In this document: one piece after another, positions 1-64,000 of the stretch | Position numbering within the stretch: position 1 is the first letter of the stretch | Layout of the letters: each line of letters begins with the position of its first letter | NCBI GenBank assembly: GCA_016932735.1 | Contig: JAFGCI010000002.1 | Location: 1-64,000, forward strand | Direction: 5' to 3' | Length of the DNA stretch: 64,000 bases | Source of the DNA: Candidatus Aenigmatarchaeota archaeon | GTDB lineage: Archaea; Aenigmatarchaeota; Aenigmatarchaeia; QMZP01; QMZT01 | Notes under the pieces: model-generated | The model's database searches: none | What the model was told of the DNA's origin: nothing | What the model saw: only the letters and a program-made list of their open reading frames with translations | Position numbers and translations under genes: made by a program

Positions 1-159
1 ATTGTTTATGTGGGATCAAATGATGATAAACTATATGCTATCAATGCAACCAATGGTACGGAGATATGGAGTTACACTACCGGAAGTGATGTTCGTTCCT
101 CGCCAATTATTGCAGATGGAATTGTTTATGTGGGGTCAAATGATAATAAACTCTATGCT
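1..159 (+). repeat. Tandem propeller-blade repeat, about 120-base period
   Basis: Bases 1-39 and 121-159 match at 36 of 39 positions, which gives a 40-codon period. This is the DNA trace of consecutive beta-propeller blades, and more copies probably lie upstream of the window. Confidence 0.85.
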
Positions 160-2103
160 TTTACAAACGGACAGCAGGATTTGCAGCCGCCGGAAGTTTC
201 TTTAGTTTCTCCGGCTAATGATACTCTTTACAACACGACAAACAGCATCACAATTAATGTCTCCGCTTTCGATTGGAGAGGTCTAGAAAACTGCACGTTA
301 TGGATTAACGAAAGTGGCTGGATAGCAAACGATACACATAATTTAACAGGTCAATGGAACAGTTCCACTTGGAACTTGCCAAACCTTGCCAAAGGTACAT
401 ATTTATGGAATGCACAGTGTTGTGATAATAGTTCAAATTGCGCTTTTAACCAAACCAATTACACATTCACAATCAATTCAATGCCAACAATATACAATGA
501 GTCTTTATTCCCCCCGTTGCTTTATGCAGACGAGAATCTGACATGGCAGGCTAACATCTCTGATTTGGTTGAATTATCAGACGTCTGGTATTCAGTTATC
601 AATTCAACAAATGTGACGCTATATACGAAATCAATAAACAATACAATGGGAGTCCGCAATGAATCCTATAATACGACCGGGCTCGATACAGGGAACTACA
701 GGATACTGCTTTATGCTAATGATACACTGAATAATACGGTAAATACGACACTTTATTTCGAGATAGCCGATTCAATAAATGTCTCGATATATGTCCTCAA
801 TGCAACAGGCAACTCGACTAATGCAACGCTCAGGCTTTATTACAATGGTACAAATTCCCAGAGATTGTCAGCGGAGAACGAGACACTTAACTCAACGATT
901 CCGGAAGGGCTCTGGAAACTCGTTCTGGAATCAATCGGTCTGAATATCACTATGGATAATGTGAATATAACAAACATTACAAGATTAGGTAATGTGAGCT
1001 TCAACGATAACATATCTACAAGTTCTTTTTCGGCTTCAGCCGTCAATGCCATCTTAAGGGCACTGAAGAAGATTGTTTCCGCTGAAACGACTTTCAACTT
1101 CACTATCGGACAGGTCATTTTCTCATATGACGATACAGGAATGAATGAGAATTACGTTTCTGTCTGGGTCTGCCATGACTGGAATCTTACAACAGATTTC
1201 TGCAACGGGGTATGGGAGAACGTGACATCAAATTCAACAATTAATACGACTTCAAACATTGTTCAGATTAACACGACACAGTTCTCTTCATTCACGGTAG
1301 CTCAGGACAAATACTGTGGAGACGGGACATGCGACTCCGGTCTTGAGGATTGTTCATCGTGTTCGACGGATTGCGGCGCGTGTATCTCGAACCCGCCTGG
1401 GAGCAGTTCACCGAGCGGTGGGGGGGCTCCTCCTTCAAAGACAAAAAAGATGGAAATAATAACAACAAATGAAACGCTGAACGCGACAATCCAGAAGGCT
1501 ATATCAATCCCTCTGAAAAATACCGGAGAGACAAATCTGACTAACGTTACAGTTGATTTAGAATCCGATTGCGTGAATTGCAGTTTCAGCAAAACGTTAT
1601 TCATTTTTGACAGGATAAATGTTAATGATTCGGTTCTCATTTCATTCTCCGCCCTTTTCAATGAAGAAGGGACATATGATATTATACTGACTGGAAACTC
1701 TTCTGAAGGCGCGACTCTGAACGCTTCCGTTACAATCACGGTCGGGGGATGGGTCGTGCAGGAATCAGCCAGACCTTCCTGCAATTATAATGGGGTCTGC
1801 GAGCCGGAGTTGGGGGAAGACAAGAATTGTCCGGACTGTTCCAAGCCCAAAATCTGCATTCAGGTAATAACTCCTGCAAAAAATCCGGAGACGGGAGAGT
1901 GTATTGAATATCCAACGCCGTGTGATGTCCCGCAAGGATGGATAAAGGTTGATGTTTGTGAACCTGAGCCTCCTGAAACAGAAAAGGATTACACCATATT
2001 ATATCTGATTCTGGCTATCGTGATTATATTAGTCGCTGTATTTGTCATAATCAAGGTACGACACGACAGGAATATTATTGCAAGCAACAATCCTTTTGTG
2101 TAG
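1..2103 (+). CDS. Surface protein with PQQ-type propeller blades, Cys-rich modules and C-terminal membrane anchor (5' truncated)
   Basis: The reading frame is open from base 1, so the gene starts upstream of the window; about 700 residues are visible. Residues 1-57 hold propeller blades with the YVGSNDxKLYA motif seen in PQQ-binding-like beta-propellers. Then come Asn/Thr-rich Ig-like segments with many N-glycosylation sequons, a Cys-rich module near 438-460 (CGDGTCDSG start), a Ser/Pro/Gly linker, a further Ig/CARDB-like stretch, a second Cys-rich module near 593-612, and one hydrophobic anchor near 667-688 followed by a short basic tail. This is a cell-surface protein anchored outside; the ligand is unknown. 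The frame ends with TAG 40 bases before the E1-like gene. Confidence 0.85.
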   Translation: MVYVGSNDDKLYAINATNGTEIWSYTTGSDVRSSPIIADGIVYVGSNDNKLYAFTNGQQDLQPPEVSLVSPANDTLYNTTNSITINVSAFDWRGLENCTLWINESGWIANDTHNLTGQWNSSTWNLPNLAKGTYLWNAQCCDNSSNCAFNQTNYTFTINSMPTIYNESLFPPLLYADENLTWQANISDLVELSDVWYSVINSTNVTLYTKSINNTMGVRNESYNTTGLDTGNYRILLYANDTLNNTVNTTLYFEIADSINVSIYVLNATGNSTNATLRLYYNGTNSQRLSAENETLNSTIPEGLWKLVLESIGLNITMDNVNITNITRLGNVSFNDNISTSSFSASAVNAILRALKKIVSAETTFNFTIGQVIFSYDDTGMNENYVSVWVCHDWNLTTDFCNGVWENVTSNSTINTTSNIVQINTTQFSSFTVAQDKYCGDGTCDSGLEDCSSCSTDCGACISNPPGSSSPSGGGAPPSKTKKMEIITTNETLNATIQKAISIPLKNTGETNLTNVTVDLESDCVNCSFSKTLFIFDRINVNDSVLISFSALFNEEGTYDIILTGNSSEGATLNASVTITVGGWVVQESARPSCNYNGVCEPELGEDKNCPDCSKPKICIQVITPAKNPETGECIEYPTPCDVPQGWIKVDVCEPEPPETEKDYTILYLILAIVIILVAVFVIIKVRHDRNIIASNNPFV

Positions 2104-2143
2104 AACCTTACATTTTATTAATCGTTTTATATAATTCCTTCTA

Positions 2144-3145
2144 ATGCAGGAAATATGCGCGAGACAGATGAAGTTCATCGGGGAAGAGAGGCAAAAGAAG
2201 CTCGGATCTGCAAAAGTTACGGTAGTCGGATGCGGCTCTCTTGGCTCCTTTGTCATTTCTGCTTTAGTCCGTTCAGATGTAGGATTCATCAGGATAATTG
2301 ACAGGGATTATGTAGAGAAATCAAACCTCTACGCGAACGGTACGTTCGATCTTTCCCATATAGGAAAACCAAAAGCTATCATCATGAAAGATGCGATGAA
2401 AAAAATTAATGAAGACTGCAATACAGAAGTCTTTGTTGAGAATCTGGACTATGAGAATACACATCTGCTTGACGGCACGGACATAGTTATCGACTGCACC
2501 GATAACATGGCAGCCAGATATCTGATTAATGATTACTGCATAAAAAACAAAATCCCATGGATATACGGCTCCGTCCTCGGTGATGAAGGCTACATAATGC
2601 CTGTTGAAAGATCCGGGAAGCCGTGTTTCAGGTGTGTCTTCGGTAATGAGAAGCATCCAGAGAATACATGTGATACGGCTGGTGTTTTATCGCCCATAGT
2701 TTTTATAATCGCCTCCCTTCAGGTTTACGAAGCCATAAAATTCTTCACTGATATCGGGACTTCGCTCTGCGGCCAGATAATACATGTTAAACTCGGCAAG
2801 AAGGATTCGGAACTAATCAATGTCAAACCCAATCTGAATTGCAAAGCATGCGGCACGGGGGAATTCCCGTCGCTGAAAAGGAGTGGATATCGCCTTATTT
2901 CAATCTGCGGCAAGGATTCCTACCAACTGAAGCCTCACAAGACATGCAAAATAGAACCTGAGACATTTTCTAAAAAGCTAGTTTCTTTGGGGCTGGAAGC
3001 GGAGAACCTGAAGGATGTCATGATTAAGATAGAGCATGAAGGAATGAAGTCGAGCCTATTCAGGAACGGGACAGCCATAATAAAATACGGGACTAAAGAA
3101 AACGCTAAAAAGCTCTACGAGATTATTCTTAAGGCTCTTGACTAG
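2144..3145 (+). CDS. E1-like ubiquitin-activating family protein (MoeB/ThiF/HesA)
   Basis: 333 residues. The ATP-binding motif GCGSLG is at 29-34, followed by the RIIDRD acidic loop and the DIVIDCTDN segment of MoeB/ThiF enzymes. Zinc ligands are two CxxC pairs (about 161/164 and 233/236). A Cys near 176 in TCDTAGV is at the position of the catalytic thioester cysteine of the family. The last 80 residues form a small extra domain like that on other archaeal members. The family adenylates the C-terminal Gly of ubiquitin-like sulfur carriers (MoaD, ThiS, SAMP) for molybdopterin, thiamin or tRNA thiolation or protein tagging. No carrier gene is adjacent, so the partner is unknown. A TATA-like stretch lies at about 2125-2133. 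Confidence 0.88.
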   Translation: MQEICARQMKFIGEERQKKLGSAKVTVVGCGSLGSFVISALVRSDVGFIRIIDRDYVEKSNLYANGTFDLSHIGKPKAIIMKDAMKKINEDCNTEVFVENLDYENTHLLDGTDIVIDCTDNMAARYLINDYCIKNKIPWIYGSVLGDEGYIMPVERSGKPCFRCVFGNEKHPENTCDTAGVLSPIVFIIASLQVYEAIKFFTDIGTSLCGQIIHVKLGKKDSELINVKPNLNCKACGTGEFPSLKRSGYRLISICGKDSYQLKPHKTCKIEPETFSKKLVSLGLEAENLKDVMIKIEHEGMKSSLFRNGTAIIKYGTKENAKKLYEIILKALD

Positions 3146-3146
3146 A

Positions 3147-3395
3147 TCACCACAGAAAATACAGGATGAGCATTATTATTCCTATTATCAGCATCTTTAT
3201 CCCGAATCCTGTGAGGTCGAAACCTTTCTTTCCTGATGTGTAAGCTCCCTGGAGGAAGATGCCGAGAAGGAATCCTATTATCAGGAACCCGGCCGTTATA
3301 ATGATATATGCAAGGTTGTTGAGTATCTGGAAATAGTTGAGAACGGCCAAGAATAGTGCAATTGCCAGTGTGACGATAAACCAAGTAACCTGCAT
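3147..3395 (-). CDS. Small hydrophobic membrane protein, unknown function
   Basis: 82 residues with three likely membrane helices (about 3-22, 27-48 and 63-81) and a short basic Gly-rich loop (TSGKKGFDLTG) between the last two. It converges on the E1-like gene with one base between stops. I do not recognise a family; a plain integral membrane protein is the most that can be said. Confidence 0.6.
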   Translation of the reverse strand: MQVTWFIVTLAIALFLAVLNYFQILNNLAYIIITAGFLIIGFLLGIFLQGAYTSGKKGFDLTGFGIKMLIIGIIMLILYFLW

Positions 3396-3474
3396 GAATA
3401 TTATTTCTGATAGGAGGCTTATAACTTTTTATTCAAACTTATCATATTTATTCGCCTTTTTCCAATTACTATTC

Positions 3475-4209
3475 ATGACTCAAATCATATCTTTTGAAAA
3501 TATTACAAAGCGATTTGGAGACAATTTAATCCTGAATGACATTACATTCGGTATAGAGAAGAATGAAATTTTCGGGATTGTCGGCAGAAGCGGCTCCGGA
3601 AAGAGCACTCTACTCAAAATTCTCGCCGGATTTTATCATCCGGCAAGCGGTAAGGTATATTTCAATGGAAATAACATGACGAAAAAACCGGCTGAACTGA
3701 AAAAGGCCATAGGTTTCGCTACCCAGGAAGATGCCTTTTATCACGACCTTTCTGTTTTTGAGAACATGCAATATTATTGCAGAATATATGGAATAGGGGG
3801 TCATATTGATGATTACATAAAAGGCCTGCTACGTTCTGTCGAACTTGAAGGAAAAGAGAACACCATTTCAAAGAATCTTTCGGGAGGTATGAAAAGGAGG
3901 CTTGACATAGCGATTTCTCTGGTGAATGACCCGGAAATTATCGTGATGGATGAGCCGACATCAAATCTCGATCCTATATTGAGAAAGGACATCTGGGGAA
4001 TTATAAAAAGCATCAGAAATCTCGGAAAGACCATAATTGTAGCTTCCCACAATTTTGAGGAAGTGAGTACAAACTGCAGTCATGCTGGCGTTCTTTTTGA
4101 TGGAGGAATACGTATGTTCGATCTCGATTCAATGAGAAGTGATATGGACGTTTCCTCTATATCGATGAGTATTGAGGAGTGCTTAATCAGCGGTGATTCA
4201 GATTACTGA
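3475..4209 (+). CDS. ABC transporter ATP-binding subunit
   Basis: 244 residues from the ATG at 3475. The frame is open upstream, but residues before this ATG do not resemble the family, and the protein starts with the usual IISFENITKRFG strand. Walker A GRSGSGKST is at about 37-45, signature LSGGMKRR near 141 and Walker B IVMDEP near 160, followed by the SNLD D-loop and a switch His (VASHNFEE). It overlaps the permease start by 17 bases, so the two are translationally coupled and form one transporter of the ABC-2 export class. Confidence 0.93.
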   Translation: MTQIISFENITKRFGDNLILNDITFGIEKNEIFGIVGRSGSGKSTLLKILAGFYHPASGKVYFNGNNMTKKPAELKKAIGFATQEDAFYHDLSVFENMQYYCRIYGIGGHIDDYIKGLLRSVELEGKENTISKNLSGGMKRRLDIAISLVNDPEIIVMDEPTSNLDPILRKDIWGIIKSIRNLGKTIIVASHNFEEVSTNCSHAGVLFDGGIRMFDLDSMRSDMDVSSISMSIEECLISGDSDY

Positions 4210-5950
4210 CCTTCTTAAGATATTCTGGATAGTGTTGAAGAATTTCAAACTCGTCATTAGATCATGGTCGTCTCTGGGTGTCATTGTAATAGGGCCCCTG
4301 GCGCTCATGCTTCTTCTAGGTTTCTCATTCTCGAGCACGGGACTCCACGATATAAAAATAGGGCTTTACAATGAAAACGCAGATTCAGATTACATACTTG
4401 GAAACGTGTCATATGGAGAGATAATAAATTATCCCGGTTTGGATGAATGCAGGAACGGGATAAAAACTGACGATCTTGACGTGTGTATGCATATGAGAGA
4501 TGAGCTCATGTCTTCAAACGGGACTAAAATAATGATTGTCCTGTATTATGACAACTCAAAAAAGATTTCCTCTTTTCTGATACCATTGCTCGAAACAACG
4601 ATTACACAGTCAGCCAAAAGAATAACAATGGGTGCTGTTGATGAAGCGGCCGATTCTTTTGAGAATATTTATGACTATATAGAATCCTCCGAAACCGAGC
4701 TGAATGATTACATATCTAAAATAGAGAGCTTTAAGACAGATATTAAGAAGATAAGAGACGAGTTGTCTGATTCAAAATCCGCATTTAGTAACAGTTTCAA
4801 CAGACTCAATTCTATAAAAAACACAATTTCAGATACCATTAATTTTGGCCCCAAATTAATCAGAGAAAATACATATCAAATAAAAAACAGCATTAATGCG
4901 ATAGATAATGCAATAAATAGCGCTGGCTCGAAGATAAATAACGCAGTCATTTTTCTCGACGAAAATCAGACAGAGATTAAAAACGATTTTTTGGATGCTA
5001 AAAGAGATATTGGCTCGATATTTCCCGCGATAGAGAATATAAAGGAAAGGCTTTCTGCAATCGGGGAGGATTCTGATTTGATAGAAGAGAATCTTAATGA
5101 AATGACGGCAAATATTAATTCCATTACATCTTCTCTCGAGAAAATAGAAGATTCGCTGGATCTCGATATTAAGTCGATAGATAAAATTATAGCCGGTCTT
5201 GAGAAGACAATATCAAATGCAAAGAAGCTTAAAGAGGACTTTTCCTATATGAAAGGAAGGCTGGGAAACGATGACATCGAAAACATGAAATCCCTGGCCG
5301 ATCCCGTAACGACAAAGTTTGAACCTCTTCTGCAGAACCTTTCAAGCGTTTACTTTTTGTTTCCAACGGTTCTTGTCATGATAATTGTTTTTGTAAGCAT
5401 GCTTCTTTCAAATATCATAACCCTGAATGAAATGCATTCTCCTGCATACCTCCGCAACTTCACTGTTCCATTGAGGGGATATGTTTTTGATATAGGTCTA
5501 TTTGTCACCAGTGCTCTTATTTCTCTGTTCCAGATTGCAGTCCTTTTGGCCTTCTCTCAGTATAACCTCGGTTTGCCGATTATGCCTATTATTAATGAGA
5601 TTGCGCCTGTTGTGATACTGACAATAGCTGTTTTTACTATAATAGGAATGGATATAGCATATCTGATAAGACGTCAGCATACATCAATTCTCGTTGCTGC
5701 AATATTCTGCATAGGGGCTTTCATATTCTCAAACACGCTCCTGCCACTGAAATTCATGCCGAAAATTGCGGCAGAAATAGCATCTATGAATCCTATAGTC
5801 ATTGCTAGTGAAATGATAAGAAAAACTATATTTCTTAATACAAGCATATTTATGGAACCGTTCCAGTTATGCATAATAATATTCTTCCTTGTAGCCGGAG
5901 TAATTCTGTTGCCATTTGCGAAAAAGATAGATAAGATAAGAATAGGATAG
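4193..5950 (+). CDS. ABC-2 type permease with large extracytoplasmic coiled coil
   Basis: 585 residues, GTG start inside the ATPase gene. One membrane helix near 25-48 is followed by about 330 residues rich in Ile, Lys, Glu, Asn and Asp with heptad character, placed outside the membrane, and then a bundle of about six helices (about 395-580). This layout is that of ABC-2 exporters, including the YhgE/Pip-like group in which a long coiled coil separates the first helix from the rest. The substrate is unknown; export of a lipid, polysaccharide or peptide is possible. The end is 30 bases before the next gene. Confidence 0.88.
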   Translation: MIQITDLLKIFWIVLKNFKLVIRSWSSLGVIVIGPLALMLLLGFSFSSTGLHDIKIGLYNENADSDYILGNVSYGEIINYPGLDECRNGIKTDDLDVCMHMRDELMSSNGTKIMIVLYYDNSKKISSFLIPLLETTITQSAKRITMGAVDEAADSFENIYDYIESSETELNDYISKIESFKTDIKKIRDELSDSKSAFSNSFNRLNSIKNTISDTINFGPKLIRENTYQIKNSINAIDNAINSAGSKINNAVIFLDENQTEIKNDFLDAKRDIGSIFPAIENIKERLSAIGEDSDLIEENLNEMTANINSITSSLEKIEDSLDLDIKSIDKIIAGLEKTISNAKKLKEDFSYMKGRLGNDDIENMKSLADPVTTKFEPLLQNLSSVYFLFPTVLVMIIVFVSMLLSNIITLNEMHSPAYLRNFTVPLRGYVFDIGLFVTSALISLFQIAVLLAFSQYNLGLPIMPIINEIAPVVILTIAVFTIIGMDIAYLIRRQHTSILVAAIFCIGAFIFSNTLLPLKFMPKIAAEIASMNPIVIASEMIRKTIFLNTSIFMEPFQLCIIIFFLVAGVILLPFAKKIDKIRIG

Positions 5951-5980
5951 TTTCATAACTTTTTTGATATTAAATTAATC

Positions 5981-6634
5981 ATGGCAAAGCCAGAACTAAT
6001 GGATTTTTATGTGATTCTTTTCTCCCATTACGGCCCCCGGCACTGGTGGCCGGCTGAGACCCCTTTCGAAGTTATAATCGGCGCAATCCTAACCCAGAAC
6101 ACCAACTGGAAGAATGTCGAGAAGGCAATAGATAATCTGAAATCGGAAGGATGCCTTGATATCAGAAAGATTGTAGAAATTAGAAAAGAAAGGCTCGAAG
6201 AAATGATAAGATCAAGCGGCTTCTACAAACAAAAGGCAGAAAGGCTTCAGAATTTCTGCAGATTCGTTCTCAATGAATATGGAAGCCTTGAAGAAATGTT
6301 TCACGAAAACACGGATAAAATCAGGAAAGATATGCTCGATCTGAAAGGCATCGGTCACGAGACTGCCGATTCCATCCTTCTCTATGCTGGAGGATTGCCG
6401 TTCTTTGTAATTGATGAATATACGAGAAGGATATTCAGAAGGATCGGATTCCGGGTAAATGAAAACTATGAAGATATCCGGAAATTATTTGAGAAGAATA
6501 TTCCTAAAGATGTTGGAATTTATAAGGAATACCACGCTCTCATTGTGGAACTTGCAAAAGAATTCTGCAGGAAGAAGCCTTTATGTTTTGATTGTCCTCT
6601 AAGAAATATTTGTAAAAATAATTCAGTTGTTTAA
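5981..6634 (+). CDS. Endonuclease III family DNA glycosylase (HhH-GPD, 4Fe-4S)
   Basis: 217 residues. The order is that of the family: an EVIIGAILTQNTNWKNVEKA core, helix-hairpin-helix LKGIGHETADSIL, the catalytic Asp in FVIDEYTRR, and a C-terminal C-x5-C-x2-C-x5-C cluster motif. The WWP box before the core is typical of the MagIII/Mpg2 branch (3-methyladenine glycosylases). The Lys used by bifunctional endonuclease III in the hairpin is replaced here (GIGHETAD), so a monofunctional glycosylase is more likely than an AP lyase. Its role is base excision repair of alkylated or oxidised bases. The 3' end overlaps the convergent small gene by 12 bases. Confidence 0.9.
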   Translation: MAKPELMDFYVILFSHYGPRHWWPAETPFEVIIGAILTQNTNWKNVEKAIDNLKSEGCLDIRKIVEIRKERLEEMIRSSGFYKQKAERLQNFCRFVLNEYGSLEEMFHENTDKIRKDMLDLKGIGHETADSILLYAGGLPFFVIDEYTRRIFRRIGFRVNENYEDIRKLFEKNIPKDVGIYKEYHALIVELAKEFCRKKPLCFDCPLRNICKNNSVV

Positions 6635-6877
6635 TTTTTCGCATTTCTTCATAACATTATGATAATAGGCAATGCTTCCGCAAATATCTGATATGATTTT
6701 TGCGTAATCGTGTGGTTTGAATACTACTTTATTTTTCCTGACTGTTTCAAGATCAGAAAGACTTCTCTCCAGCAGGAATCCTGCAGAGGAGCATATTGAA
6801 GGATATGGTCTGCTAGATAGAGCCCTTTCTGTCAGACCGGCCATGACAGATTCGTAAAAAGTTCTTTTCATTTTCAT
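6623..6877 (-). CDS. Small protein of unknown function
   Basis: 84 residues, basic at the N terminus, mainly helical by composition. A TATA-like TTTAAATTTT lies about 25 bases before the ATG, and no Shine-Dalgarno is seen, so a leaderless transcript is likely. I recognise no domain. The 3' end overlaps the convergent glycosylase gene by 12 bases. Confidence 0.5.
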   Translation of the reverse strand: MKMKRTFYESVMAGLTERALSSRPYPSICSSAGFLLERSLSDLETVRKNKVVFKPHDYAKIISDICGSIAYYHNVMKKCEKLNN

Positions 6878-6924
6878 TAATTAGTAATAAAATTTAAAAA
6901 TGAAAGAAAAAAAGGAAGAAATGA

Positions 6925-7614
6925 TTATTTCTTCTTCCTTGTCTTGTTGATGTCCTTCTTGAAGTCCTGAGCGTATTTCTCGATGTCATCCTTGAATGCA
7001 AGGCCGAATCCGATACCGACCACGATTGCAACGACTATCGCAAGCGCTGCAAATCCTATGCGGAAAGCGTCGACCAGTATGCTGACTTCGAAGCCTGCTG
7101 TGTCAAGGCCTATGACTATTGCGAAATATATTATCAGCCATTTTCCTACGCCTCCGACGAGCTCCTTGTATCCCATCTTTGTATCGAGCGCCTCGTTCTT
7201 GACATACTCGCCTATTAGCATACCAATCAGTATGACAAGCGCCGCGCCTATTAAGACCGGAAGATACAATACAATAGCGGTCACGACCGCCGAGAGCGCT
7301 GTCAGCTTTACGAGAAGCGCCGCCTCTCCAAGGAATACCACTATTATGTACCATTTGACCAGAGAGCCCAATACCGATGACAGCTCTTTCCCGTACAAAG
7401 CTCCCTTAAGGTTCCTGGTCTTTATCCAGTAGTCAAGCTTTGCCCTGTGCAGTACTCTTGTCACCGCGCCTCCTATCAGGCTTCCGATGACCCATCCGAG
7501 GATTAATACTATGAGAGCAGCGACAAGACCGGGAAACCATGTAACGAAGCTGTCCCAGAAATTCATGACACTGTTCTGGAGTATCAGTCCTATCTGCGTG
7601 AGAAAATCCACCAT
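6925..7614 (-). CDS. Mechanosensitive-channel-like membrane protein (conserved TM helix family)
   Basis: 229 residues from the ATG at 7614; a GGTGA Shine-Dalgarno sits six bases before it, which rules against the GTG two codons upstream. Repeated units of a Gly-rich helix (LVAALIVLILGWVIGSLIGG, then later copies) give four to five membrane segments, and the C terminus is highly basic. The repeat is that of the conserved TM helix family related to MscS but lacking the MscS beta domain. It probably acts as a small osmotic release channel; its gating is unknown. Confidence 0.82.
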   Translation of the reverse strand: MVDFLTQIGLILQNSVMNFWDSFVTWFPGLVAALIVLILGWVIGSLIGGAVTRVLHRAKLDYWIKTRNLKGALYGKELSSVLGSLVKWYIIVVFLGEAALLVKLTALSAVVTAIVLYLPVLIGAALVILIGMLIGEYVKNEALDTKMGYKELVGGVGKWLIIYFAIVIGLDTAGFEVSILVDAFRIGFAALAIVVAIVVGIGFGLAFKDDIEKYAQDFKKDINKTRKKK

Positions 7615-7750
7615 GCTCACTCACCCCCAAATTTGGAACAGGCATATGCACTAAGTGCAATGCCATGGAACTTATTTTCAAATATATATAATAAAATTTT
7701 TGATTTAGAGAATTTATAAAACAAAAACAGCCATTACGTCGTTTTCCAAT

Positions 7751-8533
7751 TTATATTTTCAGTTCGGTTCTGATTGCATAGTTCCATCCGTCGGGCCCTT
7801 TGCCCCATGCCTTTATGTATTTTTCGCTTGTGTGCCTGTCATTCCTGTCTCTGACAAGGTACGGCCTGTCAACGACGTCTAGCATCGGAAAATCGTTGGG
7901 GGAAGCTCCTATTGCCATTGTTTTTATGTCTCCGTACTTCTTCCTCAGGAGATCGCACAGAAGCCGGACGGCCTTCCCTTTGTCATTGTTGCCGAGAAGA
8001 TGGCAGTATCTTGCGCCCTTCACGAACTGAAAGCGCGACTCCTTTATCAGGTTTCTTATATCTTCCTCGACTCCTATGTCAATAATCTTGAAAGCTATGT
8101 CATATTCCCTTTGCTGCGCCTTCACCGCTCTTTCCATAGGAAGCCCGGTGTCCCTTGCAAGCTCTTCCGCTGTCATCTCGTGGAAGCATTTTACATTGTA
8201 GACTTTCTTGATTTTGGAAATTATGTCTTTCAGGGATTCGGAGGGCGTCCCGAGTTCTATTATCTTATACCCGTCGTCCTCTTTGTCGAATGAAAAGCTA
8301 AAACTGAAATAATTCTTAGGGATGAATATGGCTCCCCCGTTCTCGGATATGAACGGATCTTTTATGTCCAGCTCATTTGTATAAATCTCGATTTCGCCGC
8401 GCGTCTTGCTTGTGCATATTATAATAGGTATTTTCATTTGCTTCAGTTTTTCAATGTTCGCTTTTACAGTCTCGTATGAATAGTCCTCGCCCAGAAGCGC
8501 TCCGTCAAGGTCTGTAAATACTATCAGTTGCAT
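7751..8533 (-). CDS. HAD-superfamily phosphatase, mannosyl-3-phosphoglycerate phosphatase-like
   Basis: 260 residues from the ATG at 8533. Motif I is FTDLDGALL, motif II is IICTSKTR, and motif IV is AIGASPNDFPML, all of the Cof/MPGP type; the cap includes FISENGGAIF. The Thr of the usual DxDGT is Ala here. The family makes mannosylglycerate or glucosylglycerate, or strips sugar phosphates. No synthase lies next to it, so the exact substrate is open. The start at 8533 is 30 bases from a TATA box shared with the divergent gene, which supports it over the in-frame codon at 8557. Confidence 0.85.
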   Translation of the reverse strand: MQLIVFTDLDGALLGEDYSYETVKANIEKLKQMKIPIIICTSKTRGEIEIYTNELDIKDPFISENGGAIFIPKNYFSFSFSFDKEDDGYKIIELGTPSESLKDIISKIKKVYNVKCFHEMTAEELARDTGLPMERAVKAQQREYDIAFKIIDIGVEEDIRNLIKESRFQFVKGARYCHLLGNNDKGKAVRLLCDLLRKKYGDIKTMAIGASPNDFPMLDVVDRPYLVRDRNDRHTSEKYIKAWGKGPDGWNYAIRTELKI

Positions 8534-8558
8534 ATTGAGTATTTTGTGAAGGACCAAT

Positions 8559-8572
8559 AAATATAATATATT
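8559..8572. promoter_or_regulatory. Divergent TATA element between HAD phosphatase and small membrane protein
   Basis: An AT-only, nearly symmetric stretch lies about 28 bases from each of the two divergent start codons (8533 on minus, 8597 on plus). Neither start has a Shine-Dalgarno, consistent with two leaderless transcripts from one symmetric TATA box. Confidence 0.5.
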
Positions 8573-8596
8573 AACTCCCTAAGGCAATCCTATTTT

Positions 8597-8995
8597 ATGG
8601 TGAATGAAGAGGTCGTGGCTTACATAAAAGAGCAGCTAAAAAACGGCTTCCCTCTAGAAGAGATAAGAAATTATCTCATAGACGGCGGATATTATATGCC
8701 CGATGTGGTTGATGCCGCCATAATGGTCATTAACGGAGAGCAACAGGCAAAAATTCAGCCGCCATCTCCTCAGGAAAATCCCCAGAAGAAAAGGGCTGAA
8801 GGGCAACCGAAGCCTGAGAAAGGCAGGAAAAATATGAGAAATATAATAATGTATATATTAGTCATTGGCCTTGGTATTGTCGTGGGGCTCAAAGCCCTTG
8901 CGTATTTTGAAATCATAGACATCTATGCGATGATAGGGTTTGACCCGTTTTCATTTCTGGGTGGGACAATAAGCGGTAATTTCTTTCTGAAATAA
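8597..8995 (+). CDS. Small tail-anchored protein with N-terminal helical (UBA/SHOCT-like) domain, copy 1
   Basis: 132 residues. The N-terminal 45 residues follow a pattern of a long helix, Gly turn, LEEIRNYLIDGGY helix and a last helix with VDAAI. A Pro/Gln/Lys-rich linker (about 50-80) leads to one membrane helix (about 86-108) and a short tail. The next gene repeats the same plan, so the two are tandem paralogues. Such short helical domains bind partners in other archaeal membrane proteins; the partner here is unknown. Confidence 0.7.
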   Translation: MVNEEVVAYIKEQLKNGFPLEEIRNYLIDGGYYMPDVVDAAIMVINGEQQAKIQPPSPQENPQKKRAEGQPKPEKGRKNMRNIIMYILVIGLGIVVGLKALAYFEIIDIYAMIGFDPFSFLGGTISGNFFLK

Positions 8996-9023
8996 TTTAT
9001 TCACCCTCTCCCAAGACTAATAC

Positions 9024-9410
9024 ATGGCCAATCAGAAGATAGTCGGCATAATCGAGAACAGATTATCTGAGGGAATTGATATCAGGGCAGTCTGCAACAT
9101 GCTGGTCCAGAGCGGTTATGACCAGAGGGAAGTCGACGAGGCTGTCCAGTTCGTACGGGATAATGGTCCACCAAGACAACAGGCTCCTGCACAAAACCGG
9201 CCCGTTGCAACTAACGATGTTTCCGGACAGAGACGGCAGCCACATCCGGACTATCAATACCAGCCTGAATACACTCCGCCCTTCCAGAAATATGACAAGT
9301 ATTTTGACAGGCTTGAGAAGGGCGAGAACATGACGATAGTATATATCATCGGGGTTGTCTTTCTGATAATCTCTGCCGTTGTTGCCATGTTTCTGTTTGG
9401 GATATTCTAG
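9024..9410 (+). CDS. Small tail-anchored protein with N-terminal helical domain, copy 2
   Basis: 128 residues. It shares its N-terminal pattern with the preceding gene (I-x-LxxG-xxI-xxxL-xxxGY-xxxxVDEAxxxV). Then come a Gln/Pro-rich linker and one C-terminal membrane helix (about 105-127), so the bulk is cytoplasmic. It starts 28 bases after copy 1 and overlaps the convergent PAP2 gene by 4 bases at the 3' end. Function unknown. Confidence 0.7.
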   Translation: MANQKIVGIIENRLSEGIDIRAVCNMLVQSGYDQREVDEAVQFVRDNGPPRQQAPAQNRPVATNDVSGQRRQPHPDYQYQPEYTPPFQKYDKYFDRLEKGENMTIVYIIGVVFLIISAVVAMFLFGIF

Positions 9411-9913
9411 AAGTCCCACCACTTCTCTTTTAACTGGTGAACTATTATCGGTATTGCTATTCCTATCAAAGAGCCGACAATGATATCCTGCCAGAAATGT
9501 ACACCGAGCATTACACGTGATAATGCAGTAAGAATTGGTATTATAAAAATTGGAAACATTTTCTTTTTTCTTTTTAGTATAAAGAAAAGGGATGTGAATC
9601 CCGCAAATGTTATTGCGGCATGGCCTGACGGAAATGATGGCGTACTAAGGCAGTATTCATTGCACAATGCATCAGACGGGCCGCACACTATGCATGGCCT
9701 TTCCTCATCGAATGCATACTTAAGTCCCTGTGTAATCAGAACTGACAGCAATAGGGACATTGCAAAAAATATAAGAGCCCGCTTGAAGACTTCTTTCATC
9801 TCGGGTTTTGCTGACTGCCTTATTGTAAAATAAATAAAAGTCAGGACAACCCCTAGGATTCCCCAGAATTCAGGTTGCCCGAGAAGGGTTAAGAACACCC
9901 AGATGTCTGCCAT
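9407..9913 (-). CDS. PAP2-family membrane phosphatase
   Basis: 168 residues, about five membrane helices. The three PAP2 motifs are present: KYAFDEERP, PSFPSGH, and SRVMLGVHFWQD. Members remove phosphate from phosphatidic acid, prenyl pyrophosphates or undecaprenyl/dolichyl pyrophosphate; a role in recycling the lipid carrier for glycosylation is plausible. It starts 24 bases after the enolase stop on the same strand, with GAGG before the ATG, so it is probably cotranscribed with enolase. Confidence 0.9.
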   Translation of the reverse strand: MADIWVFLTLLGQPEFWGILGVVLTFIYFTIRQSAKPEMKEVFKRALIFFAMSLLLSVLITQGLKYAFDEERPCIVCGPSDALCNEYCLSTPSFPSGHAAITFAGFTSLFFILKRKKKMFPIFIIPILTALSRVMLGVHFWQDIIVGSLIGIAIPIIVHQLKEKWWDF

Positions 9914-9937
9914 CTATTTTCCTCTGTATTAATTTGG

Positions 9938-11220
<1,283 letters not shown>

Positions 11221-11314
11221 ATAAATGCTTAGCACAATCTATGTGCATAAAACCGTTTGACTTAAATAACGATAGATGATATAAATATCTAATCTTAAAA
11301 CAGCCGGTGATAAC

Positions 11315-12031
11315 ATGAATGATGGTGATTTCGTAAAGATTGATTTCGTCGGAAGAGTGAAGGACACAGACGAAATATTCGACCTGACGATTGAAGACGT
11401 TGCAAAAAAAGAAGGTATCTACAACCCGAAAAAGGGATACGGACCTGCTCTTGTCATCGTCGGAAAGGAAATGGTAATACCGGGGGTAGATGAACAGCTG
11501 AGGCAGATGAAAGTCGGTGACGAGAAAGAATTCGAAGTCCCGAAAGAAAAGGCCTTCGGAAACCGTGACCTCACCAAGATAAAGATTGTCTCTTATTCGA
11601 AATTCATAAAAGAGAAGATAGAGCCAGTGCCCGGATTGTTTGTTGACATTGACGGCAGGGAAGCGAAAATACAGACGGTCAATGGCGGAAGGGTCCGCGT
11701 CGATTTCAACCACCCGCTGGCCGGAAAGGCCCTGAAATACAGGCTGAAAGTCGTTGAAGAAATAAAGGATACAAAGGAAAAGGCTTCTGAGCTTGTCGAA
11801 AAGTACGGGATGAATGCAGTCATCAAGGACACGAGGATTGATGAAACGGGGAAGCTGACGCTGGTAATTGAGAAGGATATCCCGAAGTCGGTCAAGGACG
11901 TCATCAAATCACAGATAGAGAAATACGTAACCGAAGTTAAGGATATCCAGTTTGAACTCAGGCCACAGATTGATAGAAAAAACAACAATCCGGAGCACGC
12001 AGAAAATTCAACTGGTACAAATAAGGTTTAA
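11315..12031 (+). CDS. FKBP-type peptidyl-prolyl isomerase (SlyD-like, long form)
   Basis: 238 residues. An N-terminal FKBP core (VKIDFVGRVKDTDEIFD) is interrupted by the chaperone flap insertion (VPKEKAFGNRDL onward) and closed by GGRVRVDFNHPLAGKAL, exactly as in archaeal two-domain FKBPs. A C-terminal domain of about 90 residues follows, ending in a short acidic/Asn tail. It catalyses proline isomerisation and holds unfolded proteins in the cytoplasm. GGTGAT lies just before the ATG. Confidence 0.93.
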   Translation: MNDGDFVKIDFVGRVKDTDEIFDLTIEDVAKKEGIYNPKKGYGPALVIVGKEMVIPGVDEQLRQMKVGDEKEFEVPKEKAFGNRDLTKIKIVSYSKFIKEKIEPVPGLFVDIDGREAKIQTVNGGRVRVDFNHPLAGKALKYRLKVVEEIKDTKEKASELVEKYGMNAVIKDTRIDETGKLTLVIEKDIPKSVKDVIKSQIEKYVTEVKDIQFELRPQIDRKNNNPEHAENSTGTNKV

Positions 12032-12124
12032 AAAACTTATTTTCAAACTTCCATTCAAGTGGCATATAATATTGTTTAATTATAATCGCCATATTCACCA
12101 TATGTTTTCGAGGAGGGGTTTGAT

Positions 12125-13273
12125 ATGAGTACAGCATCAATCATTGACTCGGCGCTTAACAGGTCCGATGAAATCAAGGCTACCGAAGTGGCTTTCAAGG
12201 CTCAGAAAAAGAAGGAGCATGCAGTTGATGATGAACTGAGAAAAATTCTTGAGTCAAGAAAAGCCGACATAAAGGTCATTGGTACAGGTGGCGCCGGTGG
12301 CAACACTATTTCAAGGCTTATGCAGGTCGGCATTGTCGGTGCTGAGACTCTCGCAGTAAACACCGATGCACAGGATCTTCTTTATACTGACGCAGACCAG
12401 AAAATCCTTATCGGAAGGGAACTGACGAACGGTCTCGGCGCGGGAGCCAATCCGGATGTAGGTATGGAAGCCGCAAAGGAGTCCAAGGAAGAGCTTAAGG
12501 AAGCGCTTGAAGGCGCTGACATGGTCTTCATAAACTGCGGCCTCGGCGGCGGCACGGGAACCGGTTCCGCGCCCATAATAGCTGACATGGCAAAGAAGAT
12601 GGGCATCCTTACCGTTGCTATATGCACGTTGCCTTTTGCGATGGAAGGGAAGCAGAGACAAAACAATGCACAGAAAGGTCTTGAGAACCTTGAATCAGCT
12701 GTTGATACTTTAATAGTTATTCCGAACGACAAGCTTCTTGAGATTGTCCCCGATGTTTCAATCACGACCGCATTCAAGGTCGCTGACGAGATTCTGGTGA
12801 ATGCTGTAAAAGGCATTACAGAGCTTATCACGAAACCCGGCCTTGTCAATCTTGACTTTGCAGACGTGAGAGCCGTTATGGGCTCCGGCGGAATCGCAAT
12901 GATAGGAATGGGCGAGTCCGATTCCGAGAACAGGGCAATGGAGTCCGTCGAGAAAGCACTGAACAACCCTCTTCTTGATGTCGATATAGCAGGCGCGACA
13001 GGAGCCCTTGTCAATGTCATAGGCGGAGCAGACATAACGATAAAAGAATGCCAGGACATTGTGGAAACCGTTAACGGAAGGATAAACGCGGATGCAAAGA
13101 TAATCTGGGGAGCTCAGATTGTAAAGGATCTTGGAGACGTCGCAAGAACAATGCTTATCATAACAGGCGTAAAGTCTTCGCAGATATACGGACGCAAAGA
13201 AGAAGAATCAAAGAAGGTCAAGAAGCAGAGAGAAATAGAACAGGTTCTTGGCATAGATTTCGTGAGCGGGTAA
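12125..13273 (+). CDS. ftsZ: Cell division GTPase FtsZ
   Basis: 382 residues. After a 50-residue lead comes GTGGAGGN (near 54), the tubulin signature GGGTGTGS (about 140-147), the T7 synergy loop NLDFADVRAVM (about 240-250), and a short C-terminal tail EQVLGIDF typical of archaeal FtsZ. It polymerises at mid-cell for division. A GGAGGGG Shine-Dalgarno lies at the start. The N-terminal 45 residues are longer than in bacterial FtsZ but usual for euryarchaeal forms. Confidence 0.98.
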   Translation: MSTASIIDSALNRSDEIKATEVAFKAQKKKEHAVDDELRKILESRKADIKVIGTGGAGGNTISRLMQVGIVGAETLAVNTDAQDLLYTDADQKILIGRELTNGLGAGANPDVGMEAAKESKEELKEALEGADMVFINCGLGGGTGTGSAPIIADMAKKMGILTVAICTLPFAMEGKQRQNNAQKGLENLESAVDTLIVIPNDKLLEIVPDVSITTAFKVADEILVNAVKGITELITKPGLVNLDFADVRAVMGSGGIAMIGMGESDSENRAMESVEKALNNPLLDVDIAGATGALVNVIGGADITIKECQDIVETVNGRINADAKIIWGAQIVKDLGDVARTMLIITGVKSSQIYGRKEEESKKVKKQREIEQVLGIDFVSG

Positions 13274-13300
13274 ATCCAAATCCCCTCTTCTTATTCTATT

Positions 13301-13951
13301 TTATAATACGCTTAATTGTATTGTCGATACTGTCATATCGCCGCCCTGAGGAGCGGCTGAACCGCCTGATACAGATTCGGTTCCTGCATAGGTCATTATT
13401 ATCTGATTGTTTCCCTGGACGTTTCCCTGTATCTTTATCATGTAACCGATGCCTGAGTCCTCGTCATACAGCTCCCTGTAATGGAGGCTGAACTTGATAA
13501 GGTAGATACTGTCTTCTGTAACGCCTTCAACCTCAAGAAGCCCCGGAGGCGCTGTTCCGTAATCTGCAGGCTCTCCGGTGTAAGGCGTATTCAGGGCAAT
13601 CCTTTCGGAAGCCAGCATTCTCTGCGATGAGGGAAAATGGAAGTATAAAGTGTTGCCCGTTTCATCAACTGAAAGGCCCCTGCCGTCAATGTTCGGGATG
13701 TTAATAGTTTGCGTGCATCCGTTTTTTGTTGTGCATGTCGTTGCAAGCGTTGCAATCCTGTCGTTAAGGTCGTTCATGAATTTTTCCGCGGAAGTGTATT
13801 GGGTATAGACAGTCCTCTTCTCTATCATCGGAGAGCCCCATATGTAGGCAACTCCCACAAGAGCTATTACAATTCCAGTGATTATTATAAGGGAAAGCAC
13901 CTGCACCTGGCCCTTCCGGATTTTGTGCAAAAGGCAGTCTGAGAGCTTCAT
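13301..13951 (-). CDS. Type IV pilin/archaellin-like secreted protein
   Basis: 216 residues from the ATG at 13951, which lies about 25 bases after a TATA-like run and has no Shine-Dalgarno. The N terminus has the class III signal pattern: basic KIRKGQ, then the hydrophobic helix VQVLSLIIITGIVIALVGVA. Cleavage by the prepilin peptidase (PibD/FlaK) is expected within the KGQ region. The rest is beta-rich with one Cys pair (TTCTTKNGC). It is probably a pilus or surface-filament subunit. It converges with ftsZ, 27 bases apart. Confidence 0.78.
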   Translation of the reverse strand: MKLSDCLLHKIRKGQVQVLSLIIITGIVIALVGVAYIWGSPMIEKRTVYTQYTSAEKFMNDLNDRIATLATTCTTKNGCTQTINIPNIDGRGLSVDETGNTLYFHFPSSQRMLASERIALNTPYTGEPADYGTAPPGLLEVEGVTEDSIYLIKFSLHYRELYDEDSGIGYMIKIQGNVQGNNQIIMTYAGTESVSGGSAAPQGGDMTVSTIQLSVL

Positions 13952-13987
13952 GATAGAATATTGAATTGCCGCATATATATTATTCAT

Positions 13988-14224
13988 TTATCTCTTTCTG
14001 AACAGGTAGCTCTCAGTTATATCCCTGAACGTTCTGTCTCCGGAGCCAGTGCTTTCGAGCCGGTAGACAAACCTTGGTTTCCGGGAAAAATGCATTCCGA
14101 CCTGATGGTAATGGAACTGCTCTTTATCTTTGCCCAATGTATAAAACACGGCAAGAACCCTGTATGGCTCTCCGTTATGAAATACTTCCTGACCCGGAAG
14201 TCTCTTCGGATATACACAAATCAT
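13988..14224 (-). CDS. Small protein of unknown function
   Basis: 78 residues, rich in aromatic and basic residues (HYHQVGMHFSRKPRF), no membrane segment. A TTTAAATTTTAC element 20-30 bases upstream of the ATG suggests a leaderless transcript. No family recognised. It lies 36 bases upstream of the pilin start on the same strand. Confidence 0.55.
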   Translation of the reverse strand: MICVYPKRLPGQEVFHNGEPYRVLAVFYTLGKDKEQFHYHQVGMHFSRKPRFVYRLESTGSGDRTFRDITESYLFRKR

Positions 14225-14299
14225 ATTTTACTCATGACTGTAAAATTTAAAAAACCGGCATCATCCATCCTTTTTATTCTGTCCTGATAACTTAATTAC

Positions 14300-14366
14300 G
14301 GGCAATGAAGAGATTACCGCTCCAGTATGACCGAAAGGAGTGATTACAGTGGTAGCTCCTGAGCCC
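14300..14366 (+). ncRNA. Candidate C/D box small RNA (2'-O-methylation guide)
   Basis: A 67-base segment has the C/D layout: terminal stem GGGC/GCCC, box C-like ATGAAGA (one mismatch to RTGATGA), D' CCGA, a six-base spacer, C'-like GTGATTA, a 12-base guide, and a perfect box D CTGA just before the closing stem. A T-rich tail follows. The C to D' interval (about 19) is longer than usual, while the C' to D interval is canonical. It fills the gap between two minus-strand genes. In archaea such RNAs guide fibrillarin to rRNA or tRNA; I cannot assign the target. Confidence 0.5.
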
Positions 14367-14370
14367 TTTC

Positions 14371-16095
14371 CTATCTGTTCTTTTCAGCCCTGGGGTGCTC
14401 ATGCTTCATCTCTTTTCTTCTCTTGAGATGGTTTATATGCTTTGCCTTCTCTTTGAAGAATTCCTCGAGGTTCATACCGCATTTCTGTATAAGGGTTGAT
14501 GCATACTCACCGCCAAGGAAATAGGGCATCACGACATAAGTGGCTCCGCTCTCATACATCCTGAGAGCCTCCTCTATCTGGTGCGAAACTATTATCACTA
14601 TCGCCTCCTTATTACGTTCCCTTATTTTTCTTATAAGCAGGAGGTTTGTTTCGGCGTCCGGTATTGTCGATATAACCATCTTTGCTGCCTGAAAGTTGAG
14701 CTCATCAAGAAACTCGCTGTCATCAGCGTCTCCATATCTGCAGTCATAGCCGCTGCCGGCAATTTCGGCTATTATCTCGGGATTATAATCCACTATAAGA
14801 AATTTCTTTTTAAGGCCCTTTATGGTCTCTATTATACTTAACCCTATTCTGTTGTAGCCGAAGACTATTACATCATACACATCGTCCTTCTGGTATTTGT
14901 GCTCGTCAATCTTTTTTCCCTTCTTCTCAAAGATTGACAGGTATCCGGAAATGCGCTGATATATCCTTTCCGCATGCGTTATCATATACGATGAACCGAA
15001 TATTGTAAAAAGCCCGACTCCGGTCACAAGAGACAATATGTTTCCCTCTATATGCCCAATCTTCACACCCAGCGCAATCAGTATCATGGAAAATTCGCTT
15101 ATCTGCGCGACGGTAAGCCCTGCAAGGAAGGAGTTTCTCTTTGTGTATTTAAGCAATCCCATAAGCGCCATTACTATCAGAGGGTTCCCCACGAGAATAA
15201 AAACCGAAAAGGCAATAATGGGGATTATCAGCTCGTTCGCATTGATAAAGACCATCTGAGACCCGAGAAGTATGAAAAAGAAAAGTATGAAAAAATCCCT
15301 GAGAACGTTCATCTTGAGCTTTATCTCATAATGGTGCGGCGATACGGAAAGGGCAATTCCTGCAACGAGAGCGCCTATTTCTATTGAAAGCCCTATATAT
15401 TCAAAAGCAACGGCAAGAAGAAGCATCCAGCCGATTGAGAAGAAAAGAAGGAACTCCTGGCTTTTTGAAAGAATCTTCACTATCTTCGGGAGTGCGAAAA
15501 CGCTTATGACAGCAAGCATTGATAACATGCCGATGCCTGAAAGCATCTTCTCTAGCGTTATGCTAAAGATTCCGTACCCGCTCGCTGACGAGGAAACTAT
15601 CATCAGAATCATTATTGCAACTACATCCTGGACGAGCAGGAACCCGACCGATATCCTCCCGTAGAGGGTCTGGAGATCGCCTTTGTCGGAAAGAAGCTTT
15701 ATTATTATTATAGTGCTGCTGAATGTCAGGGCTATCGCAATGTAAAGAGAAGTTATGTCCGGGAATCCTAACATGCGCGCTATTAAAAAACCTACCGCGG
15801 TCGTGAATAATATCTGGCCCAATCCCGTTATAATCGATACCTTTCCGACTCCTTTAAGAACTTTTGGATTCAGGCTCAATCCTGCTATGAAAAGAAGGAA
15901 TACTATGCCGAACTGGGACAGCGTTGCCACTACGTCTGTTGATTTGACAACATTAAAGACAAGGGGCCCCGCCAGTATGCCTGTTATTATATGGCCTATT
16001 ATGATGGGCTGCCTTAAAGTTCTCATGAGCCATGAAACAAGAACGGCTATGATTATTATTATGCTCAGCTCTGTGAATACGCTTTCAACAATCAT
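14371..16095 (-). CDS. Kef-type cation/proton antiporter with RCK (TrkA-N) domain
   Basis: 574 residues. Residues 1-380 form about 12 membrane helices of the CPA2 family with the GHIITGILAGP and FLLFIAGLSL segments. A cytoplasmic RCK domain follows (about 408-520), with a Rossmann motif VFGYNRIGLSI and the acidic strand-end VDYNP that binds NAD(H) or nucleotides. The C terminus is highly charged with HEHPRAEK. It exchanges K+ or Na+ for H+ and helps pH and ion balance. Confidence 0.93.
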   Translation of the reverse strand: MIVESVFTELSIIIIIAVLVSWLMRTLRQPIIIGHIITGILAGPLVFNVVKSTDVVATLSQFGIVFLLFIAGLSLNPKVLKGVGKVSIITGLGQILFTTAVGFLIARMLGFPDITSLYIAIALTFSSTIIIIKLLSDKGDLQTLYGRISVGFLLVQDVVAIMILMIVSSSASGYGIFSITLEKMLSGIGMLSMLAVISVFALPKIVKILSKSQEFLLFFSIGWMLLLAVAFEYIGLSIEIGALVAGIALSVSPHHYEIKLKMNVLRDFFILFFFILLGSQMVFINANELIIPIIAFSVFILVGNPLIVMALMGLLKYTKRNSFLAGLTVAQISEFSMILIALGVKIGHIEGNILSLVTGVGLFTIFGSSYMITHAERIYQRISGYLSIFEKKGKKIDEHKYQKDDVYDVIVFGYNRIGLSIIETIKGLKKKFLIVDYNPEIIAEIAGSGYDCRYGDADDSEFLDELNFQAAKMVISTIPDAETNLLLIRKIRERNKEAIVIIVSHQIEEALRMYESGATYVVMPYFLGGEYASTLIQKCGMNLEEFFKEKAKHINHLKRRKEMKHEHPRAEKNR

Positions 16096-16203
16096 TTTTC
16101 AATACCCTGTTTTGGAGTCATTGTGATTGAATAAGTATTAGGGCGGTTCCCATATATAATATTCCGAAAAACCAACCAATTTATATTCATCTTCCAATCC
16201 ATT

Positions 16204-16752
16204 ATGATGGCTGAAGCAAAAATAGTTTTTGAAGGGTATACATCTATAGATGCCAACGGAAGGTCTTGCTCAACCGTAACGCTTGTTAGGGATGAAGAAA
16301 TTGCAATGATTATTGACCCGGGAACCCTGCCCGACCAGAAAGTATTGATAGATGCGCTGAAGAATGAAGGGCTTTCCATAGACGACATTAACATAGTCGG
16401 TCTCACTCATTCCCACATGGACCACTTCAGAAACATCGGAATGTTTCCAAAAGCGAAGGTCATCGACTACTGGGGATGGTGGATCAATGATTTTTGGAAA
16501 AAGTCTGACGGAAATATTTCAGAAAACATTTCAATAATCAAAACTCCCGGCCACACAAAAGACAGCATAACTTTTCTTGTAAAGACTGAAAGGGGAAAGG
16601 TAGCAATATGCGGAGACGTTCTCTGGAAAAATGACCTGCTTCATAAAGACCCTTTTGCAGAGGACCTGAAAGAGCTTGATAAAAGCAGAAAAAAAGTCCT
16701 TGAAATAGCCGATTACATAATACCCGGACATGGAAAGATGTTCAAGACCTAA
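16204..16752 (+). CDS. Metallo-beta-lactamase fold hydrolase (MBLAC1-like)
   Basis: 182 residues. The metal motif HSHMDH is in GLTHSHMDHFRNIG; a later His (TPGHTKDS), the Asp in ICGDVLW and the final His in IIPGHGK complete the dinuclear zinc site. The compact size and the LFP/MFP segment after the HxHxDH motif resemble the MBLAC1 branch. It is a hydrolase in the cytoplasm with unknown substrate. A TATA-like AATTTATATT lies about 25 bases before the start, so it is probably leaderless. The end overlaps the convergent nuclease gene by 4 bases. Confidence 0.88.
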   Translation: MMAEAKIVFEGYTSIDANGRSCSTVTLVRDEEIAMIIDPGTLPDQKVLIDALKNEGLSIDDINIVGLTHSHMDHFRNIGMFPKAKVIDYWGWWINDFWKKSDGNISENISIIKTPGHTKDSITFLVKTERGKVAICGDVLWKNDLLHKDPFAEDLKELDKSRKKVLEIADYIIPGHGKMFKT

Positions 16753-17936
16753 TCCTTCTCTTTGAGATAAATCCTTCTCACAATATCCTTCTGGACAAAA
16801 GGCGCAAGCTTTTTTATCAGGTCAGAATTGAGCTTTCCTGCCTGCATCGCCTTTGATAATGCGAACGTATCAAGGCGGGAGAAGTCTTCCCATATACCGG
16901 ACTCCCTGATGATATTTTCCATCTTATCCCTTTCCTCATCTCCGGAATTGGGCATCCTGAAAGTCTTTCCGGTCCATATCCTTGCGACGACTCCTTTGCC
17001 AGCGATGTTTTCAACTTTCTCCTGCTCGGAAAAAGCATAGATTTTTTTCTCGACAGATTTCAGCTCGTCGTCAATCTCCTTTTTTTCTGCGGTAAGTTCA
17101 GCATATCTTGTGACAAGCTTAACGCCGTCATCGGCGCTGAATCTTTCCGGCTCCATCTGCTCGGTCCGGAAAAGATGCTTTTTCTTCGGGCATATCGGCG
17201 CGAACTCGCACCAGTCGCATAGTATCGATTCTTTTGCCGGATATTCTTTAGCGCTGTTTATCTCATCAATCTGCTTAACGATTTCAATTTTCAGATTTTC
17301 CAGCTCGTCATCGTTTTTCTCTATCTTTATCTCCTGATTGAACCGGAGATAATGCCATATCAGATAGATTTTCTTAGCATAAGGATACATCTTCTTTATG
17401 GCGATAGAATAGAGCGCAAGCTGCCTGTCCTCATTAACCTTGTCATCGCTCGGAAGGGTTCCTGCAGTCTTGTAATCATGTATCTCAAATGTTCCGTTGC
17501 CGTCTGTTGCGAGGCGGTCGATATAGCCCTGAAGCATGTACCTCTTGTCATCGAAGATATCAAGCAGGATTCTCTGCTCGATGGAGACAGTCTTCATCTG
17601 GTCGAAAGGCTTATATTTTTCATAATAATCAGTTATGCATTTTTCACCGGTCTTCCTGAAGTCCTCGGCACTGAACTCCTTCCTGACTATGAGAATCTTG
17701 TCGTCGTAATTCTTCTCCCAGTGATTGTTGTACCAATCAAGAAGCTCTTTCAGAGTATCAACTTTCATGAAGCGCAAATCCTTGTAAAGCTTCTCAAGAG
17801 CCTCGTGGACCATGCTTCCCATGAAAGCTTCGATGGAACGCTCAATCTCAGTTTCGACCTTGTCGATGTAGCGATACTTGTATCGGAGAGGACAGTCGGT
17901 AAAAGTTCCGATCTTGCTGTGGGAGAATAACGCCAT
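16749..17936 (-). CDS. RecB-family PD-(D/E)XK nuclease (Cas4/AddB-like, Fe-S)
   Basis: 395 residues. The N terminus has the SHSKIGTFTDCPLRYKYRY box of PDDEXK_1 proteins. Then come GSMVHEALEKLY (His of motif I), the catalytic FEIHDYKTA (D-x-K), and QLALYSIAI (QxxxY motif). The N-terminal Cys plus CDWCEFAPIC near 265-275 gives four ligands for a 4Fe-4S cluster, as in Cas4 and AddB. A helical tail of about 110 residues follows. No CRISPR or helicase gene is adjacent, so it is probably a DNA-end processing nuclease in repair. Confidence 0.9.
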   Translation of the reverse strand: MALFSHSKIGTFTDCPLRYKYRYIDKVETEIERSIEAFMGSMVHEALEKLYKDLRFMKVDTLKELLDWYNNHWEKNYDDKILIVRKEFSAEDFRKTGEKCITDYYEKYKPFDQMKTVSIEQRILLDIFDDKRYMLQGYIDRLATDGNGTFEIHDYKTAGTLPSDDKVNEDRQLALYSIAIKKMYPYAKKIYLIWHYLRFNQEIKIEKNDDELENLKIEIVKQIDEINSAKEYPAKESILCDWCEFAPICPKKKHLFRTEQMEPERFSADDGVKLVTRYAELTAEKKEIDDELKSVEKKIYAFSEQEKVENIAGKGVVARIWTGKTFRMPNSGDEERDKMENIIRESGIWEDFSRLDTFALSKAMQAGKLNSDLIKKLAPFVQKDIVRRIYLKEKD

Positions 17937-17967
17937 GAAATAGGATGGGGTTTGGGAAATAAATGAT

Positions 17968-18234
17968 TTAGTCTGAAGATTTTTGATTAAAATCTAGGAA
18001 TTCCGACCTTTTCCATTTCTTGTATGCAGAAATCGCGTTATGTCTTACGGAACTCTTTGCCATTCCTATAGAACTGACTGCTGACCTGTAACTATCAGAA
18101 GGTCCCTGTGAATCCCCTCTTGTAAGTCTGTAAGATAGGGAGAATATACCCGAATCCGAATCTATCACATAAGCTGCCTTCACTCCGTCTCCCAATTTCT
18201 CTGAGAATCTTTTAGGGAAATCTGATTTATTCAT
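17968..18234 (-). CDS. Small protein of unknown function
   Basis: 88 residues, soluble, with a Ser/Arg-rich middle and a basic C-terminal half (HNAISAYKKWKRSEFL). It ends 32 bases before the RecB-like gene start on the same strand, so cotranscription is possible. No domain recognised. Confidence 0.5.
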   Translation of the reverse strand: MNKSDFPKRFSEKLGDGVKAAYVIDSDSGIFSLSYRLTRGDSQGPSDSYRSAVSSIGMAKSSVRHNAISAYKKWKRSEFLDFNQKSSD

Positions 18235-18337
18235 ATCCCTGATATCATATCAAATATTAAAAAATGATAATGTGCCAAAATATCTCCTTTTTTAAACAAT
18301 AAATCCTAAATTATCACCAATATGGCAGGTGGGACAA

Positions 18338-20080
18338 ATGGCAATAAGGCAACCGATAATAGCGGTAATGGGGCACGTAGACCATGGAAAGACCAGCCTG
18401 CTGGATGCTGTCCGGGGCAGCATTGTCGCTAAAGGAGAGGCGGGTCTCATAACACAGCACATTGGCGCCTCCGAAGTTCCGATTTCTGATATAAAGTGTT
18501 TCTGCAACAAGAGCGTCTGTTTTATCACTGACAAAGTCAGGATACCTGGGCTTCTTTTCATTGACACTCCGGGTCATGCTGCATTTACGACGCTCCGAAA
18601 AAGAGGCGGAGCAATTTCTGACATCGGGATACTTATAGTCGATATCAACGAAGGCTTCCAGCCCCAGACAATTGAATCGCTCACATTTCTTAAAGAGTTT
18701 AAGACTCCGTTCATAGTCGCTCTGACAAAGATTGACAGGATAATGGGATGGAATCCCCAGAAGGACGTACCGTTTGCTAAATCGTACGATGCCCAGTCGG
18801 AGCGCGTCCAGAGAGAATTCGACGAGAAGTTCTATACAGTGTTAGGCCAGCTATCACAACACGGATTTCCAGGAGAGCGATGCGACAGGATAACCGATTT
18901 CACGAAACAGATTGTAATGGTCCCCATTTCCAACCACACGAGGGAAGGAATAGCAGACCTTCTCATGTTCCTTGCGGGAATGAGCCAGAAATTCCTTGAG
19001 AAGAGGCTCGAAATAACCCCCGGAGAAGGGAAGGGCTCGATTCTCGAAGTCAAAGAATTTAAGGGCCTCGGTAAGACTATCGATGTCATAATATATGACG
19101 GCGAAGTCAGGAGATCGGACTGGATTGTAATCGGAGGCAACGAAATAATAGTAACAAAGATAAAGGCTCTTCTTAAACCGAATCCCAACTCCGACATGAG
19201 GGTCGAGAAAAAGTTCATAACGGTCGATTCCGTCTCTGCGGCGTCCGGCGTCAAGATTTCCGCCCCGGGGCTTGATAATGTCATCGCAGGCTCTCCAATA
19301 AGATGTGTCTCCGATGAGAAGGACGTCGAGAAGGCGAAGAAAGAACTCGAAAGGGAAATCGAAGAGGTCGAGTTTGACACCGGAACCAGCGGAGTCATCG
19401 TCAGGGCCGATACATTAGGAAGCCTCGAGGCGATGATAAAACTGATGAAAGAAAACGAGATTCCTATCAGAAGGGCGAAGGTCGGGACCGTCTCAAAAAC
19501 GGATGTAATGGAATCCACTGCAATGGAAGACCCGATGATATTCGCTTTCAACGTTCCGATTCCGGAGGACATAAAGCTCATGGTCAAGGATGAGGGCGTC
19601 CAGCTTTTCTCCTCAGACATAATCTACCGCATCATCGAGGGTTATGAAGAATACAAGGAACAGAAAGCGAGGATGAAGGAAGAAGAGCTTCTCGGCAGCA
19701 TAACGTCTCCCGCAAGATTCAGGCTTCTCCCGGGATATGTTTTCCGCCAGTGCAAACCGGCAGTCGCCGGGGTCGAGATACTTGCAGGAACCCTGAAGCC
19801 TGGCGTCAAGATAAGGAAGCAGGGAACCGAGGAAATAATAGGGACAGTCAAGGAGCTGAGAGTCCAGGACGAGAACGTAAAGGAAGCCAAATCGGGCGAG
19901 AGGCTTGCCGTCTCGATGGACGACGTCGTCATCGGCCGGAACGTGAAAGAAGGAGATGTCCTTGAGACTTACATCTCCAAAAAAGACGCGAAGATGATAG
20001 AGAAGATAAAGGAAAAGCTCAGAAAGGATGAAGCTGAATTATTTGATGAAATAAAACCGAAAAATGTTTTTGGAGTCTAG
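18338..20080 (+). CDS. infB: Translation initiation factor aIF5B
   Basis: 580 residues from the ATG at 18338, preceded by AGGTGG; a GTG three codons earlier is the alternative. The G domain has GHVDHGKT (12-19), DTPGHAAF and TKIDR. Domains II-IV follow, with the QLFSSDIIYRIIEGYEEY segment in domain III. No intein is present, which is worth noting because archaeal aIF5B genes often carry one. It promotes subunit joining and initiator tRNA handling with GTP hydrolysis. The stop TAG overlaps the minus-strand ORF that follows. Confidence 0.97.
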   Translation: MAIRQPIIAVMGHVDHGKTSLLDAVRGSIVAKGEAGLITQHIGASEVPISDIKCFCNKSVCFITDKVRIPGLLFIDTPGHAAFTTLRKRGGAISDIGILIVDINEGFQPQTIESLTFLKEFKTPFIVALTKIDRIMGWNPQKDVPFAKSYDAQSERVQREFDEKFYTVLGQLSQHGFPGERCDRITDFTKQIVMVPISNHTREGIADLLMFLAGMSQKFLEKRLEITPGEGKGSILEVKEFKGLGKTIDVIIYDGEVRRSDWIVIGGNEIIVTKIKALLKPNPNSDMRVEKKFITVDSVSAASGVKISAPGLDNVIAGSPIRCVSDEKDVEKAKKELEREIEEVEFDTGTSGVIVRADTLGSLEAMIKLMKENEIPIRRAKVGTVSKTDVMESTAMEDPMIFAFNVPIPEDIKLMVKDEGVQLFSSDIIYRIIEGYEEYKEQKARMKEEELLGSITSPARFRLLPGYVFRQCKPAVAGVEILAGTLKPGVKIRKQGTEEIIGTVKELRVQDENVKEAKSGERLAVSMDDVVIGRNVKEGDVLETYISKKDAKMIEKIKEKLRKDEAELFDEIKPKNVFGV

Positions 20081-20310
20081 AACGGCAATGGTATTCCTTT
20101 AGAATTGGGTTTTTTACCTCTTTCTAAAATAGATTTATACAAAGCTCTATCAAGCATATTAATCGGATACGTAGAACTTGTCGGATCTCGAATCTCAGTA
20201 CACCATTTACCGTTGGAAGAAATACCATAAACAGAAGAAAAATGTCTTTTAACATTATCGCGAATATTATTGCACAGAATCCTCATATAACTCAAATAAC
20301 CACCATTCAC
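20077..20310 (-). CDS. Short AT-rich ORF, unknown protein
   Basis: 77 residues; the internal ATG in YMRILCNN may be the real start. It contains a central KWCTEIRDPTSS segment and a Pro-rich end. Codon choice is AT-rich (AGA, TTA, AAT) unlike infB and psmA on either side. It shares the CTAG palindrome with the infB stop. No family recognised; it may be a remnant or recent arrival. Confidence 0.4.
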   Translation of the reverse strand: MNGGYLSYMRILCNNIRDNVKRHFSSVYGISSNGKWCTEIRDPTSSTYPINMLDRALYKSILERGKKPNSKGIPLPF

Positions 20311-20479
20311 TATTTAATAGTAAATAATATTTAGTTTTTGTATTTATAAGCATGTATATTGTGTAATATATATATTGAATAGCATTATTTTCTCTTTAAT
20401 GGATATTGATTATATTTATATTACTCGTTGTTTAATAGATATCAGATTTTTAATGAGTATTATGTTGGGGTGATTTGAG
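20311..20479. other. AT-rich spacer upstream of the proteasome/exosome operon
   Basis: 169 bases, strongly AT-rich, with several TATA-like runs (for example near 20360-20376 and 20414-20423). A GGTGAT Shine-Dalgarno is at its end before psmA. It probably holds the psmA promoter. I see no RNA gene or ORF in it. Confidence 0.5.
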
Positions 20480-21181
20480 ATGCAGCCTATGCAGCCTAAT
20501 TCGAATATGGCTTACGATAGAACAATTGTAGTGTTTTCGCCTGACGGGCGTCTGCTTCAGGTCGAGTACGCAAGGCAGGCGGTACAGCGCGGCAACACTG
20601 TCGTCGGACTGAAGACTAACGAGATAATTGTCCTCGGAGCGACAAAGAGCGATGCTCCGCTTCTTGAGAACAACGTGCACAAGAAGATTTCAGAGATAGA
20701 CGACCATGTCGGCGTGGTCAGTTCAGGCCTTCTTGCGGATGCAAGGGACATAATTGAAAACGCAAGGGTCAAGGCGCAGATACACGAGCTCACATACGGC
20801 GAGAACATCTCAGTCACGTCGCTTATGAGGCACATTGCAGGCAACATCCACATGGTCACCCAGTACGCAGGAGTCCGCCCTTACGGAATCGGGCTTTTAG
20901 TCGGCGGGGTCGATGACTCGCCGCATTTATTCGAGACGGACCCCTCAGGGACAATGATAGAATGGAAGGCACAGTCCATCGGTAAAGGCGCTGAAAAGGC
21001 CAAGAAGATCCTTGAGAAGAGATACAAGGACAGCATGAAGAAGGAAGATGCGGTAAAGCTCGTCATAAGCGCGCTCAAGGCGGGCGAGAAAATCCTTACG
21101 ACGGACACTGTGGAGCTTGCAGTCATAACGAAGAACGATTTCAAGCAGTTCTCTGATGAGGAACTCAGGAAGCTCTTATAA
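20480..21181 (+). CDS. psmA: Proteasome alpha subunit
   Basis: 233 residues. The gate-forming N terminus YDRTIVVFSPDGRLLQVEYA is followed by the alpha-type core (GLKTNEIIVLGATKSD, GLLADARDIIENAR). No N-terminal Thr is exposed, as expected for alpha. It forms the outer rings of the 20S particle that admit substrate. It is the first gene of the classical archaeal superoperon psmA, SBDS, rrp4, rrp41, rrp42. Confidence 0.97.
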   Translation: MQPMQPNSNMAYDRTIVVFSPDGRLLQVEYARQAVQRGNTVVGLKTNEIIVLGATKSDAPLLENNVHKKISEIDDHVGVVSSGLLADARDIIENARVKAQIHELTYGENISVTSLMRHIAGNIHMVTQYAGVRPYGIGLLVGGVDDSPHLFETDPSGTMIEWKAQSIGKGAEKAKKILEKRYKDSMKKEDAVKLVISALKAGEKILTTDTVELAVITKNDFKQFSDEELRKLL

Positions 21182-21224
21182 GGCATGCATCAAAGGGCAT
21201 GCCAGATTGATTAATAGTGTTAAT

Positions 21225-21932
21225 ATGGTTTCGGTCGATAAAGCAGTGATTGCAAGACTGGTAAAGAACGGAGAGACATTCGAGGTCCTTGTGGACCCGG
21301 ACAAGGCTCTCGCTTACAGGAAAGGCTCGCCGGTTTCCATTGACAATATTCTGGCCACTTCTGAGATTTTCAAGGACTCGAAAAAGGGCGACCGGCCTAC
21401 AGCAACAGACTTAGACAAGGCTTTCGGGAAGGGAATGGACTTCCTCCATATGGCTGAAAAAATCATAAAGGAAGGCGAAATCCAGCTGACAACCGAGCAG
21501 AGGAGAAAGCTCACGGAAGAGAAGAGAAAGGCCGTTGCGGACCTCATCTCCAAATACGCGATAGACCCGAAATCCAAACTGCCCCATCCTCCTCAGAGGA
21601 TAACGAATGCGATGGAGCAGGCGCATGTCCATGTCGATCCTTTCAAATCCGAGAAGGAGCAGATGAAGGACATCATCGACATGATAAGCCCGATAATACC
21701 GATTTCAGTCGAGAAGGTCGATGTCGCAATAAGGATTCCTTTGGAGCATGCGGGAAGGGCAGAGCCAGTCCTCAGGCGCATAGCACAGGTCAAGAAAGAG
21801 GAGTGGACATCCACTTCATGGATAGTCGTCATTGAGATTCCAGCGGGCATGCAGGCTGACATCTATGCGCGCTTAAACGACGTCACAAAGGGAAGCATAG
21901 AGACAAAGATTATTGGGGAGACGAAGCTGTAG
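21225..21932 (+). CDS. Ribosome maturation protein SBDS homologue
   Basis: 235 residues from the ATG at 21225. It has the domain I pattern (VIARLVKNGETFEVLVDP, LATSEIFKDSKKGDRP), then the helical domain II with LTTEQRRKLTEEK, and a ferredoxin-like domain III ending SIETKIIGETKL. It helps release the anti-association factor from the large ribosomal subunit. It is 43 bases after psmA. The order psmA, SBDS is conserved in archaea, but here Rrp4 does not follow directly. Confidence 0.96.
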   Translation: MVSVDKAVIARLVKNGETFEVLVDPDKALAYRKGSPVSIDNILATSEIFKDSKKGDRPTATDLDKAFGKGMDFLHMAEKIIKEGEIQLTTEQRRKLTEEKRKAVADLISKYAIDPKSKLPHPPQRITNAMEQAHVHVDPFKSEKEQMKDIIDMISPIIPISVEKVDVAIRIPLEHAGRAEPVLRRIAQVKKEEWTSTSWIVVIEIPAGMQADIYARLNDVTKGSIETKIIGETKL

Positions 21933-21967
21933 GAACATTTTATATTTTACGATTTTACTAATTAAAC

Positions 21968-22333
21968 ATGGAAGACGATACGACAAATATAACAAAATTA
22001 AAAATCTTAGTTAAAGAATTCTGCGAAAAAAGGGATTGGGACCAATATCATAATCCAAAGGATTTATCTATTGGGATTGTTACCGAGGCTTCTGAACTTC
22101 TTCAACACTTTAGATTCAAGAATGAGGAACAAATCAAGAATATGCTAGACGACGAAAAGAAGAATGAAGAGATAACAGATGAAGTTGCTGATATACTCTA
22201 TTTCCTGCTGAGATTGGCTCAAATGTATGAAATAGACCTCTCGACAGTTTTGAAAAGGAAACTGGAAAAGAATGAACAGAGATATCCTGTTGATAAGGTT
22301 AAAGGTTTGAATAAAAAGTATTCGGAGTATTGA
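21968..22333 (+). CDS. MazG-like nucleotide pyrophosphohydrolase (dCTPase/RS21-C6 type)
   Basis: 121 residues. It has the all-alpha NTP pyrophosphatase core: VTEASELLQHF supplies the ExxE metal ligands and EITDEVADILYF the second ExxD set, as in DCTPP1/RS21-C6 and MazG. It hydrolyses (d)NTPs to monophosphate and PPi. The stop is followed after one base by the ATG of the helicase gene, so the two are coupled. Codon use (AAA, GAA, TTA) is more AT-rich than in SBDS and Rrp4, pointing to insertion into the operon. Confidence 0.92.
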   Translation: MEDDTTNITKLKILVKEFCEKRDWDQYHNPKDLSIGIVTEASELLQHFRFKNEEQIKNMLDDEKKNEEITDEVADILYFLLRLAQMYEIDLSTVLKRKLEKNEQRYPVDKVKGLNKKYSEY

Positions 22334-22334
22334 A

Positions 22335-24245
22335 ATGTTTAATAGAGAAATCATTTATGATGCACCGCAAGAACAGTTCTTTCAGGATGTGAGAACAAAT
22401 AGGTTAGCGGACATTATGAAAAACAATTTTGAAGCAAATTCTGGAAGAACTGTAAATGATTCAGAGTTCAATTCTTGGATTGTAAATGGGGATAAAATTA
22501 AGAATCTAATAGAATCCTCAGATTTATCAGATATACATGTTTCGTTTGAATACCAGGTTCCTTATACCCAAAAAAGAATTGACTGTCTATTGTTTGGAAA
22601 AAATAAAGAAGATAGGGGTTTTGTAGTACATATTGAATTAAAACAATGGCAAAGGGTAGAGGCCTTAGATATAGAAGGTAACTTTGTTGAAACATATACT
22701 GGTGGAAACACAAGAAAAGTCGCACATCCATCTCAACAGGTAGAAGGCTATCATAAATACCTTCTAGGTTTTGTTGAAGTGTTTGAACAAAAGGAATTGG
22801 ACCTGATAGGTTGTTCATATTGCCCTAATTACAGAAAAAATATTGGAGAGGGACTTTTCAATTCAATCTATAAACCAGTTTTAGAAAAATATCCAGTTTA
22901 TACCCACGAAGATGTTGAATTGCTGGCACTGAGATTAAAAGATTTATTAAGTAACGGGAAGGGGTTTGAAATATTTAATAGATTCATGCAATCTCCCATA
23001 AAACCATCAAAAAAACTGCTAGAAAGTGCCTCTAGAATTATTTCAAACGAATCTGATTTTTCACTTTTGAACGATCAGTTGTATGCAAAAAACGTGATTC
23101 TGGATAAAATAAGGAAAGCTCAGAAGACGGATGAAAAAAATGTAATAGTAGTTAAAGGAGGTCCGGGAACTGGGAAAACCGTGATAGCATTACACATCTT
23201 AGCCGAGATGGCTTCTAGGAAAAAATCTGTTTTTTTCTCATCAAAATCAAAACCACTGATAGAGGCCATTAAACATAAGATAGAAAGGAAGGATGCGAAA
23301 TTGTTGTTTGTTTCTCTTAATCCACTTGTTCCATCGAGAACAAAAGAGAACCAGTTAGATGTTTTAATTGTTGATGAAGCTCACAGAATCGGTAAAACAT
23401 CAAATATGCAATTTACCAAATCTTCTGACAGAACTGATATGCCACAAGTAGAACAATTGATAAGATGCGCCAAAACCTCTGTCTTTTTCATTGACGATAA
23501 ACAGGTCATCAGATTTCTTGAAGTCGGAAATACAGATTTAATCAAAGAGACAGCAAAAAAATATAACTGCCAAATAAAAGAAGTTGAATTGGTTTCTCAA
23601 TTCAGATGCGCAGGCTCAGACAACTATCTAGAATGGCTTGAATCGGTTCTGGGTCATTCCACAGAAAAAATGATGTTCAATCCGAAAAAAGATAATTTCG
23701 ATTTCCGAATAATAGATTCTCCAGAGATGTTGTATAACATTATAAAAGAGAAAAACTCAGAAGAAGGACAAACTGCCAGACTTACTGCAGGATTCTGTTG
23801 GGACTGGTCACAAAAACTAGACCCTAACGGTGAATTATTTAAAGACGTGAAAATAGGCTCTTTTGAAATGCCTTGGGAAACACATGATAAAATAAACCCA
23901 CCTGAAGGTTATGTTCGATGGTATGAATGGGCATACAAACCTGAAGGAATAAAGCAGGTTGGATGTATTTACACTGCTCAAGGATTCGAATTTGATTATA
24001 TCGGAGTCATTGTTGGACCAGATTTAAAATATAGTAAAGATGAAGACTGCTTAATAGCTGACCGTGAAGAAACAAAAGATCCTGTATTGAAAAGAAGCAA
24101 AGAAAAATTCGATGAATACGTCAAGAATATTTATAGAGTCTTGATGTCAAGGGGCATGAAAGGGTGTTATGTGTATTTTGTCGATAAAGAAGTTGAGAAA
24201 TACTTTAAATCTAGGATAATAGTAGAAGGTTCTCTGTTATACTAA
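22335..24245 (+). CDS. PD-(D/E)XK nuclease fused to DUF2075 superfamily 1 helicase
   Basis: 636 residues. An N-terminal domain (about 60-200) shows D83 in RIDCLLFG, E101-x-K103 in HIELKQW, and Q135xxxY139 downstream: the spacing and signature of RecB-like PD-(D/E)XK nucleases. Then comes the DUF2075 ATPase: Walker A GGPGTGKT (275-282), Walker B VLIVDEAH (343-350), the QFRCAGSDNYLEWL motif and YTAQGFEFDYIGVI near the end. It probably unwinds or translocates on nucleic acid and cuts it. The one-base gap to the MazG-like gene and the AT-rich codon use mark a two-gene module of foreign character; a defence role is my inference. Confidence 0.88.
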   Translation: MFNREIIYDAPQEQFFQDVRTNRLADIMKNNFEANSGRTVNDSEFNSWIVNGDKIKNLIESSDLSDIHVSFEYQVPYTQKRIDCLLFGKNKEDRGFVVHIELKQWQRVEALDIEGNFVETYTGGNTRKVAHPSQQVEGYHKYLLGFVEVFEQKELDLIGCSYCPNYRKNIGEGLFNSIYKPVLEKYPVYTHEDVELLALRLKDLLSNGKGFEIFNRFMQSPIKPSKKLLESASRIISNESDFSLLNDQLYAKNVILDKIRKAQKTDEKNVIVVKGGPGTGKTVIALHILAEMASRKKSVFFSSKSKPLIEAIKHKIERKDAKLLFVSLNPLVPSRTKENQLDVLIVDEAHRIGKTSNMQFTKSSDRTDMPQVEQLIRCAKTSVFFIDDKQVIRFLEVGNTDLIKETAKKYNCQIKEVELVSQFRCAGSDNYLEWLESVLGHSTEKMMFNPKKDNFDFRIIDSPEMLYNIIKEKNSEEGQTARLTAGFCWDWSQKLDPNGELFKDVKIGSFEMPWETHDKINPPEGYVRWYEWAYKPEGIKQVGCIYTAQGFEFDYIGVIVGPDLKYSKDEDCLIADREETKDPVLKRSKEKFDEYVKNIYRVLMSRGMKGCYVYFVDKEVEKYFKSRIIVEGSLLY

Positions 24246-24307
24246 AATGCGAAAACTATATTAAACGTCGCATTCTGGTATAATTTATGGTTTTTGACAC
24301 TTTTCCC

Positions 24308-24354
24308 TAACAGTTAATTATAAATACCCTACGTACAATACAGTTAACAGTTAA
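24308..24354. repeat. TAACAGTTAA motif, two exact copies
   Basis: Copies at 24308-24317 and 24345-24354, with a partial ACAGTTAA overlapping the second. The reverse complement occurs at 57921-57930 upstream of S8e. It is a candidate regulator site shared by translation and RNA-decay operons. Confidence 0.4.
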
Positions 24355-24371
24355 AAAGTACACTTTCAAGG

Positions 24372-24395
24372 TCCGGCAGTTACATTCGAGCCGGA
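24372..24395. other. Short hairpin TCCGGC/GCCGGA upstream of Rrp4
   Basis: A perfect 6-bp inverted repeat with a 12-base loop containing TTCGA, followed by ATTTCTT. It could be a terminator for the inserted module or a leader structure. Confidence 0.4.
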
Positions 24396-24458
24396 TTTCT
24401 TGTGTGCAAGTGTTATAAACGTACATTTAAGTTGATTTGTTCATAGGAGGACGAAATT

Positions 24459-25274
24459 ATGACAGAAAAGAATACAAATGACATCCAGAAGTCCGACGCC
24501 GCGAACGGGAACGTCAGTGATGAGAAGAAGATTGTTGTTCCGGGCGAGCTTCTGATGGAAACGATGGATTACCTTCCCGGGAAGAACTGCTTCAGGGAAG
24601 GCAATGCGATATACGCAAAAAAGCTCGGCCTTTTGAGGACGAGCGGAAGAGTGGTTGAGGTCGTTCCGGTTTCGGGCGTATACAATCCCGAAGTGGGAGA
24701 TATGATAATAGGCGTAGTCGATGAGATTCAGAACGCAGGATGGGTGATTGACATCAATGCTCCATACACAGCATTCATACCGCTCTCAGGCGTAAGGGAG
24801 TTTATCGACACGAACAAGACAAGCCTTAACCAGATTTACGCTGCAGGCGACCTTATCTACGGAAAGGTCATGATGTTCTCGCCATCCAAGTCCGTGCATA
24901 TAACAATGCAGGACCCGAAGGCGAAGAAGTTCACTGACGGGCGCGTGGTAAGGATAAACACGACGAAAGTCCCGAGGCTTATCGGACGCTCAGGCTCCAT
25001 GATAAGCATGATTAAGGACGCGACAAAATGCTTCATAAGCGTCGGCCAGAACGGAATGGTCTGGCTCAAGGGCGAAAACGAGGACATCGCAATAAAGGCT
25101 GTCCAGATGGTCGAGGAGTACGCCCACACGACGGGGCTGACAGACCGCGTCGACGCATTCCTTAAAAAGGAGCTCGGCTCAAGGCCCGCAAAAAAGGAGT
25201 CTCCGAAAGAATCTTTTGAAGAATACTCGAAGGAGTCTGCTTCAAATGAGGAATATGTGGAGGCCAAGGAGTGA
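24459..25274 (+). CDS. rrp4: Exosome RNA-binding subunit Rrp4
   Basis: 271 residues. An N-terminal domain (VVPGELLMETMDYLPG, about 25-70) is followed by the S1 domain (VGDMIIGVVDEIQNAGWVID) and a KH domain (RLIGRSGSMISMIKDATKC). The acidic, Ser/Glu-rich tail after residue 245 is an extension. It caps the Rrp41/Rrp42 ring and feeds RNA to it. AGGAGG lies eight bases before the ATG. The stop overlaps the start region of rrp41. Confidence 0.96.
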   Translation: MTEKNTNDIQKSDAANGNVSDEKKIVVPGELLMETMDYLPGKNCFREGNAIYAKKLGLLRTSGRVVEVVPVSGVYNPEVGDMIIGVVDEIQNAGWVIDINAPYTAFIPLSGVREFIDTNKTSLNQIYAAGDLIYGKVMMFSPSKSVHITMQDPKAKKFTDGRVVRINTTKVPRLIGRSGSMISMIKDATKCFISVGQNGMVWLKGENEDIAIKAVQMVEEYAHTTGLTDRVDAFLKKELGSRPAKKESPKESFEEYSKESASNEEYVEAKE

Positions 25275-25279
25275 TTATT

Positions 25280-25972
25280 ATGGCAAGAAAAGACGGAAGA
25301 AAAGCCGACGAAATGAGGGAAGTGAAGATGGAAGTCGGCGTTCTCAGGAATGCTGACGGCTCGGCAAGGGTCCAGATTGGAAAGACTATCGCAGTCGCAT
25401 CTGTATTTGGTCCGAGAGAGCTTCACCCGAAGCACCTTCAGGACAATGAAAAGGCAGTCCTTAACTGCATCTACATGATGGCGCCTTTCTCAACAACCGA
25501 AAGGGTCAGGCCCGGCCCATCAAGAAGGAGCCACGAGATTTCCCTTGTAACCAAGAGCGCCCTTGAGAAGGTGGTCAATCTTAAAGACCATCCAAAAGCG
25601 GTAATCGATGTTTACATATTAATCGAGCAGGCGAATGCAGGAACAAGGACTGCAGGGATAAACGCCGCAAGCCTTGCGCTTGCAGATGCGGGAATCCAGA
25701 TGAGCGACCTTGTGACTTCAATTGCCTCCGGAAAGGTTGACGGCGAATACGTTATCGACCTGTCAGGAGACGAGGAGAAGATCACAGGATGCGACCTTCC
25801 GGTTGCATACTTACCGAGATCCAAGGAGATAACGCTTCTCCAGATGGACGGAGACCTTTCCAAGGCAGACGTCAAGGGAGTCCTCAAAATGTGCATCAGG
25901 GGATGCGAGAAGCTCCACAAGATTCAGGTTGATGCTCTCAAGAAGAAATGGGAAGCGGAGACCAGTAAATAG
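25280..25972 (+). CDS. rrp41: Exosome catalytic subunit Rrp41
   Basis: 230 residues from the ATG at 25280; the GTG at 25271 is less likely since it overlaps the Shine-Dalgarno GGAGTGAT. RNase PH fold: GRKADEMREVKMEVG, MAPFSTTERVRPGPSRRS (phosphate and RNA-binding Arg), and the acidic catalytic segment GEYVIDLSGDEE. It degrades RNA 3' to 5' with phosphate, in a ring with Rrp42. It begins five bases after the rrp4 stop. Confidence 0.97.
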   Translation: MARKDGRKADEMREVKMEVGVLRNADGSARVQIGKTIAVASVFGPRELHPKHLQDNEKAVLNCIYMMAPFSTTERVRPGPSRRSHEISLVTKSALEKVVNLKDHPKAVIDVYILIEQANAGTRTAGINAASLALADAGIQMSDLVTSIASGKVDGEYVIDLSGDEEKITGCDLPVAYLPRSKEITLLQMDGDLSKADVKGVLKMCIRGCEKLHKIQVDALKKKWEAETSK

Positions 25973-25981
25973 GTGATACTA

Positions 25982-26761
25982 ATGGCAGGAATAAACATAC
26001 AGAAAAAGTACATTTCCGCTCTTGCTAAAGACGGCAAGAGGATTGACGGAAGGAAGCCTGACGAGTTCAGGGAGATAAGCATCGAGACTGGTGTCATCCC
26101 GAATGCTGAAGGCTCGGCAAGAGTCCGAATCGGAGAGACAGAGGTCCTTATGGGAGTCAAGATTGACATTGGGACACCGTTCCCGGACACTCCTGATGAG
26201 GGAGTCCTCATGAGCGGTGCCGAACTCCATCCGATGGCTTCGAGAAGGTTCGAGACAGGCCCGCCAGATGCGGAGTCTATCGAGCTTGCAAGGGTCGTCG
26301 ACAGGGGAATAAGGGAGGCTCATGCAATAGATACAAAGAAGCTTTGCATAACTCCGGGCGAGAAGATCTGGATGGTCATGATAGATGCGCACGTAATGAA
26401 CCACCAGGGCAACCTCATTGACGCATGCGGACTTGCCGCGATGGCAGCCCTTTCAACAGCAAGGATGCCTAAGCTTGACGAAGAGGGAAAGATTGTCATT
26501 GGCGAGAAGAGCGATGAGCCTCTTCCGATAACGACAAAGGTCTTTCCGGTAACGGTTGCAAGGATAAACGGCAGGCTTATGCTTGACCCGACGCTTGAGG
26601 AAGAAGACACCATGGACGTCCGTCTTACAATCTCTACAAAGGACGACGGCAACATAACAGCAATGCAGAAAGGCCTCACGGGAGCCCTGACGATGAAGGA
26701 AATCGAAGAGGCTATCGATATGTCGATAAAGAAGGGAAAGGAGCTTAGGAAACTTTTATAA
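25982..26761 (+). CDS. rrp42: Exosome non-catalytic ring subunit Rrp42
   Basis: 259 residues from the ATG at 25982 with AGGTGAT before it. RNase PH fold of the inactive type: RIDGRKPDEFREISIETG, ELHPMASRRFETGPP, and VMNHQGNLIDACGLAA. It pairs with Rrp41 and shapes the active site. It starts nine bases after rrp41. The stop lies in the 15-base palindrome described separately. Confidence 0.97.
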   Translation: MAGINIQKKYISALAKDGKRIDGRKPDEFREISIETGVIPNAEGSARVRIGETEVLMGVKIDIGTPFPDTPDEGVLMSGAELHPMASRRFETGPPDAESIELARVVDRGIREAHAIDTKKLCITPGEKIWMVMIDAHVMNHQGNLIDACGLAAMAALSTARMPKLDEEGKIVIGEKSDEPLPITTKVFPVTVARINGRLMLDPTLEEEDTMDVRLTISTKDDGNITAMQKGLTGALTMKEIEEAIDMSIKKGKELRKLL

Positions 26762-26770
26762 CTGTTATAA
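26756..26770. repeat. 15-base perfect palindrome at the rrp42/L37Ae junction
   Basis: TTATAAC-T-GTTATAA, centred just after the rrp42 stop and about 50 bases before the L37Ae start. Its core TAACTGTTA overlaps the TAACAGTTAA motif seen upstream of Rrp4 and S8e. Confidence 0.4.
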
Positions 26771-26813
26771 GCTTAACTTTCCATATTATTTGAATATTGT
26801 CGAGTGATGTTAT

Positions 26814-27029
26814 ATGGCAAAGACAAAGAAGGCCGGCGCAGCCGGAAGATATGGCTCGCGATACGGCAGCACTATCAAGAAAGAGATTAACAAGATAGAG
26901 AAGCTGTCAAAGGCGAAGCACACGTGCCCGTCGTGCAGGAAGAAAACCCTTAAGAGGCTTACTGCAGGCATCTGGCAGTGCACCAAATGCGGCACCAAGC
27001 TCGCCGGAAAGGCTTACACGCCCGAATAA
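26814..27029 (+). CDS. rpl37ae: Large ribosomal subunit protein eL43 (L37Ae)
   Basis: 71 residues. Basic N terminus ([15 protein letters not shown]) and a zinc ribbon with two CxxC pairs, CPSC and CTKC, spaced as in L37Ae. It has its usual place downstream of rrp42 in the archaeal exosome operon. GAGTGAT lies before the ATG. Confidence 0.97.
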
Positions 27030-27088
27030 GAATTAAACTAATTGGTTTCTCTTCGGGAAATCTCGGAGTAAAGGATTTGAGTGATGAT

Positions 27089-27238
27089 ATGGTTGCTGAA
27101 ATGTATGCATGCTTAAACTGCAAGAAAGATGTCGAGATTGACATAAACAGGACAAAGAAGATAATCTGTCCTTTCTGCGGCTACAGAATACTAAAGAAGA
27201 AAAGGGCGCAGACGACAAAGAAAGTAATTGTCAAGTAG
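27089..27238 (+). CDS. rpoP: RNA polymerase subunit P (RpoP/Rpb12-like)
   Basis: 49 residues from the ATG at 27089, chosen because GAGTGAT precedes it; the ATG four codons later is possible. The zinc ribbon is YACLNCKKDV and ICPFCGYRIL, with a basic tail. It is a small subunit needed for promoter opening. The order L37Ae, RpoP, prefoldin is conserved. Confidence 0.95.
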   Translation: MVAEMYACLNCKKDVEIDINRTKKIICPFCGYRILKKKRAQTTKKVIVK

Positions 27239-27246
27239 GGGATACA

Positions 27247-27564
27247 ATGGATTCGCAGTCCCAGAAGCTGATTGAGCAGGCTCAGTTGCTCCAGCAGGAG
27301 CTCCAGACCCTGATGTCGCAGAAAGGGACTTTCACGATGGAACTTGGCGATGTCAAGCGGGCGCTTGACGAAATCGAGAAAACAGACGAGAAGGAAGTCT
27401 ACAAGATTTCCGGTTCAATCCTCATAAAGAGCGACGTTGAAAGGGTAAAGAAAGATCTTGAGGAAAAGAAAGAGCTAATCGAGGTCAGATTGTCTGCAAT
27501 CGAGAAAAGGGAGTCCAGAGTAAAGGAAAAGATTGAGGAACTCAAGGAAAAGCTGACTGCATGA
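27247..27564 (+). CDS. pfdB: Prefoldin beta subunit
   Basis: 105 residues: two long coiled-coil helices (about 5-45 and 65-103) around a beta-hairpin region with the KEVYKISGSILIKSDVE segment typical of beta prefoldin. With alpha subunits it forms the jellyfish-shaped hexamer that hands unfolded proteins to the thermosome. It starts eight bases after rpoP. Confidence 0.96.
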   Translation: MDSQSQKLIEQAQLLQQELQTLMSQKGTFTMELGDVKRALDEIEKTDEKEVYKISGSILIKSDVERVKKDLEEKKELIEVRLSAIEKRESRVKEKIEELKEKLTA

Positions 27565-27579
27565 AATTGTGTGATTATT

Positions 27580-27825
27580 ATGAAAGCGGGTGAAATCAAA
27601 TCTCTTCTGGAGGATGTTCTGCAGGACCATGGGATGCCGAGGAACGTAAGGCTTTCTCTGGAGAATTCTATAAGCAGCCTTGAGAAGGATGACGATGAGG
27701 ATGTCAGCGTAAAGGTTGCATCCATTATTTCAGCGCTCGACGAGGCATCCGGAGACCCGAACATTTCTTCTTATGCAAGAACAAGGATATGGAACCTTGT
27801 TTCTCAGTTAGAGTCGATGAAATAG
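27580..27825 (+). CDS. UPF0147 family protein
   Basis: 81 residues from the ATG at 27580 (GTGATT before it). All-helical and acidic in the middle (LEKDDDEDVSVKVASIISALDEAS), matching the archaeal UPF0147 family often found after prefoldin beta. Function unknown. It is the last gene of the operon and converges on the nuclease gene with seven bases between stops. Confidence 0.88.
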   Translation: MKAGEIKSLLEDVLQDHGMPRNVRLSLENSISSLEKDDDEDVSVKVASIISALDEASGDPNISSYARTRIWNLVSQLESMK

Positions 27826-27832
27826 ATTATTT

Positions 27833-28669
27833 TTATTCATATCTTTCCAGCAAAACCAGTTTTCCTTCAGAATCTCTCATATAGAAAGTATCACCGCCGT
27901 TATTCCAGATTGGGCTTCCTTTCTTGTCTTCTTTTGACCAGTATAATTCATGTTCTGTTTCTTTCCCGCCTCCGGAATGTAGAGTGAATGATTCTCCTGC
28001 ACCGAGGATTAATTCCCTGAATGTATACATGTTTGTCGCATCATCCTTTATTGTCCATCTTGTCATGTTTATCGGAGCATCGCATAGGTTCCTGATGGCC
28101 ACGTATTCTTCATTCGGATAATCCCTTTCATCGCCGTCCGGATTATAGACGAATCCGGTGATGTTAAAACAGTTGAAATAATAGGAATTATCCCAGAGTC
28201 CCGTCCTGTTTTCATTCGCAAATGTTTCCGCATATTTTAGCTCCTTTTCGTACCGGTCATTCGGAGGGACAATGTAAAGTGTCGCTAATCCCTCTTTTAT
28301 CAGGAGTTCGTTGACAAATATTCCGTCAACGAAGACGTACCTTAGGAGGCGGTCATACTGGTCGGTCTGGTCGAAATCTGTTTCGAGCGTCACGTTCTTT
28401 CCCTCGACAAGCTCCCTGAGCCTTTCTCTCGCTTCCTCGTATAGTTCCTGGTTCTTCTCCGGAGTGTTTATCCCGAGAAGCCTCACCCTTTCATCCGTAT
28501 CCAGTATTATGGTATCGCCGTCCACTATTCCTGTTACGAATGCATGTTCTGCCTTGTAGAAAATACTCTTGTCGGGAATTTCTGAAGGTTCGTTGGAGAC
28601 GCATCCTGAAATGAGGAAAAAGATTACAAATAAAACCAAAAGAAATATTGCATGTCTGAGCATAACCAT
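27833..28669 (-). CDS. Secreted lipoprotein nuclease: thermonuclease (SNase) plus lamin-tail domain
   Basis: 278 residues from the ATG at 28669, about 20 bases after a TTTAAATAGG element; the ATG at 28663 is equally possible. A hydrophobic signal ends in FLISGC, a lipobox. The SNase domain (about 45-165) has GIVDGDTIILD, RVRLLGINTPE, and YDRLLRYVFVDG with the Asp, Arg and Glu positions of the active site. The C-terminal half is a lamin-tail beta-sandwich (EEYVAIRNLC to YMRDSEGKLV). It is probably a cell-surface DNA/RNA nuclease for nucleotide scavenging. Confidence 0.92.
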   Translation of the reverse strand: MVMLRHAIFLLVLFVIFFLISGCVSNEPSEIPDKSIFYKAEHAFVTGIVDGDTIILDTDERVRLLGINTPEKNQELYEEARERLRELVEGKNVTLETDFDQTDQYDRLLRYVFVDGIFVNELLIKEGLATLYIVPPNDRYEKELKYAETFANENRTGLWDNSYYFNCFNITGFVYNPDGDERDYPNEEYVAIRNLCDAPINMTRWTIKDDATNMYTFRELILGAGESFTLHSGGGKETEHELYWSKEDKKGSPIWNNGGDTFYMRDSEGKLVLLERYE

Positions 28670-28718
28670 ATTTGATTTCCTATTTAAAAAACGAAGACAA
28701 ATATTCATACATTGGTGT

Positions 28719-28804
28719 TATGCCTCATGTAGTAGTGTATGAGGACGTCCGAAAGTATGCCCCCATGAATTTATTTCATGGGGTTGTCCAATATATGGTG
28801 ATTC
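28719..28804 (+). other. Structured leader or IS200/IS605-end-like element before the coiled-coil gene
   Basis: It contains a perfect 9-bp hairpin, CCCCATGAA/TTCATGGGG with a TTTAT loop (28761-28783), and an upstream CCTCAT/ATGAGG pair. Hairpins of this form are found at ends of IS200/IS605 elements, but no transposase gene is nearby. A 32-codon ORF beginning at 28719 runs through it and ends inside the next gene. Its nature is open. Confidence 0.4.
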
Positions 28805-29428
28805 ATGATGGATTTTAAGAAGTATATTAAGAAAAAATTCGGAAAGGACATATTCTCAATAAGCGAGGAGAATATCATTGAGGAAAGAGTCCGTATTGAG
28901 AAGGAAATAGAGAACATCTCCACTGATATAAAGAACATACAAAAGACAATAGAAAGGCTGATGATTGAATCCAAAGGCCAGCCGAAGGCATTAAAGCTTC
29001 TTAATATCCAGAAAATCAAGGCGCTGAAGGTCGAGTCGAACACTAAACAGCAACATGCAATGAATTTCATCAAGAAGATGGAACTACTTTATCTTGTCGA
29101 GGCCATGAAAGAGGACGAAAAGATAGATGAGAAGTCTGAACTTGTCCAGAAGATAATCAACTCCGATATGGATAAAATCAATGAGATACTGATGGATACC
29201 AGCATCCAGAAATCGCTTGAAGATGGCAAGATAGACAACGTCAAAGAGAAGCTTGAGAAGACCTTCGGCAAGGAAGCGAACGTCATCGACTCTGAGACGC
29301 AGGAGCTCATGAACGCCATTGAGGATCTTGAGAATGTCGACATGGATACAGCCCTTCACATGGCTAAGGAGAAGGCGAAGGAGCTTTCAGGCGAGAAAAA
29401 GAGGCTCGAGGACGAGGATAAAGAGTGA
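28805..29428 (+). CDS. Coiled-coil protein, possibly ESCRT-III (Snf7)-like in layout
   Basis: 207 residues; GGTGAT lies just before, and the second ATG (28808) may be the true start. Basic N terminus (FKKYIKKKFGKD), long helices with heptads (about 20-100), then shorter helices turning acidic (ETQELMNAIEDLENVDMD), and a charged tail. The basic-to-acidic order, length and MDKINEILMD segment recall Snf7/CdvB proteins, but no family motif is certain. No ATPase (Vps4-like) is near. Confidence 0.7.
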   Translation: MMDFKKYIKKKFGKDIFSISEENIIEERVRIEKEIENISTDIKNIQKTIERLMIESKGQPKALKLLNIQKIKALKVESNTKQQHAMNFIKKMELLYLVEAMKEDEKIDEKSELVQKIINSDMDKINEILMDTSIQKSLEDGKIDNVKEKLEKTFGKEANVIDSETQELMNAIEDLENVDMDTALHMAKEKAKELSGEKKRLEDEDKE

Positions 29429-29491
29429 TTCTCTTTCATTCTCTATCAGAGAGTGGATAAATTTATATTATTTTCTTTTATTCCAAATTCT

Positions 29492-29782
29492 ATGGGCGTA
29501 GAAAATTATCACCCGGGAATATCTCAGGCGGAGATTGATAATTCCAAATCTGAGATAGAGATAGTGCCGCTGTCCAGATATCTGGGATGGCTTCCTTTAG
29601 GAAAAGTCAGGGTCAGATGCGGTGGAAACAACGGACAAGTATGTGGTCATGAATACAAACGTCTTCTTAGAAACGATTTGCCCAAAGACCAGAGAAGACA
29701 GGGCCTTTATGGGCAGATTCTCGTCTGCCCTGAATGTGGCCACAGGGATGAAATGGCTTATTGGAAAAAGAAATCAATTTAA
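29492..29782 (+). CDS. Small zinc-ribbon-like protein, unknown function
   Basis: 96 residues from the ATG at 29492, which lies about 25 bases after a TTTATATTATTTT element (leaderless). Cysteines RCGG, VCGHEY and CPECGH give four possible zinc ligands; the last pair is a typical zinc knuckle. It could be a nucleic-acid-binding protein. One base separates its stop from that of the convergent ORF. Confidence 0.65.
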   Translation: MGVENYHPGISQAEIDNSKSEIEIVPLSRYLGWLPLGKVRVRCGGNNGQVCGHEYKRLLRNDLPKDQRRQGLYGQILVCPECGHRDEMAYWKKKSI

Positions 29783-30070
29783 TCAGTTTCTTACAAATGT
29801 ATAGCCTGTTATCTGGCCTCTTCTGTATAATGGGAATATTCTTCCGGCCAGCGGTAAATCTTTAACAAGGTGACCGCTATAATCTATAACTTGAACTGAG
29901 CACACAGAGCCTAAATCAGCTTTAAAAACACCCACTCCTCCTCCCAGAAGTGGAGCCAATATCCTTTGCGAAGGCATTTTATATGCATTCGATACCGGCA
30001 GATCTCCTGTTGGATATTGACAGCCGACTTTGCCTGTGACGCTTGTTTTCATAGTTTTCTTGCTACTCAT
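29783..30070 (-). CDS. Small protein of unknown function
   Basis: 95 residues; soluble and beta-rich by composition, with a Gly-rich LLGGGVGVF segment and a basic start. No family recognised. It converges on the zinc-ribbon gene. Confidence 0.5.
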   Translation of the reverse strand: MSSKKTMKTSVTGKVGCQYPTGDLPVSNAYKMPSQRILAPLLGGGVGVFKADLGSVCSVQVIDYSGHLVKDLPLAGRIFPLYRRGQITGYTFVRN

Positions 30071-30158
30071 AGGAAAAATTGACGAATCAAAGTAATTTAA
30101 GCTTTACCTTATCCATGTTTGAAACCTTAATAATAGGCTCTTCAAATAGAATAAAGTT

Positions 30159-30494
30159 ATGCATTTCGGCCTTCATCATCTGAATATAAGAAAAAGGATA
30201 CACTCATGGCACGACCCTTATCCGCACCCGGACAAGGCAATAAGAGCTCTGGATAAAATAGTCGTCACAGGAGCGCTGCTCGGGCCGCTTGTGAACATTC
30301 CGCAGCTTCTGCAGATATATACGACCCAGAATGCAGGAGGCTTGTCACTTTTCACTTGGTCATCCTATATTTTCTTCAACATCATCTGGCTGATTTATGG
30401 CGTCATACATAAATCGAGGCTCATACTGGTCTGCTATTCGATGTGGGCAGTGATGAATGCGATAACTGTTATCGGAATACTTCTCTTCTCATGA
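30159..30494 (+). CDS. SemiSWEET/PQ-loop membrane protein
   Basis: 111 residues. Three membrane helices with the PQ-loop signature GPLVNIPQLLQIYTTQNAGG and the following FFNIIWLIYGVIH segment. SemiSWEETs dimerise to move small sugars across the membrane down their gradient. A His-rich cytoplasmic lead of about 35 residues precedes the first helix, longer than usual. Confidence 0.85.
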   Translation: MHFGLHHLNIRKRIHSWHDPYPHPDKAIRALDKIVVTGALLGPLVNIPQLLQIYTTQNAGGLSLFTWSSYIFFNIIWLIYGVIHKSRLILVCYSMWAVMNAITVIGILLFS

Positions 30495-30572
30495 ATCCGT
30501 AAGAAATAAAAATCCTGGAATCCAAACTAGGGCAGGGTTTCAATTACCTCGTTAAGAGAGATAAAAAGATAC

Positions 30573-30782
30573 ATGAGAAAAGTTACGGATTATAGATCGT
30601 ACGAAGCCATGGGTTCCAGAGTGGATTCGCTTTTTGAGCAGTACAAGACCGAACAAGGTTTTTTTGCAGACATTAAGAAAATGCTCACTCCGCGTTTTGT
30701 GGAATACGCCAGTCTCCATGATTCATGGACAGAACAGACAGGAGACATAATTATCCGCTCGATTCCGGAAAGGAGGAAATAA
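30573..30782 (+). CDS. Small protein of unknown function
   Basis: 69 residues, helical, charged, no membrane helix or metal motif. It starts 78 bases after the SemiSWEET gene on the same strand. No family recognised. Confidence 0.45.
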   Translation: MRKVTDYRSYEAMGSRVDSLFEQYKTEQGFFADIKKMLTPRFVEYASLHDSWTEQTGDIIIRSIPERRK

Positions 30783-30813
30783 AACAGAACCCGTCGGCAG
30801 CAAAGAGGGGTAT

Positions 30814-32094
30814 CTATTTATATGCAATCTCGCCGGACGAATACTCGCTCTTTCCGCCATACTCGCTCTTTGTACCGTATTCGCCGCTCGAGAACCGGAC
30901 CTGAGGAATTGCCGAATAGCCTGTTCCCATATTCTCTGCATCGTCTAACTCTTCTTTTGCAATAATCGTCTGGACTTCAAACCTGTTCTTGTCGATGACC
31001 TTTTCGTTTGAGGGCGCTCCGCTTGTACGGAAGTTCCATAATTGTTTTCCAGTCGTCGGGTCTATACGGTACATTCTGCAGTTCCATGAGCCTGCAAAAA
31101 GTTTTTCGTCAGTTATAACAGGACCTACCCAAGACGGACCGTCTGTGCTAAAGGTCCATAATATTTCTCCCTCTTTATTAATGCAGTATATCTTTCCCGG
31201 TCCGTAATCATCGGTGCCGCCGCCAACATAAATATTTCCATCTAAAATTTCAACGTTGCTTGCGTGCATATGGACTTCGGTTTTAATTTCTCTTATAATG
31301 CGACCATCCCTCAAATCTATTTCATAGAAAACGTTGCTGTTTCTTGTACCGATATAAAGGACGCCGTTTTCGGTCTTTCCTCCCTGAAGCATCCCCCCGC
31401 TGAGCTGGGCTCTCCATATCTGCTTCCCTGTGAACCTGTCTGCACAATAGACATTGAAGTCCCATGAGCCGAATATCACAGAATTATCATGTAAATTAAC
31501 AGGTGGAAGATTTGCAACAGCTCCTCCTGTAGTGAATCTCCATGATTCCTTTCCTGTCTCAATGTTGATGCAATACATGTTGCAGTCATAGCTGCCTATA
31601 TATGTTAGATTGTCTCTTATGGCGGGTGTGGAAAGTATCTCGTCTCCTGTCCTGAATCTCCAGAGTTCATGGCCTTCGTGATTAAGACAGTACACATAAC
31701 CATCCCTGGACCCGAATATTATTCTCTCTTTAGTTACTGCGGTCCCGGAAACAACCTTCCCTCCGGTCTTGTATCTCCACAACATTTTTCCTGTTTCCTT
31801 CTCTATGCAGTAAATGTAGCTGTCATAAGAACCGAAAAGAATCATTCCTCCATAAACAGACGGTGTTGCATTCCCCATGCATCCCCCGGTTTCAAATCTC
31901 CACAACTCCTTTCCACTCTCTGTATCAAGTGCATAAAAAATGCTGTTATCGCATCCGAAATAAAGTATCTTCCCGTCAGAAGCGGGAATGCATGCAACTG
32001 TTCCGCCAGGCGTGTGATCCCATCTCAGGCCGTCCGTCTTCTCGCGGACTCCCAGATCGCGGATTTCTATATTGAAATCGTCAAAATTCATCAT
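30814..32094 (-). CDS. Cytoplasmic PQQ-binding-like beta-propeller protein
   Basis: 426 residues, no signal peptide. About eight blades with the repeat GKELWRFxTGG...YIYCIExETGK fill residues 25-370. The tail after 385 is low-complexity with three GxxSEYG/S-type repeats. PQQ-like propellers without catalytic residues mostly serve as binding scaffolds. The gene starts six bases after the upstream secreted-protein gene, so the two form an operon. The target is unknown. Confidence 0.85.
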   Translation of the reverse strand: MMNFDDFNIEIRDLGVREKTDGLRWDHTPGGTVACIPASDGKILYFGCDNSIFYALDTESGKELWRFETGGCMGNATPSVYGGMILFGSYDSYIYCIEKETGKMLWRYKTGGKVVSGTAVTKERIIFGSRDGYVYCLNHEGHELWRFRTGDEILSTPAIRDNLTYIGSYDCNMYCINIETGKESWRFTTGGAVANLPPVNLHDNSVIFGSWDFNVYCADRFTGKQIWRAQLSGGMLQGGKTENGVLYIGTRNSNVFYEIDLRDGRIIREIKTEVHMHASNVEILDGNIYVGGGTDDYGPGKIYCINKEGEILWTFSTDGPSWVGPVITDEKLFAGSWNCRMYRIDPTTGKQLWNFRTSGAPSNEKVIDKNRFEVQTIIAKEELDDAENMGTGYSAIPQVRFSSGEYGTKSEYGGKSEYSSGEIAYK

Positions 32095-32099
32095 TAACC

Positions 32100-32576
32100 T
32101 CAGTTTTTGGCAATAACTGAGTAAATTAAGGCAGAAAGAATGATAAATAGCGCAGGCAACAGGTGTCCCATCTCGCTGAATTCGGGAGAGGGGGTCACTA
32201 TGACCTCAATAACATTAGGTTGATTACCTTCTGTCGTCAGCCACAACTGGTGTTCTCCCGTATTCGAAGGCGAGAATATGGCTTTGTATATCTTTTTTTC
32301 CTGAGGGAGGAGGGTTATATCCAGGACTGAAGAACCGCTCTCTTCAAAGAATATGTTCCCTCCGGCTGTGGATATCCACGTTAATTCCAGTTGCTGAGGC
32401 GAAGTGGTCTGTAATGTGTTCTCTGCGGTTATATAAATCTCAGTATTTCTCCCGATAACTGCGCTTATGCCGCACTCTCCTGATATATAGCAGTCCCTGA
32501 AAACCGCCGCTTCCGATACGCAGGGCAATGCTATCATAAGGGCGAAAATCATGAATGCCATATATCTGGTTTCCAT
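32100..32576 (-). CDS. Secreted or membrane-anchored small surface protein with PEF-like C-terminal anchor
   Basis: 158 residues. Signal peptide (about 1-23, ending SEAA), a beta-sandwich with one close Cys pair (DCYISGEC), then TPSPEF followed by a hydrophobic helix and a short KN end. PEF plus helix plus basic end resembles the archaeosortase sorting signals (PEF-CTERM), though weakly. No sortase is in the window. It is first in an operon with the propeller gene. Confidence 0.7.
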   Translation of the reverse strand: METRYMAFMIFALMIALPCVSEAAVFRDCYISGECGISAVIGRNTEIYITAENTLQTTSPQQLELTWISTAGGNIFFEESGSSVLDITLLPQEKKIYKAIFSPSNTGEHQLWLTTEGNQPNVIEVIVTPSPEFSEMGHLLPALFIILSALIYSVIAKN

Positions 32577-32663
32577 GATAAATGATTGGATTTGTCCTCT
32601 TAAATAAGGTTTTCCGGCCGTTTTAGCAATAAATTTATATTTCGTTCCGCCTTTCTATTTTCT

Positions 32664-33257
32664 ATGGATACAGTGGATCTGAAGTCGAAAATAAGAGCAG
32701 TGCCGGATTTCCCGAAAAAGGGTATTTTGTTTTATGATATCACGACCTTATTGCAGGACCCGGAATATTTCGCCTATGCAATCAAAGGTATGATTGGCAT
32801 GTGCAAGGACAAAAAGATAGATGTTATAGCGGCGGCGGAGAGCCGCGGATTCATTTTCGGATCGATAATCGCCCATGAGATGAAACTGCCTTTCGTGCCT
32901 CTGAGAAAGCCGGGAAAACTGCCTTACAGGAAACTAAAGACTATGGAATATGATAAAGAATACGGTCAGGACGGTCTCGAAATACATGAAGATGCTCTCA
33001 AAAAGGGAGACAAGGTAATGCTTGTTGACGACCTTCTTGCAACAGGAGGAACAATGAAGGCCGTGGCCGAGCTCGTTGAAAGGATGGGCGGAGAGATTGT
33101 AGGGATGACATTCCTTATCGAACTCGGGTTCCTCGGCGGCAGGAAGAAGCTCGACAGATACAATATATGCAGCCTTATGAATTTTGAAAACGAGGAATGG
33201 GACCCAGAGAATAAGGAGCCAAAAGAGGATTTCTCGAGTCCAGATATAACCAATTGA
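32664..33257 (+). CDS. apt: Adenine phosphoribosyltransferase
   Basis: 197 residues. It has the APT N terminus (IRAVPDFPKKGILFYDITTLL), the AAESRGFIFG loop, and the PRPP motif VMLVDDLLATGGT. It salvages adenine to AMP. The usual length is about 170-180; the extra 20 residues are an acidic C-terminal tail. No Shine-Dalgarno; a TTTATATTTCG element precedes the start by about 25 bases. Confidence 0.95.
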   Translation: MDTVDLKSKIRAVPDFPKKGILFYDITTLLQDPEYFAYAIKGMIGMCKDKKIDVIAAAESRGFIFGSIIAHEMKLPFVPLRKPGKLPYRKLKTMEYDKEYGQDGLEIHEDALKKGDKVMLVDDLLATGGTMKAVAELVERMGGEIVGMTFLIELGFLGGRKKLDRYNICSLMNFENEEWDPENKEPKEDFSSPDITN

Positions 33258-33277
33258 GCAGGTCGTGCTTTATTAAT

Positions 33278-33321
33278 TATAGTGGATGACATAATAAAAC
33301 AGAACCCAGTCATTCACTATA
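33278..33321. other. 13-bp hairpin between apt and serS
   Basis: Arms 33278-33290 and 33309-33321 pair over 13 positions (12 Watson-Crick plus one G-U in RNA) around an 18-base loop. It sits 21 bases after the apt stop, so it may end the apt transcript or belong to the serS leader. Confidence 0.55.
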
Positions 33322-33324
33322 TCT

Positions 33325-33355
33325 TCCTGACTTTTTCAATTTTATTATGTCAGGA
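33325..33355. other. Second hairpin between apt and serS
   Basis: Perfect 7-bp inverted repeat TCCTGAC/GTCAGGA around a 17-base T-rich loop, three bases after the first hairpin and about 50 bases before the serS start. A TATTTAAAAC element follows it. Confidence 0.5.
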
Positions 33356-33405
33356 ACTATATTTAAAACAAAATCCTCATTTATCTTTACATAACTGGTG
33401 GGTAT

Positions 33406-34671
33406 ATGCTTGACATAAAGCTTTTCAGAGATGATTTAGAAGCTGTTATAAAATCTGAGAAGAAGAGGGGCAGGGACGGAGATAATGCCAGAAAGGTTCT
33501 TGAATTCGATGAAAAATGGAGGGCTGCCGTCAGGAAGGGCGACGAGCTCCGTCAGAAAAGGAACGAGGCGAGCAAAAAGGTTGCTTTGGCAAAAGACCCC
33601 AATGAAAGGGAGAAGCTGATAACAGAGACAAAGGCAGTCAATGATGAGATTGGCAGGAATGATAATGATATAGCCGATTTCCTGAAGAAAAGAGATGAAT
33701 ATCGTTACAAAGTAGGCAATATTCTTTTGGAGGATGTGCCGATAGGAAACGAAGAAAAAAATCAGGTTATCAGGACATTCGGAAAGAAACCGGGTTTTGA
33801 TTTCGAACCAAAGGCTCATGTGGATTTAACCAGAGATTTGGATTTAGCAGAACTCGACAAAGCCGCTGAGATTTCCGGTGCAAGATTCTATTACCTGAAG
33901 AATGAGATGGTTATCCTCCATATGGCCCTGATAAGATATGCACTGGATGAGCTTATGAAAAAGGGATATAATGTAATGCTCACCCCATTCATGGTCAAAA
34001 GACCTGTTATAGAAGCCGCAGCTGAACTTGCCGATTTCGAGCAGCAGCTATACAAAGTTGATGATGATATGTTCCTGATTGCAACATCAGAGCAGACCTT
34101 GGCGGCATTGCACATGAATGAAGCAATCCAGGAGAACGACCTTCCAAAAGTTTATGGCGGCTTCTCGACATGCTTCAGGAAAGAAGCAGGTTCTCATGGC
34201 AAGGACACCAAAGGCGTCTTCCGTGTCCACCAGTTCGACAAGGTCGAGCAGTATGTTTTCTGTTCTCCGGAAGAAAGCGGTAAGTGGTTTGATAAGATGA
34301 TTTCAGTTTCGGAAGAGCTTATGAAAGGGCTCAAACTTCATTATCAGGTCGTCAGCATAGCTTCCCAGGAGATGAATGATAACGCGGCCAAGAAATATGA
34401 CATAGAAGTCTGGATGCCTTCGCAGAACCAGTACAGGGAAATGGTTTCGTGTTCCAACTGCACCGACTACCAGGCACGGAAGCTCAATGTCAGGATAATC
34501 ATGAATAAGGGTGGCCGTGAAATCCTTCACACGCTCAATTCGACTGCACTTGCTATGCCGCGACTCATAACTGCGATTCTTGAGAATTGCCAGAAGAAAG
34601 ACGGGTCAGTTAAAATTCCTGAAGTTCTGTGGAAGTATACAGGATTCAAAGAAATGAAACAGAAGAAGTAG
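33406..34671 (+). CDS. serS: Seryl-tRNA synthetase (class II, common form)
   Basis: 421 residues. An N-terminal coiled-coil arm (about 25-105) reads tRNA-Ser. The class II core has motif 2 TCFRKEAGSHGKDTKG and motif 3 LNSTALAMPRLI, with the SCSNCTDYQARK serine/metal-side segment. It is the common type, not the methanogen-type SerRS. GGTGGGT precedes the ATG. It is followed 22 bases later by ahcY. A tRNA-Ser gene lies in the same window at 49674. Confidence 0.97.
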   Translation: MLDIKLFRDDLEAVIKSEKKRGRDGDNARKVLEFDEKWRAAVRKGDELRQKRNEASKKVALAKDPNEREKLITETKAVNDEIGRNDNDIADFLKKRDEYRYKVGNILLEDVPIGNEEKNQVIRTFGKKPGFDFEPKAHVDLTRDLDLAELDKAAEISGARFYYLKNEMVILHMALIRYALDELMKKGYNVMLTPFMVKRPVIEAAAELADFEQQLYKVDDDMFLIATSEQTLAALHMNEAIQENDLPKVYGGFSTCFRKEAGSHGKDTKGVFRVHQFDKVEQYVFCSPEESGKWFDKMISVSEELMKGLKLHYQVVSIASQEMNDNAAKKYDIEVWMPSQNQYREMVSCSNCTDYQARKLNVRIIMNKGGREILHTLNSTALAMPRLITAILENCQKKDGSVKIPEVLWKYTGFKEMKQKK

Positions 34672-34693
34672 ATTATTGTTAGGAGGTAAATAA

Positions 34694-35944
34694 ATGAGCA
34701 GAATTAAAGACCCATCGCTTGCGCCGAAGGGCAGACTGAAAATAGAATGGTGCGAGGATCACATGCCGGTTCTTATGGACATCAAAAAAAGGTATGAAAA
34801 GGAAAAACCTCTTGAAGGTTTGAAAATTGGTGCATGCCTTCATATCACGAAAGAAACAGCTGTTTTATTGAAAGTCCTTAAAGCCGGCGGTGCGGAAGTT
34901 TTTGCATGCGGCTCGAATCCGTTATCGACGCAGGACGATGTCGCGGCGGCGCTTGCTAAAGACGGCATCAATGTTTACGCGTGGAGAGGCGTCAACACTA
35001 ATGAATATTATGAGTGTGTCGACGAGGTCCTTGATAATGATATTGACATCACAATGGATGACGGGGCAGACCTGACGACAAGGCTCCATACGAAAAGGAA
35101 AGAGAAACTCGAAAAGGTCATGGGCGGAACTGAAGAAACGACGACAGGTGTCATCCGTTTCCGGGCTATGGAAAAGGACGGGGCGCTGAAATATCCGGTC
35201 GTCGCTGTCAATGATTCTTATACGAAATATCTTTTTGACAACAGATACGGAACGGGGCAGTCCAGCATAGACGGCCTTCTCAGGGCGACTTCTGTGATGA
35301 TTGCGGGAACAAACTTTGTAGTCGGAGGATACGGATGGTGCTCCAGAGGCGTCGCAATGCGCGCAAAAGGAATGGGAGCAAACGTCATCGTTACTGAAGT
35401 CAATCCCGTAAGGGCTCTTGAAGCTGTTATGGACGGATTCCGCGTTATGCCCATGATCGAAGCTGTGAAAATAGCAGATGTGATCATAACAGCAACAGGC
35501 GATAAGGGCATCGTAAGAAAGGAACACTTCCAGAAGATAAAGAACGGATGCATTCTTGCGAACACCGGTCACTTTGATAATGAGATAGATCTTAAAGCGC
35601 TTGACAGCATGACGACAAATAAAAGAGAGATAAGGACGAATACTGTCGAATACACACTTCCGGACGGAAGAAAAGTTTACATACTTGCCGAGGGAAGACT
35701 GGTCAACCTAGCAGCGGCTGAAGGCCATCCGCCGGAGGTCATGGACATGAGTTTCGCCAATCAGGCTTTCGCGGCTGAGTACATCAAGAACAATGGAGAT
35801 AATCTGGAGGGAAAGGTATACACGCTTCCTCCGGAATATGATAGGGATATAGCATCCATAAAACTCAAATCCATGAACGTTCATATAGATGAATTGACCG
35901 ATGAACAGAAAGCATATCTTACCGGATGGAAAGAGGGCACATGA
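34694..35944 (+). CDS. ahcY: S-adenosylhomocysteine hydrolase
   Basis: 416 residues. It has the substrate motif ACLHITKETAVLLKVL, NDSYTKYLFDNRYGTGQS, the NAD-binding VGGYGWCSRGVAMRAKGMG, and NTGHFDNEID. It splits SAH into adenosine and homocysteine, clearing the product of methylation. AGGAGG lies before the ATG. The stop overlaps the ATGA at 35941 within the malate dehydrogenase lead region. Confidence 0.97.
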   Translation: MSRIKDPSLAPKGRLKIEWCEDHMPVLMDIKKRYEKEKPLEGLKIGACLHITKETAVLLKVLKAGGAEVFACGSNPLSTQDDVAAALAKDGINVYAWRGVNTNEYYECVDEVLDNDIDITMDDGADLTTRLHTKRKEKLEKVMGGTEETTTGVIRFRAMEKDGALKYPVVAVNDSYTKYLFDNRYGTGQSSIDGLLRATSVMIAGTNFVVGGYGWCSRGVAMRAKGMGANVIVTEVNPVRALEAVMDGFRVMPMIEAVKIADVIITATGDKGIVRKEHFQKIKNGCILANTGHFDNEIDLKALDSMTTNKREIRTNTVEYTLPDGRKVYILAEGRLVNLAAAEGHPPEVMDMSFANQAFAAEYIKNNGDNLEGKVYTLPPEYDRDIASIKLKSMNVHIDELTDEQKAYLTGWKEGT

Positions 35945-35964
35945 TACGTGTTTTTGGTGTTCTA

Positions 35965-37125
35965 ATGAAAATTTCTATTATCGGTTCCGGGGATGTGGGT
36001 TCACACGCAGCCCATGAGATTGCGGGCAGGCAGATAGCAGATGAGATTGTTCTGCTGGATATAGTTGATGGCCTTCCACAGGGAAGGGCGCTTGACATCC
36101 GCAATTACTGCCCAACGATAGAATCCGAAACCATGATGATAGGGACAAACAGTTACTCGGACACGAAAAACTCTGATATAGTTGTAATAGTTGCAGGCAA
36201 TGCGAGAAAGGCCGGAATGGGTTCGCGCGACGAACTTCTTGAAACCAATAAGAATATTGTAAGGTCTGTCACAGAATCTGTTGTAAATTATTCCCCGAAT
36301 GCTCTGATTATGGTTGTGACAAACCCTGTTGATGTCATGACTTACGTCGCCTATAAAGTGAGCGGGTTTGAGAAGAACAGGGTATTCGGCATGGCAGGAG
36401 TTCTCGATACAGCAAGGCTGAAATGTTTTATAGCCGACAAAGCCGACTGCTCGCTTAGAGATATTGAAACAATTGTAATGGGCTCCCATGGGGAAGGGAT
36501 GGTCCCCGTTTTCAGTAAGACTAAAATAAGGCATCGCTCTGTTTCAGAATTCCTGACAGGAAAGGATATGGAGGAAGTGACAACAAAGACGCGGCAGGCA
36601 GGAAAGAATATAGTTGAACTGACTGGAAAAAGCGGGCTCTTTGCGCCCGGCGGAGCCATTGCAAAGATGATAGAGATAATAATCAATGATACCAGAGAAA
36701 TACTGCCGTGCTCGGCTTATCTTGAAGGCGAGTACGGACTAACAGATATATGCATATGCGTCCCGGTGGTTCTGGGAAGAAACGGTATAGAGAATATAGT
36801 AGAATTCGAACTGGATGAAAAAGAAAGAGCAATGTTCGATAAATGTGCAGAGGGGATAAAGGCAAGCATAAGAAAGCTTACAGGTCCGGGTGAAGATAGA
36901 ACTGAAAATGCAGTTAAGATGGGAGATGATATTGATATAGAGGATAACGGAGAACTGGAAGGTTCATCATCAGATGACGAAGCTATAACAAAAATAAGAG
37001 CTGATATTGCAAAGATAGAGCAGGATTTAATAATCAAATCAAAAGGCGATGTGGGGAAGCAATCTCAGCCTCCCATTGAAGAAGGCTCGAGTTCTCCGAG
37101 AAATCCGAAGAAGCTGTTGAGCTGA
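35965..37125 (+). CDS. mdh: Malate/lactate dehydrogenase family protein with C-terminal extension
   Basis: 386 residues from the ATG at 35965 (GGTG five bases before); the ATG at 35941, which overlaps the ahcY stop, is the alternative. The Rossmann motif is IIGSGDVGS. Also present are NARKAGMGSRDELLETN (substrate Arg), VVTNPVDVMTYVAYK and the catalytic His in MGSHGEGMVP. The fold should end near residue 310. A further 75 residues, acidic and Ser-rich (GSSSDDEAI, then a short coiled coil), are not part of the family. The last 61 bases overlap an antisense small gene. Confidence 0.93.
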   Translation: MKISIIGSGDVGSHAAHEIAGRQIADEIVLLDIVDGLPQGRALDIRNYCPTIESETMMIGTNSYSDTKNSDIVVIVAGNARKAGMGSRDELLETNKNIVRSVTESVVNYSPNALIMVVTNPVDVMTYVAYKVSGFEKNRVFGMAGVLDTARLKCFIADKADCSLRDIETIVMGSHGEGMVPVFSKTKIRHRSVSEFLTGKDMEEVTTKTRQAGKNIVELTGKSGLFAPGGAIAKMIEIIINDTREILPCSAYLEGEYGLTDICICVPVVLGRNGIENIVEFELDEKERAMFDKCAEGIKASIRKLTGPGEDRTENAVKMGDDIDIEDNGELEGSSSDDEAITKIRADIAKIEQDLIIKSKGDVGKQSQPPIEEGSSSPRNPKKLLS

Positions 37126-37226
37126 CCGCCCGCCTCTCCGGAAAGGCTTCCCATGAGGACCAGTATTAAAAGAAACGTTATTACAACTAGAACTATCCCA
37201 AACAGCACCTTGATCGACATTTCCAT
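37065..37226 (-). CDS. 53-residue membrane microprotein, antisense to the mdh 3' end
   Basis: It reads ATG at 37226 to TGA at 37065. The N terminus is a membrane helix (KVLFGIVLVVITFLLILVLM, about 6-25). A Gly-rich segment GGQLNSFFGFLGELE and a short end follow. A TATATTTAAAC-like element lies about 25 bases upstream of the ATG, as for other leaderless genes here. It is too short for common ORF cut-offs. It overlaps mdh by 61 bases and faces scpB across a short divergent promoter. Function unknown. Confidence 0.65.
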   Translation of the reverse strand: MEMSIKVLFGIVLVVITFLLILVLMGSLSGEAGGQLNSFFGFLGELEPSSMGG

Positions 37227-37301
37227 GATTATAATATCTGTCGGACTGTTTAAATATTGATACTGGTAACTGTTTTAAACTTCTGGAAACAATACTATCC
37301 T

Positions 37302-37829
37302 ATGCATAAGAAGGTCATTGAAGCCGCCCTTTTCATGACGAACAAGCCTCTCAAATTAAAGGAATTGTCCAGGATAGTCGGCGTCAGTTCTTTGGGATAT
37401 GTCAGGGAAGTAATAGAAGGGCTGAAGGACGAATACAAAGAACGCGGCATCGATATAACCGAATTTCCCGACGGCTGGATGATGCACGTCAAGCAGGACC
37501 TCCTTAACAGGGTCAAGCACCTGACACCTTATTCAGATCTGGCAGAAGGCCACAAAAGGGCTCTTGCCATAATTGCATATAAAGAACCTTTAAAGCAGTC
37601 TGATTTGATTAAGATACAGGGCAATAAAGCATACAACTATATAAAGTTCCTTGAGAAAAAAGGCCTTATAAAATCCGAGAAAGAAGGAAGAACAAAGACT
37701 TTGCTTCTTACAGCAGAATTTGAAAGATACTTCGGTGATACGAGAGCCAACATCAGGGAGAAGCTGATGAGAAGGGTATCTGAAACCTCTCTACAGGAAC
37801 CGGATTCGGAAGAATTTACCGAAGAATAA
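37302..37829 (+). CDS. scpB: Chromosome segregation and condensation protein ScpB
   Basis: 175 residues from the ATG at 37302; TTTTAAAC lies about 25 bases before it. Tandem winged helices: KKVIEAALFMTNKPLKLKELSRIVG and RALAIIAYKEPLKQSDL, matching ScpB. It bridges ScpA and the SMC ATPase in chromosome compaction. No scpA or smc gene is adjacent. A short acidic tail ends the protein. Confidence 0.93.
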   Translation: MHKKVIEAALFMTNKPLKLKELSRIVGVSSLGYVREVIEGLKDEYKERGIDITEFPDGWMMHVKQDLLNRVKHLTPYSDLAEGHKRALAIIAYKEPLKQSDLIKIQGNKAYNYIKFLEKKGLIKSEKEGRTKTLLLTAEFERYFGDTRANIREKLMRRVSETSLQEPDSEEFTEE

Positions 37830-37856
37830 ATATAAGAAGGCCCTATAGATTAATAT

Positions 37857-40616
37857 ATGAAGCTGAATAACACGTTATTTGTTGCAGTAACCATTATTCT
37901 GGGAATGCTCCTCTTAAGTTATAACGCCATGGCGGACTGCGGTACATATTCTCCTCCGGACATCGGTAATTGGGTAATAAATGATTCAGATATTATAGCA
38001 TGCAGTGATATGGGAATGACAATAAATGGTAACCTAACAGTTAATGGTATTCTGCAGATGACAAATGTGACGCTGAAGATGAATTCCAGCAATGGTAGCT
38101 TTGTACATATAAACAACACGGGTACCTTTGAGATAATATCTTCGAATGTGGAAAAGGCTGGGCAGGACAATTATCTTTTCTGGAATATTAATCCCGATGT
38201 TCTGGAAATAACAGACAGCAACATATCTGATTGTGGTATAAACGCAACGGAAGAGATGAACAGGGGGATTTATATAGAGACCAATGATTTGCAAATAGAA
38301 GGCAGTCTTTTTGAAGATAATTTTGTCGGGCTCATAATAAAAGGAAGCAACGTAAGCCTGGATGAAAATATATTCGCTGATAACGGGATTCATCTAATTA
38401 TTACAGGAAACGATAATAATTTAACTTCTAATGAAATGTCAGGAGCAAACAGCCAGTCATTCTTTACGGGCAACAATTTCTTCGTCTCAAAAAACATTCT
38501 TCTTGATTCGCTTATAGATATTGCTGGATCCGGTATACGGTTTATCAACAACAGCATTAATTCGGGGGACGGTCTGTATGTCAACGGTGACGGCTCTACA
38601 ATTGAAAACAATACCATAACCGGCTGCGAATACGGCCTGAAAATAGGCGACATAACGAATTCTGACAACAATGTTATACGAAATAACGTCTTAAGATACA
38701 ATAAATACGGTTTCTATGTTGATAAGAAAACGACCAATTCCAGATTTTCCGGGAATTATATAAAGGGCAATCTTACAAACGGCTTCTCCGTTGCCGGCAT
38801 ATATCTTTTAGGCATTGAAAATGTTCTTGACAATAACGTTATTGATAATAATGTTTACGGCATTTTTGCCTCGGGCTCCAGCAGATGCAATGTTACCGGA
38901 AGTGTCCTGAAGGACAATAATTTTGGTTTGTTTTCAGATACAACAGCGTCACTTCTAATAAAGGATTCTGTAATCGAGAATAACACGAAAACGGATTTGG
39001 ATATTCTGTCCACATCCCTCACCCTCATCAATGCCAATTATACCACAATGTTCAGGAACTGGACCGTGATTGTCCAGGCGTTCGACTCCAACGGGACTAG
39101 AGTCAATTTCACTGTCCAGCTTGAATCAAATACGGCGTCCTTGTCATATCTGGATGATTCTGTAAGCGGTGAGAATATTACATTCAACGTCCCTGAGTTT
39201 TTTGAAAACAAATCCCTTAACGATTCTGTAAAAGAATACAATCCTTACATAATCAGGGTTTCCAATACCTACATAGAAGGATTTCAGGAATCCTCATTCA
39301 ACTTCACGACGGATTGGGTTTATACTGTCAATTTCAATGGGACTTATAACGACACATACAATCCTCCTGTGAATTTCATACTGAGCGTAATCAATCCAAG
39401 GAACCAGACTTATATCAGGGACGATTTTGTCAACGGCTCCCTGCCGGCCGAGGTTCAGAGCACTACGAATCTGACAGGCTGTGTCTATGTATTAAATGAC
39501 GCTTCAGCAGAGAGCATGACAAATACAGGACTTAAGAGCTATACAGCTTATATTGATGCTGACGATTTCTTGGCAGGGATGAATAAGATATACTTCAGCT
39601 GCAGCGGCCCGGGAGGATTGCACAACATAACAAATGCTGTTTATTTCACTGTTTATGCCGACAGAGAGTGCCTGATTCATGACGACTGCCTCGAGAGCCA
39701 GTTCTGCAAGGATTATGAATGCACGGACATTGAATGCGGCTGCGGTATCGCAAGAGACCATGAATGCGCCCCTTATGAGTGCTGCAGCGACGATTCCTGT
39801 CAATTAACAGAGCAATGCATCAATCACCAGTGTAAAGCTGTGAACTGCGACTGCCCTGAAAAAATAAGCAACCACAGATGCATCATACCCGCAGGATATT
39901 GCTGCAAATCCACTATGTGCACGGGAACAAATGAGATATGTGATATGAATCTTAACAGATGTATAGAAAGGACAATTAAACTCATCCTCTCAACCAAAGA
40001 CGCGGTTGTCGGCGAAGAGCTTGAAATAACCGTGAGGGATATGCAGGGTGTTGCTGTTGGCGATGCCGACATAACCGCCAATTTCGCCTCTGGCAATAAA
40101 ATAACAGCTAAGACAGATGGAGAAGGGAAGGCAAAGCTAACTCTCCCCGAAGCGGGGGAAGTCAATATAGTCGTAAGAAAAAGCGGGTATGCAGCCGCAA
40201 GTTCGGATATTGTTGTCAGGGAAGGTTTCAATCTTCTGATTGTCTTGCTGATTGTCATAATAGGTATTGCAGCGGCTGGTGCGTTCCTTTACATAAGGTC
40301 TAGAGGCGGCTTGAAGAAGCAGAAGCCTGTATCTATGAAGAAAATTATCCAGGGAAACAATGTCATCCTTTCTATCAAGAATGATACGAAGGATTCGATG
40401 AGAAATGTAATAATAAATGATCAGGTCCCCCATGGAGCTTTCATAACTTCAAATATGAGACCCCAGATCACACAGTTCGATGCCAATACCGACAACCTTT
40501 CATGGGAGTTCATTGCACTGGAACCGGGCCAGGAAGTCAGCGTAACATACCAGACCTACAGGGCCATGGAAGGCTTCTCCGTGAGAATAGGGGATCAGGA
40601 ATACCTTTCAGAATAA
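37857..40616 (+). CDS. Surface beta-helix protein with Cys-rich modules, membrane anchor and cytoplasmic tail domain
   Basis: 919 residues. Signal peptide (about 1-26, ending NAMA). Residues 50-390 are repeats of the right-handed parallel beta-helix type (NNxIxNxxYGI motifs, as in NosD). Ig-like strands follow, then three Cys-rich modules (about 603-700), a carboxypeptidase-regulatory-like domain (VGDADITANFASG), one membrane helix (about 790-812), and about 100 residues on the inner side that look like a DUF11-type beta domain. It could bind glycans outside. The inner domain is unusual for such anchors. A TATA-like AAATATAAG lies about 30 bases before the start. Confidence 0.85.
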   Translation: MKLNNTLFVAVTIILGMLLLSYNAMADCGTYSPPDIGNWVINDSDIIACSDMGMTINGNLTVNGILQMTNVTLKMNSSNGSFVHINNTGTFEIISSNVEKAGQDNYLFWNINPDVLEITDSNISDCGINATEEMNRGIYIETNDLQIEGSLFEDNFVGLIIKGSNVSLDENIFADNGIHLIITGNDNNLTSNEMSGANSQSFFTGNNFFVSKNILLDSLIDIAGSGIRFINNSINSGDGLYVNGDGSTIENNTITGCEYGLKIGDITNSDNNVIRNNVLRYNKYGFYVDKKTTNSRFSGNYIKGNLTNGFSVAGIYLLGIENVLDNNVIDNNVYGIFASGSSRCNVTGSVLKDNNFGLFSDTTASLLIKDSVIENNTKTDLDILSTSLTLINANYTTMFRNWTVIVQAFDSNGTRVNFTVQLESNTASLSYLDDSVSGENITFNVPEFFENKSLNDSVKEYNPYIIRVSNTYIEGFQESSFNFTTDWVYTVNFNGTYNDTYNPPVNFILSVINPRNQTYIRDDFVNGSLPAEVQSTTNLTGCVYVLNDASAESMTNTGLKSYTAYIDADDFLAGMNKIYFSCSGPGGLHNITNAVYFTVYADRECLIHDDCLESQFCKDYECTDIECGCGIARDHECAPYECCSDDSCQLTEQCINHQCKAVNCDCPEKISNHRCIIPAGYCCKSTMCTGTNEICDMNLNRCIERTIKLILSTKDAVVGEELEITVRDMQGVAVGDADITANFASGNKITAKTDGEGKAKLTLPEAGEVNIVVRKSGYAAASSDIVVREGFNLLIVLLIVIIGIAAAGAFLYIRSRGGLKKQKPVSMKKIIQGNNVILSIKNDTKDSMRNVIINDQVPHGAFITSNMRPQITQFDANTDNLSWEFIALEPGQEVSVTYQTYRAMEGFSVRIGDQEYLSE

Positions 40617-40622
40617 ATTAAA

Positions 40623-42329
40623 TTATCTTATGTAAGCATCAAGGACATACTGCTGAACCATTCTGTGTGTATTAAAAAAAGACGCGTTTATCGCTATCGT
40701 ATGCTTCATCATTTCTATCCATTTCTGCCTGTCATAGTAATACATAGGCAGAACTTCTTTCTCGAGCTTTGAATAGAGGTCAGCTACATCGAAATGGCTG
40801 TCGCATTCATGTTCCGGATCCGAGCTTCTCGGGCCTATCGACCAGCCCGTCACGTTCTCTATATATCCTTCCAGCCACCATCCGTCGAGAACGGAGAAGT
40901 TGATGACGCCGTTATGGGAAGCTTTCATGCCGCTTGTCCCGGATGCCTCGAATGGGCGCATCGGCGTGTTGAGCCACACATCGACGCCTGCAACAAGCAG
41001 CTTGCTGATATCAATGTTATAATTCTCCAGAAAAACTATCTTGATATTTTTTGACAATATTTCTCTCTGATTGAAGATGTGCTTTATCATCATCTTTCCT
41101 GCTTCGTCGTTTGGGTGAGCCTTACCCGCAAAAATCAGCTGTATCTTTCCTATTTCGTCCGCAATCTTGTTCAGATGCTCTATGTTATGGAAGATAAGGT
41201 CGGGGCGTTTGTAACCGGTCATCCTTCTTGCAAACCCGAATGTAATAGTATCATAATCCATTTTCGTTTTAGTGTTTTCGTTTACGAAATCAATGAGCAG
41301 TTTTTTAGCCTCCATATGCGTGTTCCATATCTCATCATCTTCTATGCCAAAAACATATCTGAGGCTGAACGGGTCGTGTGACCAGTTGGGTATGTTCTCG
41401 TCATAAAGCCTTTTGAATGCCTCAGAGACCCATGTAACCGAATGGACACCGTTAGTGACCGAGTGTATCTGGTATCCCGGGAAGAGCTTTCTGGAGACAT
41501 CCTTATGCCTCTTTGCAACGCCGTTTATGTAATGGGAATGATTAAGAGCCAAATGAGTCATGCTGAACTTTCCCGAATCCGAGAATGCATCCATTTTTTC
41601 AAAAGGGAAAAAATCTTCCCCGAGAACAGACTTTACAAGGCCTATATCAAACTCGTCCTGACCTGCCTTAAGCGGTGTGTGGGTAGTGAAGATGCACTTG
41701 TCTTTGACCTTTTCAAAATCATATTTTTTGTTAAAATCTTTCTCCTCCTCGTTCTTTGTCCTGTTCAGGAGTTCCATAATTAGGAATGCTGCATGTCCTT
41801 CATTCATATGATAGTTCTCAATATCCTCATAGCCTATGTCCTTCAGCATCTTGAGGCCGCCTATGCCTATTATCGCTTCCTGCATTATACGGTATCTCTG
41901 GTCGCCTCCGTAAAGGTGGCTTGTCAGCTTCCTGTCATCAATGGTGTTGGCAGGAACGTTAGTATCAAGGAAATATACCGGGACAATTCCCCCTGAGGGA
42001 GAAACGACATCATGCTGCCATGCTCTCACGACAACAGGCCTGTTCTCCAGAGTAACAACAACCTTGTTCGGCAGAAGCTTCATATACTTCTCCCTGTCCC
42101 AGACTTCGTCTTCTTCGGACTGGTTTCCCTTCTCGTCTATTTTCTGGCGGAAATATCCCTTTTCATTCAGAAGAGTAACGGCCACCGAAGGCACTTTAAG
42201 GTCTGCGAACGTCTTTATCATATCGCCCGCAAGAACGCCAAGGCCGCCGGCATATGTCGGCATGTCTGCAGAAAGGCCTACTTCCATTGAGAAATACGCA
42301 ACAACAACAGGCTCATCAACATCAGGCAT
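40623..42329 (-). CDS. glgP: Alpha-glucan (glycogen/maltodextrin) phosphorylase
   Basis: 568 residues, the short archaeal/thermophile type of GT35. N terminus VVAYFSMEVGLSADMPTYAGGLGVLAGD, the HMNEGHAAF box, and the PLP-lysine segment EASGTSGMKASHNGVINFS followed by LDGWWLEGY. It releases glucose-1-phosphate from alpha-1,4-glucans with phosphate. No other glycogen gene is in the window. It converges on the beta-helix gene six bases away. Confidence 0.95.
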   Translation of the reverse strand: MPDVDEPVVVAYFSMEVGLSADMPTYAGGLGVLAGDMIKTFADLKVPSVAVTLLNEKGYFRQKIDEKGNQSEEDEVWDREKYMKLLPNKVVVTLENRPVVVRAWQHDVVSPSGGIVPVYFLDTNVPANTIDDRKLTSHLYGGDQRYRIMQEAIIGIGGLKMLKDIGYEDIENYHMNEGHAAFLIMELLNRTKNEEEKDFNKKYDFEKVKDKCIFTTHTPLKAGQDEFDIGLVKSVLGEDFFPFEKMDAFSDSGKFSMTHLALNHSHYINGVAKRHKDVSRKLFPGYQIHSVTNGVHSVTWVSEAFKRLYDENIPNWSHDPFSLRYVFGIEDDEIWNTHMEAKKLLIDFVNENTKTKMDYDTITFGFARRMTGYKRPDLIFHNIEHLNKIADEIGKIQLIFAGKAHPNDEAGKMMIKHIFNQREILSKNIKIVFLENYNIDISKLLVAGVDVWLNTPMRPFEASGTSGMKASHNGVINFSVLDGWWLEGYIENVTGWSIGPRSSDPEHECDSHFDVADLYSKLEKEVLPMYYYDRQKWIEMMKHTIAINASFFNTHRMVQQYVLDAYIR

Positions 42330-42382
42330 AATAACACACTCTGAATAAATTTGATGGAGGTTGTTTATATTAGTGGTCGCAG

Positions 42383-43315
42383 CTAAGGCAGAGTTCTGAA
42401 CTTAGTGTTGAGGAGTCCCCATTCTAAGAATAGAAGTACAAATGCAGCAAGCAATGAAGGCACTGTCAAATCTTCTGATAATTTTTGTTCGCTTGATATC
42501 GCCAACCTTTGGAAGGCTTCTCCAAGGTCTGTTTCGTTCTGAACCCTTATGTAAGAGCCGCCTGTCGCCGCAGAGATATTTTTTAAGCTGTCTTCATCCA
42601 AGATTGTTACAGAGGTAAGCCCGGGCATCGAGCCTCCTTCTTTTGTCGCTATCCCGACGGTGTCAATGATTATGTGCTTGTCATTCGCATAGTCTATTGC
42701 ATCCTTTACGTCCGGTCCGACGTTGTTCTGCCCGTCTGTCAGAAGAAGTATCCTTCTTGCCTTATTTCCTGTTGTAAGTACTGTAGATGCATCTATGATG
42801 ACGCTGCCTATAGCCGTTCCGCCCACATATTCGACTTTTATGTCATCAATGGACGCTTTCACTCTTTCGAAATTGTTTGACGGGAACTGCTTCAGGAATG
42901 TTATTCCGGAAAATGACATTATTCCTATCTCAGAGTCTTTTGGAGCATTGTCAACGAAAATCTTCGCTGCAAGCTTTGCCGCCTCCAGCCTGTTTGGATC
43001 ATAATCGTTCGATGCCATACTTCCCGATGCGTCTATTGCCATGACGAAATCAAAATTGCTGCTTCTGCCGGTATACCAAAGCACAGGGCCCGATATAGCG
43101 AGGATTATTATCGAAAAGGTCACTAAACGCAGTATAAGCAGCAGATAATTCTTTGAAATCAGCTTCTGGCCTGTTATTTTCTCTATTGCGGGGAAATTGG
43201 CGAACTTCAGTGCCTGTGCCCTCGTATAGCGGATGCTGATGAAATGAAGAAGAATGAGCGTAGGCAGAGCTAGAAAGAACCACAGGAACTGAGGATTCGT
43301 AAAACTTATCTCCAC
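42383..43315 (-). CDS. von Willebrand factor A domain membrane protein (BatA-like)
   Basis: 310 residues, GTG start overlapping the stop of the DUF58 gene by one base. Two membrane helices at the N terminus (about 8-24, 57-75), then a VWA domain with the MIDAS motif DASGSMASND and the TxD LLLTDGQN, and a last helix near the C terminus. It is the third member of the MoxR, DUF58, VWA operon, which in other organisms assembles or activates envelope complexes. Confidence 0.92.
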   Translation of the reverse strand: MEISFTNPQFLWFFLALPTLILLHFISIRYTRAQALKFANFPAIEKITGQKLISKNYLLLILRLVTFSIIILAISGPVLWYTGRSSNFDFVMAIDASGSMASNDYDPNRLEAAKLAAKIFVDNAPKDSEIGIMSFSGITFLKQFPSNNFERVKASIDDIKVEYVGGTAIGSVIIDASTVLTTGNKARRILLLTDGQNNVGPDVKDAIDYANDKHIIIDTVGIATKEGGSMPGLTSVTILDEDSLKNISAATGGSYIRVQNETDLGEAFQRLAISSEQKLSEDLTVPSLLAAFVLLFLEWGLLNTKFRTLP

Positions 43316-44196
43316 TATGCTCTCCCCCCTCTTCTTAAAAGGAATTGGATAATTGGCTTAATAAAATCTTCATCCGTATTCAGGTCCAGAAGATCCGCAT
43401 TGCTTTTTGAGAACGTCTCCTTTATGAATTTCTTTTCGTTTTTTGTATATTCACTGTATTTGTCTTTTATCTTTCCTGTGTTGATTATTGTCAGTTCGTC
43501 TGACATGGGATCCTGTAAGACTATGTTCCCGGTTTTGATGAGCTCATTGTCCCTTGGGTCCCTGACCATTATTCCGAGGACATCGAATTTCTTTCCGGCG
43601 ACCTTCAGAGATTTGTCCCATTCTCCTTCCAGCCCTATGAAATCTGATATGATTATTAACAAACCCCGTCTGGGCATTGTCTTCATTACAAAATCTATCG
43701 CATTCTCCAGATCATAGCCGGCTTCATAAACATCCGCGTTCGCGAGAAAATTCAGGATCAGATAGAACTGCTTGTCTCCGCAATCCGGAGGAACGAACTG
43801 GGCTATTTTATCGTTGAACATCGTCATGCTGACGTTGTCTCCGGATTTGAGAACGAAATAACTGAGTGATGCAGCAACCTCCGCTGCATATTGCGCCTTG
43901 AGTTTTTCGGTTGAACCGAAAATCATCGAATAGCTCGTGTCAAGAAGTATATATGTATTCAGGTTCCTTTCCTCCTTGAATTCCTTTACCATCAGTTCGT
44001 TTGCGCGGATGCTTGCCTTCCAGTCTATTATTTTAGCATCGTCTGTCGTGAGATATTTCCTGTAATCCTCGAATTCAAGGCCCTGTCCTTTGAAAACACT
44101 CCTGTATTTGCTGGCCACCTGCGTATTAATCAATATCTTAATCAGAATCTCCAGTTTTTTTGCTAGTTCCACTACCTCGATATTCAATCTGACCAT
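43315..44196 (-). CDS. DUF58 protein (VWA-like)
   Basis: 293 residues. It has the DUF58 box (SVFKGQGLEFEDYRKYLTTD, then DWKASIRANELMVKEF) and a MIDAS-like DTSYSM. No membrane helix. It lies between MoxR (18 bases upstream) and the VWA gene, and probably acts as adaptor to the MoxR ATPase. Confidence 0.93.
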   Translation of the reverse strand: MVRLNIEVVELAKKLEILIKILINTQVASKYRSVFKGQGLEFEDYRKYLTTDDAKIIDWKASIRANELMVKEFKEERNLNTYILLDTSYSMIFGSTEKLKAQYAAEVAASLSYFVLKSGDNVSMTMFNDKIAQFVPPDCGDKQFYLILNFLANADVYEAGYDLENAIDFVMKTMPRRGLLIIISDFIGLEGEWDKSLKVAGKKFDVLGIMVRDPRDNELIKTGNIVLQDPMSDELTIINTGKIKDKYSEYTKNEKKFIKETFSKSNADLLDLNTDEDFIKPIIQFLLRRGGRA

Positions 44197-44214
44197 TTAA
44201 TCATCAAAATTAAT

Positions 44215-45213
44215 TTAGGAAACGGGTATCTTTTTGAGAATTTCTTTTATTATGTCGTCGGTCTTTATTCCTTCTGCCATTCCTTCATAGTTTGGTATCA
44301 ATCTGTGACGCATTACAGGAAGAGCAACCTCTTTGACGTCGTTGGGTGTGACATAGGTTCTCCCGTTAATCAGTGCCGCAGCCTTTGAAGCAATGAATAA
44401 GCCTATGGAAGCCCTTGGGGAGCATCCCCACTCGATATATTGCCCCAGTTTTATCTTGTAATTGCTGGGATTCCTAGTAGCATCCACTATCTTGACAATG
44501 TAATCCTCTATCTTCTCATTCAGATAGACTTTCTTTACGTCTTCCTGCATCTCTATTATTTCCTTTGCCTGTATAACGGGGTTGACATCAAAATCATCAA
44601 ATTTATGTATGTTTATGTTCTGATCCAGTATCCTTTTCTCCTCGTCCGGTTTCGGGTATGGCATGAAGACCTTTAGCAGGAACCTGTCTATCTGAGCTTC
44701 AGGCAGGTTGTATGTGCCGGCAGTCTCTATGGGGTTCTGCGTAGCGAGGACAAAGAACGGGTCCGGAACAGGGAAAGTTTCCTTTCCAATTGTACATTGC
44801 CTTTCAGCCATGACCTCAAGCATGGCTGACTGAGTCTTTGGAGGGGCCCTGTTTATCTCGTCTGCAAGAAGGAAATTCGCAAAGACCGGCCCCTTGACAA
44901 CGAAGAATTCCTTGGTTTCGGCGTTATAAGAAGTGATTCCTGTAATGTCTGTGGGAAGCAAATCAACCGTAAACTGTATCCTGTTGAACTGTGAACCGAC
45001 CGTCTTGGCAAGGGTTCTTATCAGAAGGGTTTTGGCGACGCCAGGCACGCCCTCTATAAGCACGTGGCCATTTGACAACAGGCCTATGAAAAGCCTTTCT
45101 ATGACTTCGTTCTGGCCAACCACCATTTTGGATATCTCTTTTTTTATTGTGTTTATTTTTTCACTATATTCCTTGACTTTCTTTTCTTCAAGTTTTGGTT
45201 TTTCGCCGGCCAT
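44215..45213 (-). CDS. MoxR-family AAA+ ATPase
   Basis: 332 residues. Walker A EGVPGVAKT, Walker B LLADEINRAPPKTQSAMLE, sensor 1 ATQNPIE and the NLPEAQIDRFL segment are all of the MoxR type. First gene of the operon with DUF58 and VWA. It probably remodels or loads metal into VWA-bound targets at the membrane. A divergent promoter separates it from the 1380-residue surface protein. Confidence 0.96.
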   Translation of the reverse strand: MAGEKPKLEEKKVKEYSEKINTIKKEISKMVVGQNEVIERLFIGLLSNGHVLIEGVPGVAKTLLIRTLAKTVGSQFNRIQFTVDLLPTDITGITSYNAETKEFFVVKGPVFANFLLADEINRAPPKTQSAMLEVMAERQCTIGKETFPVPDPFFVLATQNPIETAGTYNLPEAQIDRFLLKVFMPYPKPDEEKRILDQNINIHKFDDFDVNPVIQAKEIIEMQEDVKKVYLNEKIEDYIVKIVDATRNPSNYKIKLGQYIEWGCSPRASIGLFIASKAAALINGRTYVTPNDVKEVALPVMRHRLIPNYEGMAEGIKTDDIIKEILKKIPVS

Positions 45214-45304
45214 GATAAATTATTGACTTATCCTATTAATAATTGTTCTATCTCTCCGCCTGTCTGCTAAGTATATTTATTCGCCTTTGCAATAATTATA
45301 TATT

Positions 45305-48300
45305 ATGAGGGGAATAGTAAGGAACGGTCTTATAGTTGTTTCTATAGCCTTCCTGATATTCAGCGTTTTCTTTATCGAAGAGATTAACAGGGCATCGGCT
45401 CTGACCACAGTCGAAGGCACGGAATCAAGGCTCACTATATGGGATGACACTGACTCGCTGATAAAGAAATCAGGAGAAAGTGTATATTTTTATGCTAATT
45501 TTACCAACCTGACGTCTTCGGAGTCGATAAACGGAAGCGGAGTTTATTGTGAAATAAAATTCAACTACAACGGAACATGGACATCGGATGCTAACATGAC
45601 CTATAACGAGACAACAGAACTTTTTGAATATAACACAGTTTTCTATTACAAAGGTAACCACACTTTCAATATTACATGTTTTGGCTCAAGCCAGTCTTAT
45701 GACGATCTTGAATCACAGGACATCTTTATAATTTCGAATACCAAACCATCAATCGACTGCCCGACTCAAATAATAGAATGCTACGAGGATACGCTTTGCT
45801 CATATAACTTAAGCCAGTATGTGACCGAGGTTGATTTGAATGATAACCTTACTTACGATGTGGTTTCCGGCAGTGCTTTTGAGGGGCTTTATTATAATCA
45901 GACCACTGGAATGTACTATGTAAATTGTACAAATGACAATTGCACGGGGGTTTATTTCACAACATTTATAGTCCAGGATACGGACAGGGGGGGTGACTTA
46001 GCCCCAAAGGATTATTACATATATGCTGTAAACGATCCTCCTGAATTTACTCCGGCTATAAGTTCTGAAATATATGTTGCACAGGACGAGAGCTTCTATT
46101 ACGATGTAAACGCAACAGATGAAGAGAACAATATTCCTTTCTATTTCAATATAACATTCATCAACTGTACAAGAGTCTACAGCTTAAACGAAAGCTGTGA
46201 AATACTCGGAATAAACACGACAACGGGCATAATTAACAAGACGTCGTTCTCAAACGATGAAGTGGGCATATACTATATAAATTTCACGGTGACAGATTCA
46301 GGAAACTATCCAGATAACGGTCTTCAGGGCTTTCTTCCCAACGCAATATCATGGGAGGTCGTACTTTTTAACGTAACCAATGTCAACGATCCGCCAAACA
46401 TAACGACAAATCTCACTGAGCAGATAATATGGCAGAATCAATCGTTTTATCTTGAAGTCAATGCAACAGACCCCGAGAACGACTCTGTGACTTTCAGCGC
46501 GATGACTCTTTACAGAAACCTTTCATTATATCCGGATTCACCCGTATTCCAGTTCAACCTGACAAATCTGACAATGTATGACAATGTAAGCGTAGGCATA
46601 ATGAATTACACGAACGTTTCCAATTCGCAGGTTGGTAACTTTACACTAAACATAACAGCGGATGATGGAAATCTGAACGGTGTTTCATGGACACTTGTAA
46701 ATTTCACAGTTTATAACATAAACGATGCGCCTGTCATGGACACTATCGGAAACCATACAGCGATCCAGGACGTCAACTTCCTTCTGCAGGTGAATGCGAC
46801 AGATATCGATGATTTTGCGTCATATGTGCCTTATTCCGACTCATTAAACGGCACGCTTTTCTACAATATAACTTTCATTTCAGGAACGGCCTTTTTCGGA
46901 ATAGACAACGGGACGGGGTTAATCAATTTCACTGGCGGGCTTTCCGAAGTCGGTGTGTACGTCCTTAATGTAACTGTTAGTGACGGAGGAAACCTGACGG
47001 ACTCTGAAATAATCAATATAACTGTTGTGGCGAACAACCCGCCCAACATAACAACAGTTATACCTGAGCAGACAGGAACGCAGAACCAGACACTATATCT
47101 CGAATTCAACGGAACCGACCCCGATAACTCAACCCAGAATATAACGTTCTATACAGAAACATATTACAGGAACATGACGCTTATATCGGTTAACAAGTTC
47201 CCCGTAACAAACATCATCAATTCCTCATGGCCTTCCCAGCCGGTTACAGGAATCATGAATTATACGAATGCTTCCAATTCTCAGGTCGGAAATTACACAG
47301 TGAGGATAATACTTATTGATTCATGGAACGTCAGCGATTATGAAGATGTCAATTTCACTGTTTACAACATAAACGACCCCCCTTCAATGAACTCGGTTCC
47401 GGTAACACAGACGTCTTATGAAGATTCAGAGTTCTTCCTGGATATGAATGTGACGGACATTGATTATGAAACACCCTACGGGGATAATACGACCTTTAAT
47501 ATAACCTTCCTTAACGGCAGCCAGTTCTTTGCAATCAATAACCTGACAGGAATAATCAATTTCACTGTCACCAATAATTCTTATGAAGGCTCAAACTACA
47601 CAATAAACATATCCGCATGGGACTCCCAGAACATAATGACTTGGCAGATTATCAACCTGACCCATTATGCAGTGAATGACTATCCGCAGTTTGTCAATCT
47701 TAACAGCAGTCTGGAGAGCAGGGTTTTTGAGGAATTCCTCTACCAAGTCAATGCCACTGACGAGGAGTCCGGCAATTCCAGCCTTAGATATAACCTGACC
47801 TTCATAAACGGCACCCAGTTCTTTACAATAAACGAGACCACGGGCCTCATCAATTTCACTGTTAACGAATCCTATCTCGGTACATACCTTCTGAATATCA
47901 GCGTCATGGACGACGGGTACAACAGCACTTTCCAGGGAATTCTGGAAAACAGGACTAACTACACCCAGATAATCCTTGATGTTAAATCACAGAATGTCCC
48001 TCCGCAGATAACATCTGTCTGGAACAATATGGACCAGAACTGGCAGAATATAAGCCTCAATGAGAATGAGAGCATAACGATCTCAATGACAATTGAAGAC
48101 CCGAATAACGATAGTATGACATGCAACTGGACGGTTGACGGGGTCATCAACGGGGACGAATCAGAGATAACTCCCGGATTATGCACAGTCGGCCTTGTTG
48201 GCGTTACCGGTATTTACAGGCCGACATTCCAGGATTCAGGAAATCATACGATAGTCTTCACGATATATGATGGCAACGGCACTGATTCTGTGACGATTAA

Positions 48301-49447
48301 TGCGAATATAACTAACGTCAACCGGCCTCCTCAGCTCGTGTATCTCATAGGCAACCAGATATGGCCGATGAATACGGACAACGAAAATATCAATCTGTCT
48401 TATCATTTCATTGATCCCGACAACATAAACAGCGTCACAAACGATGACAATGTCATGAATTACAGTATCAATGTAACGCCCACGCACATAACCGTCTCCA
48501 TTAACCAGACCAGTGGAAGGGTTACGCTGACTCCGGATTCTGACTGGTATGGAAACACAACAACGCAGTTTGTAGCTAACGATTCAGAATATATTGTCAA
48601 CAGCAGCATAATCCAGCTCAATGTAACTTATGTTGAGACGGAAACTGTTACAATAACAACTAATATAGGTGGAACTGGTTCCAGCACAACCACCGTAACC
48701 CAGACAATAATAGAAACCGAAATAGCCTCCCTTACAATAGAAGCGGAACCAATGATCGAGGTCACGAATAACGAGGAAGTTAAAACACCCCTGAAGTTCA
48801 TAAACAGCGGCGAAGTTGATCTGGCGGAAATTTCAATAAGAGCCATAGACGTTGACAATACAAATGAGGTGGAACTCAGGCTAAAGAGCAGCAGAATATC
48901 ATCTTTACTGGTGGGCGAGGAATACGACACTGAAATGACCATAATCACTAAGAATCTCACCCAGCAGAAATATCAGGTAAGAATAACAGGTGACGTATAT
49001 GATCCTGATTTTGAGCAGAGCGCCACGATTTACCTCAGGACAGTCCCGATAAACAAGACAAGCATAGAGGAGAAGATAAGGTTCGTCAAGGACTATTTCG
49101 AGGAAAACCCCGCATGCATCGAACTCATGGAACTGATAGTAAGCGCGGAAAGGTCGTTAGGCAGAGGTGATGTTATACAGGCACAAAACCTGACACAGCT
49201 CGCCCTTGACAACTGCAGGGACCTGATAAGATACACAGCTAACATGACATATTCAAGGCCCGCCTTCATCGAGGCCAACAGGATTCCGGCGGATGTCGTT
49301 ATCGTGTCAATAATCATGACCATTGCCGTCCTGATAATCGCGACTGCCCATTATATTCACAGCGCCAGGGAAAGGAAGAGGGAAAGGCAGGAATTCGTAA
49401 AGAAGAGGAGCGAGGAACGACATAAATTCCACCGCCCGAAGATGTGA
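45305..49447 (+). CDS. Giant surface protein with cadherin/He_PIG-like repeats
   Basis: 1380 residues. An N-terminal signal anchor (about 6-26) is followed by an Ig-like lead and then about seven repeats of about 100 residues, each with NDPPxxT at the start and an FxINxTTGxINFT core, as in putative Ig/cadherin-like folds. Asn-x-Thr/Ser sequons are very dense. A CARDB-like domain (about 1140-1250), a helical stretch and a membrane helix (about 1333-1355) with a basic tail end the protein. It is probably an adhesin or cell-envelope fibre. A 51-residue zinc protein follows five bases downstream. Confidence 0.87.
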   Translation: MRGIVRNGLIVVSIAFLIFSVFFIEEINRASALTTVEGTESRLTIWDDTDSLIKKSGESVYFYANFTNLTSSESINGSGVYCEIKFNYNGTWTSDANMTYNETTELFEYNTVFYYKGNHTFNITCFGSSQSYDDLESQDIFIISNTKPSIDCPTQIIECYEDTLCSYNLSQYVTEVDLNDNLTYDVVSGSAFEGLYYNQTTGMYYVNCTNDNCTGVYFTTFIVQDTDRGGDLAPKDYYIYAVNDPPEFTPAISSEIYVAQDESFYYDVNATDEENNIPFYFNITFINCTRVYSLNESCEILGINTTTGIINKTSFSNDEVGIYYINFTVTDSGNYPDNGLQGFLPNAISWEVVLFNVTNVNDPPNITTNLTEQIIWQNQSFYLEVNATDPENDSVTFSAMTLYRNLSLYPDSPVFQFNLTNLTMYDNVSVGIMNYTNVSNSQVGNFTLNITADDGNLNGVSWTLVNFTVYNINDAPVMDTIGNHTAIQDVNFLLQVNATDIDDFASYVPYSDSLNGTLFYNITFISGTAFFGIDNGTGLINFTGGLSEVGVYVLNVTVSDGGNLTDSEIINITVVANNPPNITTVIPEQTGTQNQTLYLEFNGTDPDNSTQNITFYTETYYRNMTLISVNKFPVTNIINSSWPSQPVTGIMNYTNASNSQVGNYTVRIILIDSWNVSDYEDVNFTVYNINDPPSMNSVPVTQTSYEDSEFFLDMNVTDIDYETPYGDNTTFNITFLNGSQFFAINNLTGIINFTVTNNSYEGSNYTINISAWDSQNIMTWQIINLTHYAVNDYPQFVNLNSSLESRVFEEFLYQVNATDEESGNSSLRYNLTFINGTQFFTINETTGLINFTVNESYLGTYLLNISVMDDGYNSTFQGILENRTNYTQIILDVKSQNVPPQITSVWNNMDQNWQNISLNENESITISMTIEDPNNDSMTCNWTVDGVINGDESEITPGLCTVGLVGVTGIYRPTFQDSGNHTIVFTIYDGNGTDSVTINANITNVNRPPQLVYLIGNQIWPMNTDNENINLSYHFIDPDNINSVTNDDNVMNYSINVTPTHITVSINQTSGRVTLTPDSDWYGNTTTQFVANDSEYIVNSSIIQLNVTYVETETVTITTNIGGTGSSTTTVTQTIIETEIASLTIEAEPMIEVTNNEEVKTPLKFINSGEVDLAEISIRAIDVDNTNEVELRLKSSRISSLLVGEEYDTEMTIITKNLTQQKYQVRITGDVYDPDFEQSATIYLRTVPINKTSIEEKIRFVKDYFEENPACIELMELIVSAERSLGRGDVIQAQNLTQLALDNCRDLIRYTANMTYSRPAFIEANRIPADVVIVSIIMTIAVLIIATAHYIHSARERKRERQEFVKKRSEERHKFHRPKM

Positions 49448-49452
49448 TTTCT

Positions 49453-49608
49453 ATGAATGTTGCAGGCTTATGCTCGATATGCGGGAAGCCTGCAAGACCA
49501 TCATTCGGCTGCAGGATGTGCGGCTCCATAGTCTGTTCTGAATGCTTTGATAAAGAATCCGGGCTCTGCAAAAGATGCAAAGCCGGAATGTTTAAGCAAA
49601 TTTATTAA
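49453..49608 (+). CDS. 51-residue protein with eight cysteines (cross-brace zinc finger)
   Basis: It reads ATG at 49453 to TAA at 49606-49608. Four CxxC pairs occur in order (CSIC, CRMC, CSEC, CKRC), enough for two zinc ions in a RING/B-box-like cross-brace. It starts five bases after the giant surface-protein stop, so it is in the same operon. It is too short for usual ORF cut-offs. It could be an adaptor binding the cytoplasmic tail or an RNA/protein-binding finger; function unknown. Confidence 0.75.
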   Translation: MNVAGLCSICGKPARPSFGCRMCGSIVCSECFDKESGLCKRCKAGMFKQIY

Positions 49609-49640
49609 AGTTTCTCACATAATATACCAGAATGAGGTTG

Positions 49641-49659
49641 CCTCAGATGCAATCTGAGG
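49641..49659. other. 7-bp hairpin in the 5' leader of tRNA-Ser
   Basis: CCTCAGA/TCTGAGG with a TGCAA loop, 14 bases before the tRNA. A TATA-like TAATATACC lies at 49620-49628, so the hairpin would be in the precursor leader. Confidence 0.5.
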
Positions 49660-49711
49660 ATATCCAAATGAGTGCCGGGATCGCATAACCTGGTAGTGCG
49701 CAGGACTGGAA

Positions 49712-49742
49712 AATCCGAAGATTTTGTTTCGGGATTCCCGCA
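49712..49742 (+). other. tRNA-Ser intron 1, canonical position 37/38
   Basis: 31 bases. CTGG (32-35) can pair with CCCG before the 3' exon with one mismatch, and AATCC with GGATT, giving a relaxed bulge-helix-bulge. Cutting between 37 and 38 leaves loop CTGGAAA. Confidence 0.8.
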
Positions 49743-49774
49743 ATCCTGTTTCCGAAAGGATATCTGGGTTCAAA

Positions 49775-49851
49775 TAAGCCCTTCTTTCTAAAGAAAGAAG
49801 CCCTTAAGGGGAAGAAAAGAGATTTCAAATAAAATGAAAAGGTTTTGAGAT
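49775..49851 (+). other. tRNA-Ser intron 2, in the T loop (59/60)
   Basis: 77 bases. The junctions form a full bulge-helix-bulge: CTGGG/CCCAG outer helix, 3-base bulge ATT, 4-bp TTCA/TGAG (one G-U), 3-base bulge AAT, then AAGCC/GGTTT. Cutting after the second base of each bulge restores the T loop exactly. The interior has an 8-bp CTTCTTTC/GAAAGAAG hairpin. Confidence 0.85.
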
Positions 49852-49884
49852 TCCCAGTCCCGGCGCTTCTTATTTTTAATATTA

Positions 49885-52539
49885 TTAGCAACCCGATGTC
49901 GGACTACCGGTTGTAGTTACATGGGTTATATCCTGCACGAAATCAGGCAAATTTTCTGGATCAAGGCATGTGTATCTAATATCAAGTATATTTAGTTTTG
50001 TTAGTGTAGATAACGAAGATATGTCAGATATTTTGTTGTAACCTATTCCCAAAGTATCCAATTCTGTTAGTGTTGATAAAGGAGATACATCTATTATCCG
50101 ATTACTCATTAAATTCAGGTTTGTAATTTTTGTAAGTGAGGACAAGGGTGCCAAATCCACTATCTGATTAACTCCTAAATCCAGATCTGCTATATTCCCG
50201 AGTGCCGCCAGTGGGGATATATCAACTATGTCGTTGTTCTGCAAGCTAATTTCAGTCAATCCCGAAAGGGATGATAAAGGTGTTATATCCACGAGATCCG
50301 CATCTTCAATGTATAAAACACTAACGTTTCCATCTTCTATACTTCTTATATCAATCTTAGATGAATCCAAATCCTGATTCAAAGCAAGAAGCTGATCTAG
50401 TGTCTGCTTGTCTTTAAAACATATTTCATAATCTTCTTTTCCGTAGAATGAATCGATAAGACAACCAGTTAAATCTCCCATAACGGTTCCAGTATCTATT
50501 AAATCGATCCAAGTACCATCGGAATGGTCATATAATATAACCACAGATAAATAGTAGTTACCACCATAATAACCCAGAACTGAGCAGTTTGCTATAATTT
50601 CTATTTTTTCACCTTGGGATATTTTTATAGCACTTGTATCAGGATCAAAACCATTTATAGATACATCTGTACAAATAGGAGGTTCGTCATAAAACCTACT
50701 AATGTTCACACCTGTTATATTTATGTCAGCGCTTTCTGTGCTTGTAATATTCAATGTGAATTTACCACTATATGTTGCAAGACTCCATGAACCTATTTCA
50801 GGATCACCTATATGAAAACCTGTCGCTTTTTCATATTCTGAGATTGTTATTTCACCTTCTAAATAGGTTTCATCGTTGTAAACAGTTGTTTCTGTTTCGT
50901 TTTCAAATGTGATATTTACAGAAACATTGTAATTATTTCCCATTTCAATTCTCTCGCAGAAAGCTTCTACTATAATCTCTTCCCCAGAAGGTATTATTTT
51001 TTCTCCCGGCAAATGAGAATTTACACGTGTAGCAATCGGAGAACATACTGTTCCGTTCGATCTTATTATTATATCAGTTATATTGATACCAAAGTTTTGG
51101 TTATTAGTCATGTTAAGAACAAAAAACCCTTCTACTGAATAATTCCATGAATTAATGACATCTGGGAAGAAGACGAATTCTGGGGGTTCTTCTGGTGCTT
51201 CCAAAACATTTCCTGTAACAAAGGATTTTTGTGCAAATTCAAATAAACCTCCCAATGTTATGTTATAGTCAATGGTTACATTATAATCATACCCTTCTTC
51301 CCTCTCAGGACAGGAAGCAGTGATTGTCATAAATGATTTGGTCAGGAATTCTTCTTCTCCGGGCGGATTTCCGTTAATCTGGACATCTGTACATTCCTCT
51401 CCATCTTCAGTTATAATTATTTCTGTTATGTTTGTTTCGTTGTTGAGTCCGTTGCTCACGTTAAGTTCAAAATAGCCATCAGAATAATAAATCCACTCAG
51501 GCACCATTCCGCCTAATACAGCGAATCCTCTGAATTTGTCTGTATATAGTTCGCCTGAACACGCAGATGTATCAAGCGGTGAATTCCAAAGCATCCCTTT
51601 ATAGGCATTCGCCCCCTCCATGGTTGATATCGTAATAGTGTAATCAAATATTTCCTGACTGATGTTCTCAAAGAATTCTGCAAAAATATCTTTTCCAAAT
51701 TCACAGTTGCCTGTTAAACCTGCATGAAAGTTGCCAAATTCATTCATCGTATCAATCATATAATTGATGTCTTCCATCTCATATATTGTGAGAAGAGTGT
51801 CAAAGTATTCGGCCGTGAAATTCATTTTATATGATACCAGTTTCTGTGTAATATTGCATATATCTTCGTCTTCTGTCGCATATATTTCAAAATATTCCAC
51901 AACATCCAGAAGCGTCCATATATAGCTTAAATTAAGCGTATCATTATATGTGAAATTCCCGGGATTGCATGTTTCGATTAAATCAATGAAACACTCTATA
52001 TCTTCCCCGCAATCCACGAATTCCGGGGGCTCTTCTTCATACTGAGTCAAATCTATATTGCAGTCGTTCTCGACCCTTACAAGATACCCTGTTCCGGGCT
52101 CAAGTAAGTTTCTCTCAACCGTCAACATACCTGAAGACAGGTTCATTGCCAGAACAGAGCCGCATTCTGCCTCAAGGTCTTCTACCGGTACCCGGACATT
52201 TACACCTATAAGATTCCATCCGTCCTTCATTGAGAGGTTTTCGGCCTCAAAAGCACCTGATGTTCCAGGGTCATAACTGCAGTCATCAGCGACCCTTACA
52301 AGGTACGTTTTTCCCTTTTCGATCGCATAATACCGACTGATTGCATTGTTCTGCAAACCGAATACTAAAGGACGCGTGCAATTTGTGAGGGAGCTGACAG
52401 GAATGTCAACATCGTATTTGTTGAATATAATATTCCAACCCGCCTTGAATGTGAGTTCATTTTCTGCGGATGCAAAAGAAAACAAAAACAAAAAACTCGC
52501 TAAAATAATAAATGCCAAAGATATATCCTTACCTCTCAT
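49885..52539 (-). CDS. Secreted protein with internalin-like leucine-rich repeats
   Basis: 884 residues. Signal peptide 1-25 (ending SASA). Two copies of a domain of about 65 residues (KAGWNIIFNKYDVDIPVSSL..., then KDGWNLIGVNVRVPVEDL...) are shared with the downstream neighbour. Then come a helical Cys-containing part, three Ig-like repeats of about 100 residues (each with NITxIxI and a closing C), and a C-terminal LRR array (about 720-870) of the SDS22/internalin form (LTELDTLGIGYNKISDISSL). Internalin-type LRRs bind proteins on other cells. It is a candidate for contact with another organism; that role is inferred. Confidence 0.85.
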   Translation of the reverse strand: MRGKDISLAFIILASFLFLFSFASAENELTFKAGWNIIFNKYDVDIPVSSLTNCTRPLVFGLQNNAISRYYAIEKGKTYLVRVADDCSYDPGTSGAFEAENLSMKDGWNLIGVNVRVPVEDLEAECGSVLAMNLSSGMLTVERNLLEPGTGYLVRVENDCNIDLTQYEEEPPEFVDCGEDIECFIDLIETCNPGNFTYNDTLNLSYIWTLLDVVEYFEIYATEDEDICNITQKLVSYKMNFTAEYFDTLLTIYEMEDINYMIDTMNEFGNFHAGLTGNCEFGKDIFAEFFENISQEIFDYTITISTMEGANAYKGMLWNSPLDTSACSGELYTDKFRGFAVLGGMVPEWIYYSDGYFELNVSNGLNNETNITEIIITEDGEECTDVQINGNPPGEEEFLTKSFMTITASCPEREEGYDYNVTIDYNITLGGLFEFAQKSFVTGNVLEAPEEPPEFVFFPDVINSWNYSVEGFFVLNMTNNQNFGINITDIIIRSNGTVCSPIATRVNSHLPGEKIIPSGEEIIVEAFCERIEMGNNYNVSVNITFENETETTVYNDETYLEGEITISEYEKATGFHIGDPEIGSWSLATYSGKFTLNITSTESADINITGVNISRFYDEPPICTDVSINGFDPDTSAIKISQGEKIEIIANCSVLGYYGGNYYLSVVILYDHSDGTWIDLIDTGTVMGDLTGCLIDSFYGKEDYEICFKDKQTLDQLLALNQDLDSSKIDIRSIEDGNVSVLYIEDADLVDITPLSSLSGLTEISLQNNDIVDISPLAALGNIADLDLGVNQIVDLAPLSSLTKITNLNLMSNRIIDVSPLSTLTELDTLGIGYNKISDISSLSTLTKLNILDIRYTCLDPENLPDFVQDITHVTTTGSPTSGC

Positions 52540-52563
52540 AAAAATAATTGGTATATCTTGTTA

Positions 52564-54648
52564 TTATATGTTACATGTTCCAAGGATGCAGCAGCCTTCC
52601 ACAAACTCTCCTGTGGAACAATGCTCTTTAGTATCACAGGTCTTTCCTGTTTCACTTCCAACATTGCATGGCTGATTGTATTCATTATCATTACAATTTT
52701 CTGAACAGCAGTCTTTGAAGCAACAATTTCTCAAAAAGACATCGTCCGGTATGGGGTAATACTCTCTGGCCAGATCGGTTAAATCTATCCCGTCAAATAT
52801 TTCCCCTTCCTTTTTGTCCCTTATCATCAGATACCAGAAATCGTTGTCTTGCTTGCCGAACTGCACATTCCAGTAGTCCATGCCAGGATCGTATGTTGCA
52901 GATACTATGTTAACTCCCAAGTCTTCGATAAGATGCTCGGCACTGGGTTGTTTTCTAGCTATTTCAGTTATTGTTTCTTTGTCTATATCGGGCTCGGCTG
53001 GCGGGAAGTTGCAAAGGTCTTCGTTCTGAAGCTTTGTATATTCGTCTCTTCCAACGCGCATCAGAACGTCCTTTATCACATCTTCCTTGATTTCTCCATA
53101 CCAAACCAGATTGTCGTCTTCGAGGTTTTCTTTTATGGCCTCTGTCGCTTCGTGCTGGCATACCATATAATCCATGCTTGATTTGAATTCATAAGGGAAA
53201 CCAGTCACTCCGTGCTTGCTTAGGCGAAGATTGGATTCCTTCATTATATCCTTTGTGGGATGGTATGCGAATGTCTTCGTGACGAATCCCTGCTGGTAGC
53301 CCCAGAAGAGCTTTGTCTTCTCTGCACAGCTGTTGAAGAACGGAAGCATAGGAGCTCTCTTCACTCTGAACTCGGCTTCGTCCGGAAGCGCTGCAGGGAA
53401 CTGCCCGATAACGCCATCGAAATTATCCGCATTCAGCCCATGCAGCAAATCGAGATGTCCTCTGTCAATATTCATGACAACAGGAACATCCCCCAATTCC
53501 TCTTTAATTATCTTCCCGTATGTATCAAGTACATTCTGCAACCTGCCTATATCATACTTCTCTATTTTATAATTTAGGGGATCGTTATTTGCTATTTCTT
53601 CTGCGAACTGGACAGCGCGAAGACCGGGCGTTCTTGCATACAATGCTATTCTTTTCATATCATCTCTGAAAGAGTTCTGTGTTTCGGTTTTTTCCCAGAA
53701 TTCAAAAGCCGGGTATTGTGGCTCATTGAATCTATTTTTTAGAATCCCTATTGAGTACATGAGTATGTATCTTCCGCCTTTCTCATTGACATAATCAATG
53801 AGCTGTTTCATATAATTCTCACAGCTCATAAGTGTTTCATTGCTATATCCTTCTTCACCAAATATATCGCCTGAGCATGAACCGAGCATGTGCATATCTG
53901 TCAACCCCACTTCGAAAAGGCGGTCAATTTTCTGTTTGGACAATTCAACATTCTGGTTTGTCTGCCAAGTGTTAGTGCCGAAAGGTATGTATGGCTCGCC
54001 GTCCCACCATAGCATATGGTTTTCGTCTATGTACCATTCATATCCTTCTTCCGGACATCCGTCACATGTGTATTTGCCTCTTGTAATCCTGTCACCATTA
54101 TCGGGTTGGTTTGCAATTTTATCGTCCTGAAGAGGTTCATATCCAGGTTTATAATTGAGCAAATCGATTTCACAGAATCTGTTGGTTCTTACAAGATAAG
54201 CATTTCCAGATTTGAGATATTCCCTTTCATCAACAAGTCTTCCTAGTGAAAGCCTCTTGACAATAAGAGGACCGCAAACGTCTTCCAGATAAGATACAGA
54301 TATTTCGGAATCTAATCCTATTGAATTCCAGCCGGATGATAAGGACAGCATCTTAAGATTAAACAAGGTCGGGTTTTCTATTATATAACTGCATTGTCCG
54401 GTAGCTCTTATGAGATAAGCATTTCCTTTTTCCATTATAGTCACAGGCACAAGAGCATTGTTATTCAGGCTAAAAACAAATAGATTTGTGCATGACCTGA
54501 GGGAAGACATGGGAATGTCGATGCCGTAACTATTGTATACCGCGTTCCATCCCCTTCCGAGCGTTATTTCACTGTCAGCAGATGCGGAAGAAAAGAGAAG
54601 CATGCAGCTTAACAAAAAAACAGAAATCGGGATAAAACTCTCTTTCAT
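52564..54648 (-). CDS. Secreted protein with GH-A-like (TIM barrel) domain, paralogous N terminus
   Basis: 694 residues from the ATG at 54648. Signal peptide ends SSASA. The N terminus has the same duplicated RGWNAVYNSYGIDIPMSSL domain as the next gene downstream. A region of about 200-530 reads like a glycoside-hydrolase clan A barrel: HMLWWDGEPYIPFGTNTWQ, VQFAEEIANNDP (possible acid/base Glu), VVMNIDRGHLDLL. The C terminus is Cys-rich. It may cut or bind an extracellular polysaccharide. The catalytic assignment is tentative. It lies 24 bases upstream of the LRR gene, so one operon. Confidence 0.78.
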   Translation of the reverse strand: MKESFIPISVFLLSCMLLFSSASADSEITLGRGWNAVYNSYGIDIPMSSLRSCTNLFVFSLNNNALVPVTIMEKGNAYLIRATGQCSYIIENPTLFNLKMLSLSSGWNSIGLDSEISVSYLEDVCGPLIVKRLSLGRLVDEREYLKSGNAYLVRTNRFCEIDLLNYKPGYEPLQDDKIANQPDNGDRITRGKYTCDGCPEEGYEWYIDENHMLWWDGEPYIPFGTNTWQTNQNVELSKQKIDRLFEVGLTDMHMLGSCSGDIFGEEGYSNETLMSCENYMKQLIDYVNEKGGRYILMYSIGILKNRFNEPQYPAFEFWEKTETQNSFRDDMKRIALYARTPGLRAVQFAEEIANNDPLNYKIEKYDIGRLQNVLDTYGKIIKEELGDVPVVMNIDRGHLDLLHGLNADNFDGVIGQFPAALPDEAEFRVKRAPMLPFFNSCAEKTKLFWGYQQGFVTKTFAYHPTKDIMKESNLRLSKHGVTGFPYEFKSSMDYMVCQHEATEAIKENLEDDNLVWYGEIKEDVIKDVLMRVGRDEYTKLQNEDLCNFPPAEPDIDKETITEIARKQPSAEHLIEDLGVNIVSATYDPGMDYWNVQFGKQDNDFWYLMIRDKKEGEIFDGIDLTDLAREYYPIPDDVFLRNCCFKDCCSENCNDNEYNQPCNVGSETGKTCDTKEHCSTGEFVEGCCILGTCNI

Positions 54649-54696
54649 ATATTGTAATGGGTATAGTAATTTATTATTCTTTGTTAAAGATAGTGC

Positions 54697-56928
54697 ATGC
54701 AAAAACCCGAGCAAATCGTTCTTGAGTCTTCTGGCTTTTCTGATTTCAATCCGGTCCAGAAAATGGCCCTGAAGAAAGGTCTTCTTGATGGCAGAAACCT
54801 AATAGTCGCGGCGCCTACTGCGAGCGGTAAGACTCTTGTTGCAGAGCTTGCTGCCGTCAACGCTTTCCTGAATAAGAAAAAGACCGTATACATCGTTCCG
54901 CTGAAAGCCCTTGCAAATGAGAAGTACCAGGAATTCAATGAGAAGTATAATAAAATCGGGATGAAGACGGCGATGAGCATCGGAGACCTTGATGAGACCG
55001 ACCCATGGCTCGGGAAGTATGATGTCATAATAGCGACATCTGAAAAGATGGATTCGCTTCTTAGACATGGACTGGAGTGGCTTGACAGGATTGGGCTTGT
55101 TGTAATCGATGAAATCCACCTTCTTGACGACCCTGGAAGAGGTCCGACACTTGAAGTTACAATAACTAAACTTCTTTCTCTCATAAAGCCTCAGGTTCTT
55201 GGATTGTCAGCAACAATAAACAATTACGAAGAGATTGCGGAGTGGTTGAAGGCAGATAGCTTCAAGACGGACTATAGACCAGTAAAAGTCGAAAAAGGAA
55301 TATGCATTGATGACAAAATACATTTTGAGGATGAAAGGATTATCGAACTTGATTCATCCTCCGAACAATCAACCGGAATAACACTTGATACGGTTGATAA
55401 AAAGAAGCAGCTTATAATTTTCGCGAATACGAGAAGAGGAGCCGAATCGACGGCAGAGAAAGTCGGTTTTGACATAAAGAAGAAGCTTCCCGAGAATGAG
55501 AAATTCGAGCTTTTCAGAATTTCCGAAGAAATCATCCATTCTATTGACAGGCCGACCAAGCAGTGCGAACGCCTTGCCGGCTGTGTAAGGAACGGGACTG
55601 CCTTCCATCATGCAGGCCTTGTTGCGAAACAACGATCCATTATCGAAGATAATTTCAGGAAAGGTGTAATAAAGCTGATTGCGGCAACACCGACGCTTGC
55701 AGCCGGAATAAACCTTCCTGCATGGAGGGTTTTTGTAAAAGACTTAAGAAGATTCTCCGGATTCCGCGGAATGGATTATCTTCCCGTCCTTGAAGTCCAG
55801 CAGATGATGGGGCGTTCGGGACGTCCGAAATTCGACAAGACAGGGGAAGCTATACTTGTCGCAAAGAACGAGGAGGAAGCCGAAAAATTATGGGACAAGT
55901 ACATTCTTGGGGATCCTGAAAGAATCCAGTCAAAACTTGGTGTGGAGCCTGTCCTCAGGATGCATACGCTTGCTCTTATTGCATCCGGCATGATAACATC
56001 AGAATCCGGTCTCGTTGAATTTTTTTCCAAAACTTTCTATGCATACCAGTACGGAGACCTGTCAGAGCTTGAGAAGGTTCTTGATAAGGTCATAAAGATT
56101 CTGGAAGATTTCGAATTCATCAGAACCGGAAAGAATGAGACAAAGAAAAGTGATAATCCTTTCAGAACCGCTGCCGAGCTTTTGAAAGAGAGCGGCTCGG
56201 AAATCTCTCCGACAGTTCTTGGAAAAAGAGTCTCTGAGCTGTATATCGACCCTATAACTGCTCATGATTTCATAGAAGGCATCAAGGTCTTCGAGAAGAA
56301 AAATGCGACTCCTGTCGGAATAGTCCAGTTGCTGTGCAATACAATTGAGATGATACCTTTGCTGTCGGTAAGGAAATCCGATATGGAATTGGTAGAATCG
56401 GTTGTCGTTTCGAATTCGCAGAATTTTTCTAAGCCTGTTCCGAACACCTGGGATATGGATTACGATGATTTCATAAGGTCTGTAAAAACCGCGATGTTTA
56501 TCGGCTCCTGGATGGAGGAATCCGGCGAGGATGTAATAATGGATAATTTCAATGTCACTCCCGGTGAGCTCAGGGTAAGGCTTGATAATGCAGACTGGCT
56601 TTCGTATGCGATGAGCGAGCTGGCCTGGATTTTAAATAAGAAAACTATTCTTAAAGAAATAAAGAAAGTCCGAATCCGCCTCAAATACGGAGTCAAGGAA
56701 GAGCTTCTTCCGCTTGTCCATATCAAAGGCATAGGGCGTGTAAGGGCAAGGATGCTATACACGAGCGGTGTCCGCTCTCTCGAAGATATGAGAAAGATTC
56801 CAATGGCTTCTCTCAAAAGAGTTCTTGGCGAAAAGCTTGCCGAATCTGTAAAAGAACAGCTTAATGTTAAGACAGAAGAAAAGCAATCTAATTCAGGGCT
56901 GAACAGTTTTATGGGTAGAGATGAATAG
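54697..56928 (+). CDS. hel308: Ski2-like DNA helicase Hel308
   Basis: 743 residues. Walker A APTASGKT (about 39-46), VVIDEIHLL (DEIH box), GLSATINNYEE, FHHAGLVAKQR, IAATPTLAAGINLPA and QMMGRSGRP are helicase motifs I-VI of the Hel308 branch. A winged helix, ratchet domain and final HhH (HIKGIGRVRARMLYTSG) follow. It unwinds lagging-strand DNA at stalled forks. Divergent from the secreted-protein gene. The end overlaps the DUF192 start. Confidence 0.96.
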   Translation: MQKPEQIVLESSGFSDFNPVQKMALKKGLLDGRNLIVAAPTASGKTLVAELAAVNAFLNKKKTVYIVPLKALANEKYQEFNEKYNKIGMKTAMSIGDLDETDPWLGKYDVIIATSEKMDSLLRHGLEWLDRIGLVVIDEIHLLDDPGRGPTLEVTITKLLSLIKPQVLGLSATINNYEEIAEWLKADSFKTDYRPVKVEKGICIDDKIHFEDERIIELDSSSEQSTGITLDTVDKKKQLIIFANTRRGAESTAEKVGFDIKKKLPENEKFELFRISEEIIHSIDRPTKQCERLAGCVRNGTAFHHAGLVAKQRSIIEDNFRKGVIKLIAATPTLAAGINLPAWRVFVKDLRRFSGFRGMDYLPVLEVQQMMGRSGRPKFDKTGEAILVAKNEEEAEKLWDKYILGDPERIQSKLGVEPVLRMHTLALIASGMITSESGLVEFFSKTFYAYQYGDLSELEKVLDKVIKILEDFEFIRTGKNETKKSDNPFRTAAELLKESGSEISPTVLGKRVSELYIDPITAHDFIEGIKVFEKKNATPVGIVQLLCNTIEMIPLLSVRKSDMELVESVVVSNSQNFSKPVPNTWDMDYDDFIRSVKTAMFIGSWMEESGEDVIMDNFNVTPGELRVRLDNADWLSYAMSELAWILNKKTILKEIKKVRIRLKYGVKEELLPLVHIKGIGRVRARMLYTSGVRSLEDMRKIPMASLKRVLGEKLAESVKEQLNVKTEEKQSNSGLNSFMGRDE

Positions 56929-57301
56929 CATGAAGATAAAGAACATTTCGAACAGGAAGCTGATTGCATCCGATATCGAAGAGGCGAGAACTTCTTTCCA
57001 GAAATCAAAAGGCCTGATGTGGCGAAAAAACCTTCCGGACGATTACGGGATGTTGTTTGATTTCGGAAAGGACAGAAAAGAAGGTTTCTGGATGCTCTTC
57101 ATGAAGATTCCGATAGATATGATATTTATCAATTCTGGTAAAGAGATAGTCGATATCAAACACAGTATAAAGCATATGTCGTTGAATCCATTGACATGGA
57201 GAATTTATTATCCTAAAAAGCCGGCCAGATGGGTTCTTGAAATGAAAGCAGGCTCAATGAAAAGGCTAAAAACAAAAATCGGGGACAATCTGGAGTTTTA
57301 G
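56921..57301 (+). CDS. DUF192 family protein
   Basis: 126 residues. It has the family core KGLMWRKNLPDDYGMLFDF, FWMLFMKIPIDMIFIN and VLEMKAG. No signal peptide, unlike many members, which are secreted. Its start overlaps the Hel308 stop by eight bases (the ATG at 56930 is also possible), so it is coupled. Function unknown. It converges on L37e three bases away. Confidence 0.9.
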   Translation: MNSMKIKNISNRKLIASDIEEARTSFQKSKGLMWRKNLPDDYGMLFDFGKDRKEGFWMLFMKIPIDMIFINSGKEIVDIKHSIKHMSLNPLTWRIYYPKKPARWVLEMKAGSMKRLKTKIGDNLEF

Positions 57302-57304
57302 AAA

Positions 57305-57490
57305 TTACTTCCTTCTTGCTCCGCTAAGTGTTTTGTTCTGGAATCCCTGTTTTTTGAGCTTTGAGGATTTACCGAATCCGCATTTGACGCATTCTTTGTG
57401 GGTTGCATGATAAGTGGCATTTCCGCATCTTCTGCAGAGTATATGCACCTTTTTGTTCTTCTTTCCCATGCTGGGTGTTCCTTTTGTCAT
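57305..57490 (-). CDS. rpl37e: Large ribosomal subunit protein eL37 (L37e)
   Basis: 61 residues, starting TKGTPSMGKKNKKVH as in the family. Zinc ligands CRRC and CVKC, then a basic tail LSGARRK. It binds 23S rRNA. It is downstream of the Sm gene on the same strand, the conserved archaeal pairing. Confidence 0.97.
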   Translation of the reverse strand: MTKGTPSMGKKNKKVHILCRRCGNATYHATHKECVKCGFGKSSKLKKQGFQNKTLSGARRK

Positions 57491-57549
57491 ATTACCACTT
57501 TATTTCTTATCTTAACAATCGGCTTTTTTGTGAATTAAAATGATGCCAT

Positions 57550-57801
57550 TTACTTGCTTGGTGAAATCCAGACAATACTGTCTCCGCGCACAAGGACCGT
57601 TCCTATCTTGACTGTTGTATCAGATCCCTGCACTTCAGCGTCGTCGAGCCATATATTTATGTGTGAGTCGAAAGCCTTAAGTACGCCTACTACCTTATCC
57701 GTAGATTTCAGGTGCAAAATAACCCTTTTTCCCGAGGCGCTCCCGAGAACATCAAGAGGTCTTGAACCCATGCTTCTGTCATTATTGTCAGATTCCATCA
57801 T
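57550..57801 (-). CDS. Archaeal Sm-like protein (SmAP/Lsm)
   Basis: 83 residues; GAGGGG lies eight bases before the ATG. Sm1 (KRVILHLKSTDKVVGVLKAFDSHINIWLDDAE) and Sm2 (GTVLVRGDSIVWISP) motifs are both complete. It forms a heptameric ring that binds U-rich RNA. Cotranscribed with L37e. Confidence 0.97.
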   Translation of the reverse strand: MMESDNNDRSMGSRPLDVLGSASGKRVILHLKSTDKVVGVLKAFDSHINIWLDDAEVQGSDTTVKIGTVLVRGDSIVWISPSK

Positions 57802-57827
57802 AATGTAATCCCCTCTTATCTTATTGT

Positions 57828-57841
57828 ATTAATATATTAAT
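57828..57841. promoter_or_regulatory. Palindromic TATA-like element upstream of the Sm/L37e operon
   Basis: ATTAATATATTAAT, a perfect 14-base palindrome, is 27-40 bases upstream of the Sm start in the divergent gap to S8e. It is the best TATA candidate for the Sm/L37e operon. A separate TATTTATAAATATT lies nearer S8e (about 57898-57912). Confidence 0.5.
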
Positions 57842-57920
57842 GGGTTTTATATTAATGACAATGTATTTAAATCTATGTTACTATTCAAATTGACGGTATA
57901 TTTATAAATATTATACGCTA

Positions 57921-57930
57921 TTAACTGTTA
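57921..57930. promoter_or_regulatory. TAACAGTTAA motif (reverse) upstream of S8e
   Basis: TTAACTGTTA, the exact reverse complement of the motif found twice before Rrp4, about ten bases after the S8e TATA box. It could be an operator overlapping the start site of transcription. Confidence 0.4.
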
Positions 57931-57953
57931 AGAAATGAAATAACTGTGATGAC

Positions 57954-58340
57954 ATGACAAAATGGAATCTTGACTCAAAAAGAAAACCGACGGGCGGGAA
58001 GCTACGCTCTCATCAGAAGAAGAAGAAATACCAGAGAGGTTCCGACTTTTCAGGTACAAGAATAGCTGAACCTGTTAGAAAGACTCACAGAGTAAGGGGC
58101 GGGGGCACCAAAGTAAAGATTGTATCAACCAATAAAATGAACGTAGCAGATGAAAAGGGAAAGATTTCTGTTGCAAAGATTATTTCTGCAAAGGACAACA
58201 AGGCCAATGTCCATTTCATCAGAAGGAACCTTATAACGAAAGGTGCAATACTCGAGACTGACAAAGGTCTTGCAAAAGTGACATCAAGGCCAGGAAAAGA
58301 CGGAACAGTAAACGGTGTTCTTGTTAAGCCGAAGAAATAA
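57954..58340 (+). CDS. rps8e: Small ribosomal subunit protein eS8
   Basis: 128 residues. It has the family start WNLDSKRKPTGGKLRSHQKK and TRIAEPVRKTHRVRGGGTK, and ends VTSRPGKDGTVNGVLVKPKK. The archaeal length is normal. GTGATG lies before the ATG. It converges on herA seven bases away. Confidence 0.97.
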   Translation: MTKWNLDSKRKPTGGKLRSHQKKKKYQRGSDFSGTRIAEPVRKTHRVRGGGTKVKIVSTNKMNVADEKGKISVAKIISAKDNKANVHFIRRNLITKGAILETDKGLAKVTSRPGKDGTVNGVLVKPKK

Positions 58341-58347
58341 ATTCATT

Positions 58348-60399
58348 TTACAACAATTTTGAAACCAGTTTAGCCTTTTCCATATCTATGTTTCCTTTTA
58401 CAGCGTCTATTAGTGTGCTCTGTCCGTTGTGGGTAGTGACGGCCCAGTATGGGTAGAAGACCTGTCTTGAATCTGTTACACTGACGCCCCACAATTCACC
58501 AACCTTTTTCAGATAGTCGGATGACACTCTAAAGTCGAGCTTGCTATCTATCTGGTCTATCTTTGACCTTTTTTTCCCGACCGAAGCGTCTGTGATTTCC
58601 AGAGGTATGGAGCCCATATCCATGTCTATGCTTACTTCCCCGGTCTGCATCTTTAATTTCTTGTTTGTTAATAGTTCATGGACGCTTGATTTTATGGATT
58701 CCTTGGGTATTTTCAGCTCGTCCGTCATCTTTTCAATTGTGGTTTTTCTGTTCTTGAAAAGATAGAGAAGGACAAGCCTCTGCATAGGCGGAAGCGAAAG
58801 AAGTTTCATCAGGCCTTTCGTATGCTTCATTTCTTCTCCTTCTTCATAAATTAATTCTCCTTCAATTCCGTCAACGTAAAATGGTGTGTTCTTGGTGCCG
58901 TCGCTCCCTATAACTTCCCACATAGGATAATATATGAGTTTCATATCCTCTATTCCCTTAAACTTTGAATATAAATCGTCCTCATAGAACGTCATTGAGA
59001 AGACATCGAATTTTTTGGATACGCCTTTCATTTTTTTTGAGGCCTTTATGCTCTCGCCTCCGTGCTCAGACCTCTTTATCCTGATACTGACGACAAGCGG
59101 CTGGTCAGTGATTCCGACAACCATCGCCTGTCCTATGGGAAGTTCTTTAATCTGTTCTTTTGTGGTTCCTCCGACACCTTCCACGGAATCTATTATTGCT
59201 TTCAGGTCGTTTGGATTTGTGACCTTCAGTATTATCTGCGTGTTGCACTGAGATAAAACGTTCTTATCAACTTTAGCCGGCCTCTGCGAGATTATGCATA
59301 AACCCATTCCGAATTTCCTTCCTTCTGCGGCAATAGTTCTCAGTACCCTTGAACTCGGGACCTCGCCGAACCCTCTCTCGGGACAGAAGTTGTGGGCTTC
59401 TTCAACCACCAGGAAGAACGGAGGTATTGTTTCCTTCTTCCTGGCCCTGAAAAGCTCTTCTGTAAGCTTCATCACAACCATTCCCTGTATCTCGGGCTTG
59501 GCGTTTTTCAAATCTATTATAGTAATCTTGCCCTTCTGGACAATTTCTGTCATCTTTGTATAAACGGGGGAAAACAGTTTCGTTTCATCAATGCTGCCTA
59601 AGAGAGAAAGAAGTCCCCATTTATATTTAACATCATTCTCATTCACTTCATCAATGATATCCCTGATTGTGAAATCCTTGCTCTTGAACTTACTCAGGGC
59701 ATTATAAAGCAGGCCTTGCTGGCTTGCTGAAGGTCTTCGCGGAAGTATGTCAAGAAGCTCTGACATCGTTAGCTTGGAATTCAGCTTCAGCTGGTTTGCC
59801 TGATCAGAGATGCTGTATACCTGAACCTGCTCCTCGTATCCTTTCGGTTCAATGCTGAACCTGTCCATCAGTTCAACCTCTTTCTGGTTACTATTTTTTT
59901 CAACCATTGCCGAATATTCGCCATGCGGGTCTATTATAACAGCAGGAACCTTGTTTTCAGCAAGCTCCTCTATCAGGACGCCTGCAGCATATGACTTACC
60001 GGCGCCGGTTTTCGCAAGAACAGAAACATGCTTTGTTATAAGATGCTTTATCGGAAGAAGAACTTTGATATCATAATCATCCAGAAGTCCTATATATGCG
60101 CCGTCTTCTTTCAGCCCAATGGTGTTCTTAATCATTTCAGAGTCTGCCGCAAATATCGGCGTATCTGGTGAGAAAGGAGCATTAGGCGTCTTTAAGAATC
60201 CCCTGCTATCGCGATAACCTATAACAACAACCTTTGCCACAGTCTCGGTTCCGTATCTGACCAGTGAATCTATGTAACCTAAGACCCAATGCCCTTCGGA
60301 ATCTTTGACGGTCACATACTGCATTTTCTTTACTCTTGCTTCAGCATCAAAACTGAAACCGGCGGTCGTCACCCTTCCAGATATCTTTCCAAGCAGCAT
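58348..60399 (-). CDS. herA: HerA-like DNA translocase/helicase with C-terminal winged helix
   Basis: 683 residues. N-terminal HAS-barrel (GKISGRVTTAGFSFDAEA), ATPase with Walker A LAKTGAGKSYA, IIDPHGEY, Walker B FFLVVEEAHNF, and the arginine segment IISQRPAKVDKNVLSQC. The C-terminal 150-200 residues are an addition holding a winged helix (LLYLFKNRKTTIEKM) and a WEVIG/YWAVTT-type repeat pair. It pumps DNA in end resection, usually with NurA, Mre11 and Rad50; none of these is adjacent here. Confidence 0.93.
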   Translation of the reverse strand: MLLGKISGRVTTAGFSFDAEARVKKMQYVTVKDSEGHWVLGYIDSLVRYGTETVAKVVVIGYRDSRGFLKTPNAPFSPDTPIFAADSEMIKNTIGLKEDGAYIGLLDDYDIKVLLPIKHLITKHVSVLAKTGAGKSYAAGVLIEELAENKVPAVIIDPHGEYSAMVEKNSNQKEVELMDRFSIEPKGYEEQVQVYSISDQANQLKLNSKLTMSELLDILPRRPSASQQGLLYNALSKFKSKDFTIRDIIDEVNENDVKYKWGLLSLLGSIDETKLFSPVYTKMTEIVQKGKITIIDLKNAKPEIQGMVVMKLTEELFRARKKETIPPFFLVVEEAHNFCPERGFGEVPSSRVLRTIAAEGRKFGMGLCIISQRPAKVDKNVLSQCNTQIILKVTNPNDLKAIIDSVEGVGGTTKEQIKELPIGQAMVVGITDQPLVVSIRIKRSEHGGESIKASKKMKGVSKKFDVFSMTFYEDDLYSKFKGIEDMKLIYYPMWEVIGSDGTKNTPFYVDGIEGELIYEEGEEMKHTKGLMKLLSLPPMQRLVLLYLFKNRKTTIEKMTDELKIPKESIKSSVHELLTNKKLKMQTGEVSIDMDMGSIPLEITDASVGKKRSKIDQIDSKLDFRVSSDYLKKVGELWGVSVTDSRQVFYPYWAVTTHNGQSTLIDAVKGNIDMEKAKLVSKLL

Positions 60400-60467
60400 G
60401 ATAAATCCTCAATAAAATTAATTTCTATTCTAATCATTAAATTGTTTTTTAGATGGGCCCGAAGGGA

Positions 60468-60533
60468 ATTTCTCGGAAATTGTTTGCATACGCAAACAAA
60501 AGCTCATTTACACTCATTTCGCGTAAATGCCGG
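60468..60533 (-). other. tRNA-Arg intron 2, in the T loop (59/60)
   Basis: 66 bases. AGGGG/CCCTT outer helix, bulge ATT, TTC/GAA plus a G-A mismatch, bulge AAC, then CGG/CCG form a bulge-helix-bulge. Cutting after the second bulge base on each side restores TTCGAAT. The interior has CATTTAC/GTAAATG and GTTTGC/GCAAAC hairpins. Confidence 0.82.
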
Positions 60534-60555
60534 TTCGAACCCCTGATCTCTCGGT

Positions 60556-60600
60556 TTCCTCTGAGATATAATCTCAGCCAATTCGTATGGTTAAAAATAA
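60556..60600 (-). other. tRNA-Arg intron 1, canonical position 37/38
   Basis: 45 bases. CTTC (32-35) pairs with GAGG before the 3' exon; bulges are GGT and AAA. The interior has a 6-bp CTGAGA/TCTCAG hairpin. Splicing gives loop CTTCGGA. Confidence 0.83.
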
Positions 60601-60640
60601 CCGAAGCCGAGCGCCTTATCCAAACTAGGCTACAGGCCCA

Positions 60641-61177
60641 TTATATGCATAAATCCCTTCTTATCTTATCCGCCTTCTGCTTGCCTTCAAGGTTTTCTAC
60701 TATTTTCAATGCAAATTCAATGGCAGTTCCGGGACCCATTGAAGTTATGACATTATTATCCTCAATAACCCTGGCATCTCTTGGCCGCGGAATTTCTTTT
60801 TCTCTTCCGGGATGTATTGTTGCTCTCCTGTCTTTCAATATTCCAGCTTTTGCCAGAAGAGAGGGTGCCGCACAAATCGCTGCAACGAGTTTTCCTTTCT
60901 CTTCGAAATATTCTATCGCTTCCATCACAGTTTTTGAATTCCCAAGATTCTCGCAGCCTCTGTTTCCGCCAGGCAATACGAGAGCAACAAAATCGTCCAG
61001 TTTTATATTATCCATCTTTTTGTCTGCTATTACTTTGAGTCCGTTTGCACCCTCAACGATAGACGAAGGTAAACCGGCAAGAACGACTTCTATTCCCGCC
61101 CTCCTGAGAACATCGGCAACTGCAACTGACTCTATCTCTTCAAAACCATCAGCCAATGGCACCAATACCCTTTTCAT
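60641..61177 (-). CDS. DJ-1/PfpI family protein
   Basis: 178 residues. VLVPLADGFEEIESVAVADVLRR start with the conserved Glu, LVLPGGNRG, and the nucleophile Cys in VAAICAAPSLLAKAG, followed by the DRRATIHPG segment. This is the DJ-1/ThiJ branch (glyoxalase III, deglycase or chaperone roles in relatives). Upstream of, and one base from, tRNA-Arg. Confidence 0.93.
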   Translation of the reverse strand: MKRVLVPLADGFEEIESVAVADVLRRAGIEVVLAGLPSSIVEGANGLKVIADKKMDNIKLDDFVALVLPGGNRGCENLGNSKTVMEAIEYFEEKGKLVAAICAAPSLLAKAGILKDRRATIHPGREKEIPRPRDARVIEDNNVITSMGPGTAIEFALKIVENLEGKQKADKIRRDLCI

Positions 61178-61263
61178 AAAACTTCCCCCGAATCACCCAT
61201 TATGATAATGTTTATTAATCATTACAGCAATTTATTCTTATTATATCATGGAGGTAGATAAAT

Positions 61264-61674
61264 ATGCCTGTAATAGGTCTTACATTCAAAGAGATTGAAG
61301 GAAAAAGAGGAGAAGAACCGATAAAGGGTGACCTTAAAGCCAATTCATCTCCTGTAATAAAGAATGTAAAAGAGGTTGATGTTCCTAGCCTAAAGAAGAA
61401 AGCTCTGTCAATTCAGTTCGATTTCAACACAAAATATGAGCCGAACGTCGGGACTGTGAGAATCGGCGGTGAGCTTCTTTTCCTCACGGAGAAAAATAAA
61501 AGCGTCCTTGATTTATGGGGAAAGGATAAAAAGCTCCCTGATGACATTTCAATAACAATACTTAACTATCTTTTCAGGAAATGTCTTCTTAAAGTTGCAA
61601 ACATAGCTGAAGAGTTGCAGCTTCCATTGCCTCTGGCTATGCCAAAAATAAGTCCCAAAGAAAAGAAGGTCTGA
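61264..61674 (+). CDS. Conserved archaeal protein, possible SecB-like fold
   Basis: 136 residues, soluble. A beta-rich middle (LSIQFDFNTKYEPNVGTVRIGGELLF) and a C-terminal helix with KLPDDISITILNYLFRKCLLK, then a Pro-rich end. The strand pattern and long last helix recall archaeal SecB-like proteins, which is an inference. AGGT lies before the ATG. It precedes the S-layer gene, whose product needs export. A T-rich terminator follows the stop. Confidence 0.7.
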   Translation: MPVIGLTFKEIEGKRGEEPIKGDLKANSSPVIKNVKEVDVPSLKKKALSIQFDFNTKYEPNVGTVRIGGELLFLTEKNKSVLDLWGKDKKLPDDISITILNYLFRKCLLKVANIAEELQLPLPLAMPKISPKEKKV

Positions 61675-61675
61675 T

Positions 61676-61700
61676 AGGTCTTATTTTTCTTTTTTATTGT
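61676..61700 (+). terminator. T-rich terminator after the SecB-like gene
   Basis: Runs of five and six T directly after the stop codon, typical of archaeal oligo-T termination. Confidence 0.55.
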
Positions 61701-61704
61701 CTAA

Positions 61705-61765
61705 AAAGACCTTTGGAACAATATATATTTCTTTTTATTGTTTTTGGAACAAAATAAAGGTCTTT
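61705..61765. promoter_or_regulatory. 10-bp inverted repeat upstream of the S-layer promoter
   Basis: AAAGACCTTT (61705-61714) and AAAGGTCTTT (61756-61765) are perfect inverted arms 41 bases apart; each inner side also has GGAACA. They lie 40-100 bases upstream of the S-layer TATA box. This could be an operator or an activator site. Confidence 0.5.
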
Positions 61766-61804
61766 GAATCTTCATATTTATCTCTCTAAAACTGTTTCAT
61801 TCAA

Positions 61805-61814
61805 ATTATATATA
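61805..61814 (+). promoter_or_regulatory. TATA box of the S-layer gene
   Basis: ATTATATATA with an A-rich flank before it. Transcription would begin near 61838, giving a leader of about 75 bases, long for this window, with GGAGG at 61901-61905. Confidence 0.6.
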
Positions 61815-61912
61815 GGGTGCAAACAAACTATCTTTCAATGGGTTTGGCTTGACCTGAGATAAATGTCTATAATGTTCAGACAAGCTTCAACTAATATATA
61901 GGAGGAATAAAT

Positions 61913-64000
61913 ATGAAAATAAAAAAGATCGCAGCTCTCGGAGTCGGTCTTGCTTTGCTGGCAGGTGCATCTGTTAGTGCGGCAACACTTAGCGACTTCG
62001 TACAGCTCGACGGAACAACACTGACATCACCAACAATCGTAATTGGTGATACAGCAAAGACAGAAGACGTCATTGCCGGTATTGACATCGGTGCTGCTGT
62101 AGCTGGTTTTGCAACAAACGATGTTACGTTGTCAGGCAGCGGTGCTTCGGCAACTGTGACAGGCGGAAAGGACATCTCGACAACAAACACCAAGTTGTAC
62201 TTTGGAGATGCACTTAACAAAGCGGGTCTTAGGACAACTATGACAGCAAACGATTTGCCAACTGTTCTTGCATCAGGTTCTGTACAGGATACAGCCGGAG
62301 CAGAATACACTTATGACCAGTACATCAACATGGGTGGAAGAACCGTAACTTTCGGAGACAGCGGTGGAGACCTTACTAACTCAGCACCGATAGTCGACTT
62401 GGGTTACAGTGCAAGTTCGCCAGCATACACAATGAAAGTTGTCTTCAACAAGCCGATAAACATAACATCTGCTGATGTACAGACAAATACAGTTGAACTT
62501 TTCGGTTCAACATGGACAATAGGTTCCACATCAACAGCAACATCGCTTGTACTTTTCGGCGGTTCAAACAAACAGGTACTTACAGAAGGAGACGAATCAT
62601 TGACAGTATCCATTGATGGCGTTGACCACACGGTTCAGCTTCTTGGTGTATCTGATACAAACACGGTTGTTGTAAAAATCGATGGTGTGACAAAGACACT
62701 TACAAAACAGCAGCAGTACACAATAAATGGCGCAGCTGGAAAGGTAGACGTATACGTAGAAGATGTCTATTACTACTCTAAGCAGGGAACAATAAGCCAG
62801 GCACAGCTTAGCTTTGGTTCATCTAAAATCACATTAACAAGCGGACAGAGAGTAAAGGTAGGCACAACCGACTACATAGACGGAACTGAGGTAACACTTA
62901 CAGGCAGCCCACTATCAACAATAGAAATAAAGGTTTCAGGTGGTGATACATCTACAGACTATGTAGCAGCAGGACAGAAATTAGTTGATCCTGTATTCGG
63001 TACGTTCGCATTGTCTTTCGGCGGCCTTACGCCAGAACCAATGGACAGCTCAAGAACACAGATTGAAGTGAGCACATCCGGTGACAGATCAGCAACACTT
63101 AAATTCACCGACTACAGAGGCATAGAAAAGTCGTTCGTATTCGCATACGACAACGATTCCGATGTCGCTGTGATGACATCGGCACTTCAAGACAGCAACA
63201 AATACAGAATCCATGTAGTTGAAGGCGAAGCAGTCAACCTCAGGGAATATGTAGTCTTGTCACAGGGAGAATTCTCGCACATGTACCAGGTGACAAACAT
63301 CAACAACGTAGGCGACGCACAGACAGCAGATGCAACAATACAGCTTACAGACGTGTTCTCCGGTGAGACAACAGACCTTGCTCTTGTAGGTCCGGGTTAC
63401 ACGAACGGAACAGCATACATAGACGGACAGACATACCTTATAAACGCAACAAGCACTGAAGTCAAATTCACATGGGGCGCCACTGCAACTTTCGGTGGTG
63501 TAGGAACAGAAACAGTTGTATTCCCAGGACTTTGGGGCAAGAACGGAGAATATGTTGTCTTGCTTGATAACAGGACACTGTCAGTAGCAAACGGTTCCTC
63601 ATACAGCTTCCCAGGAAGCACCACACCACAGACGCTTGTAAACACAACAAACTCGTATGACTTCGGACAGGTCACATACGTATTCAACTGGAACGGAGGC
63701 TTAACAGGTAGCCTTGTAAGCGTAGAAGGCGTATCAGCAGGACCTTTCCCAGCAGTGCTTGTCCTTGAGGAAAAGGGCAAGGATGCGTCCGGAACCGAGG
63801 TTCAGAATATAGCTGTTGTGGCAACAACAACAGGAAGTGCTTCACCATACAAAATGCAGGTAAGCAGCGATGTAGCATACTCAGACACTGCAGCCTTGGA
63901 AGACAAGACAACAGCAGACAGTTATGTAACATACGACATAGACAGATATGGATTATTTGGTGTAGTTGACTCTGAGAACCAGGGTAAAGTAACATTATAC
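61913..64000 (+). CDS. S-layer protein (3' truncated by window end)
   Basis: 696 residues to the window edge, no stop. TAGGAGG lies seven bases before the ATG. The signal peptide (about 1-24) ends in VSAA. Residues 25-95 hold the S-layer N-terminal motif (TIVIGDTAKTEDVIAGIDIG, then GAAVAGFATNDV). Later come VELFGSTWTIGS and repeated beta-sandwich segments rich in Thr, Ser, Gly and Val. Very few Lys and strong codon bias (ACA, GTA, GCA) suggest very high expression. It is the main lattice protein of the envelope. The C-terminal anchor is outside the window. Confidence 0.93.
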   Translation, partial: MKIKKIAALGVGLALLAGASVSAATLSDFVQLDGTTLTSPTIVIGDTAKTEDVIAGIDIGAAVAGFATNDVTLSGSGASATVTGGKDISTTNTKLYFGDALNKAGLRTTMTANDLPTVLASGSVQDTAGAEYTYDQYINMGGRTVTFGDSGGDLTNSAPIVDLGYSASSPAYTMKVVFNKPINITSADVQTNTVELFGSTWTIGSTSTATSLVLFGGSNKQVLTEGDESLTVSIDGVDHTVQLLGVSDTNTVVVKIDGVTKTLTKQQQYTINGAAGKVDVYVEDVYYYSKQGTISQAQLSFGSSKITLTSGQRVKVGTTDYIDGTEVTLTGSPLSTIEIKVSGGDTSTDYVAAGQKLVDPVFGTFALSFGGLTPEPMDSSRTQIEVSTSGDRSATLKFTDYRGIEKSFVFAYDNDSDVAVMTSALQDSNKYRIHVVEGEAVNLREYVVLSQGEFSHMYQVTNINNVGDAQTADATIQLTDVFSGETTDLALVGPGYTNGTAYIDGQTYLINATSTEVKFTWGATATFGGVGTETVVFPGLWGKNGEYVVLLDNRTLSVANGSSYSFPGSTTPQTLVNTTNSYDFGQVTYVFNWNGGLTGSLVSVEGVSAGPFPAVLVLEEKGKDASGTEVQNIAVVATTTGSASPYKMQVSSDVAYSDTAALEDKTTADSYVTYDIDRYGLFGVVDSENQGKVTLY

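What the first reader, a model, noticed from the sequence alone, without database searches (positions are those of the whole stretch)
21968..24245. Nuclease-helicase plus NTP pyrophosphatase module inserted in the exosome superoperon
The archaeal order psmA, SBDS, rrp4, rrp41, rrp42 is broken between SBDS and rrp4 by two AT-rich genes one base apart. One is a MazG/dCTPase-like enzyme (metal-binding ExxE and ExxD). The other fuses a RecB-type PD-(D/E)XK nuclease (D83, E101xK103, Q135xxxY139) to a DUF2075 helicase. A nucleotide-pool enzyme coupled to a helicase-nuclease suggests a compact anti-virus or nucleotide-stress system, one that could deplete or sense dNTPs while cutting invading DNA. 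The exosome genes downstream have their own promoter region, as expected after an insertion.
Basis: partly seen in the sequence, partly recalled or inferred. Interest (0 to 1): 0.75.

Follow-up and report, generated by a model that had tools for sequence, protein, structure and literature searches.

The report
Predicted MazG plus nuclease-helicase antiviral cassette
Two foreign-looking genes inserted in a core archaeal operon form a widespread, horizontally moving gene pair, a nucleotide-destroying enzyme plus a DNA-unwinding nuclease, that very probably protects archaea and bacteria from viruses, although nobody has tested it yet.

Summary
A MazG/dCTPase-like gene (21968-22333) and a PD-(D/E)XK nuclease-DUF2075 helicase gene (22335-24245) sit one base apart between SBDS and rrp4 in a Ca. 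Aenigmatarchaeota genome. They have the lowest GC of 52 window ORFs. Five of five other family genomes with a readable locus have SBDS directly followed by rrp4. The pair is not local: 65 of 78 informative homologous loci from archaea and many bacterial phyla carry a mazG on the same strand just upstream (60 within 60 nt). It is patchy (12 of 156 genomes of the phylum), and its tree mixes archaea and bacteria. MazG partners have been exchanged at least five times while the gene order persisted. Neighbourhoods are rich in known defence genes (93 PADLOC families against 7 in matched control DNA). AlphaFold gives an SF1B helicase of RecD2/Dda/Dna2/Schlafen type behind a PD-(D/E)XK fold; MazG keeps the dCTP pyrophosphatase active site. 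Best reading: an uncharacterised two-gene anti-virus system pairing DNA degradation with dCTP/dNTP hydrolysis, related to but distinct from Nhi/AbiO and PADLOC candidate PDC-S41. Some relatives add a TPR-HExxH protease or a LexA-like S24 domain. No experiment exists.

The parts
21939..21950 (+). AT-rich TATA-like stretch about 28 nt before the mazG start; would give a near-leaderless transcript of the cassette
   Evidence: read directly from the sequence; position fits an archaeal TATA box, not tested
21968..22333 (+). MazG-like / all-alpha dCTP pyrophosphatase family gene, 121 aa; metal ligands E40, E43, E72, D75; conserved W24, H28, K98, N102, Y106
   Evidence: Pfam PF12643; PDB relatives DCTPP1/RS21-C6 and 4qgp, profile E 3.7e-25 to 6e-18; residue conservation in 71 homologues
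22335..24245 (+). PD-(D/E)XK nuclease - SF1B helicase fusion (DUF2075 / SLFN-g3 helicase), 636 aa
   Evidence: Pfam PF09848 E 5e-90; AlphaFold model pLDDT 90.1, pTM 0.80; Foldseek to SF1B helicases
22335..23054 (+). N-terminal nuclease domain (residues 1-240): E72, D83, E101-x-K103, Q135-x3-Y139
   Evidence: invariant in 82 of 82 homologues covering it; topology alpha42-61, beta68-74, beta81-89, beta95-102, alpha132-146, beta156-163, pLDDT 93.9; weak Foldseek hits mostly PD-(D/E)XK
23136..24185 (+). SF1B helicase core (residues 268-617): Walker A GGPGTGK 275-281, DEAH 347-350, QFR 422-424, QGFEFDY 549-555
21156..21932 (+). SBDS, upstream flank of the insertion
   Evidence: homologues 53-79% identical in 6 family genomes
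24459..25274 (+). rrp4 exosome subunit, downstream flank; directly follows SBDS in 5 of 5 family genomes outside the genus
24318..24329 (+). TATA-like box (ATTATAAATACC) between the cassette and rrp4: the exosome genes have their own putative promoter
   Evidence: read directly from the sequence; not tested

Best explanation
The pair is an uncharacterised, horizontally mobile two-gene anti-virus cassette. SHOWN BY SEQUENCE AND MODEL: gene 2 is a fused PD-(D/E)XK nuclease and SF1B helicase with intact active sites; gene 1 is a MazG-fold NTP pyrophosphohydrolase with an intact dCTPase-type active site; the two stay together in distant lineages, in tight operons, often among known defence genes. 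INFERRED: on infection the helicase-nuclease loads on exposed viral DNA (ends, ssDNA tails or replication forks, as Dna2, RecD2, Nhi and Hachiman-type enzymes do), unwinds it and cuts it. At the same time the MazG enzyme hydrolyses dCTP, perhaps other or C5-modified dNTPs, to the monophosphate and PPi, so that the damaged viral DNA cannot be re-synthesised. Which enzyme is triggered by infection, and how the host chromosome is spared, is unknown.
For: Operon conservation: mazG same strand just upstream in 65 of 78 loci with enough upstream sequence; 60 within 60 nt, 21 overlapping; 9 of 11 informative loci in the window's own phylum; no MazG hit in 247 kb of control DNA from the same genomes. 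Horizontal movement: archaea and bacteria interleaved with at least 6 forced changes; Aenigmatarchaeota copies fall in several separate places of that tree; 12 of 156 genomes of the phylum; AT-rich insert, with 5 of 5 family relatives lacking it at the site. Partner re-pairing: the archaeal-type MazG clade (99/98) holds partners of both main helicase clades, at least 5 forced switches, while distances still correlate (r 0.32, 0 of 2000 permutations as high). Defence context: PADLOC at E 1e-15 in 136 neighbours of 10 pair loci gives 93 families (Cas1, DndF/G/H, AbiEi/AbiEii, SoFic, LmuB, PDC candidates) against 7 in 121 control proteins of the same genomes. Plasmid copies lie beside type I and type III restriction-modification genes, brxL, and cas3/casA. 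Recurrent neighbours include SRA-HNH, HNH, C5-MTase, Vsr, Fic. Catalysis: nuclease, helicase and MazG residues essentially invariant.
Against: No experiment. In 13 of 78 loci the nuclease-helicase stands without mazG just upstream, including L020, its closest relative (77% identical), so MazG is not indispensable. The window copy is not itself in a defence island. MazG substrate (dCTP) is inferred from homology, and several partner MazGs belong to other subfamilies. The nuclease fold match is by topology and residues, not by a significant Foldseek score. The homologue set was fetched with motif patterns, so conservation of ExKQW and QGFEFDY is biased.
Confidence: 0.5

Rival explanations
1. Nucleotide-gated nuclease: the MazG enzyme is a regulator. 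The nuclease-helicase is held back by (d)NTPs, and MazG activity or the nucleotide drop of infection releases it, as reported for nucleotide-inhibited systems.
For: A review describes Ppl as activated when phage-driven nucleotide depletion lifts NTP inhibition (PMC12904381); the Clover system couples a dNTPase to a nucleotide signal (PMC12265719). Tight operon coupling and repeated re-pairing fit a regulator.
Against: No nucleotide-sensing domain other than the helicase ATP site is seen; homologues without mazG exist.
Confidence: 0.2
2. Pool sanitiser: the dCTPase-type MazG destroys modified dCTP (such as 5-methyl- or 5-hydroxymethyl-dCTP), so virus DNA stays unmodified and can be attacked by the nuclease and by neighbouring restriction enzymes.
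For: DCTPP1, the closest solved relative, hydrolyses dCTP and C5-modified dCTP (PMC7162842). SRA-HNH, MrcB_N-HNH, C5-cytosine methylase and Vsr genes recur beside the pair.
Against: Those neighbours occur in a minority of loci; SRA-type enzymes attack modified DNA, the opposite logic; no virus of these hosts with modified cytosine was identified here.
Confidence: 0.12
3. DNA-repair or nucleotide-stress module without antiviral role: a Dna2-like nuclease-helicase processes broken forks, MazG keeps damaged dNTPs out.
For: SF1B/Dna2/RecD2-like fold; MazG enzymes are known house-cleaning enzymes; S24 (LexA-like) fusions in 22 of 80 loci hint at DNA-damage control.
Against: Very patchy distribution, cross-domain transfer, AT-rich insertion and defence-gene neighbourhoods are atypical of housekeeping repair.
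Confidence: 0.12
4. Two independent passengers: mazG and the nuclease-helicase merely share mobile islands.
For: Trees are only weakly congruent (r 0.32) and partners switch.
Against: Fixed order, strand and near-zero spacing in 60 of 78 loci, kept or re-established after partner switches, is not expected of passengers; no MazG in 247 kb of control DNA.
Confidence: 0.04

Closest known systems
Nhi (nuclease-helicase immunity) and AbiO, PADLOC PDLC02372 and PDLC02350
   Same: Nhi is a single-protein nuclease-helicase; the helicase region here matches the Nhi and AbiO models (residues 240-425 and 239-479, E 1e-15 and 2e-14; 51 and 52 of 52 family members)
   Different: The match stops at the helicase; the N-terminal PD-(D/E)XK domain is not covered by the Nhi or AbiO models, and here a mazG partner shares the operon. 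Nhi is a one-gene system (PMC12904381)
PADLOC phage-defence candidate PDC-S41 (PDLC05014)
   Same: Similar length and a PF09848 helicase in the same place; weak match over residues 6-321 (76 bits)
   Different: A true PDC-S41 protein scores 955 bits and is a separate paralogue, several times encoded directly downstream of this family's gene (L097 tested; L038, L058, L044, L092 similar); PDC-S41 is listed as a one-gene candidate
Mammalian and archaeal dCTP pyrophosphatase (DCTPP1/RS21-C6, 4qgp)
   Same: All-alpha MazG fold, metal ligands and W/H/K/N/YP residues conserved over the whole length
   Different: Those are stand-alone house-cleaning enzymes; here usually tied to a nuclease-helicase
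MazG as a predicted, unvalidated defence domain (DefensePredictor, PMC13092281)
   Same: MazG listed among nucleotide-modifying domains predicted but not shown to act in defence
   Different: The text held does not name this partner; whether its figure shows this operon could not be seen
Dna2 / Hachiman / Gabija class of nuclease-helicase enzymes
   Same: Nuclease joined to an SF1/SF2 helicase acting on DNA; Dna2 is a Foldseek match over 521 columns
   Different: Different nuclease families and no nucleotide pyrophosphohydrolase partner

Membership tests
PF09848 SLFN-g3 helicase (DUF2075) | score above the curated Pfam cut-off over the whole domain | tested here: met
   302.7 bits against 24, positions 1-354 of 354
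PD-(D/E)XK nuclease superfamily | alpha-beta-beta-beta-alpha-beta core with D ... (D/E)xK on adjacent strands | tested here: met
   D83, E101, K103 invariant; topology from a pLDDT 94 model
PD-(D/E)XK nuclease superfamily | significant structural match to a solved member | tested here: inconclusive
   best hits are mostly members (Card1, BstEII, BsoBI, EndoMS) but E is at least 0.035; weak NERD profile hit in a homologue
SF1B helicase | fold match to RecD2/Dda/Dna2 helicases and helicase motifs | tested here: met
   Foldseek E 9e-11 to 2e-8; Walker A, DEAH, QFR nearly invariant
SF1B helicase | 5'-3' translocation and unwinding | not testable with these tools
   needs purified protein
Nhi | full-length match to the Nhi model including its N-terminal domain | tested here: not met
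   only residues 240-425 align to positions 179-330 of 470
Nhi | recognition of phage SSB | not testable with these tools
   literature only (PMC12904381)
PDC-S41 | full-length high-scoring match to PDLC05014 | tested here: not met
   76 bits partial against 955 bits for a true member encoded next to a homologue
dCTP pyrophosphatase (MazG superfamily) | ExxE and ExxD metal sites plus conserved W, H, K, N, YP residues | tested here: met
   all present and invariant or nearly so in 71 homologues
dCTP pyrophosphatase (MazG superfamily) | hydrolysis of dCTP | not testable with these tools
   assay needed
Anti-phage defence system | enrichment beside known defence genes | tested here: met
   93 against 7 PADLOC families in 10 matched genomes; plasmid contexts
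Anti-phage defence system | protection against infection | not testable with these tools
   no experiment available

The most novel reading that the evidence does not exclude
A cross-domain family of nucleotide-coupled nuclease-helicase immunity, in which a MazG/dCTP pyrophosphatase is the catalytic partner or trigger of a DNA-degrading SF1B enzyme. Lineage-specific sensors or safety catches are added: a TPR-HExxH protease upstream in 13 of 80 loci, or a fused LexA/UmuD-like S24 peptidase in 22 of 80. Such a system would join DNA destruction, precursor starvation and protease control in one operon.
Probability: 0.35. Interest if true: 0.82.

Novelty: new variant of a known kind. Interest (0 to 1): 0.62.

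Why it matters
MazG-type pyrophosphohydrolases have been predicted to act in immunity but not shown to (PMC13092281). This family gives a concrete, testable two-gene operon that recurs from DPANN archaea to Bacteroidota and Omnitrophota, with copies in named cultured bacteria (Parageobacillus, Lysobacter, Priestia, Segatella). If true, it would be a system that attacks virus DNA and the dNTP pool at once, and would name a likely function for a large uncharacterised helicase family (DUF2075 / Schlafen group 3).

Tried and rejected
Filing the helicase as Nhi, AbiO or PDC-S41: rejected, since models match only in part. A phage origin: not supported, only 4 of 50,697 phage records and one full-length IMG/VR contig (L135) carry it. 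Insertion at a tRNA or with att-like direct repeats: no tRNA in the window and no flanking repeats, although the sister genome has a tRNA-Pro before rrp4. A simple empty site in the closest relative: not found, the locus is rearranged there. Strict co-inheritance of the two genes: rejected, partners switch. Sequence searches of solved structures gave nothing for the nuclease domain, only helicase matches. Literature: no held paper contains DUF2075 together with MazG, defense or Schlafen; COG3410 gave one unrelated paper; the 2015 nucleotide-conflict paper cited by DefensePredictor is not held.

Full report
WHAT IS THERE. The window lies on a 237-kb contig of a 1.18-Mb archaeal genome. Between SBDS (21156-21932) and rrp4 (24459-25274) stand two genes one base apart: a 121-aa MazG-like protein and a 636-aa protein with a C-terminal DUF2075 helicase, now called SLFN-g3_helicase in Pfam. 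They are the two most AT-rich of 52 window ORFs, and the helicase gene has the lowest GC3. A TATA-like box lies about 28 nt before the mazG start and another before rrp4 (read by eye).

INSERTION. In five other genomes of the family with an intact locus, SBDS is followed directly by rrp4, so the pair is an insertion in this lineage. The only other genome of the genus shows a rearranged site: SBDS is followed by a RelA/SpoT-like HD hydrolase gene, and rrp4 is on another contig behind a tRNA-Pro. No tRNA or flanking repeat marks the insertion in the window. The contig carries archaeal core genes on both sides, so a binning error is unlikely.

THE NUCLEASE-HELICASE. AlphaFold with 52 homologues gives pLDDT 90. 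Foldseek against the PDB returns SF1B helicases and kin: DSH9, RecD2, RecD, SLFN11, T4 Dda and Dna2. The sequence profile independently finds SLFN11 and SLFN5. Residues 1-240, folded alone (pLDDT 94), show the helix, three strands, helix, strand order of PD-(D/E)XK enzymes, with E72, D83, E101, K103 and Q135 invariant. Foldseek hits for this domain are weak (E at least 0.035), but the top ones are mostly PD-(D/E)XK nucleases (Card1, BstEII, BsoBI, EndoMS, EcoO109I, MspJI). 'RecB-type' is not specifically supported. E101, K103, Q104, W105 and QGFEFDY were part of the patterns that fetched the set, so their conservation is partly by construction; E72, D83, H131, Q135 and Y139 are not affected.

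THE MAZG PARTNER. The best solved relatives are mammalian dCTP pyrophosphatase 1 and the pyrophosphatase 4qgp, aligned over the whole length, with both metal sites and the W/H/K/N/YP residues kept. DCTPP1 prefers dCTP and C5-modified dCTP (PMC7162842), so dCTP is the likely substrate; this is inference.

LINKAGE. In 65 of the 78 with enough upstream sequence a mazG lies just upstream on the same strand; 60 are within 60 nt and 21 overlap. In the phylum of the window 12 of 156 genomes carry the nuclease-helicase; 9 of the 11 with readable upstream sequence have mazG. No MazG occurs in 247 kb of control DNA. Independent plasmid records show the pair annotated as nucleotide pyrophosphohydrolase plus DUF2075 protein in Halalkalicoccus and Priestia. 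Thirteen loci lack mazG there, among them L020, the closest relative (77%), so the nuclease-helicase can stand alone.

EVOLUTION. The helicase tree interleaves archaea and bacteria, with at least six forced changes, and Aenigmatarchaeota copies lie in several separate places. The MazG tree disagrees: an archaeal MazG clade with strong support holds partners of both main helicase clades, with at least five forced switches, though distances still correlate (r = 0.32, none of 2000 permutations as high). The same gene order has therefore been kept or rebuilt with different MazGs. I read this as selection for the combination. The MazG alignment has only 120 columns, so single placements in that tree are weak.

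CONTEXT. In ten genomes matched for control DNA, 136 proteins around the pair matched 93 PADLOC families at E 1e-15 (Cas1, DndF/G/H, AbiEi/AbiEii, SoFic, LmuB and candidates); 121 control proteins matched 7. These are counts of families, several of which can hit one protein; the named hits stand for roughly a dozen distinct proteins, so the enrichment in proteins is smaller than 93 to 7. Plasmid copies lie beside type III and type I restriction-modification genes, brxL, and cas3/casA. Recurrent neighbours are SRA-HNH and other HNH proteins, C5-cytosine methylases, Vsr, Fic, RhuM and RadC (Pfam-tested for the HNH, SRA, MTaX1 and methylase examples, by eye for the rest). The family is rare in phages (4 of 50,697 records) and in viral contigs (one full-length).

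LARGER ARCHITECTURES. In 13 of 80 loci, two plasmids and the viral contig, a TPR protein with an HExxH protease-like C-terminus (or that C-terminal domain alone) is encoded before mazG or near it. In 22 of 80 the helicase has a C-terminal S24 (LexA/UmuD-like) domain, with the GxSM serine and the later lysine conserved. In several loci a paralogous nuclease-helicase follows directly; the one tested is PADLOC candidate PDC-S41 (955 bits). Six Prevotella-type loci add a second SF1 helicase. The window holds the minimal two-gene form.

MECHANISM. Shown: intact active sites, operon linkage, transfer, defence neighbourhood. Inferred: the SF1B motor loads on viral DNA ends or ssDNA and the nuclease cuts, while MazG removes dCTP and perhaps other dNTPs, preventing re-synthesis. 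Two variants remain open: MazG as a switch for a nucleotide-inhibited nuclease, with reported precedents of nucleotide-controlled defence (PMC12904381, PMC12265719), and MazG as a remover of modified dCTP. I put antiviral function of some kind at about 0.8 and the joint DNA-degradation plus dNTP-depletion mechanism at about 0.5.

RELATION TO KNOWN SYSTEMS. It works like nuclease-helicase systems such as Nhi, Hachiman and Dna2-type enzymes, but is not a member of Nhi, AbiO or PDC-S41 by profile tests. MazG is on record as a predicted, unvalidated defence domain (PMC13092281). No held paper found describes this pair; many subscription papers and preprints are not held, so an earlier description cannot be excluded.

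Noticed in passing
L067:559-2577, L048:7844-9655, L088:2164-3030 and about ten more; L117:15112-17166; L135: A TPR protein with a conserved HExxH...E metalloprotease-like C-terminal domain of no Pfam family is encoded before mazG (or before the helicase) in 13 of 80 genome loci, two plasmids and one viral contig.
   Followed up: partly
L034:9998-12409, L078, L095, L097 and others (22 loci): The nuclease-helicase carries a C-terminal LexA/UmuD-like S24 peptidase domain with catalytic serine and lysine conserved.
   Followed up: partly
L097:12443-14419, L038:3944-6010, L058:1356-3338, L044, L092; plasmid L117: A second, paralogous DUF2075 nuclease-helicase lies in tandem; the one tested (L097) is PADLOC candidate PDC-S41.
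   Followed up: partly
L065:5431-12596 (Woesearchaeota): A distant member of the pair (other helicase clade) lies beside the same superoperon: divergent psmA-SBDS-rrp4-rrp41-rrp42 on one side and a proteasome subunit gene on the other. Two separate insertions beside this operon; may be chance.
   Followed up: partly
L101:691-1452 (G001, same genus): In the sister genome a RelA/SpoT-type HD hydrolase gene occupies the position after SBDS, and rrp4 is preceded by a tRNA-Pro on another contig.
   Followed up: partly
L048:11979-13685, L049, L051, L059, L068, L072: In Prevotella-type loci a second SF1 (AAA_12) helicase of about 565 aa follows the nuclease-helicase, giving a four-gene operon.
   Followed up: partly
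window 16749-17936 (-): A Cas4-like PD-(D/E)XK nuclease gene (PADLOC Cas4, 7e-14) in the same window, with no cas genes noticed beside it.
   Followed up: no
window 24371-24400: A short inverted repeat (TCCGGC ... GCCGGA) in the leader between the rrp4 TATA-like box and its start codon.
   Followed up: no
G142:C16:44272-46043: The nuclease-helicase of this relative is split over two overlapping reading frames downstream of an intact mazG; a decayed copy or a sequencing error.
   Followed up: no
L114 / L005 (G080): Here the nuclease-helicase follows a gene of at least 479 aa, of unidentified family, instead of mazG.
   Followed up: no

Follow-up and report, generated by a model that had tools for sequence, protein, structure and literature searches.

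The window analysed here, a stretch of 64,000 nucleotides from an archaeal genome of 1.18 Mb (11 contigs, 90.6% complete), contains on its forward strand, at positions 49674-49865, a gene of 192 bp for tRNA-Ser(GGA) that is interrupted by two introns. The coordinates, read directly from the sequence, are exact. Exon 1 (49674-49711) provides the 5' half of the acceptor stem, the D arm and the anticodon arm to position 37, and is followed by a canonical 37/38 intron of 31 nt (intron 1, 49712-49742). Exon 2 (49743-49774) comprises position 38, the variable arm, the 5' half of the T stem and the T loop to A59, where a second intron of 77 nt (intron 2, 49775-49851) is inserted at 59/60, and exon 3 (49852-49865) supplies T60, the 3' halves of the T and acceptor stems and G73. 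The acceptor stem is formed by GCCGGGA/TCCCGGC and the anticodon stem by CAGGA/TCCTG, with an anticodon loop reading CTGGAA and, beyond intron 1, A. When the spliced 84-mer was submitted to ARAGORN, a tRNA-Ser(GGA) with all arms present was returned, that is, a normal mature tRNA. ARAGORN returned nothing for the unspliced gene or for the gene from which only intron 1 had been removed, and gave 0 matches on the whole window, while the Rfam tRNA score of the unspliced gene was 13.6 bits against a cut-off of 29, so that the gene is not called. Thus, the claims of the first-pass annotation that a 77-nt intron lies at 59/60 of this T loop besides the one at 37/38, and that the gene is hidden when the second intron is not recognized, both held. 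The finding that was to have refuted it, a second intact tRNA-Ser(GGA) gene, was not made in the 90.6%-complete assembly, where a further interrupted copy could score low.

Two side observations concern the surroundings of the gene. The sequence TTCAAAT recurs within intron 2 (49824-49830), where it is followed by AAAATG, either by chance or as a remnant of an earlier insertion. Closely upstream lies a short open reading frame for a cysteine-rich, zinc-ribbon-like product (MNVAGLCSICGKPARPSFGCRMCGSIVCSECFDKESGLCKRCKAGMFKQIY, 49453-49608, forward strand). A similar frame also seems to precede the orthologous tRNA gene of G001, a genome of the same genus (locus L025), and another, in G010 (L050), has its stop codon at a copy of the element described below.

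The ends of intron 2 can be drawn as a bulge-helix-bulge (BHB) motif, both strands of which read on the forward strand: the 5' strand (49764-49780) contains the T stem, TTCA, the bulge AAT and the inner helix strand AAGCC, and the 3' strand (49841-49857) contains GGTTT, TGAG, the bulge ATT and the T stem. The T stem (CTGGG 49764-49768 with CCCAG 49853-49857) is thus continued across the bulges AAT (49773-49775) and ATT (49850-49852) of 3 nt each, on either side of a central helix of 4 bp with one G-U (TTCA 49769-49772 with TGAG 49846-49849), and by an inner helix, again with one G-U (AAGCC 49776-49780 with GGTTT 49841-49845). This 3-4-3 geometry is that of the BHB with two 3-base bulges and a 4-bp helix predicted in the first-pass annotation. 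The combined score of the central and inner helices was matched by only 3 of 20,000 dinucleotide shuffles of intron 2 with the exons fixed, and the precursor fold containing the BHB was calculated at -62.5 kcal/mol against an optimum of -63.0, a gap of 0.5. The BHB at 37/38 was found by eye to be relaxed, with one mismatch. Of the features expected of a BHB intron, 3-nt bulges flanking a 4-bp helix are therefore present in the T-loop intron and only in relaxed form at 37/38, whereas a standard tRNA after removal, and a splicing endonuclease and a ligase encoded in the genome, are all in place. No group I or group II intron was matched by Rfam at gathering score in the window, or even at a weak threshold between 49500 and 50000; a known RNA family as the identity of the intron body was also discarded, no Rfam family being found in the window. 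It is very likely that intron 2 is genuine and is spliced, in the absence of RNA data.

The splicing endonuclease of this genome, a broad-specificity form of which the first-pass annotation had suggested looking for, is a single chain of 394 aa with three units, in agreement with the one chain of about 390 aa that defines the epsilon2 type. It aligns almost end to end (query residues 7-394, E 5.7e-106) with the ARMAN-2 enzyme (PDB 4fz2), and in the alignment the equivalents of Y236, H251 and K282, shown to be catalytic in ARMAN-2, and of Y160 and K161, which belong to the ARMAN-specific loop (ASL; PMC12397907), are conserved. That the genome possesses a broad-specificity endonuclease is inferred from these sequence features. 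Its relatives in named records are mostly from Candidatus Micrarchaeota and from records labelled Aenigmatarchaeota. An RtcB ligase is also encoded (E 7.2e-171). By homology, the transcript of a working tRNA-Ser(GGA) gene would lose both introns, with the epsilon2 endonuclease predicted to cut both BHB motifs and RtcB to join the exons.

The initial reading of the locus was correct, but it was too local. At least 11 tRNA genes of the same genome carry a 59/60 intron: splicing after TTCAAA with a BHB recovered ten of them, tRNA-Ser(GGA) included, and the eleventh (L019) was recognized by eye. The inventory is incomplete, as it is based on loci found with the Rfam tRNA model, among which ARAGORN identified only six distinct uninterrupted tRNA genes; the isotypes it assigned after such splicing are partly wrong because further introns remain, the tRNA-Ser(GGA) gene itself being named Pro. 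In the G001 orthologue the exons are nearly unchanged and the T loop is interrupted at the same point by an intron with a diverged body; the 37/38 intron is absent. The TGAG at the 3' end of intron 2 would pair with the near-universal T-loop bases TTCA, so that the same kind of intron could occupy almost any tRNA. Six further 59/60 introns in the same genome (L011, L012, L014, L015, L016 and L018; 39-72 nt) have no copy of the element described below, L014 and L018 having the text AAAGGTGTTCAGC in common, perhaps as a second intron family. The tRNA-Ser genes of G044 (L041) and G132 (L042) have T-loop introns of other composition (GTTGCATCAAGAAAG and GTTTCATCAAAA texts), and that of G132 also has a D-loop intron and apparently one in the anticodon arm.

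What the first-pass annotation missed is that the body of intron 2 is a copy of a structured element found across its phylum, the Micrarchaeota. The copy (49775-49820, forward strand) was scored at 67.4 bits (E 1.7e-10) by a covariance model built from 14 aligned copies (R1), to the training set of which it belonged, and at E 9.9e-9 by a second model built from 118 copies (R2). The element has two parts: a pyrimidine/purine hairpin and, 3' of it, a purine tail mirroring the purine strand of the stem. In the window the hairpin, P2, spans 49781-49800 (CTTCTTTC 49781-49788 with GAAAGAAG 49793-49800), and is separated by C.C mismatches from an outer helix, P1 (TAAG 49775-49778 with CTTA 49803-49806). 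The 3' strand at the stem base is complementary to two stretches, the 5' strand, as in P1, and the first part of the tail, with which it would give a mini-hairpin, P3 (CCCTTAAGGG, 49801-49810), having its 5' half in common with P1. The tail proper (GAAGAAAA, 49811-49818), the candidate third strand, faces 49781-49788 in parallel and fits at 7 of 8 positions, as read from the sequence with the register established across the copies. Among the 118 copies all 13 pairs change on both sides, the stem giving 281 covarying cells against 61 in shuffles, a value that none of 500 shuffles reached; the outer helix varies between copies while its structure is kept, and the P3 positions remain complementary through changes of C-G to G-C. 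In a subtype shared within the family of the window the loop is longer and includes AGCTGACGCTTC-like sequence (L017, L022 and L229 in the same genome, L225 and L231 in G001, L230-L239 in G003, a genome with 16 weak matches). The element is missing from many T-loop introns of the same genome, and is thus not needed for splicing there.

The wide distribution of the element was apparent when the gene was compared with 145 relatives by BLAST and stretches of intron 2, besides the exons, were matched in distant genomes. At E<=0.1, R1 gave matches in 75 of the 156 genomes searched for the class, a single genome having as many as 33; at E<=0.001, R2 gave them in 58 of 156 when the phylum was searched. 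Both sets, class and phylum, number 156 genomes, the search was confined to the phylum, and the E-values are rough, many copies being training sequences of R2. Copies occupy tRNA T loops, D loops, 37/38 and other tRNA positions, and are also found in 16S and 23S rRNA, just 3' of tRNA genes (L256, L286) and at stop codons. Within tRNA hosts 56 copies are in the sense and none in the antisense orientation; with shifted controls the counts were 6-11 sense and 0-2 antisense, and some of the 56 may accordingly be false. The automatic splicing followed by ARAGORN classifies mostly single-intron hosts, and left 87 copies unclassified, many of them visibly in tRNA or rRNA by eye. Copies within 16S or 23S rRNA genes, identified by eye only, were noted in G104 (L171, L277), G026 (L158), G126 (L218), G011 (L137) and G003 (L224, L230), and these are likely to be BHB introns.

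An open frame of 70 codons or more terminates close to the first base of the element, from 12 nt before it to 9 nt after it, in 36 of 180 copies, and the stop codon often coincides with the first three bases of the element. Such copies number 36 in the sense orientation against 7 antisense at the other end, and are unevenly distributed (12 of 17 in G091, 9 of 22 in G081 and 0 of 32 in G104). Those of G091 (L177, L183, L298-L307) have a common 3' end like GGCTCACTGGCGTTCGC, able to pair with the 5' TGAGCC, and apparently form a longer dispersed repeat, two copies being alike further downstream too. That the stop-codon copies are mRNA introns was rejected, since by eye the G091 flanks have no BHB and no continuing frame. 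As to how the element is inherited, nearly identical copies in different tRNA genes of G055 and outside tRNA genes in G013 suggest spreading, and places conserved between two species of one genus (L173, L180) suggest retention. A link with viruses was not supported, one exact degenerate pattern having been searched in viral contigs without a match.

The tail covaries with the stem. When the best of a small number of offsets was taken, 116 of 147 copies from 32 genomes had a mirror of 8 nt without a mismatch, whereas 1000 shuffles of tails and stems among copies averaged 32.6 such mirrors and never exceeded 47; with one copy per genome the value was 25.8 of 32 against 6.5 when shuffled. The mirror arrangement prevails over the same-sense one by 104:4. 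At a single offset, set by the stem geometry without fitting (by a geometric rule that had been read off the same copies before counting), A of the tail faces U-A in 962 of 1025 cases and G faces C-G in 214 of 280 in 149 copies, with an odds ratio of 66; 102 of the 149 copies match at all tested positions, against 0-17 when the offset is shifted by 1 to 3. Agreement stands at 89% within the stem and at 33% over the three bases past its end. When copies from one genome that differ in their stems are compared in pairs, concordance prevails by 594:14, counts that do not amount to a probability as the pairs are not independent. The link is not an artefact of the search, because the covariance model treats the tail as unpaired, and simple duplication was excluded as the origin of the tail, which is a mirror and not a direct or inverted repeat. 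There is very little doubt, therefore, that tail and stem covary at one fixed register. Complementary to the pyrimidine strand in parallel only, the tail is antiparallel to the purine strand, and its A lie on U-A pairs and its G on C-G pairs; this is the arrangement of purine-motif triplexes (R.R:Y; PMC6115336), shown here at the level of the sequence code only.

The likeliest cause of the covariation is a three-stranded RNA fold, an inference made without RNA data for which the case is only modestly stronger than the case against. In it, the purine tail would fold back along the stem as a third strand. RNA strands are reportedly excluded from purine-motif triplexes (Semerad and Maher 1994, known from its title as cited in PMC7515735), so that a minor-groove triple or a structure at the DNA level remains possible, and the energy models used cannot score triples. 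P1 and the inner helix of the BHB compete for the same bases, thus not all pairings form at once: the partner of the intron 5' end UAAGCC may be the 3' GGUUU during cutting or, afterwards, the CUUA of the element itself. Formation of P3 would free the 5' UAAGCC for the GGUUU that closes the BHB, and refolding may favour release of the intron or protect it once freed, the weakest step of the proposal. On this view, the copies found at tRNA trailers and at stop codons would be RNA-end elements. Coupling of the strand exchange to splicing, or a role in RNA-end protection, is a possibility to be regarded as hypothesis.

Taken as a whole, the best explanation is a spliced tRNA-Ser(GGA) gene with two introns, the second carrying a phylum-wide element with an inferred third strand, a reading considered likely (probability of approximately 0.68). 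The alternative that survives best, itself unlikely, is that of an ordinary BHB intron in which the covariation results from alternative folds, from a protein that reads tail and stem, or from contacts in trans, with no simultaneous triple. In its favour, CCUUAAGG-like palindromes could dimerize or fold into P3 in place of P1, two partners are available to the 5' UAAGCC, and purine-motif triplexes of RNA are thought to be unfavourable. However, complementarity of the tail to the pyrimidine strand exists in the parallel sense alone, which rules the tail out as a substitute for the purine strand in an ordinary duplex, and the register is fixed and stops where the stem stops. It is also unlikely that the element acts as DNA, as a small mobile element with an H-DNA-like mirror-repeat triplex that landed in tRNA genes and gene ends, the introns being copies that were kept spliceable. 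Purine mirror repeats are the classic H-DNA sequence, and the up to 33 copies per genome and the near-identical copies in G055 tRNA genes and in non-tRNA places of G013 would agree with this view. Against it, the orientation tracks transcription (56:0 in tRNA hosts, 36:7 at stop codons), the outer helix differs among copies with its structure preserved, and a Y1 transposase is absent from 7 of 14 genomes tested, five of which have at least 15 matches. An IS200/IS605 (PATE) origin was discarded on this absence, the genomes without the transposase including G081, G091, G109, G062, G076 and G055. That the gene is a pseudogene or a chance tRNA-like sequence, as its not being called unspliced by ARAGORN or Rfam might suggest, is very unlikely given the normal tRNA obtained on splicing, the orthologue of the same genus, whose exons are almost identical and whose T loop is interrupted at the same point, and the lack of an alternative tRNA-Ser(GGA) in the assembly.

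Returning to the element, a bolder reading, which could as well prove wrong as right, is that it represents a new kind of natural RNA structure, a dispersed three-stranded R.R:Y hairpin selectively maintained in Micrarchaeota, that uses a triplex code thought to be unavailable to RNA, in tRNA and rRNA introns, tRNA trailers and the 3' ends at stop codons, and that is coupled to a strand exchange freeing the intron 5' end for splicing. Should the inferred fold be right, RNA would here contain an R.R:Y helix shaped by natural selection, and the spread of introns, splicing and the protection of RNA ends in DPANN archaea would be tied to one module. The covarying element points to a third strand from sequence evolution alone. 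Independently of the fold, T-loop interruption of tRNA genes is large-scale in this Micrarchaeota lineage, and many such genes are missed by standard annotation.

No description of the element was found in the literature searched (on Micrarchaeota BHB introns, DPANN tRNA introns and RNA triple helices in archaeal introns), subscription journals being mostly outside the scope, so that novelty is unproven; it is nonetheless likely that the element is new, while intron 2 belongs, by position and BHB, to the known noncanonical tRNA introns. Of the latter, 673 have been recorded in 217 archaeal genomes, Thaumarchaeota included (PMC8450103), so that the statement of the first-pass annotation that they are known mainly from Thermoproteales and a few DPANN was too narrow, their occurrence being more widespread; multiple tRNA introns are also present in ARMAN-1 and ARMAN-2 (PMC4033280). 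The present introns resemble them in the BHB junctions, in the occurrence of several per gene, in the use of positions outside 37/38 and in the broad-specificity endonuclease, and differ in the repeated use of 59/60 within one genome and in a body that is a covarying, phylum-shared element. That different tRNA genes of a single genome carry similar introns recalls the transposition described in Thermoproteales (Fujishima et al. 2010, summarized in PMC4033280), but here the element is also found in rRNA introns, tRNA trailers and stop codons, and preserves its structure rather than its sequence. The endonuclease has the three-unit chain, the catalytic triad and the ASL Tyr-Lys of the ARMAN-2 epsilon2 enzyme (PDB 4fz2, 9w2k; PMC12397907), from which it differs by sequence divergence only. 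The telomerase pseudoknot and the ENE, which has two U-rich strands, are RNA triple-helix elements; with them the element has in common an inferred third strand along a stem, with the polarity of a minor-groove pseudoknot loop, whereas it is built of purines in two of its strands and pyrimidines in the other, with an A/G code that is base-specific. Finally, it has the purine mirror repeat and the R.R:Y code of H-DNA-forming mirror repeats (GAA/TTC; PMC7515735) but, unlike these, it is a single-strand hairpin with a tail, oriented with transcription.

Follow-up and report, generated by a model that had tools for sequence, protein, structure and literature searches.

Portable introns at tRNA position 59/60 probably use the T loop as half of their splice site in an Aenigmatarchaeota archaeon

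Transposition of tRNA introns is known in the Thermoproteales (Fujishima 2010, as described in PMC4033280, PMC4090602 and PMC8450103), bulge-helix-bulge (BHB) splice sites are transplantable, and 59/60 is among the known intron positions (PMC4090602). The maximum reported in the tRNAscan-SE 2.0 survey is that of Pyrobaculum calidifontis, with 71 introns in 46 genes and at most three per gene (PMC8450103). Multiple tRNA introns are also known in ARMAN-1 and ARMAN-2 (PMC4033280), alanine mutants of the catalytic Y/H/K or of the Y/K of the ARMAN-specific loop of the splicing endonuclease gave no cleavage (PMC12397907), and loop-bearing endonucleases and tRNA introns were earlier proposed to have co-evolved (PMC6379350). 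Here we analysed a window, namely the whole 64,000-nt stretch at positions 1 to 64,000 of contig JAFGCI010000002.1 of a Candidatus Aenigmatarchaeota archaeon (GCA_016932735.1), together with the remainder of its genome and those of its relatives. We assign a probability of about 0.9 to the reading that its tRNA genes carry portable 59/60 introns that would use the T loop as half of their splice site and would have been copied among tRNAs.

The tRNA-Arg(TCG) gene of the window occupies 60454-60639 on the minus strand and was identified with a cloverleaf finder, a shuffle control, ARAGORN on the spliced form and R1, a covariance model of the T arm and its intron, which matched at 60462-60544 (E 3.3e-7). 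Direct reading on this strand places exon 1 (positions 1-37) at 60601-60639, exon 2 (positions 38-59, with the 3' end TTCGAA, T54-A59) at 60534-60555 and exon 3 (T60, the 3' strands of the T stem and of the acceptor stem, and A73) at 60454-60467. The stems are GGGCCTG/CGGGCCC (acceptor), CTCGG/CCGAG (anticodon) and AGGGG/CCCTT (T), and the D arm reads TAGCCTAGTTTGGATAAGGCG. The gene is interrupted by a 45-nt intron at 37/38 (60556-60600, minus strand) and by a 66-nt intron in the T loop at 59/60 (60468-60533, minus strand; direct reading and intron parse), as a preliminary description of this DNA had proposed. The first intron forms its central helix from C32-C35 with GAGG and has the 3' bulge AA|A. 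The second has the intron helix CGG/CCG, the 5' bulge AA|C, the 3' bulge AT|T and a central helix of TTCG with AGAA in which three of the four pairs form, the other being a G57.A mismatch; with both bulges of 3 nt, it appears to be a slightly relaxed example of the 59/60 BHB. An uninterrupted tRNA-Arg(TCG) from G017, a genome of the same order, has the anticodon loop CTTCGGA and the T loop TTCGAAT, both equal to the Arg loops after predicted splicing. No relatives of the two Arg(TCG) introns were found among the parsed introns or in intron-sequence searches.

The second tRNA gene of the window, tRNA-Ser(GGA), lies at 49674-49865 on the plus strand (cloverleaf finder, shuffle control, R1 with E 2.8e-10, ARAGORN on the spliced form) and shares the double-intron plan, with 31 nt at 37/38 (49712-49742, plus strand; cloverleaf finder) and 77 nt at 59/60 (49775-49851, plus strand; intron parse). 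The central helix of its T-loop intron pairs TTCA with TGAG between the bulges AA|T and AT|T, so that the 3' bulge is indeed the same in both genes, as previously claimed. When aligned, the Arg and Ser T-loop introns proved unrelated in sequence, the latter belonging by sequence relatedness with the T-loop intron family of the His, Gly and Leu genes described below. ARAGORN and Rfam at gathering scores each detected 0 tRNAs in the window, and R1 found exactly two matches, in Arg(TCG) and Ser(GGA), both of which are in its training set. ARAGORN called the spliced sequences Arg(tcg) and Ser(gga). In the shuffle control of 60 strands (3.84 Mb), no candidate scored 17 or more, the real genes scoring 21.9 and 22.8. 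In the rest of the 91%-complete genome we found no uninterrupted copy of either gene. Group I introns were considered and rejected, the window introns measuring 31-77 nt against a core of a few hundred nt and having no Rfam match; split or permuted tRNAs were likewise rejected, both genes being contiguous and in normal order. The window also holds, at 14298-14368 on the plus strand, a sub-threshold match to a C/D-box snoRNA (sR44, E 0.016), possibly an archaeal C/D sRNA.

The genome assembly (1.18 Mb, 11 contigs) revealed how common such genes are. The Rfam tRNA model reported nine tRNAs above its cut-off and one just below, i.e. 10 genes at E 0.001 versus at least 38 present. The census, a lower bound owing to its targeted nature, combined the reading of weak Rfam matches, R1 searches and searches with intron and tRNA sequences; a T-loop pattern scan on its own was discarded as too noisy (140 places versus 126 in the reversed control). 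An automatic cloverleaf search gave 33 genes, every spliced product of which was accepted by ARAGORN, and five further genes were read by eye, namely Leu(TAA) (L083), Leu(CAA) (L087), Lys(CTT) (L285), an Ile gene (L077) and a Leu gene in L018. A T-loop intron is present in 28 of the approximately 38 genes and only six have no intron at all; together the genes hold about 65 introns, or 1.7 per gene, those of the D loop, anticodon loop and variable arm being likewise abundant. Among the 28 genes, about 11 also have a 37/38 intron and about 10 have a D-loop intron instead. T-loop introns are thus not limited to the two genes of the window, and the lineage-wide habit suspected in the preliminary description was borne out by this count and by R1 matches in 26 of 31 genomes sampled from the order, including the present one. 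Its proposal of the 37/38 plus 59/60 pair as the general plan has to be corrected, this being only one of several layouts, with D loop plus 59/60 about equally common. The borders of D-loop introns are approximate by 1-3 nt, and the anticodons of the second gene of L010 (read AAG), of L018 and of L086 are uncertain; L086 was automatically read as TCA but is more probably Gly(TCC), interrupted near 29/30. The tRNA-Leu(TAA) gene L083 (contig C3 of this genome, G000, minus strand) reads best as containing four introns, in the D loop, at 37/38, in the variable arm and at 59/60; its predicted spliced form is called Leu(taa) by ARAGORN, and the restored variable arm, TAGCTTAGTGCTTTC, equals that of the Leu gene L010 of the same genome. 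We also observed that the four tRNA genes Val(GAC), Ala(TGC), Ser(CGA) and Ala(CGC) (L001, L017, L019 and L264) are each preceded, at a distance of about 45-60 nt, by a 28-nt hairpin (CCCGC...ATAT...GCGGG), with one more copy at L273; the hairpin may be a regulatory element or a repeat.

In order to examine the splice site, we turned to 117 introns at 59/60, parsed in 41 genomes by a scan that used only the T stem, the acceptor stem and the D arm as landmarks. T54-T55-C56-R57 was fully paired with intron positions -6 to -3 in 104 of the 117, forming a 4-bp helix, a count to be read knowing that R1, the source of many of the loci, encodes the T54-57 pairs and that matches from relatives are partly selected for pairing, although one mispair would not exclude the best R1 matches because those score 10-20 bits above threshold. 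With the register shifted by 1-4 nt, the same helix was found in 0-3 of the 117. The base opposite position 57 varies with it: in the 96 introns with A57 it is T (89) or G (7), and in the 21 with G57 it is C (9), T (8) or another base (4), so that C occurs in 9/21 with G57 and in 0/96 with A57 (Fisher 4e-8). The bulges are of 3 nt each, A58 A59|N and N N|T60, and an intron helix of at least three pairs stands right behind the 5' bulge in 58 of the 117, versus 0-13 when slid. The T-loop introns therefore display the 3-nt bulges and the 4-bp central helix of a BHB, and their predicted excision gives normal tRNAs, as judged by ARAGORN on the spliced products and by the intron-free G017 homologue.

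Relatives in another gene were detected for 68 of the 117 T-loop introns (blastn E <1e-4 over 60% of the shorter sequence), with 40 pairs lying within one genome. In this genome, the T-loop introns of His(GTG), Gly(CCC), Leu(TAA) and Ser(TGA) form one family with 89-100% identity over 63-64 nt (98% over 63 nt for His and Gly(CCC)), and Thr(GGT) and Ala(CGC) carry members of the His intron family in their D loops. Two different tRNA genes of G090 (L177 and L178) carry an identical 53-nt intron, two of G006 (L151 and L161) an identical 35-nt intron, and a Trp gene of G003 (L109) has one intron family at both 37/38 and 59/60. Near-identical introns in tRNAs of different identity are the mark of translocatable introns, and the earlier suggestion that introns had spread at 59/60 is well supported by them. 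Presence also varies between close relatives, the Ser(GGA) 37/38 intron of G000 being missing from the same gene (L094) of G001, of the same genus, which is a single case. R1, applied more strictly to the phylum sample, matched 31 of 106 genomes. One dispersed repeat, TGTGCACTAANGTGCAATR, has two hairpins and occurs three times inside T-loop introns (C7:199299, C8:73762 and C1:96221 of G000) and four times outside recognised tRNA genes (C3:4516, C3:55556, C11:139398 and C1:96791), the reversed pattern occurring 0 times; this distribution suggests that other repeats also invade T-loop introns.

The genome encodes one splicing endonuclease, EndA (P0001), of 394 aa, of which residues 7-394 align over the full length with residues 10-387 of ARMAN-2 EndA (4fz2; E 5.7e-106). 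Its catalytic Y239/H253/K284 correspond to Y236/H251/K282 of the ARMAN-2 enzyme, and Y158/K159 to Y160/K161 of the ARMAN-specific loop. Judged by its sequence, namely a single chain of about 390 aa organised as alphaN-alpha-betaC with the catalytic and loop residues in place, it is an epsilon2-type endonuclease of broad specificity. Identity is 85% to the protein of a MAG labelled Micrarchaeota and 49-68% to those of genomes labelled Aenigmatarchaeota, and from these relatives the host would be placed as a DPANN archaeon of Aenigmatarchaeota type. Among the 31 genomes of the order sample, R1 matches occur in 25 of the 27 with epsilon2 EndA versus one of the four lacking it (G002, G015, G017 and G029; Fisher p 0.008), an association that is only suggestive because the genomes share ancestry and several of them are fragmented or incomplete. 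G017 had no T-loop intron matches, and the median number of Rfam-detectable tRNAs is 25.5 in genomes lacking the epsilon2 enzyme versus 13 in those with it. A second, small alpha-type EndA (184-265 aa) was noticed in many order-level genomes; it adjoins tRNA genes in G009, G012, G014, G018, G022 and G029 (e.g. G014:C1:4298-4903), most of which also have the epsilon2 form.

We propose that at 59/60 the universal T-loop sequence T54-T55-C56-R57 serves as the exon half of the splice site, for which the 3' end of the intron would supply UGRA as the partner when position 57 is A, and CGRA or UGRA when it is G. Because every tRNA has UUCRA, an intron ending in the complement should be spliceable from almost any tRNA, making the T loop a ready landing site; and since the exon side is the most conserved tRNA loop and the intron provides the other half, the element would be portable. 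Unrelated tRNAs would then have acquired intron copies from one another, with exchange between T and D loops as well, until introns occupied most genes. We infer that the introns are cleaved out and the exons ligated in the cell, that some copying mechanism disperses them, and that permissive splicing, rather than a benefit to the host, accounts for their persistence. A more specific version, which we regard as rather improbable, makes the T-loop introns a small mobile RNA family with a conserved fold that would move among T, D and anticodon loops via the UUCRA half-site and would include a purine third strand. A 5' pyrimidine strand and a purine strand would form a hairpin, along which a second purine strand would run parallel (mirror) as the third strand of a triple helix. 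Within introns, the parallel match averaged 7.2 nt over 29 distinct tracts, versus 5.6 +/- 0.2 for swapped introns (0 of 5000 permutations), the antiparallel match being 6.0 versus 5.4, and the second purine tract varies with the 5' pyrimidine tract at about 25 loci, e.g. L176, L181, L119 and L193. A purine third strand or low-complexity evolution may possibly underlie this tract pattern.

Were the introns functional RNAs under selection, such as stable circular RNAs or guides that direct the modification of tRNA or rRNA, the recurrence across the class of one intron architecture with covarying strands would be accounted for, and archaeal tRNA introns can carry modification guides, e.g. in tRNA-Trp. 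We nevertheless hold this to be unlikely, since Rfam guide families had 0 matches among the introns tested, and the Ser(GGA) intron sequences differ quickly between the close relatives G000 and G001, with patchy intron presence. Protection of the tRNA gene or its T loop, as advanced in the preliminary description, is considerably less probable. The 3' halves of tRNA genes are common integration sites (attB), which an insertion in the T loop would destroy, but the ORFs beside the Arg gene are, by reading, not integrase-like, patterns for two intron families had 0 matches in 2.9 million viral contigs, and introns of the D loop, anticodon loop and variable arm are abundant too. Any effect against viral nucleases would end at splicing because the mature tRNA is unchanged, and the distribution of the introns tracks the type of splicing endonuclease instead, leaving the proposal with no support.

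We consider it very improbable that small repeats have struck decayed tRNA pseudogenes here, the working copies lying elsewhere. Dispersed repeats do sit in some T-loop introns and the completeness of the genome bin is about 91%, but the exon stems are intact, the spliced products score as tRNAs, and the insertions coincide precisely with splice positions, where a BHB and covarying pairs are present. Relatives show the same interruptions and, with only six of the approximately 38 genes intron-free, most amino-acid families would have no working tRNA.

The reading of portable introns that would use the T loop as a half-site bears on practice as well as on evolution. Default gene finders applied to DPANN genomes will lead to wrong tRNA-based completeness checks and codon-supply analyses, and the case points to a route by which introns may flood a genome and conceal its tRNAs from standard finders. 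With relatives that have or lack the introns, and G017 lacking the enzyme, enzyme-intron co-evolution and intron mobility become directly testable. Large-scale tRNA intron gain was previously documented in one archaeal order, and the present case would be a second, phylogenetically distant one in which one site is clearly preferred, and for a simple reason, namely that half of the splice site is the invariant T loop.

As in the Thermoproteales, single tRNAs have multiple BHB introns, non-canonical positions such as 59/60 are used, different tRNAs share similar introns and the endonuclease is of predicted broad specificity; unlike there, the host belongs to the DPANN (Aenigmatarchaeota), the enzyme is of the epsilon2 rather than the (alpha-beta)2 type, and 59/60 is strongly preferred. 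The load of about 65 introns in about 38 genes compares with the 71 in 46 of Pyrobaculum calidifontis, and the probable four introns of L083 with the three or fewer reported per gene (PMC8450103). Caldiarchaeum subterraneum likewise has introns in the D-, V- and T-arms, for which a mobile-element model was put forward, and has 13 of 45 tRNAs disrupted (PMC3293823), versus all but six of about 38 here. With ARMAN-1 and ARMAN-2 (Micrarchaeum) this lineage shares a three-unit epsilon2 EndA with the same catalytic and ARMAN-specific-loop residues (PMC12397907, PMC6379350), whereas the sweep of T-loop introns and these intron families are not described in those two papers. We regard this as a strong case of the known archaeal tRNA-intron proliferation, extended to a new lineage with a different endonuclease and centred on 59/60.
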